From the IMG/VR virus record IMGVR_UViG_3300045999_005729, positions 1 to 35,116 of that record: a DNA stretch of 35,116 nt; one strand, given 5' to 3'. The number at the start of each line of letters is the position of its first letter. Position 1 is the first letter of the stretch. Source of the DNA: a virus. The notes beneath the pieces were generated by a model. That model worked only from the letters and a program-made list of their open reading frames with translations. It did not search any database and had not been told where the DNA came from. The position numbers and the translations under genes were made by a program. Shown in pieces: positions 1-35,116 of the stretch.

Positions 1-126
1 CTCCACGACCTTGCATCAAACAAAAAAGATCCCCAGTAATAACAACGGGAATCTCATTTTTTAGGCAGTAGTCCAAATGTTTTTTAAGTAAAACTCTATC
101 ACATTTCGGATTATCCCAATGTAAAT
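1..126. repeat. Terminal direct repeat, left copy
   Basis: These 126 bases are identical to 34988-35113. Joining the copies closes a 34,987-bp circle and restores one continuous metallophosphoesterase frame across the junction. This fits either a circular assembly with an overlap left at its ends, or a terminally redundant, circularly permuted headful-packaged genome. The length alone cannot distinguish these. Confidence 0.95.
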
Positions 127-202
127 CGGAGAGTAAAGCAACTTCATTATATTCACCCGATAAACTAATCTTGTGAACATTCTTGCTGATTTTTTCTACC
201 AT
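1..202 (-). CDS. Calcineurin-like metallophosphoesterase, N-terminal part (continues at 35113)
   Basis: This is the 5' part of a gene cut by the contig ends; the remainder is 34329-35113. The ATG is at 202-200, one base after the stop of the gene that ends at 204. In this part the first metal-binding motif, SDLHWDN (residues 25-31, D26 and H28), and the GDLF motif are visible. The joined protein is 286 residues, complete for a compact calcineurin-like phosphoesterase, a family of two-metal enzymes acting on phosphodiesters or phosphomonoesters. The substrate is unknown. The gene lies between holin-like genes and a putative endolysin gene, so it is probably expressed late. The family call is firm; the role in the phage is not. 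Confidence 0.9.
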   Translation of the reverse strand, partial: MVEKISKNVHKISLSGEYNEVALLSDLHWDNPKCDRVLLKKHLDYCLKNEIPVVITGDLFCLMQGRG

Positions 203-203
203 G

Positions 204-437
204 CTATTCAGCTACTTTCTGACCGTTATACACAGCTATTCCACCACTAACAGATGCAACAACACTTAAAATAGTTATACCAATTGGCGCAGTAACAACT
301 CCAGCAGTTAAAATACTTCCAGTAATTAATGCTATAACACTTGCTATTCGACCTACTTTTTTGTTATGGTCAGGAGTTTTCGCATTTAAGCGTTTAAAAA
401 ATCCTTGTTTTTGTTTTTCATCTTCAGCTTTCTTCAT
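204..437 (-). CDS. Holin-like small membrane protein, two TM segments
   Basis: This 77-residue protein has a charged, lysine-rich N-terminus (residues 1-28) followed by two hydrophobic segments, about residues 30-49 and 52-70, separated by a short Pro-Gly turn (APIG). Size, topology and position next to another small membrane protein gene and near a putative endolysin fit a phage holin, which would form inner-membrane lesions at lysis. Its start overlaps the end of the upstream gene (424-672) by 14 bp, suggesting translational coupling. There is no diagnostic motif, so the holin call rests on topology and neighbourhood. It could also be a structural or exclusion membrane protein. Confidence 0.55.
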   Translation of the reverse strand: MKKAEDEKQKQGFFKRLNAKTPDHNKKVGRIASVIALITGSILTAGVVTAPIGITILSVVASVSGGIAVYNGQKVAE

Positions 438-672
438 GTTCTACGTTTTTAAGTGTGATTGGTTGCGTAATAATGCAGTATAAAGGTAATTTTTGTTCGG
501 TATGATTCTTTGCAGTCGGTCTTACAAATGGCTTCATTATTTCGACCTTTTCCTTATTGCAGTCAACTAACTCCTCTTTCAATTTTGATACGTCTTGATT
601 CAAAAGAAATACCCAAACGGCAATAACTCCGACTACTCCGTTTGTCTTTATAAAGTTTGCAAATTCAATCAT
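424..672 (-). CDS. Small membrane-anchored protein, possible holin or spanin partner
   Basis: This 82-residue protein has one N-terminal hydrophobic segment (about residues 9-25) preceded by few charges, then a charged helix containing LKEELVDCNKEK and a basic, Pro-containing tail. The layout resembles small BhlA/UviB-like holins or inner-membrane spanin subunits, but no motif settles this. It is followed directly by the two-TM holin-like gene, with a 14-bp overlap. The pair is best read as part of the lysis cassette. Confidence that it is a gene is high; confidence in the function is low. Confidence 0.5.
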   Translation of the reverse strand: MIEFANFIKTNGVVGVIAVWVFLLNQDVSKLKEELVDCNKEKVEIMKPFVRPTAKNHTEQKLPLYCIITQPITLKNVEHEES

Positions 673-685
673 GGTTTCAAATTTA

Positions 686-919
686 CTAATTTATTTCAAA
701 GTTAAGTAACAAAAGTTGCACAACTTCAATAAGTTCGCTTTCTGTTTTATTAAAATCACTTTCTTGAACATCTAAACGAAGTCCAAATTCATCGTTATTT
801 ACGTCAATAATGATAATATCAACTGACACTATATTCGTATTAAACTCTTTTGATACTCTCAAAATTTGAATTTCCTGAATCTCTATTGGATTAACCCAAT
901 TTATATGTTGTATTGTCAT
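686..919 (-). CDS. Small acidic protein downstream of the tail fibre
   Basis: This 77-residue protein is not recognised. It is rich in Ile, Asn, Glu and Asp, has no hydrophobic segment or cysteines, and appears to alternate beta-prone stretches (VSVDIIIIDV) with a C-terminal amphipathic helix. Its ATG overlaps the stop of the 1345-residue fibre gene in an ATGA arrangement at 916-919, so the two are likely translated together. That coupling suggests a fibre-associated function such as a chaperone or a small tip subunit, but this is inference from position only. Confidence 0.6.
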   Translation of the reverse strand: MTIQHINWVNPIEIQEIQILRVSKEFNTNIVSVDIIIIDVNNDEFGLRLDVQESDFNKTESELIEVVQLLLLNFEIN

Positions 920-3900
920 GATAATGTTGTTCCGTTAATAGTGTAGTATCTTCTAGCAATATAGCTATTGAAAGATGTTGCCGTTTTTAATTGTGACGAG
1001 TGATTGCCTGTATTAGTCATGTAAAAAGCCGAAGTTGTCCCGTCAATTGGTGTTTGCGATGTCCAAAGTAGAATAGCCGTTAAATTAAAAGGCGCATAAT
1101 TTAATGGTGTCCCCGTTGGTAAAGCGTAATTGTAAAGGTTATAATATTCTCTTAAATTACAAATATGCCACCCACTCGCAAAACCGCCAAAGTTCAAAGC
1201 GTTTGCCTCTGTTATTGCAGTTGCCCAATTGATTCCATTTGCTCTTAATGTACGTTTGTAGCCTATCAAAGTTGAACCATCAACTCCGTTCCATGTTGAC
1301 CAATCTAACACAACGTTATTAGCGTACGTTTGACCACCTAAAGTGTCCGTGAATCTGTTTGTATTTCCAAAAGGATTGTTACCAGGTAGTGTAAAGAAAT
1401 TACGACCTCTTTCAGTATCTCCGTCATCGCCCGTTGCGTAACTTGTCGTTTGGTTTGTCGCTAGCAATTGACCGCCAATAGGTGTTGGACTTGTTAAATT
1501 AATTGTGTCAGTACCGTCATAAGTTCCCGAATTAGTACCGTTTAATTTTACGAATAGGTTTCGTGTGCCGTTTGACTTTACATTTCCAACACTTGAACCG
1601 TTGATGTTAATTAAGCCGTCAGGGGCTGTTAAATCATTGCTAACTCCACTTGCAAAATCAGTTGTTGAAATAGTCGCACCGCCTGAATCTTTTAAAACTA
1701 TTTCGGTGTCAGGGAAAATAATTTCAGGATCAGCCGTTGTTACTATTTGAGTAACTACTAAATCCTCATTTGTATTGTACACTAACGCTTCAACATCTCC
1801 ACCAGCTTCATTTATCGTATTCGGATAAAGTAACTGTTCTGCGTTTACATCTCCTGAAGCCGTAACACTTCCGTATTTTGTCAAATTATTAACAATCTTT
1901 TCTTGAATTTTGAAAGTTGACTTTTGACGTTCTGAAGTGTACAAAGGTGTCATTTGTGGCGATTCCGACAAAATGCAAGGTTTATCGAGTATTGTTTTAT
2001 CGAAAGAATTGTAACGATAATCAGTCGCAAAAAGTTTATTTTCGCCTACTAAATGAATGTTTACAAGTCTATTTATTAAGCAATAACCACTTGGATTTAC
2101 ATTTACTGACCAACTTGTAAGATTTTCACGCTTAATTTTGTTTTGTGAAAAATCCGAAAAAGTCAAGTTTGAAATTTCGGTATTTGGTTGGAACTCCTCA
2201 ATATCTCCGTCAAACATAATGCAGTCCACTACATTTGCGTTTGTGAAATTGATTTGTTCACGCATATTTGCATCGTTAAATACCGAACGAATCATTACTT
2301 TTGTACGTGCTAGAAACCAGTCAAACTGTTTCAAGTCAAATACTCCTAACGTTCTTTCAAATTCCAATCCAGCGACTTCAATCGAAGACTTTAAGGTATA
2401 ACAACCTTGACCGTCAGAAAGCAAAACGTCTTTCCATGGAATTGTACAATATTTAGAATCTACATCGTTAGGAAAGTCTTGTGCCGTTGGTTGAAATGAA
2501 GTTAAAACTCCAGCTTTGTAAAGTTGAAAAGTAACAGTTTCGCCAGTTGCCCAACGTGATGAAACATGATTTTTCCATGTGTCGTTGCTATTTTCATCTG
2601 CGAAAACGTCCCAAATACAATCACAACAATTACCACTATCAAGTCGTGGCTCGTTTGTCGTGTCCTTTGGTAATTTAACAGTTTTTGTTGTTACCTTATT
2701 TCTTACTTCAACATCCGAGTCATCTTTTGGTAACTCGTTATAAATTCTTGATGAAAATGAAACGTTTGACGGGTCGCTTAATTTTGTAGGGTCGAACTTG
2801 CACCATGTTTCCATAGTTGAGCCGTCAATAACAAGTTTTAACCTATCTTCTCCGTCCAAAGGTATTAAAGGACTCAACGGATTTGGCAAAGTATCGTAAA
2901 CGCTAGAAATATCCCAACGTGGATTTAATTCATTTGGCTCAACTGTCATTTGACCCCAATAATAAGCATCTCCATCAAAACTATTAACACTTGTATGTGT
3001 AGCTTTGATAATTGTAATTTCGTCAATTAACGGCTTTGTTAACGGTGTCATATCTTCTTTGAAATATTCCCACTCAGTTGAACCGCTCCAATCATCGTAA
3101 TCTTTCAAATATAATTGCCAACCGTTTTCATATTGCCCTAATTCGGTATTAATTCTAAGCGCAAAAAGTACTATCCAATCCCCGTTTTGATAATTAAACC
3201 AATCCTTATTTTGGTTTGGGAAAAAGAAAATATCAGCGTTTACTTGCTCTAACCAATATTTCCAATCAATTACGCTTGAATAAGTTACTTTGACCCCGTA
3301 ATTCCCCTCGTCATCTAAAGACGTTTCACGTTCAAAAATGATTTGTTTATTTGGATTTGTAGGACTTAGATTAATTGGTAAATTGATAGTTTGGTTAATT
3401 GGTTTTGACCCGTCAATCAAAGTAGGGAAACCACTTAAATTACAAGTTACCGATTCAAGTGTAAATCTATTATTGTTGTCGGTATTAAACACTATGCAAC
3501 CCACCTCAATTGATTCAAAGGTATTATTTCTAGGTAGTGTAAACGTTGTTACCGTTCTAAAATCGTCCTCAATGATTAAATTTCGTGGATTTAAAGTTTG
3601 ATCGTGACCAAATAACGAATAATTTTCAATGTCATATTCTCCTAAAGGAATGATTTGTTTAGTCATTGTTTGGCTATCAACATCCAACCAAACCGGCTTA
3701 ATAAAGTTATCTGTCAAACTAGGATTTTCAACTCTTATTGCAAGTCTGAAATTTCTATTAAACGATTCTTTTGATTCAATGAAACTTGTAAATTCTGCAT
3801 TTGGCGTGAATTTTCCCGTAATTGTTGCGCTCGTTCCTGATTGAGTTATCAAAATATCACTTAATCCTAATTGCGCACCGTCCGCTCTTGCGTTTCCTAA

Positions 3901-4953
3901 AAAATCAGCCGTTGTTCCTACATTAAAAGGTGCTGTTTTTGTTACCAGCATCAAGTTGTTGTCAATCGGTAACGGTAAATTTTTATAATCCGAATCTTCA
4001 ACCGAATCAAAATACCACGCTAAATTGAACTTTGAACTGCTTGTAAACACTCCGTTAATTACAGCCGTGAAAATACTAGGTTGTGAATAATCGAATGTTG
4101 GTAAAGTTTCTGAGCTTTCATTTTCCCACGCAATTGATTCAATTTCATAGTCAGGAATACCACCGTTTCCAACTTCATTAAATCCACCCGTTTGCGCATC
4201 GCTCGGAGTGTTTACAATATCGATTGATACCGTTGGGTTTTGATACTCAGGAAATACTTTTATTCTTATCCATGGTTTAACGCAATTTGCAGTTAAGAAT
4301 AATCCTAAATCTTTTATTGTCCAATTCTTAAAACTTACTGAAATTTCAAATACTTGTCTACCTGAAATATCCGCTTTTCTATCAATAGAAGCTGACATAA
4401 TCGAACCACCCGAGAAATTAGCACCTATTCTAGTAAAATCAATCGGAGGGTCTGAAATTGCCATGCCGTCTGTCAATACTGAAAATCGGTTAACCTCTCC
4501 ATCGATTAACGAAAATTGATTTTCCGCTCCTGAACTATTCGGAACCAAGTTAAATTCAACCTCAAAAGCGTTCGGTATTTCATCGCAAGTAATTAATCCA
4601 ATTGAAGCTGTGCCGTCCGAAAGTGAACCTGAACCTAAAATGATTGTCATTATTCCACCATCGACATAATCAACTGTTGAACCACTTGGTATTGTGTGCG
4701 CTCCACCCGTTGCGTGTGTGTAAGTTCCTGAAATATTAGCACCCGCAAAAAATCCAAATTCTTCCCAATTTCCGTTCGTCAAACTCAAAGTTGTACCTGA
4801 AACAACCAATTGATTAGAAATTGAAATCTGTACACTAAAATCAACTTGAACTGTGTAAATAGCGGTTACGAAATCCCACCCCTGAAAGAATGGAAATGAT
4901 AAACCCCTATTTTGGTAATCAACAAACCGTCTATTTATTATCTGCAAAGCCAT
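916..4953 (-). CDS. Large tail fibre / receptor-binding protein with DUF1566-like tip
   Basis: At 1345 residues this is the longest protein of the phage. Most of it is beta-rich and Asn/Thr/Ser-rich, typical of tail-tip or fibre proteins. A CCDC cluster occurs near residues 780-785. The last ~150 residues match the DUF1566 (Lcl C-terminal, C-type-lectin-like) pattern: VVLDWSTWNG, NWATAI..AN, SGWHICNLREYYNL, LLWTSQT and a closing AFYMTNTG stretch. In related phages such domains sit at the fibre tip and contact the host surface, and some are diversified. No reverse transcriptase or template repeat is present here. The gene overlaps the upstream small gene by 23 bp and the downstream one by 4 bp. 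It probably determines host range. Confidence 0.8.
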   Translation of the reverse strand: MALQIINRRFVDYQNRGLSFPFFQGWDFVTAIYTVQVDFSVQISISNQLVVSGTTLSLTNGNWEEFGFFAGANISGTYTHATGGAHTIPSGSTVDYVDGGIMTIILGSGSLSDGTASIGLITCDEIPNAFEVEFNLVPNSSGAENQFSLIDGEVNRFSVLTDGMAISDPPIDFTRIGANFSGGSIMSASIDRKADISGRQVFEISVSFKNWTIKDLGLFLTANCVKPWIRIKVFPEYQNPTVSIDIVNTPSDAQTGGFNEVGNGGIPDYEIESIAWENESSETLPTFDYSQPSIFTAVINGVFTSSSKFNLAWYFDSVEDSDYKNLPLPIDNNLMLVTKTAPFNVGTTADFLGNARADGAQLGLSDILITQSGTSATITGKFTPNAEFTSFIESKESFNRNFRLAIRVENPSLTDNFIKPVWLDVDSQTMTKQIIPLGEYDIENYSLFGHDQTLNPRNLIIEDDFRTVTTFTLPRNNTFESIEVGCIVFNTDNNNRFTLESVTCNLSGFPTLIDGSKPINQTINLPINLSPTNPNKQIIFERETSLDDEGNYGVKVTYSSVIDWKYWLEQVNADIFFFPNQNKDWFNYQNGDWIVLFALRINTELGQYENGWQLYLKDYDDWSGSTEWEYFKEDMTPLTKPLIDEITIIKATHTSVNSFDGDAYYWGQMTVEPNELNPRWDISSVYDTLPNPLSPLIPLDGEDRLKLVIDGSTMETWCKFDPTKLSDPSNVSFSSRIYNELPKDDSDVEVRNKVTTKTVKLPKDTTNEPRLDSGNCCDCIWDVFADENSNDTWKNHVSSRWATGETVTFQLYKAGVLTSFQPTAQDFPNDVDSKYCTIPWKDVLLSDGQGCYTLKSSIEVAGLEFERTLGVFDLKQFDWFLARTKVMIRSVFNDANMREQINFTNANVVDCIMFDGDIEEFQPNTEISNLTFSDFSQNKIKRENLTSWSVNVNPSGYCLINRLVNIHLVGENKLFATDYRYNSFDKTILDKPCILSESPQMTPLYTSERQKSTFKIQEKIVNNLTKYGSVTASGDVNAEQLLYPNTINEAGGDVEALVYNTNEDLVVTQIVTTADPEIIFPDTEIVLKDSGGATISTTDFASGVSNDLTAPDGLININGSSVGNVKSNGTRNLFVKLNGTNSGTYDGTDTINLTSPTPIGGQLLATNQTTSYATGDDGDTERGRNFFTLPGNNPFGNTNRFTDTLGGQTYANNVVLDWSTWNGVDGSTLIGYKRTLRANGINWATAITEANALNFGGFASGWHICNLREYYNLYNYALPTGTPLNYAPFNLTAILLWTSQTPIDGTTSAFYMTNTGNHSSQLKTATSFNSYIARRYYTINGTTLS

Positions 4954-5161
4954 TCGCTAGTGTTTTAAGTTCTTCAAGTCGTAAATTTAAGGAATTAATA
5001 TCAATTTTAGAAACATCGCTTAAATCGTTGCCTTTGAAAAAGTTTTTTGTTTTGTTTTGAAATTGGTTTACTTGAACTTGTTGCTCAGGTGTTAAATTAG
5101 TTTTTGCGCTATTTAAAACCTTGTTAACGTCCTTAAAAATGTTTTTAAAATCGAAATCCAT
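4931..5161 (-). CDS. Small helical protein between distal tail and fibre genes
   Basis: This 76-residue protein is helical and charged, with heptad-like spacing (TPEQQVQVNQFQNKTKNFF and a C-terminal LRLEELKTLANGF). It has no signal sequence or cysteines. Its end overlaps the fibre start by 23 bp and it begins one base after the distal tail gene stops, so it belongs to the tail operon. A fibre chaperone or a small trimerising linker would fit its size and position, but no family was recognised. Confidence 0.55.
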   Translation of the reverse strand: MDFDFKNIFKDVNKVLNSAKTNLTPEQQVQVNQFQNKTKNFFKGNDLSDVSKIDINSLNLRLEELKTLANGFADNK

Positions 5162-5162
5162 G

Positions 5163-6884
5163 TTAATAAATTTTAATTGTTTTCGTGTTAAATCCTGAGT
5201 TGTCGTATTCTTTAAATGTTATTTCTGCTTTAGCTTGTCCGTATAAAAATTTAGCATCTAATAATTCAACAACTTTTCCAGTATTTCCCAAATTTACAAA
5301 TTTATTGATAGAAAACTTTGAAAATTCAAACTCCGTGCAAGGTATTGGCATCGTTTCATAGATTTTACCCGAATTGACAAAAACCTCTAAATCTTTGTGA
5401 AATCTGTTATAAATTGAATCGGTATTCAAAACATCCATGTAGAACTCTTTTTGTCGTCCATCACTTGCTAAAATCATTTTTTTAGTGATAGAAAATACTT
5501 CCTCAGAAAGCATTGAAGCACCTATTCTGTTTGTAATATTTGAAGCAAAAGACGAATTGCCACCAAAAGCATTTACAACCTTGTCAGTCGTATCAAATAA
5601 CGCTTTGATTAGCTTTTCAATTTTAGTTAAATTCTTTTTTCGTTTTGAAAGACTAAATAAAAATTCCTCTTGTTTGAATCCTAACACTTGAACCATATCA
5701 CGGTTTTGGAACTGAATCGGCTCGGTTGAATATTCTGAAATTACTCCGCTAAAATTGTCTGTCGTGTGCTTGTCTTGGTAGTCTGTTTGCCACTTCAAAA
5801 CTTTACGTTTCCAATCTTCCTCGGTGTCGGGTCTCCACTTCATTTCCCTTTTTTCTTGAACGTTAAAAACATTCGGAATAGTGGCTACGGGATTTTGTAT
5901 AAATGTCGCTCTTGTTTCAATTCTTACTATGTTGTCGTAAACAATTGTTTCTGCATTGCAAATAGTTTCTATTGACGAAATAAAACTCCCTAGTGTTGGC
6001 GTGGTGTCGTAAACAGTCGGAAATCCATAGTTTAAAGTATCGTTTGCAAATTCATCTGAAATAAAATCAAAGAATGACTTTCTATTTTGTGATCTCTCAA
6101 TAGGAATACCAACGGTATACCAGTCGCTCAATGATTCTAGCAAACTAGATTGTAATTGATACCCTAAATATTCACATGAAAGTCGTACTAAATCGTAGTC
6201 AGAAATTGCCTTTAAATATCGAAGTCTTGGGAAATAAAGCGCAACCAATTGTTGAACAAATTGGATTATAGCAACTACCAAAGAAAATAAGTAAACAGTC
6301 AAAACAACGGCATTGATAACGGCTGTAATTGTACCGAACGGAACGTTGGCAACCTCTGCGCCTAAATTCGCAATTGCTTTAACTGTACGTATTAATTCAG
6401 TTGTAAGTGAAAAAATAGTAAGTGAAATTACAATAGTTTGTACAGCTAAATCATCTTTTACGATTAAATAAGGGTGTCTTATGCAAGCATTTGTTAACAC
6501 TCCGTTCCCTAACGCATCAACAACCTCAAATGTAAGCGTGTCGGCTTTGCTCCAAAAGTCATCAAATGCGCCACGTGGTCTAATTGCAACCGTGCAACTA
6601 CTATCCGTAAATTCAACTGTGGATAAATCAATGAAATAATCTTTTTGTTGGGTGTCGGAATCTAATCGAACGACAATATTTTCAAACCGTCCTTGACCGC
6701 TATAAATCCAATTATAAACAAGTTCACGGTCTGCACCGCTCAAAGTGATTGTTTCACTTGTTAACTGCATAACATTTGGACGTTTCCCGAATGTAGATTT
6801 ATATCCTAATTCGTTTCGTTCACTTGGTTGAATTTCCGTAATATTTAAGCCATCAAAGGCATAAAATCGCATCGCTCCTATCAT
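5163..6884 (-). CDS. Distal tail / baseplate hub-like protein
   Basis: This 573-residue protein lies immediately downstream of the tape measure, the usual place for the distal tail protein and tail-tip hub. The first ~130 residues (opening MRFYAFDGLNITEI, then ITLSGADRELVYNWIYSGQGRFENIVVRLD) look like a distal-tail N-terminal domain. Residues ~145-225 are unusually hydrophobic (ISLTIFSLTTELI and AVVLTVYLFSLVVAII). The C-terminal half, with repeated Ser/Phe/Asp stretches, resembles tail-tip proteins of Bacteroidota phages. Its ATG overlaps the tape-measure stop as ATGA (6881-6884). Tail location is well supported by context; the exact homologue is not. The hydrophobic segment could mediate membrane insertion during DNA ejection. 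Confidence 0.65.
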   Translation of the reverse strand: MIGAMRFYAFDGLNITEIQPSERNELGYKSTFGKRPNVMQLTSETITLSGADRELVYNWIYSGQGRFENIVVRLDSDTQQKDYFIDLSTVEFTDSSCTVAIRPRGAFDDFWSKADTLTFEVVDALGNGVLTNACIRHPYLIVKDDLAVQTIVISLTIFSLTTELIRTVKAIANLGAEVANVPFGTITAVINAVVLTVYLFSLVVAIIQFVQQLVALYFPRLRYLKAISDYDLVRLSCEYLGYQLQSSLLESLSDWYTVGIPIERSQNRKSFFDFISDEFANDTLNYGFPTVYDTTPTLGSFISSIETICNAETIVYDNIVRIETRATFIQNPVATIPNVFNVQEKREMKWRPDTEEDWKRKVLKWQTDYQDKHTTDNFSGVISEYSTEPIQFQNRDMVQVLGFKQEEFLFSLSKRKKNLTKIEKLIKALFDTTDKVVNAFGGNSSFASNITNRIGASMLSEEVFSITKKMILASDGRQKEFYMDVLNTDSIYNRFHKDLEVFVNSGKIYETMPIPCTEFEFSKFSINKFVNLGNTGKVVELLDAKFLYGQAKAEITFKEYDNSGFNTKTIKIY

Positions 6885-9800
6885 GACTTATAAATGTTTT
6901 TTCGTGTTAAATTCTTAGATTTTTCAGTTTCCATAACCCCTTTAACAATACCATGTACAATATACGGGTCAATTCTAAACTCAGTCTTATTTTTAATAGT
7001 TTGTTCAAGTGATTCTAAGCGTTGTGTAATCGGCTCAATTGACATCATAGCACTACTACTATTAAATCCTTGTCTATCGTCATTCATACGCATCATTTGA
7101 GGGTTGTAATTTTGGTACATTACGGCACTATTTACTAACTGCTCAGTCGATTTAATTCCAGCTTTTTCTGCTTTATTCATCAATCCACCGTTTATAATTG
7201 CTTCGCTAGAATCTACCCGTACAATATGACCGTCAACTCCTGACATAAAAGGCTTATCCTCGTCTCCTAATTTCCATTTAGTACCTTTTGCAAACCCTTG
7301 GAATAATTTTGCAATACCTTTGATTAATGACATTGAAGCGGTTGCCTTTGCTGTTGCTACTCCAGCGTTATCGCCTTTATCAATGTTTTGATTAATCAGA
7401 TTGTACAAAGTTTTTATGTCCTCAATTTGTTGTTGTTTTTTCGCTTCTTTCGCTTTCTCAATTGTAGCTTTTTTTTCTGCTTCTATTGATTGAGCAATTG
7501 ATTGTTGTGCCGTAATATTTCCAGCGTTGGCTTGGGCTTGTAATTGGCTTTGAAAATCCTTTTGCGTTTGTATGTCTTTGTCGTATTGACTTTCTCTAGC
7601 TTCAGATTGACGTTTCAATTCATCCAACAACTCGTTAAATATTTGCCGTCTGAAATTACGCATTTCTTCAAGTCGTTTTTTCTCCTCAGCATCTGCTTTA
7701 TCTTTTAATTCCTTTTCTTTTTTTAGTCGTTCTTCTTCAGATTTATAACTTTCATCTGCGTAACGTTCTTGCTCTAATTCAAGTTTTTTATTGGTTTCTT
7801 TTTTCTTATTTATAGTTTCTTCATCTAAATCATCTAACGCTTTTTGCCTTTTATCACGTGCTAAATCTTGGTCAATTACGTTTCCACTTGCTTTTGCCCT
7901 TGCTATTTCTTGTTGAAAAGTGCTTTCAATTAATGCTTTTTTCAACTCTTTTTCTTTGTCTATAATTTGGTTAATTACATCAATTGAATATTCGCCTGAA
8001 ATACCAATTTTTTGCATTTCCAAATCAATAGCCATTTGTAAACGTTTGGCGTTATCCTCAATTGAACTTTCAGAATGAAAATCATTTAATCGTTGTTGTG
8101 ATTCCATTAAAGCATCAATTTGCTCTTTAGCATCTTTATACGCTTTTATTTTTTCTTTTACTTCTTTAGTTTCTTTTTTAGTTAAACCTACACTTGTACT
8201 AATTTCTGAATTTACATTTTTATAAGCCGAATAAAGTTCGTTTGTAATCGAATAATTTTCTTTCAAATATCCATTTACAACTAATAATTGACCTTGTAAT
8301 TTTCCATATTCAATTGGGGACGTTACTTGATTCATTCCTCTGAGTTGTCCCTGAAGCCTGTATCTTTCGTTAACTATTTCTTGTCGAGCCGTTTTAAACT
8401 TTTCAATCCTTTGTTCAATTAAACTTTTTGTAAGTTCTCTATTTCCTTTTGCTTGCGCTTCAATACTTGCTACTATTTTACTTCCCTCAGTCGCTCCTTT
8501 CGCTGTGGATTTAGCTAAATAATCCAATTCAATACGTGCAAATTCTGCACCTGAAACAATGTCGTATAATTTTAGTGCTAACTCAGAAGCTAAAGCGATA
8601 GCAGTTGTCCAACCGATAGATTTTAATGACTGCCCAAACTTTGAGTTTGCCGTGCTTGCTGTGTCGGTATTTTGTGCTACTTGCGTAATCGCTTTATTAT
8701 AGCCGAATATGTTTTTTGTAAAGTCAACTAAACCGCTATTTACGATTGCTTGCGTTGCTTTGTAAATTAATAGTTGACGTATAAACAAAGTCATTACTGA
8801 CACAATGGTATCAATATTTTTAGCTAGAAATCCAATCGCTCCAGCTATCTGCTTGGTAATTGCGCCACCTTTATTGGCTTCATTTATGTAAAGTGATATT
8901 TCAGTTTGTAAAACATTCCAAGCACCGCCAATAGTTTCTAAATTCTTGCTTGCATTTGCACCAAAAGTTTTTTCAAGTTCTTCAGCGAATTTCGGCAATA
9001 CATCTTTTGCCATTACTTCGCCTTTCTGCATCATTTTTCCTAATTCAGACTCAGAAACACCAATTGATTTAGCCATAATTCCAAACGCCCCTGGCAAACG
9101 TTCCCCAAGTTGACCTCTTAATTCCTCAGCCGAAACCGTGCCTTTTGAAAACATTTGAGAAATTGCCAAAAGTGAACCTTGAATCTGATCGTTTGAAAGT
9201 GCTAAACTTGAACCTGACTTAATAACAGATTGATAAATCTTATTTCTAGCTTCCAAACTCAAATTTGAACTTTCAGAACTTGCAATAAATCCTTTGTAAG
9301 TATCAACCAAAACGGTTAAATCCTGACCGTAATCACGTGAAAGTTTGGATAAGAAAGAAAACGACTGATTGTATCTTTCTTGCGTTCCCATGACATTTTT
9401 AAGTGCTAATTGCAACGATTGTAGTTTAATTTCAGTTTCTGCAATACCTTTGATGCTAGAAAACACGCCAAACGCTAAACCTAATTGACCAAGTGCCGAA
9501 CCGATAGCCTTAAATGTTTGCGGATAATTACCTACATTTCTTTGAAACTGTCCAGCCGAACCGTCAACCTTTTTCAAAGTTTTATCGAGTGAATCAATTT
9601 CTCGTTTCATTGCTCTAGCACTTGCTGTGTTTTCGTTTCCACTAACTGCTAAATCTTTGTATTTTTTACGCAAATCGTTTAACGTTGCGCTCATTTTGTT
9701 GTATGGTCTTTCTGCTTCAGCTACTTTTCTAGCTTCACGCTCCATTTGTGCAATACCTTTTTCCCTTTGGCGTTGCAAACTTTGTTCTGCAGAAAGTTGT

Positions 9801-10087
9801 TCTTTTTTGGAGATGCGTAATTGTTGGTCAACCTTTAACTTTTCTTTCTCAATCAATACTGTTTGCTCAGTAATTTGATTAAGTTGCTTAGATGCGTTTA
9901 TTAACTCAGTAATTGAACCTTTTGAGTTCTTACTCGAGTTATCAATAATAGCTTTGTAAGATTTTGATACTTTTAGCAACTCAGTATCTAATTTATCAAA
10001 TACCTGAATCGCTTCATTTGCATCTTTGATAACGTCCGAAAGTAATCCTTTCTCAAATATCTCATCTTTGGTTATTTTCTTTGCCAT
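6881..10087 (-). CDS. Tail tape measure protein
   Basis: This 1068-residue protein sets tail length and passes through the tail tube. The N-terminal ~190 residues are coiled coil rich in Glu, Lys and Gln. Residues about 200-400 carry the tape-measure domain: ALKNVMGTQERYNQSFSFLS, the ASSESSNLSLEARNKIY helix, SKGTVSAEELRGQLGERLPG and the KMMQKGEVMAKDVLPKFAEEL stretch. Hydrophobic segments follow near 410-450 and 490-520. A second long Lys/Glu coiled coil spans about residues 660-920. The C-terminal part contains a Gly-rich HIVRVDSSEAIINGGLMNKA stretch, common in Bacteroidota tape measures. It implies a long flexible tail of roughly 150 nm at about 1.5 angstrom per residue, a general rule for such proteins rather than a measurement here. 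Confidence 0.95.
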   Translation of the reverse strand: MAKKITKDEIFEKGLLSDVIKDANEAIQVFDKLDTELLKVSKSYKAIIDNSSKNSKGSITELINASKQLNQITEQTVLIEKEKLKVDQQLRISKKEQLSAEQSLQRQREKGIAQMEREARKVAEAERPYNKMSATLNDLRKKYKDLAVSGNENTASARAMKREIDSLDKTLKKVDGSAGQFQRNVGNYPQTFKAIGSALGQLGLAFGVFSSIKGIAETEIKLQSLQLALKNVMGTQERYNQSFSFLSKLSRDYGQDLTVLVDTYKGFIASSESSNLSLEARNKIYQSVIKSGSSLALSNDQIQGSLLAISQMFSKGTVSAEELRGQLGERLPGAFGIMAKSIGVSESELGKMMQKGEVMAKDVLPKFAEELEKTFGANASKNLETIGGAWNVLQTEISLYINEANKGGAITKQIAGAIGFLAKNIDTIVSVMTLFIRQLLIYKATQAIVNSGLVDFTKNIFGYNKAITQVAQNTDTASTANSKFGQSLKSIGWTTAIALASELALKLYDIVSGAEFARIELDYLAKSTAKGATEGSKIVASIEAQAKGNRELTKSLIEQRIEKFKTARQEIVNERYRLQGQLRGMNQVTSPIEYGKLQGQLLVVNGYLKENYSITNELYSAYKNVNSEISTSVGLTKKETKEVKEKIKAYKDAKEQIDALMESQQRLNDFHSESSIEDNAKRLQMAIDLEMQKIGISGEYSIDVINQIIDKEKELKKALIESTFQQEIARAKASGNVIDQDLARDKRQKALDDLDEETINKKKETNKKLELEQERYADESYKSEEERLKKEKELKDKADAEEKKRLEEMRNFRRQIFNELLDELKRQSEARESQYDKDIQTQKDFQSQLQAQANAGNITAQQSIAQSIEAEKKATIEKAKEAKKQQQIEDIKTLYNLINQNIDKGDNAGVATAKATASMSLIKGIAKLFQGFAKGTKWKLGDEDKPFMSGVDGHIVRVDSSEAIINGGLMNKAEKAGIKSTEQLVNSAVMYQNYNPQMMRMNDDRQGFNSSSAMMSIEPITQRLESLEQTIKNKTEFRIDPYIVHGIVKGVMETEKSKNLTRKNIYKS

Positions 10088-10089
10088 TT

Positions 10090-10554
10090 TTATTCTTTTA
10101 AGCTATTTATAAATTGTTTTTTCAATTCCTCATATTCAAGTACCGTAATTTCCTTTTGTGGTATTCGATACCCTTGATATTTGGATATTGCATTTAACAT
10201 TTTAATTTCATTATTTTCGTTTCCCGTTAATTTTGATTCAAACATATCAATTTTAATGGTTAACATTCGTATTCTATTTATCAAGAATATGTTTCTTTTG
10301 CCCTCTTTTAGTGATTCTAGGAACTCTAAACAACTTTTTGCACGGGACGTTAGATTATCTAGGTAAAGATTAAATTCATCGCTAAAACCTACCTTTTGAA
10401 TGAAATCATTGTACAAAGTTTCCCACGCTTGAAAATCCTCTTTTTCAGTTCCAATATTTGGATCACGTCTGCAATATTTATATTGCTCCTCATTGCATCG
10501 AAACCAATTGAAAAGAGGAAATTCATTAATCGACAAATAGTATTTTTCTAGCAT
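10090..10554 (-). CDS. Tail assembly-type protein upstream of the tape measure
   Basis: This 154-residue protein starts at ATG 10554; a TTG two codons earlier is less likely. It ends two bases before the tape-measure start. It is helical and mixed-charge, with an aromatic N-terminal part (NEFPLFNWFRCNEEQYKYC) and four cysteines. By position, directly before the tape measure and overlapping the preceding gene by 29 bp, it occupies the slot of the second tail assembly chaperone. Reaching it from the preceding gene would need a +1 shift, not the usual -1, and no convincing slippery heptamer is seen, so independent initiation in the overlap is more likely. Confidence 0.55.
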   Translation of the reverse strand: MLEKYYLSINEFPLFNWFRCNEEQYKYCRRDPNIGTEKEDFQAWETLYNDFIQKVGFSDEFNLYLDNLTSRAKSCLEFLESLKEGKRNIFLINRIRMLTIKIDMFESKLTGNENNEIKMLNAISKYQGYRIPQKEITVLEYEELKKQFINSLKE

Positions 10555-10984
10555 ATTCAAGCATATTATCTTTCAAAATCAGTATTAATTTTCCTAGGTT
10601 TTCATCGGTCAAACCTATGATATTCCCACCGTTTTTATCATATTTTTCAAATAAGTTTTCGTTTTCCTTTTGACCGTCCGCATCCGTTAAAAAATAATCA
10701 TTGAATACGTGAACTGTCAAGGTTTGTAAGAAATAACCAGTATCATGTAAATTATAAGGGTCTCCAGCTTTTTTTCGTCCGTTGGTAATCTTTTCCGTTG
10801 CGTAGGAATAAGTGCCTATAACACGCCCTAAATCGTCAATTCCCTCATTTTCTAACTGTGAAATCTTAATCCAATCAATTATTTTTTTGATTGTTGCATC
10901 GTCAAATGAATTTAGCCAAATATCAACTTCATTGAGCATTTTAACACGCTCGCAAAATTCGTATATTGAAGTTCTATTTAACAT
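10526..10984 (-). CDS. Tail assembly chaperone-like protein
   Basis: This 152-residue protein is read from ATG 10984; an upstream TTG at 11002 lies in the terminator tail and is rejected. It is largely helical and acidic, with motifs such as TIKKIIDWIKISQLENEGIDD and a C-terminal NLGKLILILKDNMLEYA. It has no membrane segment. The gene is separated from the preceding tail genes by a terminator hairpin, so it may have its own promoter. Its first 18 bases around the ATG are part of a sequence that recurs twice in front of the portal gene. The chaperone role is inferred from its position between the presumed tail tube and tape measure genes. Confidence 0.5.
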   Translation of the reverse strand: MLNRTSIYEFCERVKMLNEVDIWLNSFDDATIKKIIDWIKISQLENEGIDDLGRVIGTYSYATEKITNGRKKAGDPYNLHDTGYFLQTLTVHVFNDYFLTDADGQKENENLFEKYDKNGGNIIGLTDENLGKLILILKDNMLEYARKILFVD

Positions 10985-11000
10985 AATATTGTAAAAGTAC
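10970..11000 (-). repeat. Third copy of the portal-promoter repeat
   Basis: On the minus strand the stretch running from TTGTAC through TTTTACAATATTATG to TTAAATAGAACTT covers the start codon of the gene at 10984. Almost the same sequence, with AAATTT in place of TTT after TTGTAC, is on the plus strand at 15746-15778, and its core ATATTATGTTAAATAGAA also occurs at 15726-15743. The identity extends over about 30 bp, which is not expected by chance. Confidence 0.85.
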
Positions 11001-11033
11001 AAAAAAAAGCCCCTACAATTTGCAAGGGCTTTT
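11001..11033 (-). terminator. Rho-independent terminator after the major tail gene pair
   Basis: The stem AAAAGCCC (11005-11012) pairs with GGGCTTTT (11026-11033) around a 13-base loop. On the minus strand the stem is followed by eight T residues (11008-11001). It lies just past the stop of 11038-11232 and would end the transcript carrying capsid and major tail genes before the tail assembly and tape measure genes. Confidence 0.85.
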
Positions 11034-11037
11034 AACT

Positions 11038-11232
11038 TTAATTTTCAGAATCAACTTCCTTTTTACCTTTCTTTGGCTTTTTCTCCTCGACTGGCTTTTC
11101 AGCTTCCAATCGTTTCATCATTTGAATGAGTGCCATTTCTGACTTGTGAGGCAATAATACTTTCAATTCGTCCAACGTCTTACCCTCTACTAAACTTCTT
11201 CGAGTTTGACCATTTCCACATTTAACAAACAT
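11038..11232 (-). CDS. Small basic protein after the major tail protein
   Basis: This 64-residue protein has a folded-looking N-terminal two thirds (CGNGQTRRSLVEGKTLDELK, then LLPHKSEMALIQMMKRLEAE) and a strongly charged Lys/Glu tail (KPVEEKKPKKGKKEV). It follows the presumed major tail protein by two bases and is the last gene before the terminator. Small basic-tailed proteins at this position are common in Bacteroidota siphophages, but no function can be read from the sequence. A tail completion factor or small chaperone is possible. Confidence 0.55.
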   Translation of the reverse strand: MFVKCGNGQTRRSLVEGKTLDELKVLLPHKSEMALIQMMKRLEAEKPVEEKKPKKGKKEVDSEN

Positions 11233-11234
11233 TA

Positions 11235-12152
11235 TTATGCTGGTTGTTCGAATGAATAAGAACCCTCGTAGCCGTTTGTAAACAAACTAACTTTCACAAT
11301 GTTTCCAGTTGGTACTGTTTGTGAATAAGAAAAGGTATAAAGGTTTGTATTTGGGTCAACTTCTACATCGTCCAAATCAACCTCAACTCCATCTGTCGTA
11401 TCTTCTACATTGAAAGATGCAATTGTCAATCCCTCAACTGTTGAAGTAGTTGGATTATTGATACCGTAATCAGTTGTCAAAGATGCAACAAAAGATGTTG
11501 TACCAGTAGTTACACTTGGATTGTCATCTACTACAAAATTAACATCAATCAAACCAGCAACATTGGCATAATCCCATCCTAATTCTTCCCAAGTAACCAA
11601 CCAAAGGTCTCCGTCTTGCAAAGTTGGCGCATATTGGAATGAACCCATTAATTTGCTTGGATTTGCATCGTCTGCTGGCATGAATTTATTATCATACGCC
11701 TCAATCGGAATAGGTAGCAAATAAACACCGCTTTTAATACCTTGGATTCCTTTTGCAGAATACAAATAAACTCCGTTTGCGTTGCACTCCCCTTGTTGCG
11801 CTTTCCCTACAAACACATCAGAAACTTCCCATTTTTCGTAAGTCAATGATTTAAAACCACGTCTTGTACGAACTCGTCCTCCAGCGTTATCCGTTGCATA
11901 TTGAGAATCCTCAACAGCTGGCACAACGTTGCGAAGTTCCGTAATTGGAAACATTCGTTTTGTTCTATTAACGTTACCCATCATTGCGCTAAAATCAGTA
12001 GCGATTTGACTAAACATTAATCTGTTTGTGTTATTTATATTATCTCTCAAAGAAACAATACCAAATCCCAACGCTTTACCAAATAACTCAGTACAATTTG
12101 GTAAACCTGTATTTCCGTGAACTGTGCCACATTGGCAACCTACTACACTCAT
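11235..12152 (-). CDS. Probable major tail (tube) protein with C-terminal Ig-like domain
   Basis: This 305-residue protein lies at the usual tail-tube position, after connector genes and before tape-measure genes. Residues ~1-200 form a single mixed alpha/beta domain (FPITELRNVVPAVEDSQYA, RRGFKSLTYEKWEVSD, LQDGDLWLVTWEELGWDYAN). Residues ~205-305 are Thr/Val/Asp-rich beta sequence, like Ig-like decoration domains added to many tail tube proteins. The first 20 residues contain three cysteines (C6, C8, C20), unusual for a tube protein. The structural assignment rests on order and composition; the other candidate for this role is the 235-residue neighbour. Confidence 0.6.
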   Translation of the reverse strand: MSVVGCQCGTVHGNTGLPNCTELFGKALGFGIVSLRDNINNTNRLMFSQIATDFSAMMGNVNRTKRMFPITELRNVVPAVEDSQYATDNAGGRVRTRRGFKSLTYEKWEVSDVFVGKAQQGECNANGVYLYSAKGIQGIKSGVYLLPIPIEAYDNKFMPADDANPSKLMGSFQYAPTLQDGDLWLVTWEELGWDYANVAGLIDVNFVVDDNPSVTTGTTSFVASLTTDYGINNPTTSTVEGLTIASFNVEDTTDGVEVDLDDVEVDPNTNLYTFSYSQTVPTGNIVKVSLFTNGYEGSYSFEQPA

Positions 12153-12171
12153 AATTTATAAGTTTTAAAAT

Positions 12172-12879
12172 TTAACATTTACAATTTTGTTTCAACACAT
12201 CTAGCGAAAGTCTTTGTTCAACTCCTGACATATTCGCATCAATAATGTTTTTGATAATTCCGCTTGTATCTTCAGTTCCAAATCTTGCAAAGTCTTTAAT
12301 GTCAAAATCAATCAAACGATTAAAGTATAATTGATTTCTATTTATAGTCCTTACAATTTCATCAGCCAAATTTATCAATGGAATTATATTTTTTTCCCTA
12401 TGCTCTTTTGTCCAATCATCGGCAAAATTTGCCTTGGTCAATAAGAATAATCGACAATCGCTCGTTCTTTCAATTGGTGGATCACTAATAAACTTTTCAT
12501 TTGTTGGATTAACTAACCAAACCAAAGGTAATTTTAACCCCTCAATTTCGCTTAATTTATTCCATTCAAAGTTAATTGCTCTTGGCGTTCCTTTCAAATA
12601 AAACGGTTTCTTTATCTTTAAAGTTTGACCTTTAAACGCTTCTATTCCCTCATTTGATGCTGTCACCGTTAATGAACCGTCCTCATTGTAAGTTAATACG
12701 CTAAAATACTCCGATTCATCTAAGTACCACATAACCCCAAATAAACGCAAGAATTTCACATCACAAAGTCGGATAACCTGAGTATTGTTTTCAACCGGAC
12801 TAGCATAAACCACTTTTACAGTTGTATCAAGTTTCTCGATTATTTCAAACTCTATAATATCGCTTATATCTTGTCGCAT
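12172..12879 (-). CDS. Neck or tail-completion protein, unrecognised family
   Basis: This 235-residue soluble protein has a beta-rich N-terminal half (VKVVYASPVENNTQVIRLCDVKF region) and a helical C-terminal half ending in Cys-Lys-Cys. A stretch KLPLVWLVNPTNEKF, PIERTSDCRLFLLTKANFAD resembles neck or tail-terminator proteins in Bacteroidota phages, which carry a similar Leu-Pro-Leu-Val-Trp core. It begins in a TAATG overlap with the stop of the upstream connector gene at 12879. A head-tail joining or tail-terminator role is inferred mainly from position. Confidence 0.5.
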   Translation of the reverse strand: MRQDISDIIEFEIIEKLDTTVKVVYASPVENNTQVIRLCDVKFLRLFGVMWYLDESEYFSVLTYNEDGSLTVTASNEGIEAFKGQTLKIKKPFYLKGTPRAINFEWNKLSEIEGLKLPLVWLVNPTNEKFISDPPIERTSDCRLFLLTKANFADDWTKEHREKNIIPLINLADEIVRTINRNQLYFNRLIDFDIKDFARFGTEDTSGIIKNIIDANMSGVEQRLSLDVLKQNCKC

Positions 12880-13373
12880 TAGAACCAGTTTAAAAGTGAT
12901 TTTCTTTGACCTTTGAACGTTGGATAAACGTCTTGATTCTCTAAAATATACGCCTGAATAGCTTTGTAAGTTTTTACGCTAGTATTGTACTTTGTGTAAA
13001 GACTAGATTCAATATCGTTCGCTTTGGTTGAGTTTTCATTGTTCTGTACTACGTTACCGTTTACAGATACTTCTGAATAGTCCTCAGCCGAATAAGCGAA
13101 ATAAACAAATCCTTTAAGCATATCAATAATACCTTTAGATTCAATCAACTTTCCACATGAAAGATTTTCAAAAAATGGATTTAGAAGTTTTGTGTAAATT
13201 TCTTCTTCATCCTCAATTCCCTGAACATACAAAGCAAGCAATTCAACCCCAAATAATTCATTCATAATACTTGGTTCAATCATATCAATGTACGATTGAA
13301 TTTTAGTAGCGTTGGTTGGGTGTTGCGTTATCGCATACCTACCTACAAAATCACTTGGTGCTAAAATACTCAT
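12879..13373 (-). CDS. Head-tail connector (gp6-like) candidate
   Basis: This 164-residue protein opens with FVGRYAITQHPTNATKIQSY, followed by helices (IDMIEPSIMNELFGVELLALY, KGIIDMLKGFVYFAYSAEDY) and a C-terminal helix ending KGQRKSLLNWF. This all-helical make-up and the slot directly after the capsid gene fit the head-tail adaptor family found in many HK97-type siphophages. The pattern is known from Bacteroidota phages, where it is usually annotated only as structural. It overlaps the downstream gene by one base. Confidence 0.6.
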   Translation of the reverse strand: MSILAPSDFVGRYAITQHPTNATKIQSYIDMIEPSIMNELFGVELLALYVQGIEDEEEIYTKLLNPFFENLSCGKLIESKGIIDMLKGFVYFAYSAEDYSEVSVNGNVVQNNENSTKANDIESSLYTKYNTSVKTYKAIQAYILENQDVYPTFKGQRKSLLNWF

Positions 13374-13376
13374 CTT

Positions 13377-13535
13377 TTACGCTTTTGTTTCGTCCTTTGT
13401 TGCTTTCTTTGGTGCTTTCTCTTTCACTTCAACCGCTACTTTTCTATCAATAAGATTTTGAGCGATATTTTTAGGAACATCTTTAATCATTCCTTTTGTC
13501 ATTCCAGCAACTTCAACAATAATTTCAATTTTCAT
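13377..13535 (-). CDS. 52-residue basic protein after the major capsid gene
   Basis: This short gene starts at ATG 13535 (opening MKIEIIVEVAGMTKG) and ends at TAA 13377-13379, three bases before the connector gene start. The first ~35 residues look like a small beta-barrel-type domain with a closing helix (VPKNIAQNLIDRKVA); the rest is a Lys/Ala/Glu tail (VKEKAPKKATKDETKA). Small proteins of this layout often sit between capsid and connector genes in HK97-like phages. Tight spacing on both sides and consistent codon use support it as real. Its function is unknown. Confidence 0.7.
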   Translation of the reverse strand: MKIEIIVEVAGMTKGMIKDVPKNIAQNLIDRKVAVEVKEKAPKKATKDETKA

Positions 13536-13582
13536 AACTTGAATATTAAGCCCTCAATCAGTCGAAAGAGGGCTAATTAATA

Positions 13583-14839
13583 TTAGTCGATAGTCAATGC
13601 AGTAATTGCAGTTGCAACGTCTCCTTGTACCAATACTTGCGCATCGTTTGCAGAAACGAATTGTAACAACTCTTGCTCAACTAAGATAGTTCTCAAGTTG
13701 TTTGTAAAGTCGTTACCGTCTTGACCAATTTGAATATTCATTGCATCAGCAAAACGTACTTGAACAACTGATAAATCTCCACCGATAAAGTCAACCCCAC
13801 TAGGTAAACCAGTTGAAGCGATTAATGTCATTCCAGCGATTTGATTACCATTAGCCATTCTGAAAGGTGGTAATAAATACGCTCCGCTTTCGTCTTTAGA
13901 AACATCTAATTGTGCAATTACAGACGGCTCAACAAATAACGCACTTGCAGTACCGTATGCTTCCTGAACTTGCAAAGCGATTGCTCTAAATACATCATTA
14001 ATATTTGGTGCAGTCAAAGTACCAGCCATTGAACCACCCGTAAACGCAACAGCATATTCAGACAAACCAGTCAAGTTGTTACCTGTACCATCTCCACCGA
14101 ATAGTTGATCTTCAGTTACGATGTCAACTCTTTTCATCAAATTAGATTGAATATAAGGAATCAACATAGGCAAATTACGCAACATTTCAGTTGAAACTTT
14201 ACCGTAAACCCCGATTTTTTTAGACTTCATTTCACGCTCTTCATAACGAACTGAAATTTTTGTTTTGGCAGCTGCCTCGGCGATAAAAATTGGCGTTCCT
14301 TGCTCATCAAGTTCTTCAATCCAATTTACACGATTTCCAGCCATTGGCGCAACAGATACATTTGTCAAATACGCCAAAATTCTTGAACGGATTTTAGAAA
14401 TGATACCAGTGTTAGTGGTTAGGTTAATGTGATTTGCAGAACCTGAAGCATCGATTGTAGTTGCATCTGTGATATTCACAACCGCTTTAACAGTCATTTG
14501 TTTTGCTTCGCCTGAAATTACAGCATCCAATTCTTTAGAAACAGCTTCAAAAGTGCTTTTCAAAACTCCGTAAAAAGTTTTGTTTTCTTTTGTTGGTTGC
14601 TCGCTTCTTTTTTTCGCATCCAAAGAAAGTCTTTCGATTTCTTTAACGATGTCAGCATTTTTTGCAGTTAACGCTTCAACTTCTTCTTTTGTAGCGTTAT
14701 TTTTTTGCGCTTCTTCAATAGCTTTTTCGATTTCTTGTTTTCTCAAATCGGCTTCATGTGCGCTTTTTTCTGTTGTATAAGTTTCGTACTCGCTAGCCGT
14801 CATCTTATCAACTTCTTCTTGTGTTTTGTAAATAAACAT
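13583..14839 (-). CDS. Major capsid protein, HK97 fold
   Basis: This 418-residue protein shows the usual layout. Residues 1-~110 are a charged coiled-coil scaffold (delta) domain, expected to be removed by the prohead protease. The HK97-type capsid domain begins near residue 120 (HINLTTNTGIISKIRSRILA, VSVAPMAGNRVNWIEELDEQ, YGKVSTEMLRNLPMLIPYIQ). It continues with EDQLFGGDGTGNNLTGL and ends with QIGQDGNDFTNNLRTILVEQ and a closing beta strand. It would form the icosahedral head. The gene follows the protease gene by 25 bp in the same operon. Cleavage position cannot be read directly from the sequence. Confidence 0.93.
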   Translation of the reverse strand: MFIYKTQEEVDKMTASEYETYTTEKSAHEADLRKQEIEKAIEEAQKNNATKEEVEALTAKNADIVKEIERLSLDAKKRSEQPTKENKTFYGVLKSTFEAVSKELDAVISGEAKQMTVKAVVNITDATTIDASGSANHINLTTNTGIISKIRSRILAYLTNVSVAPMAGNRVNWIEELDEQGTPIFIAEAAAKTKISVRYEEREMKSKKIGVYGKVSTEMLRNLPMLIPYIQSNLMKRVDIVTEDQLFGGDGTGNNLTGLSEYAVAFTGGSMAGTLTAPNINDVFRAIALQVQEAYGTASALFVEPSVIAQLDVSKDESGAYLLPPFRMANGNQIAGMTLIASTGLPSGVDFIGGDLSVVQVRFADAMNIQIGQDGNDFTNNLRTILVEQELLQFVSANDAQVLVQGDVATAITALTID

Positions 14840-14864
14840 TTCTTTAAGTTTTTACTTGTTAATA

Positions 14865-15632
14865 CTAAATTGTTCTTCTTCTTTTTTGAGTGTCTTTTGA
14901 CGGCTCAGTTTTCGTAGTGATTGAATCGGCTACAATATTTTTATTTGATGTTTTTTGAAACTTCGATAAAAGTTCTTTGACATCAATCATTTCTGTATAA
15001 ACTTTTAAGTCTCCACTAACAGAATCAACAATTACTTTGTCGAAATCCATATCATGCTCTTGAAGTAATAAATCAAAATTGCTTTCGTTCATTCCTTTTT
15101 TCCAACAACCTTGTACGTGAACGTCTTTATGTGAATCTAAAACGTTACTTGGCGAAATAGCTAGTTTTACTTTTGCGGTGTTTTCATCAATCAATTCATA
15201 AGAAAGTACTGGAGTTAAAAAGTTAGAACCTTTTACGACTGCAGAACCCTCAATATTTTTTGCTTCAGTAACAGCCCAAAAATACTCTCCAACATCGTCT
15301 TTATTTAAGATAGTTTCTTTGTACTTGTCAAAGTTTTCCTTTTCGGCTGTATATTCGGGCGCATCGTTGTTATAACAAAAATACAGCTTAAAATATCTCA
15401 TCCCGACTGAATGATTCAACACAAAACCGTTTTTATATTGTTCAAACATAAAAGGGTTTCTTGTCTTTGTGATTGTAGCTTCATACACTAAAACCTCAAT
15501 TTTAGTAATAGCACTATTAAATGCTTTGCTTGCTACATCAAAAAGAACATTTGAAAAATCAGTTTTTTGAATTTGTGATTTCTTTTTATGTACGGCTAAA
15601 TCTTTGTTTGCCAAAATTTCTTCTAACGTCAT
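14865..15632 (-). CDS. HK97-type prohead protease with apparently swapped halves
   Basis: This 255-residue serine-protease-like protein matures the prohead by cutting the capsid delta domain. Residues ~55-145 contain motifs normally found in the C-terminal half of the Bacteroidota form of this family: RNPFMFEQYKNGFVLNHSVG (H74) and YFWAVTEAKNIEGSAV (S130), then KGSNFLTP. Residues ~155-205 hold motifs normally N-terminal: SNVLDSHKDVHVQGCWKKGM and LLLQEHDMDFDKVI. The order is thus the reverse of that expected, as in a circular permutation. A Lys/Thr/Arg-rich tail follows. It lies directly before the capsid gene, which fits its role, and starts in an ATGA overlap with a 32-residue upstream gene. 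Confidence 0.8.
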   Translation of the reverse strand: MTLEEILANKDLAVHKKKSQIQKTDFSNVLFDVASKAFNSAITKIEVLVYEATITKTRNPFMFEQYKNGFVLNHSVGMRYFKLYFCYNNDAPEYTAEKENFDKYKETILNKDDVGEYFWAVTEAKNIEGSAVVKGSNFLTPVLSYELIDENTAKVKLAISPSNVLDSHKDVHVQGCWKKGMNESNFDLLLQEHDMDFDKVIVDSVSGDLKVYTEMIDVKELLSKFQKTSNKNIVADSITTKTEPSKDTQKRRRTI

Positions 15633-15727
15633 TTCTTTACCAATTTAGTTGAATCAACTACCTTTTGCTTGTCATTTTTGATAGCTTTAATTTGCTCATC
15701 TGACAACTTTTTGTCCTTGTTTTTCAT
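15629..15727 (-). CDS. 32-residue lysine-rich peptide coupled to the protease gene
   Basis: This short frame starts at ATG 15727 (opening MKNKDKKLSDEQIKAIKND) and ends in TGA 15629-15631, which overlaps the protease ATG as ATGA. It is very rich in Lys and Asp and has no hydrophobic stretch. The overlap and its position as the first frame after the divergent promoter region suggest it is translated, perhaps to feed ribosomes to the protease. It could also be a relic of a longer N-terminal extension. No homologue was recognised. Confidence 0.55.
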   Translation of the reverse strand: MKNKDKKLSDEQIKAIKNDKQKVVDSTKLVKK

Positions 15728-15778
15728 ATTATGTTAAATAGAACTTTGTACAAATTTACAATATTATGTTAAATAGAA
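15726..15778 (+). repeat. Tandem 18-bp repeat, 35-bp period, between protease and portal genes
   Basis: ATATTATGTTAAATAGAA occurs at 15726-15743 and again at 15761-15778. Each copy contains ATG TTA AAT AGA, the same four codons that begin the tail assembly gene at 10984, but here they open only 13- and 8-codon frames. The copies overlap the divergent promoter region and could be protein-binding sites or relics of duplicated sequence. Confidence 0.9.
15751..15758 (-). promoter_or_regulatory. Putative minus-strand promoter for protease and capsid genes
   Basis: CAAATTTA on the plus strand reads TAAATTTG on the minus strand, matching the Bacteroidota -7 element TAnnTTTG. It lies 24 bases before the 32-residue gene at 15727. 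No clear -33 TTG is visible. A local promoter is expected because the inverted portal gene interrupts the minus-strand operon here. Confidence 0.45.
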
Positions 15779-15779
15779 T

Positions 15780-15787
15780 TATATTTG
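15780..15787 (+). promoter_or_regulatory. Putative plus-strand portal promoter
   Basis: TATATTTG matches the Bacteroidota -7 element exactly and lies 19 bases before the portal ATG at 15806, leaving a short leader. The -33 position holds only a weak TTTA. This is the only place where a plus-strand promoter is needed in this genome. Confidence 0.55.
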
Positions 15788-15805
15788 TATAAAAATATTT
15801 TGATT

Positions 15806-17032
15806 ATGCAAGAAAATTCGCTTTTAGGTTTGGGAAATCTTTTTAGAAATGCGTTTCGTGGAACTGATAGATTAACTAGAATGATGCCTTTATGGAATGG
15901 TTTTAATATTGGAAATTTTAACGCTCCTCAGGTTATTTGGGAAACGGTCAATAACAACGAATATCATTTGTTTTCGACAACCTCAGAAATTTACATCCCG
16001 ATAATGAAAAAAGCATCAATGTTTTCAAATGGGCGTTTCGTGGTCAAAGATTATAAAACGAATGAACCGATAGAAAACCACCCTTTGATTAAGTTGCTTG
16101 AAAAACCAAACCCGTTAATGAATCGTAACGAATGGTTAATTTCAGTATCAGTAAATCATGATATTTATGGAAACGTTTACATTTATAAGAATCAACCGTC
16201 TGTCTTATCAGAATATCCAACAACATTGGTAAACCTACCAAACGATGATATAGCGATGAAATTAAGCGGTGTTAAGTACAAACAAACCGAACTAAGCGAA
16301 ATAATCCAAAAGTATTTTTTACAGTCAAATAATGAAGAATTTGAACCTAGCGAAATAATCCATATCAAAAACTTTTCAAAGAATGGTATTAAAGGAGAAT
16401 CAATTTTAAATTCACTTGAAATGCCTATTACAAACGCTAGAGGTGCGCATGGTTTTAATAACGTCAATATCACAAAACGTGGTGCAATTGGTGTTATTTC
16501 TCCAAAGGTAAACCCTAACGGAATGACTGCATTAGTTCCTAACGATAGAATGGAAATCGAGAAAGATTTTAAAGACGAAAACGGAATATTTGATAATCAA
16601 AGTGCAATACGCATCGTAAACAAACCAATTGATTATACTCAGCTTTCACTTGGTATTAAGGATCAAATGATTTTTGAAACTATTTCTTTGACAATGCAAC
16701 GAGTAATTGATGCAATTGGATTGAATGATAACCTATTCAGTAAAGATAAAGGCGCAACGTTTAACAATGCAAACACTTATCTTAAATCAGCTTATCAAGA
16801 CTGTATTATTCCATTTGCTGAAAAGTTTTGCTTTGCTTTAAATGATTCTTTAGGATTGACTGATAAAGGTATTTATGTTGAATTGGATTATTCATTTTTA
16901 CCATGTATGCAAGTTGACCAAAAAGCCGAAGCGGAAACTGCACAAACTAAAGCAAATGCAATTCAAGGACTTGTTTCTATTGGTTATTCACTTACTGAAG
17001 CTGAGTCGTTGCTTGGTATTTCATCGAAGTAA
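15806..17032 (+). CDS. Portal protein (HK97 family), the only plus-strand gene
   Basis: This 408-residue protein, read from ATG 15806 (a TTG at 15785 is rejected because it lies in the -7 element), forms the dodecameric portal at the capsid vertex. Recognisable stretches are the phage-portal core NHPLIKLLEKPNPLMNRNEW, then HDIYGNVYIY, EIIHIKNFSKNGIKGESILN and a C-terminal QKAEAETAQTKANAIQGLVS stretch that resembles the portal clip-to-wing helix and tail. In related phages the portal gene follows the large terminase on the same strand. Here it is inverted and its last 49 bp run antisense to the terminase C-terminus. Its own divergent promoter region lies at 15728-15805. Confidence 0.9.
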   Translation: MQENSLLGLGNLFRNAFRGTDRLTRMMPLWNGFNIGNFNAPQVIWETVNNNEYHLFSTTSEIYIPIMKKASMFSNGRFVVKDYKTNEPIENHPLIKLLEKPNPLMNRNEWLISVSVNHDIYGNVYIYKNQPSVLSEYPTTLVNLPNDDIAMKLSGVKYKQTELSEIIQKYFLQSNNEEFEPSEIIHIKNFSKNGIKGESILNSLEMPITNARGAHGFNNVNITKRGAIGVISPKVNPNGMTALVPNDRMEIEKDFKDENGIFDNQSAIRIVNKPIDYTQLSLGIKDQMIFETISLTMQRVIDAIGLNDNLFSKDKGATFNNANTYLKSAYQDCIIPFAEKFCFALNDSLGLTDKGIYVELDYSFLPCMQVDQKAEAETAQTKANAIQGLVSIGYSLTEAESLLGISSK

Positions 17033-18420
17033 TTAATATGCAAATCTAAAGCAGTCTTACACAACCCCTCTAAACAGTCGGGTGCATCGTCATGTTTTAC
17101 CGTACCGTTTTTATTGTACTCCATCAAATTACGCATAAACTTATCGTAATCGCTTCCTTTTTCATAGTCTGAACGAAATACACAATACATCTTCATAAAT
17201 CCAGCTAATTGCGTAATTCTTGCATGTTTATTCGATTTAGCTTTTACTGGATTAACTGAAATTATTTTGTTTAGTTTAGGTGCTAATAACTGCCCATACA
17301 TACCGCCACCAAAGTTAGATTCAATCAATACAAACTCAGGAACGTTTCGGTTTAGAATTTCTGCAGTAAGGTCAACATTTAAATCAGTTCCCAATTTGGT
17401 AAATAGCACATCTGTAATGAAAATGCGTTTCATATGTAATATTCCAATAATTACACAATGATTATCCTCTCCAGTATCTGCAATATCCACGTAAGACAAA
17501 CTACCAATCTTATCTTTGAAGTCAATCGCTTTGAAATCTTGGAAAGTAAGTTTTTCTTTTGGAAATAATAATCCCTCTCTAGGTGTTGGATTTTGCATAT
17601 ACTGAGTTTGAAAAACCATTTCATTAACTTTTTCCAAATGTCGTAATTCTTCAATCGTATGCTTTTCATTCCAAAGTGCTGTTCCATCTTCTTTGATTAC
17701 CGGCATACTTACCACGTGCCAATCGTAAGGTTCAATGTCAATCAAATATCCGCAAAGGTCGTTTTGATGTAACCGTTGCATGATAATAATTATCGGAGTT
17801 TCACGGCTATTAACACGATTCCGAATAGTTGAATCAAACTTGAAATTTACTTTGTCTCGCAAAGTTGCGCTTTCTGCATCGTCTGGTTTAATTGGATCGT
17901 CAATAATTATTGCACCGCCAAACTGTATTATTTCTTCATCTTCAAAGTTGGTTTGACCAGCTCCAAATCCAGTTACTTGTCCGCTTGCCGAACGTGCCAA
18001 AACGCCACCGCCCTCAGTAGTGTACCATTTATCTTTTGCTTTGGAGTCTTTTTTAATTTGCACCCATGGGAATAAATCTTGGTATTGTTGTGACTGAATA
18101 AGGTCTTTTATTGATTCGGAGTTGTCAAGTGCCAAAGTGTCTGAATATGACAAATGAATAAACCTAGATTTTGGATTATTAGCAATTGACCATGAAATAA
18201 ACATTTTTACAACTATCTCGGTCTTTCCGTAACGTGGTGCAACATTGAATATCGTTCTATTGTTTTGACCGCTTGCAATTAGTGTACATTCATCAAATAG
18301 TACTTGGTGGTGTGAATTGACACTAAAACGCTTTCCGTTTAATTCTTTGAAGAAATAACGAGTGAAAAAAGAAAAGTCCTTTAAACATTTTGCACGTATC
18401 AGTTCAATTTCAGTAATCAT
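16984..18420 (-). CDS. terL: Terminase large subunit
   Basis: This 478-residue packaging motor has an N-terminal ATPase and a C-terminal RNase H-like nuclease. Walker A is APRYGKTE (residues 61-68), Walker B AIIIDD (170-175) and the coupling motif MQRLHQND (214-221). Nuclease acidic residues appear in SYVDIADTGED (D312 region), FVLIESNF (E367) and VKHDDAPDCLEG (D444-D445). It starts in a short overlap with the small terminase gene (18410-18420). Its 3' end overlaps the convergent portal gene by 49 bp, so the last 15 residues are antisense to the portal C-terminus. All motifs look intact. Confidence 0.97.
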   Translation of the reverse strand: MITEIELIRAKCLKDFSFFTRYFFKELNGKRFSVNSHHQVLFDECTLIASGQNNRTIFNVAPRYGKTEIVVKMFISWSIANNPKSRFIHLSYSDTLALDNSESIKDLIQSQQYQDLFPWVQIKKDSKAKDKWYTTEGGGVLARSASGQVTGFGAGQTNFEDEEIIQFGGAIIIDDPIKPDDAESATLRDKVNFKFDSTIRNRVNSRETPIIIIMQRLHQNDLCGYLIDIEPYDWHVVSMPVIKEDGTALWNEKHTIEELRHLEKVNEMVFQTQYMQNPTPREGLLFPKEKLTFQDFKAIDFKDKIGSLSYVDIADTGEDNHCVIIGILHMKRIFITDVLFTKLGTDLNVDLTAEILNRNVPEFVLIESNFGGGMYGQLLAPKLNKIISVNPVKAKSNKHARITQLAGFMKMYCVFRSDYEKGSDYDKFMRNLMEYNKNGTVKHDDAPDCLEGLCKTALDLHINYFDEIPSNDSASVSE

Positions 18421-18910
18421 TCTCTAAATCCTCAGCTTTTTTCTTTGCTTGTTCGGGTGTTAATTGGTTTATTGATTGTCCATTTGTGGTTACATCGGTT
18501 TGGTCTTTGATACCTTGAATACGTGCTACTAAATTAGAGTTAAACGCTCCTAGCATAGCCCCCTCTATTTGTTGACAGTCGATTGTAGTTTCGATAAGTT
18601 CAATGACCTCCAAAAAATCCTTGCTACATTTCTTCTTAAATTCACGCATCCAGTTCTCTGAAACGCCTAAAAACAGCATAAAACCGCTACGTGTGTAAGG
18701 TCTTCTATGCTCCTTTGTTTCAATATTGGTTTTTTCTTCATACTCGGTAACTTTCTTAGCGTTCCAAGATTGGTCTCTGTCGCAAGTTTCAAAATATTCA
18801 AATGCGGATTTCATCAATTGCTCAGGGTCACTAAAAATAGCGTCACGTCCGCTTTTTGAGCGAAGTTTCCAAAACTGATTAAACGGTTTGAATAAATTAT
18901 CCTTTTCCAT
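18410..18910 (-). CDS. terS: Terminase small subunit, P22 gp3-like
   Basis: This 166-residue DNA-recognition protein of the packaging complex contains a pattern typical of the gp3-like DNA-packaging family: FSDPEQLMKSAFEYFETCDR near the N-terminus, RRPYTRSGFMLFLGVSENW in the middle, then IELIETTIDCQQIEGAMLGA and FNSNLVARIQGIKDQTD. The first part is a helix-turn-helix-like DNA-binding region. The gene overlaps the large terminase by 11 bp. gp3-like small terminases are known from headful (pac) phages, which agrees with the overlapping contig ends, but a pac site cannot be located by eye. Confidence 0.88.
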   Translation of the reverse strand: MEKDNLFKPFNQFWKLRSKSGRDAIFSDPEQLMKSAFEYFETCDRDQSWNAKKVTEYEEKTNIETKEHRRPYTRSGFMLFLGVSENWMREFKKKCSKDFLEVIELIETTIDCQQIEGAMLGAFNSNLVARIQGIKDQTDVTTNGQSINQLTPEQAKKKAEDLENDY

Positions 18911-18912
18911 AA

Positions 18913-19224
18913 CTATAACCTAAATTTACCTTTGTGCTTATCAATATCGGAGTAACTTGATTCAAGAATATACCCAAGTTGAACGTCCCAAAACTCAATT
19001 AAAACCTTATCACTTGTTGAATATTCGTATTTGATTTTTTCGCCTTGCTCAACTATTACTGTGTCGCTTTCAGTAAGTGTAATATCTCCTGAGTTTTTTT
19101 GAATGGTAATACTAGCTTGACCGCCAATAATATCAACAAACATCTTCTTTTGTACTCCACTTGAACACGCATACATTGACAAAAACAATGATGCGATAAT
19201 TGATATTTTAATTAGTTTTTTCAT
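18913..19224 (-). CDS. Putative lipoprotein next to the terminase genes
   Basis: This 103-residue protein begins MKKLIKISIIASLFLSMYAC followed by two serines, a type II signal peptide with a lipid-attached cysteine at residue 20 (the -1 residue is Ala; -2 and -3 are less typical). The remaining ~80 residues are beta-rich and hydrophilic (VDIIGGQASITIQKNSGDIT, VEQGEKIKYEYSTSDKVLIE). It would be exported and anchored in a membrane. In phages such lipoproteins often act in superinfection exclusion or lysis inhibition. Here that is only a possibility. The start overlaps the end of the upstream membrane-protein gene by 17 bp. Confidence 0.65.
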   Translation of the reverse strand: MKKLIKISIIASLFLSMYACSSGVQKKMFVDIIGGQASITIQKNSGDITLTESDTVIVEQGEKIKYEYSTSDKVLIEFWDVQLGYILESSYSDIDKHKGKFRL

Positions 19225-19516
19225 ATCCTGATTCTTTTAATTTTCGCATTGATACTGTCATTACAACAACTGCATAAACTGTGATTAATACAACCTGACA
19301 AGCAAGGAATATTAACCAACCTATCCAATCAAAAAGTAGGAAACCCCACAACTCGATATGTGCAAAGATAAGATAAATAGTATCTCGTTGTACCATTTGC
19401 TTTTCAGTTACCCAAACTTGCAACATCGGTTGACCTTTCCAAATTAGTAAGCAATTCATTATTCGCACTTGCAAATAGATAATAATCGCTAGGATTGCTA
19501 AAAGTGTGTTTTTCAT
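19208..19516 (-). CDS. Small polytopic membrane protein
   Basis: This 102-residue protein has an N-terminal hydrophobic segment (LLAILAIIIYLQV, residues 5-17) and a long hydrophobic region at residues 46-88 that can form two helices (IYLIFAHIELWGFLLFDWIG; LIFLACQVVLITVYAVVVM), giving three TM segments and a charged C-terminus (SMRKLKESGYEKTN). It lies among other small membrane proteins and a lipoprotein, with overlaps on both sides, so it is in one operon with them. It could be a holin, an antiholin or an exclusion protein; no family was recognised. Confidence 0.6.
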   Translation of the reverse strand: MKNTLLAILAIIIYLQVRIMNCLLIWKGQPMLQVWVTEKQMVQRDTIYLIFAHIELWGFLLFDWIGWLIFLACQVVLITVYAVVVMTVSMRKLKESGYEKTN

Positions 19517-19764
19517 CTTTTAAAAATTAATGGTTTATTTTCGTTTCTGTTGATCCAACTAATTGCATCGTGTTTTTTGTTGAATCGTTTTACAATTGCA
19601 CCTTTTCTGATTCCTGAATCAATTACCACTTCCCACGCATTGTGAAATTTTGACTTTTTGATTCTAAATTCTACTTCGATTTTTTCCGTTCGGTATCGGA
19701 GTATAAAAACAATTGCAAAGTATGTTACTACAATTGTTGCTAAAATTATCAATGCTATTTTCAT
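19513..19764 (-). CDS. Single-TM protein with C-terminal beta domain, paralogue-like pair member
   Basis: This 83-residue protein has an N-terminal TM segment (IALIILATIVVTYFAIVFIL) and a soluble domain of about 55 residues with KIEVEFRIKKSKFHNAWEVV and a closing VKRFNKKHDAISWINRN. The closing pattern (KRF, then acidic AI-W-N) recurs in the 72-residue protein at 21596-21814 (LKRFKTNEEAIEWYNEN), which has the same layout, so the two may be diverged duplicates. The start overlaps the gene upstream by 4 bp. Function unknown. Confidence 0.6.
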   Translation of the reverse strand: MKIALIILATIVVTYFAIVFILRYRTEKIEVEFRIKKSKFHNAWEVVIDSGIRKGAIVKRFNKKHDAISWINRNENKPLIFKR

Positions 19765-20090
19765 ATTCTTTCCATGTAATTAAGGCTAATTGGTAAGCCA
19801 GTTAATAAACTATTATTCACAAACAAAGATGCTGAAGCTGGTATGTCGTGCCAAAGTTCAACTTCATTATCAAGAATTTTAACAACTACAAAATCCTTTG
19901 TAAATACTTTTTCTCCTGAAAGTGTGTTTTGAATATATCCTCTTTTTTTCAAGTAATTCTCAATCATTTTCTCTGTAACTTCTTTGCTAGATTCCTTTGA
20001 TTGGATTTTACTCAAAGCCTGAATATACAACATTTCGATGTGTGTGTTTATTCTTTCTTTAGCCTCTTTAAATATTTGCTCGATATTCAT
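19761..20090 (-). CDS. Hypothetical helical protein, first gene after an internal promoter
   Basis: This 109-residue soluble protein starts with a helical, charged region (IFKEAKERINTHIEMLYIQA, then KEVTEKMIENYLKKRGYIQN) and ends with a beta-like part containing VVVKILDNEVELWHDIPASA. There are no cysteines and no membrane segment. The gene has tandem -7-like elements six bases upstream of its ATG and overlaps the next gene by 4 bp. No family was recognised. Confidence 0.6.
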   Translation of the reverse strand: MNIEQIFKEAKERINTHIEMLYIQALSKIQSKESSKEVTEKMIENYLKKRGYIQNTLSGEKVFTKDFVVVKILDNEVELWHDIPASASLFVNNSLLTGLPISLNYMERI

Positions 20091-20095
20091 ATTCT

Positions 20096-20111
20096 CAAAT
20101 GTACAAATTTA
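20096..20111 (-). promoter_or_regulatory. Tandem promoter -7 elements upstream of 19761-20090
   Basis: Two adjacent elements on the minus strand, TACATTTG (20103-20096) and TAAATTTG (20111-20104), both match TAnnTTTG. They lie 6-21 bases before the ATG at 20090, so the leader would be very short or nil. No -33 TTG is seen at the expected distance. Confidence 0.4.
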
Positions 20112-20115
20112 TTTT

Positions 20116-20235
20116 CTATTCAGGCGTCACGCCACTACATTTCGCAACTATCGCAATTATAACAACAATTGCAACTCCAAAGATTAACCGCTCAAAGTTT
20201 TTACCAAGCGGTTCGTGTCGGTTGAATTTTCTCAT
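20116..20235 (-). CDS. 39-residue single-TM peptide
   Basis: ATG 20235 to TAG 20116-20118 encodes a peptide with a basic N-terminus (MRKFNRHEPLGKNFER) and one hydrophobic helix (LIFGVAIVVIIAIVA, residues 17-31), followed by KCSGVTPE. Its ATG overlaps the TGA stop of the preceding gene as ATGA, a strong sign of coupled translation, and it fills what would otherwise be a 140-bp gap. The topology is N-in, C-out by the positive-inside rule. Possible roles include a toxin-like, holin-modulating or exclusion peptide; none is shown by the sequence. Confidence 0.65.
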   Translation of the reverse strand: MRKFNRHEPLGKNFERLIFGVAIVVIIAIVAKCSGVTPE

Positions 20236-20471
20236 AGTTTTTCGTGTTTATATTTTACTAAATCTTTTTCAATATCAATCAAAATTGACTCAGTTGGATA
20301 TGTAACTCCAGTACTTGTTTTACCAGTCATGTGTCTGTATACTCCAATAAAATCACCGCAAAAAGTACCAATATTTACATCATAATCAATAATGTCAAAT
20401 GCAACCCTATTTGATTCTACATAGAGTTTCAATCCATGTTTTTTTCCTAATTCAATTATTTGTTTTTTCAT
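20232..20471 (-). CDS. Hypothetical protein, 79 residues
   Basis: This soluble protein begins MKKQIIELGKKHGLKLYVES and continues with beta-like segments containing RVAFDIIDYDVNIGTFCGDF and VGVYRHM, then a Gly/Thr-rich turn and a helical end (ESILIDIEKDLVKYK). It overlaps its upstream neighbour by 20 bp and its downstream 39-residue neighbour by 4 bp. It is not recognised. It may be a small DNA- or protein-binding accessory factor. Confidence 0.55.
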   Translation of the reverse strand: MKKQIIELGKKHGLKLYVESNRVAFDIIDYDVNIGTFCGDFIGVYRHMTGKTSTGVTYPTESILIDIEKDLVKYKHEKL

Positions 20472-20715
20472 CTTCTTGATATTTTCCTATTGTTAACTGA
20501 ATAGCACTCCTAATAACTGAATCAGGATTTATACTATTACCACTTTCAAGCATTACTTCTAACATCTCAAATAACTGCATCATTTCAATTATTCGCTGTT
20601 GTTGTTGTTGTGCTTGTTCACATTCATTCCATACTTTTAACAATGCTTGTTGAACGCTTAAACTTTCAGGATAAGCTGTTTCAAGTTGTATCTCTTTAAT
20701 TCTTTCTGTTGTCAT
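20452..20715 (-). CDS. Gln-rich helical protein of a common Bacteroidota phage family
   Basis: This 87-residue protein contains the opening pattern IQLETAYPESLSVQQALLKV, then WNECEQAQ and a run of five Gln. That opening is familiar from small uncharacterised Bacteroidota phage proteins. It is helical throughout and likely oligomeric. It has no catalytic motif. Overlaps with both neighbours (4 and 20 bp) place it in the accessory operon. Confidence 0.6.
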   Translation of the reverse strand: MTTERIKEIQLETAYPESLSVQQALLKVWNECEQAQQQQQRIIEMMQLFEMLEVMLESGNSINPDSVIRSAIQLTIGKYQEDEKTNN

Positions 20716-20936
20716 AGTTTTTCAATTTGGTGTACATCAATTAATTCAAATATTATTCCACTTGGAATGCTTATTTTTTTTGAAGGATTTACTCTTTCAG
20801 TAGCCATAAATTGAAACTTTTTATTATCTCTATGGTCTAAATATTCTCTGACAATACAAATAAAATAACATTTCTTTTTGTCCCATCCTTTAAATGTTAA
20901 TGTTACAGTATCTCCACTTTTCCAATTACTCTCCAT
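20712..20936 (-). CDS. Hypothetical small beta-rich protein
   Basis: This 74-residue protein starts MESNWKSGDTVTLTFKGWDK and has the look of a small beta-barrel (SH3-like) fold: KSGDTV, a strand-rich middle (CYFICIVREYLDHRD) and IIFELIDVHQIEKL at the end. Two cysteines are present. No family was recognised. Overlaps with both neighbours support it as a translated gene. Confidence 0.55.
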   Translation of the reverse strand: MESNWKSGDTVTLTFKGWDKKKCYFICIVREYLDHRDNKKFQFMATERVNPSKKISIPSGIIFELIDVHQIEKL

Positions 20937-21117
20937 ACACCAATTTTATAAATTTTTCTAAATCTCTGTGGTCGTTGATGCCGAATACTTGAAAGTCGTT
21001 TAAGAATATTTTTATTCCTAATTCATCAAATGAAACATCGATGTCTTCAAATGAATACATATCTAAATCGTTGTGAAACTCAAAGTCTAACGCTCTTAGT
21101 TGGTTATCTGTTATCAT
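20926..21117 (-). CDS. Hypothetical acidic protein, 63 residues
   Basis: This small acidic protein (many Asp, Glu and Phe residues, e.g. YSFEDIDVSFDELGIKIFLN) has no cysteines, TM segment or signal. Its strongly negative charge could point to DNA mimicry, as in small phage anti-restriction proteins, but there is no direct support for that. It overlaps the gene before it by 4 bp and the one after by 11 bp. Confidence 0.5.
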   Translation of the reverse strand: MITDNQLRALDFEFHNDLDMYSFEDIDVSFDELGIKIFLNDFQVFGINDHRDLEKFIKLVYGE

Positions 21118-21326
21118 TGTATGTTTCTATTAGATATTTCTTCCCAATAACTATGACCTTGTGGTGTTTTGTCAAACATAAATGCACCTGAAATAAACCA
21201 CCAAAATTTTTCATTTTCCCAATTCGTTTGAGTTTCAAAATTATATTGTGTATTATCACAATTCTCCCGAAACTCTTTTTGTTCTTTCTCGCTTAAGAAA
21301 GAAAACCAGTAACTACCTTTTTTCAT
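21114..21326 (-). CDS. Aromatic-rich hypothetical protein
   Basis: This 70-residue protein is unusually rich in Trp, Phe and Tyr (six Trp), with YWFSFLSEKEQKEFRENC and EKFWWFISGAFMFDKTPQGH. It has a helix-like N-terminus with an acidic-aromatic middle and resembles small proteins of unknown function that recur in Flavobacterium phages. It overlaps the preceding gene by 14 bp. Function unknown. Confidence 0.55.
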   Translation of the reverse strand: MKKGSYWFSFLSEKEQKEFRENCDNTQYNFETQTNWENEKFWWFISGAFMFDKTPQGHSYWEEISNRNIQ

Positions 21327-21594
21327 AATATTTATTTAATTTTTTATGCAACTTTTTTTCGTAATAGCTTGAATTTTTACCAAGAATCCAACAAATGGCT
21401 ATCCACCTAATTAATTTAATTGATTCAATATCTATTGAGATACAAAGTAGTAATCTTTTTTTATCAGATAAACTTTCAATAACGTTATCAATATCATTTT
21501 GTGTAATATCATTGTTTTCCTTAAAACTATTTTTACTCAAAACATAATTAACATAGTTATTCATATCTTTGTTTATTGGTATATTTTCACACAT
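21313..21594 (-). CDS. Hypothetical protein, 93 residues
   Basis: This protein is Asn/Lys-rich with a hydrophilic N-terminus, an acidic helix (NDIDNVIESLSDKKRLLLCI) and a moderately hydrophobic helix (IKLIRWIAICWILGKN) that may touch the membrane but is short for a TM span. It ends in a basic tail (KKLHKKLNKYYEKR). It begins one base after the gene upstream stops and overlaps the next by 14 bp. Its AT-rich codon use is more extreme than its neighbours. Confidence 0.55.
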   Translation of the reverse strand: MCENIPINKDMNNYVNYVLSKNSFKENNDITQNDIDNVIESLSDKKRLLLCISIDIESIKLIRWIAICWILGKNSSYYEKKLHKKLNKYYEKR

Positions 21595-21595
21595 C

Positions 21596-21814
21596 TCAAA
21601 TACAATTTTCGTTATACCACTCTATCGCTTCCTCGTTTGTTTTAAATCGCTTTAAATGCGTCTTTTTAACTCTGTGACGAATAACAAAATATCCCTCAAT
21701 AAATCTAATCTCGTAAGTCGGTTTTTTACTATCTAAGTAAACCAACCACGCAAAGAATAGGATAATGAAACAAATACCGAATCCTAATGCTTCGTAATTA
21801 ACTGAATTTTCCAT
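21596..21814 (-). CDS. Single-TM protein with C-terminal beta domain, paralogue-like pair member
   Basis: This 72-residue protein has an N-terminal TM segment (LGFGICFIILFFAWLVYL, residues 10-27) and a short soluble domain with TYEIRFIEGYFVIRHRVKKT and a closing HLKRFKTNEEAIEWYNEN. Layout and C-terminal pattern match the 83-residue protein at 19513-19764. The C-terminal domain is expected to face the cytoplasm. Function unknown. It is in the same run as the ParB-like and RHH-like genes. Confidence 0.6.
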   Translation of the reverse strand: MENSVNYEALGFGICFIILFFAWLVYLDSKKPTYEIRFIEGYFVIRHRVKKTHLKRFKTNEEAIEWYNENCI

Positions 21815-21816
21815 AA

Positions 21817-22059
21817 TTAATCGTTTTGAATGTGAATTGTTAAACCTTCTTTTAGGATTGGTTGGAAAGAATTTTTATCCCAACTAGTAAAAAATTCTCC
21901 TTTACGGCTCCAATCACAAGGTATACATGTACCCTCAAATGAATAATTATCACATTTACCATTTGTAAATACTATATGCCCAATTTTTGAAGTAACCCAC
22001 TGAGGCTTTGACCAATCAATTTCCTCGTTAACTTCTTTGTTTAAAATTGTTGTTTTCAT
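21817..22059 (-). CDS. Hypothetical protein, 80 residues
   Basis: The start is taken at ATG 22059, which overlaps the TGA of the RHH-like gene; a GTG one codon upstream is less likely. It is a soluble protein with three Trp in a DWSKPQWVTSKIGHIVFTNG segment and a CDNYSFEGTCIPCDWSRKG stretch with three cysteines, perhaps a small metal site although the spacing is irregular. Not recognised. Confidence 0.55.
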   Translation of the reverse strand: MKTTILNKEVNEEIDWSKPQWVTSKIGHIVFTNGKCDNYSFEGTCIPCDWSRKGEFFTSWDKNSFQPILKEGLTIHIQND

Positions 22060-22202
22060 CACTTTGATTTTTTAGTTTCGTACTCTCGATAATTCTCTGC
22101 TAACTTTTTGTATTCGTCAGCGTATTTGGCAGTCACTTTGGCTTGCACCATAACCGCATCTTTTACTTTCTTTCTTCCAGCGTTTCTGTCGTTCTTACTC
22201 AT
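22059..22202 (-). CDS. 47-residue basic protein, possible ribbon-helix-helix regulator
   Basis: ATG 22202 to TGA 22059-22061. The sequence opens MSKNDRNAGRKKVKDAVMVQ and continues AKVTAKYADEYKKLAENYRE. The GRKK lead, a short strand (VMVQAKV) and an AxxYADEYKKLAE helix resemble ribbon-helix-helix (Arc/CopG-type) proteins of Bacteroidota phages, although it is short for a complete domain. It overlaps the ParB-like gene upstream as ATGA, so the two are probably made together. A DNA-binding role is inference. Confidence 0.55.
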   Translation of the reverse strand: MSKNDRNAGRKKVKDAVMVQAKVTAKYADEYKKLAENYREYETKKSK

Positions 22203-22894
22203 GCGATAATTGTTTTTTTATTTGTTTTTTTGCGTTTATTTAAGATGTTTTCAAAAACTTTTAAATAGTCCATCATTGTAGCTTGTTGCCTTACAATTTG
22301 AATATTATCTAATACTTTATTTACATCTGATATTTCAAGATTATTAAACAGAACAACAACTGCATGAACAAAGTTTTTTGTTTTCCAAAATGGCAAATAT
22401 TTTTTTGATTCAAATAAAAACTCAACAATTTTATACCTATTCGAATTTATAACAAAATCTTTACCATCTCTTATTTTTTTTGAAGATGACGATCCTGACG
22501 CACCTGAACTAAGAACAATTAGAATTGAATTTGAAATTCCTAAATGATAAGTTTCTTCAAAATTAACAAGCGTTTCGTAGCATGGTATTCCTTTTGAAGC
22601 GTAAGATTTAATCCAATCTCCTAAACTCCAAACTAATTGATTCATGTTTAAAGAAATCATTGCTTTATTCATATCAATATTAATTACTGAATAAATAATT
22701 GGTAATCCTAATTCTTTTAACGCTTGAAATCTATGTTGACCATCAATAATAACCATTGATTCATTTACAATTACTGGTCTTGATTCTATAAAACCAATAT
22801 CCTCAATTGATTTTTTTAATCTTTTAACTAATCCAACATTGATTTGTCTGTTATTATCCATCATAGTGAATAATTCATAATTTTTTGTTTCCAT
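22199..22894 (-). CDS. ParB-like (ParB/Sulfiredoxin) domain protein
   Basis: This 231-residue protein has an N-terminal ParB-like domain at residues ~14-75: NRQINVGLVKRLKKSIEDIG, a VIVNESMVIIDGQHRFQAL stretch (the conserved DGQHR signature) and KELGLPIIYSVI. The middle is helical and a Ser/Gly-rich linker (SSGASGSSSSKK) precedes the C-terminal part. In this family the domain binds nucleotide and is found in partition proteins, phage nucleases and phage regulators. A segregation role is not supported because no ParA is present. It has its own promoter 29-36 bases upstream and heads the accessory operon. Confidence 0.8.
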   Translation of the reverse strand: METKNYELFTMMDNNRQINVGLVKRLKKSIEDIGFIESRPVIVNESMVIIDGQHRFQALKELGLPIIYSVINIDMNKAMISLNMNQLVWSLGDWIKSYASKGIPCYETLVNFEETYHLGISNSILIVLSSGASGSSSSKKIRDGKDFVINSNRYKIVEFLFESKKYLPFWKTKNFVHAVVVLFNNLEISDVNKVLDNIQIVRQQATMMDYLKVFENILNKRKKTNKKTIIA

Positions 22895-22922
22895 AATTTT
22901 TATTTTTCGTTTAAATATTTCA

Positions 22923-22930
22923 GCAAATAT
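22923..22930 (-). promoter_or_regulatory. Promoter -7 element for the ParB-like gene
   Basis: TATATTTG on the minus strand matches TAnnTTTG and lies 29 bases before the ATG at 22894. No TTG is at the expected -33 position. The 64-bp AT-rich gap 22895-22958 otherwise contains nothing recognisable. Confidence 0.5.
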
Positions 22931-22958
22931 AATACTATTTTTTTAATAAACTAATATT

Positions 22959-23372
22959 TTATAAATATTCTTTAAATTTCTCAATTTCGCTATCAATTGC
23001 AAACTTATTTTGTATGTATTCGTCTGGCGTTGGTATGTAACAGCCTTGCATACTTGCAAACGTTCTAATCCATTCTATAAATTCAGTCATTTGTTTAGTG
23101 TCTAAATCCCTTGTGCGTTTCGTTTTGGTGTTTTCCCCATCAAATGTGTGCATAAAATGGCAAGCTCGTTTCAAAAGTTGCTTAGCATCATCTAAATGGT
23201 TACCGCTTTCAATTGCGAATAAAGTTATGCAAACGTGTAAATAGCTATTTTGCGATAGTGTACGAGTCTTTTTCTTTTCCGTTAACTCAATTATACACTT
23301 CTTACTCAATAATGCGTCTAAACGGCTTAAAAGCTTATTTACTTCTAATTCTTTTGATGTGTCGTAAATCAT
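22959..23372 (-). CDS. NinB-like recombination protein
   Basis: This 137-residue protein carries the pattern KKTRTLSQNSYLHVCITLFA, then a Lys/Arg-rich stretch and LDTKQMTEFIEWIRTFASMQ followed by GCYIPTPDEY. The RTLSQNSYLH motif and the ending (EFIEWI...G..IPTP) are typical of NinB-like single-stranded-DNA-binding recombination proteins. It overlaps NinG by 4 bp, which supports a shared role in phage recombination. Function is inferred from family resemblance, which is good but not exact. Confidence 0.65.
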   Translation of the reverse strand: MIYDTSKELEVNKLLSRLDALLSKKCIIELTEKKKTRTLSQNSYLHVCITLFAIESGNHLDDAKQLLKRACHFMHTFDGENTKTKRTRDLDTKQMTEFIEWIRTFASMQGCYIPTPDEYIQNKFAIDSEIEKFKEYL

Positions 23373-23878
23373 TTCAATAAGTTTTTATATTTTTCAATCA
23401 TTTCTTTAATTTCAGGAATAGAGTATTTTCTGCTTTCGTGCGCTCGTTTCTCTAAGGCATCAATTCTTTCTTGTCCTATGCGAAGCGTTAACCATCTTTT
23501 GTATTCGTGAATATTGCCACCTCGAAATTGGTTACAATGTACGCACTGTGATGCACAATTTTCTTCATCAAATCTAACGCTTGGATAATTACCAACTGAA
23601 AAAAAATGTCCACAGTCACGCTTTCCGCTTAAAGTTCCGCACGAAATACAAGGCAACCCCTCGTCACGTTTACGAATCCATTTGTTAAAAACAACTTGCA
23701 AAGCGTTTGAATAGTCGCTCAATGTCATTAACTCCTTTTTCATTTCGGCTTTCTTTTTTTTCCATTGTTTCGCTTTCGCTTCGCTAACAAATATTTCAAC
23801 ACATTCGGGTCTTACCATGCAGTATTTCTGCAGAAATGTTTTTGGAGTAAATTGGTCTTTACAGTTTTTGCATCTCAT
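23369..23878 (-). CDS. ninG: NinG (Rap) recombination endonuclease
   Basis: This 169-residue protein matches NinG: an N-terminal zinc ribbon CKNCKDQFTPK (C3, C6) with further cysteines in YCMVRPEC, a basic helix (AKQWKKKKAEMKK), LSDYSNALQVVFNKWIRKRD, then an HNH-like region GLPCISCGTLSGKRDCGHFF with FDEENCASQCVHCNQFRGGN. In lambda, NinG/Rap is a structure-specific nuclease cutting recombination branch points. It follows the coiled-coil gene by a 4-bp overlap and overlaps the NinB-like gene by 4 bp. All metal-binding cysteines and histidines look intact. Confidence 0.88.
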   Translation of the reverse strand: MRCKNCKDQFTPKTFLQKYCMVRPECVEIFVSEAKAKQWKKKKAEMKKELMTLSDYSNALQVVFNKWIRKRDEGLPCISCGTLSGKRDCGHFFSVGNYPSVRFDEENCASQCVHCNQFRGGNIHEYKRWLTLRIGQERIDALEKRAHESRKYSIPEIKEMIEKYKNLLK

Positions 23879-24168
23879 AGTAATTCCGTTAATTCTTTGT
23901 TTTTTTGTTCTAACTCTAAAATCTTTGCATCCCTCATTTGAATATTTAACATCAAATTTCCCGAATGACTTTTAAACAACTTCAATTCACTACGTAATTC
24001 GTCAAAAATAACTAAACTTTGAACGAGTTTTGTTTTGGCGGTTTTCATTGGCTCGATGTAATCCGTTCTATTTGGATTATTAGCTATCATGTCATCGATT
24101 GAGTTTTGTAGTTGTGTTGTTACCTCAATTAAATTATAGCGTGCTTGTACTTCGTTTAAAATATCCAT
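23875..24168 (-). CDS. Coiled-coil protein between helicase and NinG genes
   Basis: This 97-residue protein is helical throughout, with long charged heptad-like stretches (KTAKTKLVQSLVIFDELRSE; ILELEQKNKELTELL). It has no cysteines or membrane segment. It overlaps NinG by 4 bp. It may be a small oligomerising partner of the replication or recombination proteins; no family was recognised. Confidence 0.55.
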   Translation of the reverse strand: MDILNEVQARYNLIEVTTQLQNSIDDMIANNPNRTDYIEPMKTAKTKLVQSLVIFDELRSELKLFKSHSGNLMLNIQMRDAKILELEQKNKELTELL

Positions 24169-24170
24169 AG

Positions 24171-24398
24171 TTAAATGTTTTTAATTTCCTCTTTTACTTT
24201 ATTCCAATACCCAATATAACCTAAATCGCTTTTTGCTTCTGTATGTTTTATTGATTGAATAATCTCATCAATTGCAATTAAAACGCATTGTTTTATGATT
24301 TCTTTTCTAACAATTCTATTTATAACGTTTGATATTTGGTACAATCCTTTTCTATTATACTTGCTAAATAACTCTTGTGCTTTTTCTTTTGGACTCAT
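24171..24398 (-). CDS. Small conserved protein of Bacteroidota phages
   Basis: This 75-residue protein has a pattern often seen near replication genes in Bacteroidota phages and prophages: MSPKEKAQELFSKYN, IIKQCVLIAIDEIIQSIKH and YIGYWNKVKEEIKNI. It is mostly helical and acidic-basic mixed. The family has no known function. It lies 12 bases downstream of the helicase gene in the same operon. Confidence 0.65.
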   Translation of the reverse strand: MSPKEKAQELFSKYNRKGLYQISNVINRIVRKEIIKQCVLIAIDEIIQSIKHTEAKSDLGYIGYWNKVKEEIKNI

Positions 24399-24410
24399 AA
24401 TTTCTATTTT

Positions 24411-25421
24411 TTAAAATGGGACATCGTCTGGTTTATTCTTTTCGTACTCCGTTTCAAAAGTGCTTTTTTCAGGTGTTAAATTCACGTTTGCAAATGCTTG
24501 TTGAATTTTTACCTTGCTTTCTTTCTCAACAACTTTTTGCATTTCCATTTGTTGCTGTATTGGTATCATTTTAGGTCGTTTAATTGGGTCGATTCCGTTT
24601 ATTTTAAAGCCTAAACCAAAATTATAATCTAGTAATATTGGAACTTCTAAACGTGTGCATTTTCCGCCGGTGTCCGTATCTTTAATTTTTACAACCTCTA
24701 GCATTGTGTACATCCACATATCCGGATGTTGTGGCAACCGGTGGATAACTATAAAATCATCCGCTTTATTTGGAAACGCTTTCCCTCCCTCAATATCAGA
24801 TTTCAAAGGTGGCATAACATGACCGGCGAATTGGTGTCCTTTTGGAAAAATAGCGTTTCTTCTTCCTGAAGCCGAACTAGGATGCGCATTTATGTACATT
24901 GTTTTACCGGTCTTTGTGAACATTTTGAATTTATTTAGCATTTCGTAATTTGCTGAATAAGTCATTTCGGTATTCAATGCGTTAAATGGATCAATAAGAT
25001 AATTATCCGTATTACTTTGGTTAAATACATCCATCATTTGTTCCGGAGTATAACGCCGGCTATTATCTACAAACTTGAAATAATACTCAACTTTCATTTC
25101 AGCTCGCCGGATTTCTTTATACGATAAATCTTTAAAGTTTTTACCGGTGTAAATCTGAACTAAATCACGCATCACTTTTCCGGTATAGTTTTCATCCATG
25201 AATAAAGTTGATTTCAAATCGTTGTTTATTGCGTTGGCTAGAAAATACCATTCAATGAAATACGTTTTTCCTACGTTGTCATGTCCTAAGATTAAATTTA
25301 ATTGAGAATCTTTCCAAACTAAATATTCATCCATTGCGCAACCTAAACCTTTTCCAACCGGTATAAGACCATTTTTATAGTCCTCTAGGTATTTTGTACT
25401 GTGTCCGTCTTTAAGTATCAT
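24411..25421 (-). CDS. RecA-fold replicative helicase/ATPase with SSB-like C-terminal tip
   Basis: This 336-residue ATPase has Walker A GHDNVGKT (residues 46-53), a Walker B-like YLIDPFNAL (141-149), a sensor-like NAHPSS (178-183) and a C-terminal charged region. It resembles the RecA/DnaB-type phage helicases (single-domain) of Bacteroidota phages, which unwind DNA at the fork. The last residues are KPDDVPF, like the acidic tip of SSB proteins that recruits partners. It overlaps the initiator gene by 4 bp. Ten of the fourteen CCGG sites of the dense patch are inside this gene. The helicase call is good; loader or recombinase (Sak4-like) remains possible. Confidence 0.8.
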   Translation of the reverse strand: MILKDGHSTKYLEDYKNGLIPVGKGLGCAMDEYLVWKDSQLNLILGHDNVGKTYFIEWYFLANAINNDLKSTLFMDENYTGKVMRDLVQIYTGKNFKDLSYKEIRRAEMKVEYYFKFVDNSRRYTPEQMMDVFNQSNTDNYLIDPFNALNTEMTYSANYEMLNKFKMFTKTGKTMYINAHPSSASGRRNAIFPKGHQFAGHVMPPLKSDIEGGKAFPNKADDFIVIHRLPQHPDMWMYTMLEVVKIKDTDTGGKCTRLEVPILLDYNFGLGFKINGIDPIKRPKMIPIQQQMEMQKVVEKESKVKIQQAFANVNLTPEKSTFETEYEKNKPDDVPF

Positions 25422-26164
25422 AAGCCCGCAAGTTTTTTGTAGGATAATCCGGTTTGTTTATGGTAATGTACAACATCAGCCGTTAATGTAGCACCGTTTG
25501 GCATTACGTCTCCAACTTGAAAATCTTGTTCCCAACCGTCACTTTGAATTATACTATGTTTCTTTTTTTCTTTACTAAGCCAATTTTTTGAAGTAAGATA
25601 AAGCGATTTGTATTTCTTATTGTCTTTGAAATTTTCAATTGAATCCAAAACCATATCAATAGTTTTTTTATCGTATTCTTTTTCTAACTTTTCAAATTCA
25701 GAAATAGACAAAGACAAATGGGCAAAAGACCTGTAAACTTGTATATTTGTATTATTGTATATTTGTTTATCTATACTATCAGTGCTTTGATATGTGCTTT
25801 GTACTGTGCTTTCACTTTGCTTTGATGTGTGCTTTGTAAGTGCTTTGTTAAGTGCTTTATCATTTGCTTTGTTATTTTCTTTCAAAGCAATTATGTTACT
25901 AGAGTATTGATTTTTTGAATATTCGATTACATTTATAAATCCATATTCAACTAAATCGTCAAATGTTTTTTTGAAAACAGAATAGCTTTTTATACCGGTA
26001 GCTTCTAAAACCATTGAAGTAGGAAATCCAAATTTCTGTTTCCATCCTAATCTATTGCAATGTTCAATAGCAAAAGAATAAATAGCAACATGATTTGGTT
26101 TAATTTTTTCCGGATTATCAAATGCATAATCCCAAAAGTTTCTGTATAGTTTGTAAATATCCAT
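25418..26164 (-). CDS. Replication initiator-like protein with winged helix; iterons inside the gene
   Basis: This 248-residue protein has an N-terminal winged-helix domain (residues ~1-92: KLYRNFWDYAFDNPEKIKPN, HVAIYSFAIEHCNRLGWKQK, PTSMVLEATGIKSYSVFKKT, LVEYGFINVIEYSKNQY), a low-complexity linker (residues 98-128: Lys/Ala/Gln/Ser/Thr) and a C-terminal region with a helical repeat-like part. The linker is encoded by eight copies of CAAAGCAC-type repeats. The gene lies directly upstream of the helicase, as initiators and helicase loaders often do (lambda O/P, DnaD-type organisers). The likely role is binding the origin within its own gene and loading the helicase. Assignment to initiator is by domain, repeats and neighbour; a transcription regulator is the alternative. 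Confidence 0.7.
   Translation of the reverse strand: MDIYKLYRNFWDYAFDNPEKIKPNHVAIYSFAIEHCNRLGWKQKFGFPTSMVLEATGIKSYSVFKKTFDDLVEYGFINVIEYSKNQYSSNIIALKENNKANDKALNKALTKHTSKQSESTVQSTYQSTDSIDKQIYNNTNIQVYRSFAHLSLSISEFEKLEKEYDKKTIDMVLDSIENFKDNKKYKSLYLTSKNWLSKEKKKHSIIQSDGWEQDFQVGDVMPNGATLTADVVHYHKQTGLSYKKLAGL
25739..25780 (+). other. AT-rich stretch beside iterons, candidate unwinding element
   Basis: This 42-bp AT-rich stretch contains TTGTATATTTG at 25739-25749 and again at 25755-25765 and directly abuts the iteron array. AT-rich direct repeats beside initiator binding sites are the usual site of strand opening. It lies inside the initiator gene. The role is inferred from position and composition. 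Confidence 0.5.
25782..25871 (-). repeat. Iteron array, eight copies of CAAAGCAC-type repeats
   Basis: On the plus strand GTGCTTTG or one-base variants start at 25782, 25794, 25806, 25817, 25829, 25840, 25852 and 25864, spaced 12, 12, 11, 12, 11, 12 and 12 bp, about one helical turn. A ninth, degenerate copy may lie at 25876. The two 11-bp steps shift the reading frame, so the same DNA motif encodes K-A, K-H/K-Q and Q-S-T in turn. The motif is therefore kept at the DNA level, as expected for initiator binding sites. Confidence 0.85.
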
Positions 26165-26166
26165 AA

Positions 26167-26379
26167 CTAATCAATTAAAGCGATTTGTTTACGAATTTCT
26201 CTACTTAACTTAATTGCAGTTTCCTTATCTAAACAAATATGTTGTTCATAAAAAGAATGATTAGAATCTTCATCCTTAATATTAACATAAATTTCATTAT
26301 CTTCATTACAGTAAATTTCTAATGTTTGAGTTTCTGTGTTACTGTTTTCTGTTCCGTAGAATTTTAATTTTATTGCCAT
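26167..26379 (-). CDS. Small beta-rich protein at the head of the replication module
   Basis: The start is taken at ATG 26379 (opening MAIKLKFYGTENSNTETQTL); an upstream TTG lies in the terminator-like region. The 70-residue protein alternates strands (IYCNEDNEIYVNIKDED) and ends in a helix (KETAIKLSREIRKQIALID). There is no known family. It is the first gene after the structured leader at 26424-26515 and is followed by the initiator gene at 2 bases, so it probably is controlled together with replication genes. Confidence 0.6.
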   Translation of the reverse strand: MAIKLKFYGTENSNTETQTLEIYCNEDNEIYVNIKDEDSNHSFYEQHICLDKETAIKLSREIRKQIALID

Positions 26380-26423
26380 AATCTGTGAATGTTTTATAAA
26401 AACAAACAAAAGTTAATTAAATT

Positions 26424-26515
26424 AAAAAGCCCTTATAAATCCGTTGGGGCTTCACATCCAATTTCATTACAAGGGCAATAACATCTTTCAGTTCTATAGT
26501 GTGAAGCCGAACCGT
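26424..26515 (-). ncRNA. Structured leader RNA / attenuator or small RNA before the replication module
   Basis: On the minus strand a promoter-like element is followed by about 90 nt with three alternative pairings. P1 is GGCTTCACA (26508-26500) with TGTGAAGCC (26456-26448), nine perfect pairs. The terminator is AAGCCC (26452-26447) with GGGCTT (26432-26427) followed by T residues. A third is GCCCTT in the P1 loop (26476-26471) with AAGGGC (26434-26429). P1 and the terminator share bases and exclude each other, while P1 and the third pairing can coexist as a pseudoknot. This is the arrangement of a transcription attenuator, or of a small RNA ending at its terminator. Confidence 0.65.
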
Positions 26516-26519
26516 TCAA

Positions 26520-26527
26520 CAAATATA
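26520..26527 (-). promoter_or_regulatory. Promoter -7 element of the structured leader
   Basis: TATATTTG on the minus strand matches TAnnTTTG exactly. Transcription would begin about 5 bases downstream, near 26515, immediately before the 9-bp stem. The -33 position is not conserved. Confidence 0.55.
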
Positions 26528-26542
26528 CAAATTATTTCAATA

Positions 26543-26830
26543 TCACGGTATAATTACTTTCATTTCTTCCGCTACTTTATCAAACTCGTTCACGCAGTCA
26601 ATGTAGTTTTGACTTTGCTCAGGCATTTTCGCTGTTAAATCGTACAACTCAATTTCATGCTTTGCCGTGAACTTTTGAACGTACCGGACAAAGTCGTTCC
26701 ATTCTTTCTTTTTAAGCTGCTTAAACTTGTTGCCCTCGCCAGTTACTTTATCTAGGGTGTGAATTGCGCTTTGTAGTTGCATCGTTGCCATTACTATGTG
26801 CGCTAAGTCGTCTTTTTGTTGGATTGTCAT
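26543..26830 (-). CDS. Hypothetical helical protein, 95 residues
   Basis: This soluble helical protein opens MTIQQKDDLAHIVMATMQLQ and has alternating charged and hydrophobic residues typical of a small four-helix or coiled-coil protein (LKKKEWNDFVRYVQKFTAKH). It has one cysteine and no signal. It is the last gene before the structured leader of the replication module and follows the clamp-motif gene by one base. Not recognised. Confidence 0.55.
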   Translation of the reverse strand: MTIQQKDDLAHIVMATMQLQSAIHTLDKVTGEGNKFKQLKKKEWNDFVRYVQKFTAKHEIELYDLTAKMPEQSQNYIDCVNEFDKVAEEMKVIIP

Positions 26831-26831
26831 T

Positions 26832-27038
26832 TTAAAAAAGTGTTAATTGTTTTTCGTTATCTAATGTTTCTATTTGCAATAAAACGCCACTTCCTACCTT
26901 TACATTAACTCCAAATAATTCTTTGATGTCTTTGGCTATTTCTTCGGTTTTATAGCACTTGTAAAATCCAAATTTATTAACTGAATCTAAAGCGTGTTTT
27001 GTTGCGTTGTAATGTATGCGTTCTGCAATATCTTTCAT
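26832..27038 (-). CDS. Small protein ending in a sliding-clamp-binding motif
   Basis: This 68-residue protein ends NEKQLTLF. QLTLF fits the bacterial beta-clamp (DnaN) binding consensus QL[SD]LF closely, at the extreme C-terminus, as in many clamp partners. The rest begins MKDIAERIHYNATKHALDSV and contains an EEIAKDIKELFGVNVKVGSG region of helix-strand character. It lies in the small-gene block ahead of the replication module. It may recruit or occupy the host clamp; this is inference from the motif only. Confidence 0.6.
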   Translation of the reverse strand: MKDIAERIHYNATKHALDSVNKFGFYKCYKTEEIAKDIKELFGVNVKVGSGVLLQIETLDNEKQLTLF

Positions 27039-27376
27039 AAACCTTTTATTAAAACCATTTTAAAACCTACCTTTTGGTTGCCATGCTCACTCCAATTATT
27101 CATCACTTGAACGGGTTTTATTTTTGAGCAAATTATCCACATCCAATTGTCCTTGAAATAATCGTTGTTATCTTTAAAATCGTTTGCGGTGTTTTCCAAA
27201 TGTCGAATGCTTGAAATATTGCACCTGAAAACTTTTAATAAATCTCGCTTGCTATAACCTTGCTTTCTCAAGTGAACGAATACAAGTTTCTTCATTGTTA
27301 CTAGGTAACTGAATCTGTACTGCTTGTGGTGTCGTGGATCAAAATACTCGATGTATTTATCTAGTGATTCTTTCAT
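27035..27376 (-). CDS. Helix-turn-helix protein
   Basis: This 113-residue protein contains a region like a DNA-binding helix-turn-helix, VFVHLRKQGYSKRDLLKVFR followed by CNISSIRHLENTANDF (residues ~33-67), with an invariant-type Gly-Tyr turn. The flanks are Trp-rich. The pattern resembles DnaA C-terminal-like DNA-binding domains in phage proteins and could regulate or mark the origin. It overlaps both neighbours by 4 bp. The HTH reading is moderate; the role is unknown. Confidence 0.55.
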   Translation of the reverse strand: MKESLDKYIEYFDPRHHKQYRFSYLVTMKKLVFVHLRKQGYSKRDLLKVFRCNISSIRHLENTANDFKDNNDYFKDNWMWIICSKIKPVQVMNNWSEHGNQKVGFKMVLIKGL

Positions 27377-27558
27377 AGCTTAATGTAACTATTGGTAAAG
27401 TGTTCAATTGACTTTGAGTATTCCTTTTTGTGTATTTTTGTTTCTTGCTCTAGTATGTTATACCAAATCATTTTACCTACTATGTAAGTAACTTCTACTA
27501 TCTGCGGTCTTGTTACGTTACTCCATTTTTGACCAGGTTTTACTTCTTCTATTATCAT
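27373..27558 (-). CDS. Hypothetical protein, 61 residues
   Basis: This small protein has an IEEVKPGQKWSN start and beta-rich middle (RPQIVEVTYIVGKMIWYNIL), like a small SH3-type barrel, and ends in a basic helix. Such small barrels with a PGQ-W start are seen in many phage accessory genes. It overlaps its neighbours by 4 bp on both sides. Confidence 0.55.
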   Translation of the reverse strand: MIIEEVKPGQKWSNVTRPQIVEVTYIVGKMIWYNILEQETKIHKKEYSKSIEHFTNSYIKL

Positions 27559-27776
27559 TTTAAAAAATATTTAATTATTTGTATTTTACTTAACTCTATA
27601 AAGGTAAATTTACCCTCAATTCTTTTCATTACTCCTCCAACTTTTAAGGCTAGTTTAACGTTGCATTTTCTGCAACAAATACATTTTCCTTTGCTGGATT
27701 TAATTTGGTACTTGCTAGAATCCTTTTTGAATAAAAATAAAGGTTTCCTTTTATCGCACTTATAACAACGCTTCAT
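27555..27776 (-). CDS. Small zinc-ribbon protein
   Basis: This 73-residue protein has MKRCYKCDKRKPLFLF (C4, C7) and CICCRKC (C33-C38) giving two paired cysteine knuckles, plus basic residues, typical of a zinc ribbon that binds nucleic acid. The C-terminal half is a basic, hydrophobic stretch (FTFIELSKIQIIKYFLK). It overlaps its neighbours. The same CxxC layout is at the start of the 187-residue protein at 32338-32901, where it is followed by a larger domain. Confidence 0.65.
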   Translation of the reverse strand: MKRCYKCDKRKPLFLFKKDSSKYQIKSSKGKCICCRKCNVKLALKVGGVMKRIEGKFTFIELSKIQIIKYFLK

Positions 27777-28003
27777 TAAAAATTCATTTTACTAGGGATT
27801 ACCATACATTTTTCCCCGTTTATTTGCTCGAATCTAACTAATTTAATACTCGGAAATTCTTGTTTCACTTCTTTGTTAATCGCAAATGAAAACTCTTTAC
27901 ACGAATAACTTTCCAAACCTGACCGTATAAGTTCCTCCGCTTTTTGTCGATGTCTTACGCGCTCAACAGAATTGGTATAATTAATTTCAATTGTTAGTTT
28001 CAT
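27776..28003 (-). CDS. Hypothetical protein, 75 residues
   Basis: This protein opens with a strand-like MKLTIEINYTNSVERVRHRQ, followed by a helix (AEELIRSGLESYSCKEF) and a basic C-terminal half ending in MVIPSKMNF. Its TAA overlaps the next ATG in a TAATG arrangement. Soluble; function unknown. Confidence 0.5.
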   Translation of the reverse strand: MKLTIEINYTNSVERVRHRQKAEELIRSGLESYSCKEFSFAINKEVKQEFPSIKLVRFEQINGEKCMVIPSKMNF

Positions 28004-28004
28004 C

Positions 28005-28502
28005 TTACCAATTTTCTTGAATTTGTTGCTTTTCTTCGTCTGTTAGGTAGGCGAAATAACAAAAAGTTCCATAATCTTTCATTTGAAATACACATTTATT
28101 TGTTTCTGAAATTTTATAAACATCTTGTAAAAAACCAACAAAATAACAATTATTATCACTCCAAAACTTCCCGAAATCCCCAACTTTAATTTCTCGTTTT
28201 TTATCAACTAACTCAAAGCCGTAACTTTCAGCTATTAATTTTAATGCGTCTAGTTCCATTTTTATCTCTTGCTTTGGCGATAACATTTGCTCTAGTTGGT
28301 CGAGGGTGATTTCGGTTTTATTTACTAAATTCCACTTAAAACTAGGTAAATTCCAAGCGTTAATATCAAAAGTTAATTGTCCTATACCTCCTACATGAAG
28401 TAATGATGAATATGTCATTATTTTCTCATCACTCAAAATCTGAATCGCTCTTAATCTTTTTTCTTCGCTGTCTATTACAACGTAAATTTCTTCTTTTTTC
28501 AT
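28005..28502 (-). CDS. Hypothetical protein, 165 residues
   Basis: This soluble protein has an N-terminal part (EEIYVVIDSEEKRLRAIQIL) like a small sensor or beta-alpha domain, a central charged helix with MLSPKQEIKMELDALKLIAE, and a C-terminal beta domain containing IKVGDFGKFWSDNNCYFVGF and DYGTFCYFAYLTDEEKQQIQ. The combination is seen in small proteins of Flavobacterium phages. No enzyme motif was found. It begins 13 bp after its upstream neighbour. Confidence 0.6.
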   Translation of the reverse strand: MKKEEIYVVIDSEEKRLRAIQILSDEKIMTYSSLLHVGGIGQLTFDINAWNLPSFKWNLVNKTEITLDQLEQMLSPKQEIKMELDALKLIAESYGFELVDKKREIKVGDFGKFWSDNNCYFVGFLQDVYKISETNKCVFQMKDYGTFCYFAYLTDEEKQQIQENW

Positions 28503-28515
28503 GGTGTTATTTTTT

Positions 28516-28740
28516 TTAACAAATTGTAGAAGTTATTTCATCAATTAGATTTTCAAAGTTGTGTTCTAATTCATCACAGTGTTCACATTTATGCGGTGGG
28601 CTAAAAACAAAACTTTCTACCACTTCGATAATACATCCTTGTGCTTTGTAATATGCAATCTGAAGTTTGCATTCAGCATCCATATAATCTTCATTTATAG
28701 CAGAAAATATTCTACCATTTTTACAGCTAATTGTTATCAT
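28516..28740 (-). CDS. Small cysteine-containing protein
   Basis: This 74-residue protein has a HKCEHCDELEH knuckle (residues 51-61), and further Cys at 6, 24, 36 and the C-terminus. A single CxxC with His residues suggests possible metal binding. The N-terminus (MITISCKNGRIFSAINEDYM) is strand-rich. Not recognised. It follows the preceding gene by one base. Confidence 0.55.
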   Translation of the reverse strand: MITISCKNGRIFSAINEDYMDAECKLQIAYYKAQGCIIEVVESFVFSPPHKCEHCDELEHNFENLIDEITSTIC

Positions 28741-28741
28741 C

Positions 28742-28999
28742 TTACTTCTTTTTTAAAATTAACAATGTATCTTTTTGTCCTTTGCAAACTCCAATAGCTT
28801 GTATTCGATTTCCTATTTCTTGAATCTTAATAACCGACTGAAACAAATCAAAGTTCAATAGTTTGTTTTTTGTAAATCCCTCTTTTGGGCAATACTTCAA
28901 AATCTCGCAGTCTTTAAGCCAAGAGGGACTAAATCTAGTATCCTCTTGTTTTGACCTCGCTAGTGCTTTGTATCGGTCTAATGTGTTGCTATAAATCAT
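28742..28999 (-). CDS. Hypothetical protein, 85 residues
   Basis: This basic protein has a helical N-terminus (TLDRYKALARSKQEDTRFSP), two cysteines in LKDCEILKYCPKEGF and a helical C-terminal half with IGVCKGQKDTLLILKKK at the end. It may be a small nucleic-acid-associated protein, given its charge, but no domain was recognised. It overlaps the upstream gene by 11 bp. Confidence 0.55.
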   Translation of the reverse strand: MIYSNTLDRYKALARSKQEDTRFSPSWLKDCEILKYCPKEGFTKNKLLNFDLFQSVIKIQEIGNRIQAIGVCKGQKDTLLILKKK

Positions 29000-29186
29000 C
29001 GTTTCTCCATTTTTCGGTTAACGTGTCATCAATGAAGCTAAAAACATCCGTTTCTTGAATCTCGTCGGTAACATCGTGTTTGCCTAACATGATACTTTCG
29101 ATTACTGGTTCATCTTCACGGTTCTTTTTGTAGAATACCTCAAAAGTGATACCCTCGTGATTGTAGTTAAAATTATTGAAAGCCAT
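28989..29186 (-). CDS. Hypothetical acidic protein, 65 residues
   Basis: The start is set at ATG 29186 (opening MAFNNFNYNHEGITFEVFYK), which follows the usual TAATTATG arrangement; a longer frame to 29267 would run through the preceding gene. The protein is acidic with KKNREDEPVIESIMLGKHDV and ends ETDVFSFIDDTLTEKWRNDD. It looks like a small beta-alpha protein. Function unknown. Confidence 0.6.
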   Translation of the reverse strand: MAFNNFNYNHEGITFEVFYKKNREDEPVIESIMLGKHDVTDEIQETDVFSFIDDTLTEKWRNDDL

Positions 29187-29188
29187 AA

Positions 29189-29386
29189 TTAATCGTTTAA
29201 AATGTAATCGTAAGTAACTTTGTGGTGCATTTTGTAGTTGGAATCCATGTAATAGTTGCCTATACACATTCTATCAAAATACACGCTCCAGTAATAAGCC
29301 GTTTTGGTTTTTGTAAATGCGTGTTTAGTAACCCTGCGAAGTCTATTCGCTTTTGATTTGCTTGTAATGTCTGCTTTAATTCTCAT
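29189..29386 (-). CDS. Small basic protein, 65 residues
   Basis: A strongly basic protein (MRIKADITSKSKANRLRRVT, KHAFTKTKTAYYWSVYFDRM) with several Tyr and a Met-rich C-terminal half. The basic N-terminus could bind nucleic acid. It begins after an uninterpreted hairpin (29415-29431) and ends two bases before the next start. Confidence 0.55.
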   Translation of the reverse strand: MRIKADITSKSKANRLRRVTKHAFTKTKTAYYWSVYFDRMCIGNYYMDSNYKMHHKVTYDYILND

Positions 29387-29414
29387 AACTTTTTCGTTTT
29401 CGTTTTGTAAAATT

Positions 29415-29431
29415 GTGCGTTACAGTCGCAC
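29415..29431 (-). terminator. Weak hairpin between small genes
   Basis: GTGCG (29415-29419) pairs with CGCAC (29427-29431) around a 7-base loop. On the minus strand it is followed by AATTTTAC, a poor T tract, so it may only slow or partly terminate transcription after the gene at 29447-29695. Confidence 0.4.
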
Positions 29432-29446
29432 CCCTGAATTAATTAG

Positions 29447-29695
29447 TTATTTTGTTTTGCTAGTTTTAGTAATCATTCTAACTACCATTTTTTCTAATTG
29501 GTCAATTACTTTTACTGGAATGTTTGAACCATTTTTTGCTGTCCATTGTAAAGGCGCTGATAAACCATTTAAAATTGCGATTCTTTCTCCTTTATACATT
29601 ACATCAAAAAAACCATCGTACATTGAAGGAACTTTTTTAAAGTTAAAAGTGTTGTTATCGCTTACTAATTCTGGGTTGATTGCTAAATTTCTCAT
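29447..29695 (-). CDS. Hypothetical protein under a strong promoter
   Basis: This 82-residue protein (opening MRNLAINPELVSDNNTFNFK) has an aromatic-rich middle (PSMYDGFFDVMYKGERIAIL) and a basic C-terminal end rich in Lys and Thr (RMITKTSKTK). It follows the best-matching promoter of the window (29726-29755) by about 30 bases, suggesting high early expression. Small early phage proteins of this kind often target host factors, but no motif supports a specific target. Confidence 0.6.
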   Translation of the reverse strand: MRNLAINPELVSDNNTFNFKKVPSMYDGFFDVMYKGERIAILNGLSAPLQWTAKNGSNIPVKVIDQLEKMVVRMITKTSKTK

Positions 29696-29725
29696 AATTC
29701 CTATTTTTAATTCGTTTCTACCTTA

Positions 29726-29755
29726 CAAATGTACTAAAACTTTTTAATTAAACAA
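29726..29755 (-). promoter_or_regulatory. Best-matching Bacteroidota promoter
   Basis: On the minus strand TTG (29755-29753), then exactly 19 bases, then TACATTTG (29733-29726) reproduce the Bacteroidota consensus. It drives the gene starting at 29695 and probably the small-gene block downstream. It lies just after a terminator (29790-29820), which isolates it from the early operon. Confidence 0.8.
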
Positions 29756-29789
29756 TACTTTTTTAAATAATAATTGAAAATAAATTAAA

Positions 29790-29820
29790 AAATCCGCTAA
29801 ACTCTAGGAATAGCGGATTT
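29790..29820 (-). terminator. Rho-independent terminator after the lipoprotein gene
   Basis: AAATCCGCT (29790-29798) pairs with AGCGGATTT (29812-29820) around a 13-base loop; on the minus strand six T residues close the stem's end. It ends the operon carrying SSB-like protein and lipoprotein genes. Bases 29821-29872 between it and the lipoprotein stop hold nothing recognisable. Confidence 0.85.
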
Positions 29821-29872
29821 AAAAAATGTGTACTTATGCTTTACGCAGTGATACGCCATTGATTATTTAGGT

Positions 29873-30136
29873 TTACTTCATTAAGATTTCGCCCTCAATC
29901 ATTCCATAGGATGAATGTTCACGGAAATGATTAACTTTTGTAACTGTGTCTTGAGTTAATACCCACAGATTTGATTCTTTCCATGTAGCGTTTAATAAAA
30001 CTTCATTCTTTTTGAGTTCTATTTTTTCAGTACCACCCCAATGTCTTGCTCTCGCATTTTCTGTACAACCAACAAATATTAAAGATGTTGCAGTTAAAAT
30101 AATAAACGATACGCTTACAATTAAAAATTTTTTCAT
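29873..30136 (-). CDS. Putative lipoprotein, last gene of the early operon
   Basis: This 87-residue protein has a basic-hydrophobic signal peptide (KKFLIVSVSFIILTATSLIF) and a lipobox ending VGC (C24). The mature part contains RHWGGTEKIELKKNEVLLNA and TWKESNLWVLTQD, a pattern shared by small Bacteroidota phage and prophage lipoproteins. Exported early lipoproteins commonly block superinfection in other phages; here that is only a hypothesis. It is followed by a clear terminator. Confidence 0.7.
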   Translation of the reverse strand: MKKFLIVSVSFIILTATSLIFVGCTENARARHWGGTEKIELKKNEVLLNATWKESNLWVLTQDTVTKVNHFREHSSYGMIEGEILMK

Positions 30137-30161
30137 AAACTTTAAATTAATATGCGTTAAA

Positions 30162-30171
30162 GATGCGCATC
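30162..30171. promoter_or_regulatory. 10-bp palindrome between SSB-like and lipoprotein genes
   Basis: GATGCGCATC is a perfect palindrome in the 51-bp gap between the two genes, with an extra ATGCG at 30152-30156. Without a T tract it is not a terminator. An operator or a processing hairpin is possible, but chance is not excluded. Confidence 0.3.
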
Positions 30172-30187
30172 CCCTTTTTTGATTAGA

Positions 30188-30484
30188 TTAAAACGGTAAA
30201 TCTGTATTTGGTAAAGTTTCGTTACCCGCTGGAATATCATTCTGAATAGCCTTTTCAGCTACTTTAATGCTTCCGTCTGTCCAAATTACTCTACCGTTTG
30301 CGAAGTAGGTTTTCTTTGCGCCTGATTCGCGTTCTTCCTTGCTTTGATTATAGCACATTGAAACGTTATTATCGTACTTCGTTTCATCGTTTACAGAAAT
30401 ACTTACATTCAAATATTTTCCATCTTTAAGTTTTGATTTGTCAATCTTTGTTACGTCAATCGACATTTGGATAATTGCACTCAT
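30188..30484 (-). CDS. Single-strand DNA-binding-like protein with acidic tip
   Basis: This 98-residue protein starts MSAIIQMSIDVTKIDKSKLK and has strand-rich parts (KYLNVSISVNDETKYDNNVS, YFANGRVIWTDGSIKV). The C-terminus TLPNTDLPF resembles the partner-recruiting acidic tip of SSB proteins (DDDIPF). It follows the annealing-protein partner gene by one base. The combination of an annealing protein and an SSB-like protein is typical of phage recombination modules. The SSB call is by layout and tip; a full OB fold has not been proved. Confidence 0.7.
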   Translation of the reverse strand: MSAIIQMSIDVTKIDKSKLKDGKYLNVSISVNDETKYDNNVSMCYNQSKEERESGAKKTYFANGRVIWTDGSIKVAEKAIQNDIPAGNETLPNTDLPF

Positions 30485-30485
30485 A

Positions 30486-31010
30486 TTACTTGTTTTTAAA
30501 TTTAACCATTAAACTGCTTTTTGTTGGCTTTAAAGATACTTTGGTTACTTCGATACCGTCAGCATCGTAAATCGGTTCTTTTGATGCAGTAGCGACTTTA
30601 ATTAAGTCTTGACGTTGTTTAAGTTTTTCGCTTAATTCTTGAATAAGGAAATCCTCCGAATAGTTCAATAACTTGCTACCCTCTTTTGATGTGAACTCAA
30701 CGCCTGCGATTACAAAAGTTTTATCGTAACTTCTAGCTTCATCCATTGCGGTTTCCTCAACTTTCTTTTTAGCTTCGTCGAAGATTTTTTCTAACTTCTT
30801 GTAAACTGCAAACACTTCAAGTGCTTTCAATTCTCCATTATCTACGCCCTCGTTAAGCGTTTTGATAAATCCCTCTACTGTTGGTACTAAACTTTCTTTC
30901 GCTACTACTAAATCAAAGTTAGCGTTTGGTTGAGTATGTATTTGAGCAGTTGCCCAATCTCTAATCTCTGCATCTCTATCGATGTCTAAATATTCTCTTT
31001 CAAAATCCAT
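30486..31010 (-). CDS. Conserved partner of the annealing protein
   Basis: This 174-residue protein is mainly helical in the N-terminal two thirds, with AVYKKLEKIFDEAKKKVEET and DEARSYDKTFVIAGVEFTSK, followed by KEGSKLLNYSEDFLIQELSE and a C-terminal beta end (KPTKSSLMVKFKNK). This order is common next to annealing-protein genes in Bacteroidota phages, and no function is known. It may assist loading of the annealing protein or modulate host nucleases. It is separated by one base from each neighbour. Confidence 0.65.
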   Translation of the reverse strand: MDFEREYLDIDRDAEIRDWATAQIHTQPNANFDLVVAKESLVPTVEGFIKTLNEGVDNGELKALEVFAVYKKLEKIFDEAKKKVEETAMDEARSYDKTFVIAGVEFTSKEGSKLLNYSEDFLIQELSEKLKQRQDLIKVATASKEPIYDADGIEVTKVSLKPTKSSLMVKFKNK

Positions 31011-31012
31011 GA

Positions 31013-31582
31013 TTATGATAATTGTGCTAATTGATTAGCGGTTAATGTGAAATTGTTAATTAAACTTTCTTTTGTTACCCTACTATCAACTCCGATTTGT
31101 GCTAAAGCTTTTTCAAAACGATCATCTGAAAGTGTTGGATTAGGTTCTTTAAACTCTTTTTTCATTTCTTCAACGTATCTAACATCGTCAAATTTACCCA
31201 TGAAAATGTCAGCATTAAAACCTAGTTTAGAAATTGCTTTTGTCAACGCATCGGTTTCAATTTTCTTTGCAAAGTTATCATCTACCATTGTGCATGCTCT
31301 ATCCATGTACATTTTACACGAATTGATAATCTCAAATTCTCCGTTTGGAAAAAAGAAAATACCTTTAAAAACTACAATGTTAAATTTTTCTGCAAGTGAG
31401 TAATCTAAAGTAATATTTTTAAATCCCCATTTTTGCCCATAAACGCCAAATTCTTCCGTTACTTGCATGATTTGGTACTGTGGTGCAATCGCTGTTATTT
31501 CGTGTCCTGAAATCTTAGCTTTTTTAGTGTACTTTGGATTGGTTTTTTCAACCCTATTCCATAAGTCTAAATTATTTTCCAT
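31013..31582 (-). CDS. Putative Rad52/Erf-type single-strand annealing protein
   Basis: This 189-residue protein has the pattern typical of phage annealing proteins in this group: MENNLDLWNRVEKTNPKYTK, ISGHEITAIAPQYQIMQVTE, EFGVYGQKWGFKNI (the FGxxGxxWGF motif) and AKKIETDALTKAISKLGFNA. The C-terminal third is linker and a small helical domain. It would anneal single strands during phage recombination together with the SSB-like and NinB/NinG-like proteins. A -7 element lies 23-30 bases upstream, so it may be transcribed separately from the early operon. Confidence 0.75.
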   Translation of the reverse strand: MENNLDLWNRVEKTNPKYTKKAKISGHEITAIAPQYQIMQVTEEFGVYGQKWGFKNITLDYSLAEKFNIVVFKGIFFFPNGEFEIINSCKMYMDRACTMVDDNFAKKIETDALTKAISKLGFNADIFMGKFDDVRYVEEMKKEFKEPNPTLSDDRFEKALAQIGVDSRVTKESLINNFTLTANQLAQLS

Positions 31583-31604
31583 AATTAATTAATTTTCGTT
31601 TGTG

Positions 31605-31612
31605 CAAATATA
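31605..31612 (-). promoter_or_regulatory. Promoter -7 element upstream of the annealing protein
   Basis: TATATTTG on the minus strand fits TAnnTTTG and lies 23 bases before the ATG at 31582. No TTG at -33 is evident. The 52-bp gap 31583-31634 contains no gene. Confidence 0.5.
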
Positions 31613-31634
31613 GTTATTTAGTTTTAATAAAATA

Positions 31635-31853
31635 CTATTTTTTAAAATAATTATCATTAAAATACATTTCTCCAGTATAGGTATATTCATAATTGCCTGT
31701 TGTGTTTGACCTCTTTTTTTTGTTTCCATGCGCTTTAACTATTTGTTGCTTTTCTAATTCTTTGGCTTGTTCTAATAAAGAATGCCAAACAAACTTATCT
31801 TTATCACTATTCCATAGTTGTTCAAATAACCACTCTACTGCTGTTTTTTCCAT
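31635..31853 (-). CDS. Small conserved protein of Bacteroidota phages
   Basis: This 72-residue protein carries TAVEWLFEQLW near the start and LLEQAKELEKQQIVKA, a familiar pattern of short uncharacterised Bacteroidota phage proteins, with a basic Tyr-rich tail (KKKRSNTTGNYEYTYTGEMY). Function unknown. It ends 22 bases before the -7 element for the annealing protein gene. Confidence 0.65.
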   Translation of the reverse strand: MEKTAVEWLFEQLWNSDKDKFVWHSLLEQAKELEKQQIVKAHGNKKKRSNTTGNYEYTYTGEMYFNDNYFKK

Positions 31854-31854
31854 C

Positions 31855-32112
31855 TCAATACTTATTACTTTCCAAAATAGCGATAGACCTTTTCCAACGC
31901 TTTATTTCCCTTTCCATTTCCTGAATTTCTTTTTTGTGAGTTACGATTTCGATTTTATCGTCTTGAATTTCGTGTTGCCAACGCATATCTACAATAACAT
32001 CGCTAGCAAGTCTTTTTTGAAGTTCTGCTATCCTATCATTCAAAATAGCAATTCGTTCCTCAAATGGCTTTATTTTAGCTTTTAATTCGGATATAGTTTG
32101 TTTCGCTTCCAT
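31855..32112 (-). CDS. Coiled-coil protein
   Basis: This 85-residue protein is a nearly continuous charged helix (ELKAKIKPFEERIAILNDRI, AELQKRLASD; then EIVTHKKEIQEMEREIKRWK), likely an oligomeric coiled coil. There is no catalytic motif. It is part of the early operon with one or two bases to each neighbour. A host-directed or structural role is possible. Confidence 0.6.
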   Translation of the reverse strand: MEAKQTISELKAKIKPFEERIAILNDRIAELQKRLASDVIVDMRWQHEIQDDKIEIVTHKKEIQEMEREIKRWKRSIAILESNKY

Positions 32113-32114
32113 GA

Positions 32115-32348
32115 TTAGTTGTTTTCGTTTGTTTCAAAAAAATCAATTTCTTGCGTATGCTTTGTAATCTTTTTGTATTCTAAAATATTTACATTATTCT
32201 TATTGATTTTGTCAGCAACTAGAGTTATACTTTTTACCGTTTCTAAATCAATTTGACCACGTCTTGCATCCATTAATACTCCAGCAAGCATTTTATTTAA
32301 TTCTTTAGCGTTATTCACTTCAAAATTAAGATTTCTTTTATTTTCCAT
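32115..32348 (-). CDS. Hypothetical early protein, 77 residues
   Basis: This protein opens MENKRNLNFEVNNAKELNKM and continues with LAGVLMDARRGQIDLETVKS, which resembles small early Bacteroidota phage proteins. It is helical and mixed-charge with an acidic C-terminus. Its start overlaps the stop of the zinc-ribbon gene by 11 bp. Confidence 0.6.
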   Translation of the reverse strand: MENKRNLNFEVNNAKELNKMLAGVLMDARRGQIDLETVKSITLVADKINKNNVNILEYKKITKHTQEIDFFETNENN

Positions 32349-32901
32349 TTGTTAACCGTTTTAGTTTAATTATTAATCTTTTCGTTTCAATTATTTCTTT
32401 TGGAACTTCTTTTACGCTTTTCTTTAAACATAAAGCAACGTAAGAATCTGTTATATTTTTTATTCCTGCTTGAGTTCCTTTTGGTATAAAATCTAAATTA
32501 CCATAATCATATTTTCTTTTTGATTTGCTTAATTCTTTTCTCCAATCAAGCCTATATTTTTCATAGTTAGTGAATTTATAACCACCACGAATTTTTTTCA
32601 TTATAGTATTTCTTGTACCTACTGGTAAATGTGAAATTTCTTCAATGTATTTAGTTCTAGTTTTTGAATATTGTTTTTTCCAATTTTCTCTATATTCTGA
32701 AACTTCACAATTAAGTTCTTTACACCTACTTTTTATTTTTCTTTCATATCCTTTCTTGCCATGACATTTGATACAATCACTTCTAAAAGAATAGTAAACT
32801 GCAAATCCATTTTTGTTTTTTTGCTTTGTAGTTTTTTTAAAGAAATATTCTTCAGTCTTAGGAAATTCTATTTTACAAGTTCCGCAAACTTTCTTTTCCA
32901 T
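32338..32901 (-). CDS. Zinc-ribbon protein with basic C-terminal region
   Basis: This 187-residue protein (ATG 32901; an upstream TTG is rejected) starts MEKKVCGTCKIEFPKTEEYF with CxxC at 6-9 and DCIKCHGKKG later, together a zinc ribbon as in many HNH and homing endonucleases. No HNH catalytic set is visible. A Pro-Gly/Thr motif occurs twice (HLPVGTRNTIMKKIRGGYKF and FIPKGTQAGIKNITDSYVAL), each followed by helices. The end (ITDSYVALCLKKSVKEVPKE, then ETKRLIIKLKRL) is typical of a C-terminal domain in Bacteroidota phage zinc-ribbon proteins. It may bind DNA or be a degenerate endonuclease. Its codon use is more AT-rich than the neighbours. Confidence 0.6.
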   Translation of the reverse strand: MEKKVCGTCKIEFPKTEEYFFKKTTKQKNKNGFAVYYSFRSDCIKCHGKKGYERKIKSRCKELNCEVSEYRENWKKQYSKTRTKYIEEISHLPVGTRNTIMKKIRGGYKFTNYEKYRLDWRKELSKSKRKYDYGNLDFIPKGTQAGIKNITDSYVALCLKKSVKEVPKEIIETKRLIIKLKRLTNGK

Positions 32902-32903
32902 AA

Positions 32904-32978
32904 TCAAACAATTAGCCAAAACAACATAAATAACACGTATGCGCTGAACATTAATAATGCGCCTTTTTTCTCGGTCAT
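32904..32978 (-). CDS. 24-residue single-TM peptide
   Basis: ATG 32978 to TGA 32904-32906 encodes MTEKKGALLMFSAYVLFMLF followed by WLIV. A short charged N-terminus precedes one hydrophobic helix that reaches the C-terminus. It begins one base after the upstream stop and ends two bases before the next ATG, filling an otherwise unexplained gap. Such tail-anchored micropeptides occur in phage early regions, but expression must be shown. Confidence 0.5.
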   Translation of the reverse strand: MTEKKGALLMFSAYVLFMLFWLIV

Positions 32979-32979
32979 A

Positions 32980-33291
32980 TTAATCAATTTTAGTTGCTTG
33001 GTTTATAACTTCTCTAACATTATCCAATTCACTTCTAAGTGGAAACGGTGCGGTTTCATTTGATTCATACAATGCCGTCAAATAATCTTCAACTCGTTGT
33101 AACGCTTCCAAAAGTTTCGGTGCTGTTGCGATTAGTTGTGCGTTGGCTTTGGCTTCTTCTTCATCTCCGTAAACATCTGCTAAACCAATAGTTTGAGGAG
33201 TTGAAATAACAGTACACCATACTCCGTTTTTCATTTCGTGAGATTCATCTTGGTCAATATACCAAGTCCCATTTGTCCCTTTAAATTCCAT
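32980..33291 (-). CDS. Early-operon first gene, conserved phage protein
   Basis: This 103-residue protein carries EEAKANAQLIATAPKLLEAL followed by QRVEDYL, a pattern widespread in small phage proteins of unknown function. An N-terminal part (TNGTWYIDQDESHEM) is strand-like. It is the first gene after the early promoter region and begins 24 bases after the -7 element. Confidence 0.7.
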   Translation of the reverse strand: MEFKGTNGTWYIDQDESHEMKNGVWCTVISTPQTIGLADVYGDEEEAKANAQLIATAPKLLEALQRVEDYLTALYESNETAPFPLRSELDNVREVINQATKID

Positions 33292-33314
33292 AAATTATAT
33301 TTTTTAAGTTTCAG

Positions 33315-33322
33315 CAAAGATA
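33315..33322 (-). promoter_or_regulatory. Early operon promoter -7 element
   Basis: TATCTTTG on the minus strand fits TAnnTTTG and lies 24 bases before the ATG at 33291. The -33 TTG is not clear. The direct repeats at 33356-33387 lie about 35-65 bases upstream of this element, in range for activator or repressor binding. Confidence 0.5.
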
Positions 33323-33355
33323 AACACAACGAATCGAATAAAGACAGCTATTGTG

Positions 33356-33387
33356 ATGAACGGTAAATATCAATTATGAACGGTAAA
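33356..33387 (+). repeat. Paired 12-bp direct repeats upstream of the early promoter
   Basis: ATGAACGGTAAA occurs at 33356-33367 and 33376-33387, 20 bp apart (about two helical turns, so both lie on the same face). They lie between a terminator and the early promoter. They are candidate operators for a phage or host regulator. Confidence 0.75.
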
Positions 33388-33390
33388 CGA

Positions 33391-33418
33391 AAAAAGCACC
33401 CATTGGAGTGAGTGCTTT
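33391..33418 (-). terminator. Rho-independent terminator of the short intergenic unit
   Basis: AAAGCAC (33393-33399) pairs with GTGCTTT (33412-33418) with a 12-base loop; the minus strand then carries six T residues. It ends anything transcribed from the promoter at 33458-33465. Confidence 0.85.
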
Positions 33419-33453
33419 ATATCTGTTAATATAAAATAATTAACAAAACTTAC
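33393..33453 (-). ncRNA. Putative ~60-nt small RNA between two terminators
   Basis: A -7 element (33458-33465) lies directly after one terminator and 40 bases before another, so its transcript would be about 60 nt with no frame. Besides the terminator hairpin it has a second hairpin, GTTAAT (33443-33438 on the minus strand) pairing with ATTAAC (33429-33424) around eight bases. It may be a small regulatory RNA, or a leader that sometimes reads through into the early operon. Confidence 0.5.
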
Positions 33454-33457
33454 GAAA

Positions 33458-33465
33458 CAAATATA
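33458..33465 (-). promoter_or_regulatory. Promoter -7 element of the short intergenic unit
   Basis: TATATTTG on the minus strand matches TAnnTTTG. It abuts the T tract of the terminator at 33472-33497, so it can only start new transcription into the short unit or, through read-through, into the early operon. Confidence 0.5.
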
Positions 33466-33496
33466 CAAAAAAAAGCGCATCAATTACGACACGCTT
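33466..33496 (-). terminator. Terminator after the putative endolysin gene
   Basis: On the minus strand AAGCG (33496-33492) pairs with CGCTT (33477-33473), with one more U-G pair possible, followed by a run of T. It lies 41 bases past the stop of the endolysin-like gene and would end the late operon. The stem is short, so efficiency is uncertain. Confidence 0.6.
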
Positions 33497-33537
33497 AAAC
33501 GAAAACTAAAAATTAATTTATGAAAGGACAAATGTAG

Positions 33538-34086
33538 TTAAAATTCGTCAACTATAACCATTGACCAAATCTTTTGAGCTTCTAATAAATTAATTACTTT
33601 TAAATACGTTGGTATGTCATTAAGTACAATGCAACCCTCACTCCAACCCCCAATATTTTTCTTTACTATTTTACGGTTAATATCATGGTCCGCTGGATGA
33701 AAGTTGAAACCTCTAATATCTGTCTTTATTTCAGTTGTTGGATTCGTTTTTCCATCGTTTGTAAAATCTCTTTGATAAGGGAAACCAACTCTTTGAAGTC
33801 CCGCTTTAACTTTACCTTTGTGTTTACCGATTATCCAGGCGCCATAATTCCAAACATTCGCACAAACAACTCCAGTACCTTTGTTTCCTTTGTTAGTTGT
33901 ACACGAAGTTACCAGGACGAACTTTGATCCACGAAACAAATAACATTTATCATCAAATTTATCCGTTTCATCTTCATTACTTCGCACCGCTAAAATCCAA
34001 TAAGTTTCGGGAATACCTTTAAAACCTTTAAGAGTTTTTACCTTATTGAGTAACTGAATATCTGTATAGTTTTTTACGTTTGTCAT
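33538..34086 (-). CDS. L,D-transpeptidase (YkuD)-like putative endolysin
   Basis: This 182-residue protein has the hallmark of the YkuD-like fold near its C-terminus: RGFNFHPADHD (H130, H134), IGGWSEGCIVLNDI (S149-E150-G151-C152) and a closing YLKVINLLEA helix. The His plus SxGC pattern marks the catalytic His and Cys of L,D-transpeptidases, which act on peptidoglycan peptides; relatives in phages may serve as lysins. A signal peptide is absent, so it would need a holin. It is the last gene of the lysis/late block and is followed by a terminator. The fold call is good; lytic activity is inferred. Confidence 0.65.
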   Translation of the reverse strand: MTNVKNYTDIQLLNKVKTLKGFKGIPETYWILAVRSNEDETDKFDDKCYLFRGSKFVLVTSCTTNKGNKGTGVVCANVWNYGAWIIGKHKGKVKAGLQRVGFPYQRDFTNDGKTNPTTEIKTDIRGFNFHPADHDINRKIVKKNIGGWSEGCIVLNDIPTYLKVINLLEAQKIWSMVIVDEF

Positions 34087-34326
34087 TTAATCTAAATTTA
34101 AATTGTGAATGTTTAAAATATTTCTTAATTCATCACGCATAGCGCTTGCAATTTCTTGTTCTATTTCGCTTGCTGAATCTTGAATTAAACTTTCGCCGTA
34201 CTTAGTTATACTGCGTAACTTTTGGTCTAAATCCCACATTGCTAACTTCCACTTATATCCGTCTAAAGCGTTTCTAATCTCGTCGGCTTCTTCAAACGTA
34301 TCGAACTCTATTGTTACTTTTGCCAT
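34087..34326 (-). CDS. Small conserved protein next to the metallophosphoesterase
   Basis: This 79-residue acidic, helical protein has VTIEFDTFEEADEIRNALDG, YKWKLAMWDLDQKLRSITKY and AMRDELRNILNIHNLNL, a pattern common in phages for a protein found next to metallophosphoesterase genes. It is separated by two bases from that gene. It could be a partner of the esterase. No function is established. Confidence 0.65.
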   Translation of the reverse strand: MAKVTIEFDTFEEADEIRNALDGYKWKLAMWDLDQKLRSITKYGESLIQDSASEIEQEIASAMRDELRNILNIHNLNLD

Positions 34327-34328
34327 AA

Positions 34329-35113
34329 TTAAATTGGAAAACCTTTACTATCTAAACACTTTATTAACTTTTCATTTTCACGCTTTACGCTAAGCATTAA
34401 AATACGACCACCCAAAGGTTTTGGCGGTGCGCCACGTTCAATGTGCCAACCTTTAGAACCGTCGCCATATTCCTCTTTGTACGTTCCCGTAATACAATGG
34501 TGTATTTGTTTTAGTCGGATTTCTGTAACTCCAGCGTTCATGTAAAGTATTTCTCTTGAATCATTACGACAACTGTTTTCGTGAATATGTCCCATGCTAA
34601 ACAAATCAAACCCCTCGTAAGTTTCCAAAGCCCTAGTTAGGTTAATTGCGCCTTTGGTAACTATACCACCACCGCCCGAACCGTGAAAGTATTTATGCTT
34701 AAAACTTACTTTAACATTTGTTCTGTGGTTAATCTCATAAACTATCCAACCACCGTAACCACCAACTTGCACGTTACCGCCCGTAGTCATGTTTAGTAAA
34801 TCTACAAACCTTTGCAAAATATCCGTTTCTTGCCACTTAATTATGCTTGTTTCATGGTTTCCATACGAAATAACTTTTAAGATACTTACATAAGGCGTAA
34901 ACCATTCGACTGCCGTTTCAATGATTGAATCTAAATACTTGAAATTATTGTGTTCAGGTAAGATATCCGATTTATTTGACCGTTTATCTCCACGACCTTG
35001 CATCAAACAAAAAAGATCCCCAGTAATAACAACGGGAATCTCATTTTTTAGGCAGTAGTCCAAATGTTTTTTAAGTAAAACTCTATCACATTTCGGATTA
35101 TCCCAATGTAAAT
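34329..35113 (-). CDS. Calcineurin-like metallophosphoesterase, C-terminal part (begins at 202)
   Basis: This is the main part of the gene whose N-terminus is at 1-202; the two join in frame into 286 residues. Motifs after GDLF are GNHETS, HKYFHGSGGGGI, MGHIHENSC and a C-terminal ILYMNAGVTEIRL, giving the full calcineurin-like metal-binding set. It has no signal peptide or membrane segment. In the right copy the three final bases of the window change the Asp of the first motif to Asn; since this is at the very end of the contig it is more likely an end artefact than a real change. Confidence 0.92.
34988..35113. repeat. Terminal direct repeat, right copy
   Basis: Identical to 1-126. After 35113 the last three bases (TTT) no longer match the left copy (CGG). 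Confidence 0.95.
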
Positions 35114-35116
35114 TTT

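Follow-up and report, generated by a model that had tools for sequence, protein, structure and literature searches.

Several unrelated bacterial viruses, including phages already in culture, almost exclude the tetranucleotide CCGG from their genomes yet concentrate it in the gene for their replicative helicase, a pattern that appears to be undescribed and that is open to laboratory testing. We identified it in IMG/VR record IMGVR_UViG_3300045999_005729, a tailed phage record analysed over its full length of 35,116 nucleotides (the window), in which 14 of 18 CCGG sites lie within 1.45 kb of the adjoining initiator and helicase genes. The pattern is well supported, whereas the mechanism is not yet known; we favor, at roughly even confidence, a maintained, gene-confined mark read by an unidentified CCGG-specific methylase or binding factor.

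Distribution of CCGG in the window

An exact count had been proposed in advance as the check on this observation, with the lack of an excess as the outcome that would have overturned it, and the count confirms the observation in a form stronger than originally stated. The original prediction gave 14 CCGG in the patch and about three elsewhere; the latter number is four (positions 3693, 12795, 17700, and 26684). The order-0 expectation is 1.0 in the patch and 23.9 in the rest of the window, and GC content is the same inside and outside (0.326 and 0.330). CCAG and CTGG, described in the prediction as almost missing from the patch, number 0 there (4.3 expected) and 70 in the rest. In 20,000 random placements of 18 sites, no 1.45-kb window held more than 8. 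Shuffling each gene's own synonymous codons, with the protein fixed, gives 2.4 CCGG in the helicase gene (maximum 7 in 5,000 shuffles; observed 11) and 0.6 in the initiator gene (observed 3). The deficit elsewhere is real but smaller once codons are fixed, with 4 sites against about 13 expected in coding sequence.

In the helicase gene the sites occupy nearly every position that the protein allows. The five Thr-Gly pairs of the helicase and the two of the initiator are all encoded as ACC-GG, while only 1 of 27 other Thr codons is ACC, and CCAG and CTGG are the silent alternatives at the same places. Codon or GC bias as the cause was rejected, because all five ACC, all three CGG, and all three CCG codons of the helicase gene lie in CCGG contexts, and because the sites of the window fall in all three codon phases. 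Lack of avoidance alone was likewise rejected, since CCGG exceeds expectation. Silent displacement through avoidance of CCAG/CTGG and CAGG/CCTG raises the expectation for the patch from 2.0 to 8.8 but not to 14, and CAGG is not absent from the patch. Very-short-patch repair was considered because CTGG/CCAG are missing, but many aligned sites differ from CCGG by changes other than C-to-T or G-to-A.

Features of the window discussed in the text, with the evidence for each
Coordinates	Strand	Feature	Evidence
13583..14839	-	Capsid gene	
15785..17032	+	Portal-protein ORF, opposite in strand to terminase and capsid genes	Collinear in siblings L002, L003, and L005
16984..18420	-	Terminase gene; its end is overlapped by the portal ORF by 49 bases	
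23369..23878	-	NinG recombination nuclease, left border of the swapped module	PF05766, E 7e-40; 90-92% identical in siblings
23880..26513	-	Swapped replication module; no nucleotide match in siblings L016, L017, and L019, which carry a DnaD/O-like loader module with 0 CCGG	blastn breakpoints at 23879 (NinG start codon) and at 26514 (L019) or 27169-27188 (L016, L017); families of the sibling module
24411..25421	-	Replicative helicase, 336 aa, helicase half only; 11 CCGG in codons 21-251, none in the variable tail	PHROG 18375 and 239 DNA primase/helicase (E 9e-19, 2e-10); Walker A GHDNVGKT with invariant core residues; no Pfam hit
24667..26113	.	CCGG array, 14 sites (24667, 24722, 24738, 24823, 24907, 25043, 25056, 25107, 25144, 25180, 25358, 25449, 25995, 26110)	Exact count; codon tests; best-scoring segment, 41.6 nats, when compared with a CCGG-rich phage (runs to 26688)
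25418..26164	-	Replication initiator / replisome organizer, 248 aa; CCGG at codons 18, 56, and 238	Weak PHROG 13246 replisome organizer match (E 9e-5); N-terminal half 64-77% identical in L014/L015; C-terminal segment conserved next to related helicases
26543..26830	-	Small gene just right of the module, with the lone extra CCGG at 26684	The site is absent from the 92% identical sibling copy
33538..34086	-	Possible cell-wall enzyme	Weak Tlde1-domain match (PF10908, E 0.001, below cut-off)

The window helicase belongs to the PHROG 239/18375 primase-helicase family by homology to the helicase domain, by its Walker A motif, and by its conserved core. It aligns only to the helicase half of that family and lacks the primase (zinc finger, Toprim) half, while Toprim is present in the array-bearing loci L160, L181, and L225 (L and G numbers denote the phage loci and contigs fetched for comparison), so we class it as a helicase-only relative rather than a bifunctional primase-helicase. 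NinG, NinB, terminase, portal, capsid, and tape-measure genes follow, and the gene order resembles that of cultured Baltic Flavobacterium phages such as hattifnatt9-1. Given its collinearity in siblings, the inverted portal gene seems conserved.

No near-nucleotide matches were found among deposited phages, but sibling contigs exist with 96-99% identical terminase (L002, L004, L006-L008) or about 90% identical NinG (L016-L019). The unrelated, CCGG-free module in the same slot of L016, L017, and L019 indicates that a module swap did happen, with its left border at the NinG start codon. The initiators of L016 (8084-8818) and L019 (8081-8818) share an identical C-terminal half (124 aa) but have different N-terminal halves, as the window's initiator does relative to L014/L015 in its other half, consistent with domain swapping of the likely origin-binding part. 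CGCG occurs twice in the whole window but 22, 26, and 13 times in L016, L017, and L019 (contigs of 10-20 kb), hinting at a recent change of host or restriction pressure between close relatives. In 80 relatives of the helicase fetched without regard to CCGG, the gene has 0 CCGG in most and at most 4, and 0 in all relatives above 60% identity; at the 11 sites of the window helicase, the aligned codons of 14 relatives are almost never CCGG. The array is therefore special to the window's lineage.

Recurrence and specificity of the array

A scan with the initiator alignment fetched phages in which CCGG is again confined to the gene after the initiator. L160 has 17 of 17 CCGG in a 602-aa primase-helicase gene, with none in the initiator before it or in the gene after it. 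L168 has 11 of 11 in 15.7 kb, L176 has 14 of 15 in 10.9 kb, L181 (genome G020) has 15 of 29 in 53.6 kb plus 2 in the initiator, and L224 (G021) and L225 have a weaker cluster. All are PHROG 239 proteins but divergent from that of the window (22-24% identity for L168 and L176). Among cultured Flavobacterium phages, tooticki6-1 (37 kb) has 14 of 15 in the end of the initiator plus the primase/helicase gene, lillamy9-1 has 14 of 17, and hattifnatt9-1 has 12 of 18. The remaining 3 and 6 sites of lillamy9-1 and hattifnatt9-1 all lie in one gene annotated DNA methyltransferase (L249 3163-3819 and L259 2380-3036, with 6 and 3 sites), whose relatives include DNA cytosine methyltransferases; in hattifnatt this gene (gp08) has deviant codon usage.

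Over all tetramers and all fetched loci, only CCGG forms such islands repeatedly, in 9 of 79 testable loci, against at most 2 of about 180 for any other motif. The most comparable non-CCGG cluster apart from tandem repeats is CAGG/CCTG in L132 (29-1529), with 20 of 23 in 1.5 kb. Over 2,723 genes and 12 palindromes, seven gene-motif pairs passed P<1e-6 with a more than five-fold density ratio, and all seven are CCGG in replicative helicase genes. The loci were fetched around this region, so other genes are sampled unevenly, and five of the seven belong to one helicase clade, so that the number of independent lineages is three, or four with the weaker L224 family. In array phages the helicase total is 115 CCGG against 17 expected, while 267 other genes have 29 against 125 (0.23 of expectation). 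In 118 phages without an array the helicase has 60 against 62.2 expected from its own genome, so the trait is all-or-none and not a general property of helicases.

Three tests favor long residence of the array genes. They avoid GATC, GGCC, and CGCG as their own genomes do, two CTAG in tooticki being an exception. Codon usage for amino acids that cannot form CCGG silently is ordinary in six genomes (ranks 20/23, the window's, 13/25, 8/24, 10/24, 27/41, and 27/30). In the L160/muminphage helicase clade, with 77-79% nucleotide identity across the deep split, codons in CCGG are retained 74/111 against 4/42 for the same rare codons outside CCGG, although these counts come from few sequences that share ancestry and are not independent, and at two columns CCGG persists although the amino acid differs. 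One test leans the other way: CCWG/CWGG sites that cannot turn into CCGG silently are somewhat low in the arrays, 8 against 17.0 expected, and 0 against 4.4 in the window plus L160, as an imported signature would predict; in the CCGG-rich phage contig L157 they are 0 against 21.3.

Possible origins and functions

The interpretation offered in the original prediction is partly supported. Of its three options, a recently acquired cassette agrees with the absence of the module from close siblings, but import alone is a weak account given the recurrence in the same gene family of unrelated phages, the ordinary codon usage, and the shared site avoidances. Avoidance of a restriction enzyme elsewhere is supported for the window and its siblings but cannot explain a more than six-fold excess in one gene. 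The pattern fits best with sites kept near the replication genes for a methylation-sensitive control, although neither methylation, nor an origin at this place, nor a reading factor was shown, and the array follows gene limits rather than a non-coding origin.

We consider the patch a gene-confined CCGG array that selection builds and keeps inside the coding sequence of the phage's own replicative helicase and, more thinly, the adjoining initiator, while CCGG is removed from the rest of the genome. The analysis itself demonstrates the array, its tie to CCGG and to this gene family, its recurrence in unrelated phages, and the preferential retention of sites within one helicase clade. That the array is a cis-acting mark read at the DNA level is our inference: a host or phage cytosine methylase, or a CCGG-binding protein, would act on it so that expression or replication start at the initiator-helicase locus responds to methylation or binding, in the way clustered GATC sites mark oriC and dnaA in E. 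coli, and keeping CCGG out elsewhere would keep the mark unique and also avoid CCGG-cutting enzymes. No methylase gene is common to the array phages, so a host factor is more likely than a phage one; as the host repertoire is unknown, this comparison does not settle whether a cognate methylase and a reader of hemimethylation exist. Against this reading, the array follows gene limits and has no fixed spacing or longer consensus, unlike a compact origin, the same slot holds a module without CCGG in CCGG-poor siblings, and a second, unrelated gene also carries CCGG in two cultured phages. Somewhat more tentatively, the array could represent an undescribed kind of phage control element, a short palindrome silently written into nearly every permissible site of one gene and erased from the rest of the genome so that a CCGG-specific factor recognizes that gene, which has arisen or been kept in several unrelated phage lineages.

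An imported signature is possible but less likely. In this case the helicase gene would have come recently from phages that are CCGG-rich throughout and poor in CCWG/CWGG, and would not yet have lost that signature in a CCGG-avoiding recipient. Such an import looked likely before the recurrence was found. The window's module is absent from siblings, with a sharp break at the NinG start codon, and phages with a genome-wide signature of this kind and a distant relative of this helicase exist. L157 has 79 CCGG in 19.3 kb (10.7 expected; 7.4-fold), no CCAG/CTGG, and 3 CAGG/CCTG; silent displacement raises its expectation to 44.5, against 73 observed in coding sequence. L157 and L139 both have CCGG at 6-7 times expectation at about 30% GC, no CATG or CTAG, and almost no CCAG/CTGG or CAGG/CCTG. 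Other contigs (L109, L131, L144, L148, L152, and L156) wholly lack one or more tetramers over 12-14 kb (for example CAGG/CCTG 0 of 39-62, CCAG/CTGG 0 of 62, GATC 0 of 44), suggesting complete avoidance of several 4-base sites at once. Convertible as well as non-convertible CCWG/CWGG are low in the window and L160, and gp08 of hattifnatt combines CCGG with deviant codon usage. However, independent imports would each have to involve the same gene family and no other among the genes tested, subject to the uneven sampling noted above, and the window's cassette is not compositionally alien apart from CCGG. L157 lacks CATG and CTAG, which the window patch has. No donor with a close helicase was found: the helicases of L157 and L139 are only about 31% identical, an outcome that leaves the matter of a donor undecided, and relatives of the window helicase at 46-69% identity have 0-4 CCGG, most of them 0.

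More doubtful is an RNA-level signal, in which CCGG in the helicase messenger is the target of a sequence-specific RNase or RNA-binding regulator that shuts off this early gene and is kept out of other messengers, as T4 RegB does with GGAG. This would explain the gene limits equally well, and CCGG is absent from nearly all other genes, late ones included, but no such nuclease was identified, RNA was not measured, and strand bias is uninformative because CCGG is palindromic. A classical origin, with CCGG-bearing iterons inside the coding sequence bound by the initiator, is unlikely. The array lies next to the initiator gene, which itself carries some sites, but gaps are irregular, without a period or a common longer repeat, flanks vary, the sites spread over 1.5-1.8 kb wherever codons allow, and initiators with 77-81% identical DNA-binding halves (L015, L173) have no array.

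Relation to known systems

In the GATC cluster at E. coli oriC and dnaA, which is under Dam/SeqA control, a palindromic methylation-type tetramer is likewise about ten times denser than expected beside replication-initiation genes. Here the sites are CCGG, lie inside a helicase reading frame, follow gene limits, and are nearly absent elsewhere; no methylase or SeqA-like reader is known, and the origin of the phage was not mapped. As in phage restriction-site avoidance, CCGG, GATC, GGCC, and CGCG are depleted in the rest of the genome, but avoidance does not produce a more than six-fold excess in one gene. Modular exchange of replication cassettes, by which the initiator-helicase module replaces a DnaD/O-like loader module, explains the borders but not the recurrence of CCGG in this gene family. 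The lambda ori inside gene O, which is bound by lambda O, lies within a coding sequence, as do the candidate cis-acting replication sites here, next to the initiator, but the array has no iterons, no fixed spacing, and a far longer extent. In Helicobacter pylori, CCGG is a rare case of an over-represented restriction-type site (PMC4687349, PMC10423294), without an accepted explanation in PMC4687349; the excess there is genome-wide and mild (ratio about 1.4-1.5), whereas here it is gene-confined and about six-fold. We found no report of gene-confined CCGG clusters in phages in the open-access literature.

The muminphages and their Flavobacterium hosts LMO6 and LMO9 make the pattern directly testable, as plating on these hosts depends on the last host in a way that has been linked to methylation and methylase differences, in a study that does not mention CCGG (PMC7077304). 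Short-motif biases in phages are usually read as restriction avoidance applied evenly to a genome. A motif excluded everywhere but concentrated in one gene family of unrelated phages implies either a gene-addressed epigenetic or nuclease signal on replication, or repeated capture of one gene from a special donor pool, and either would change how such biases are read.
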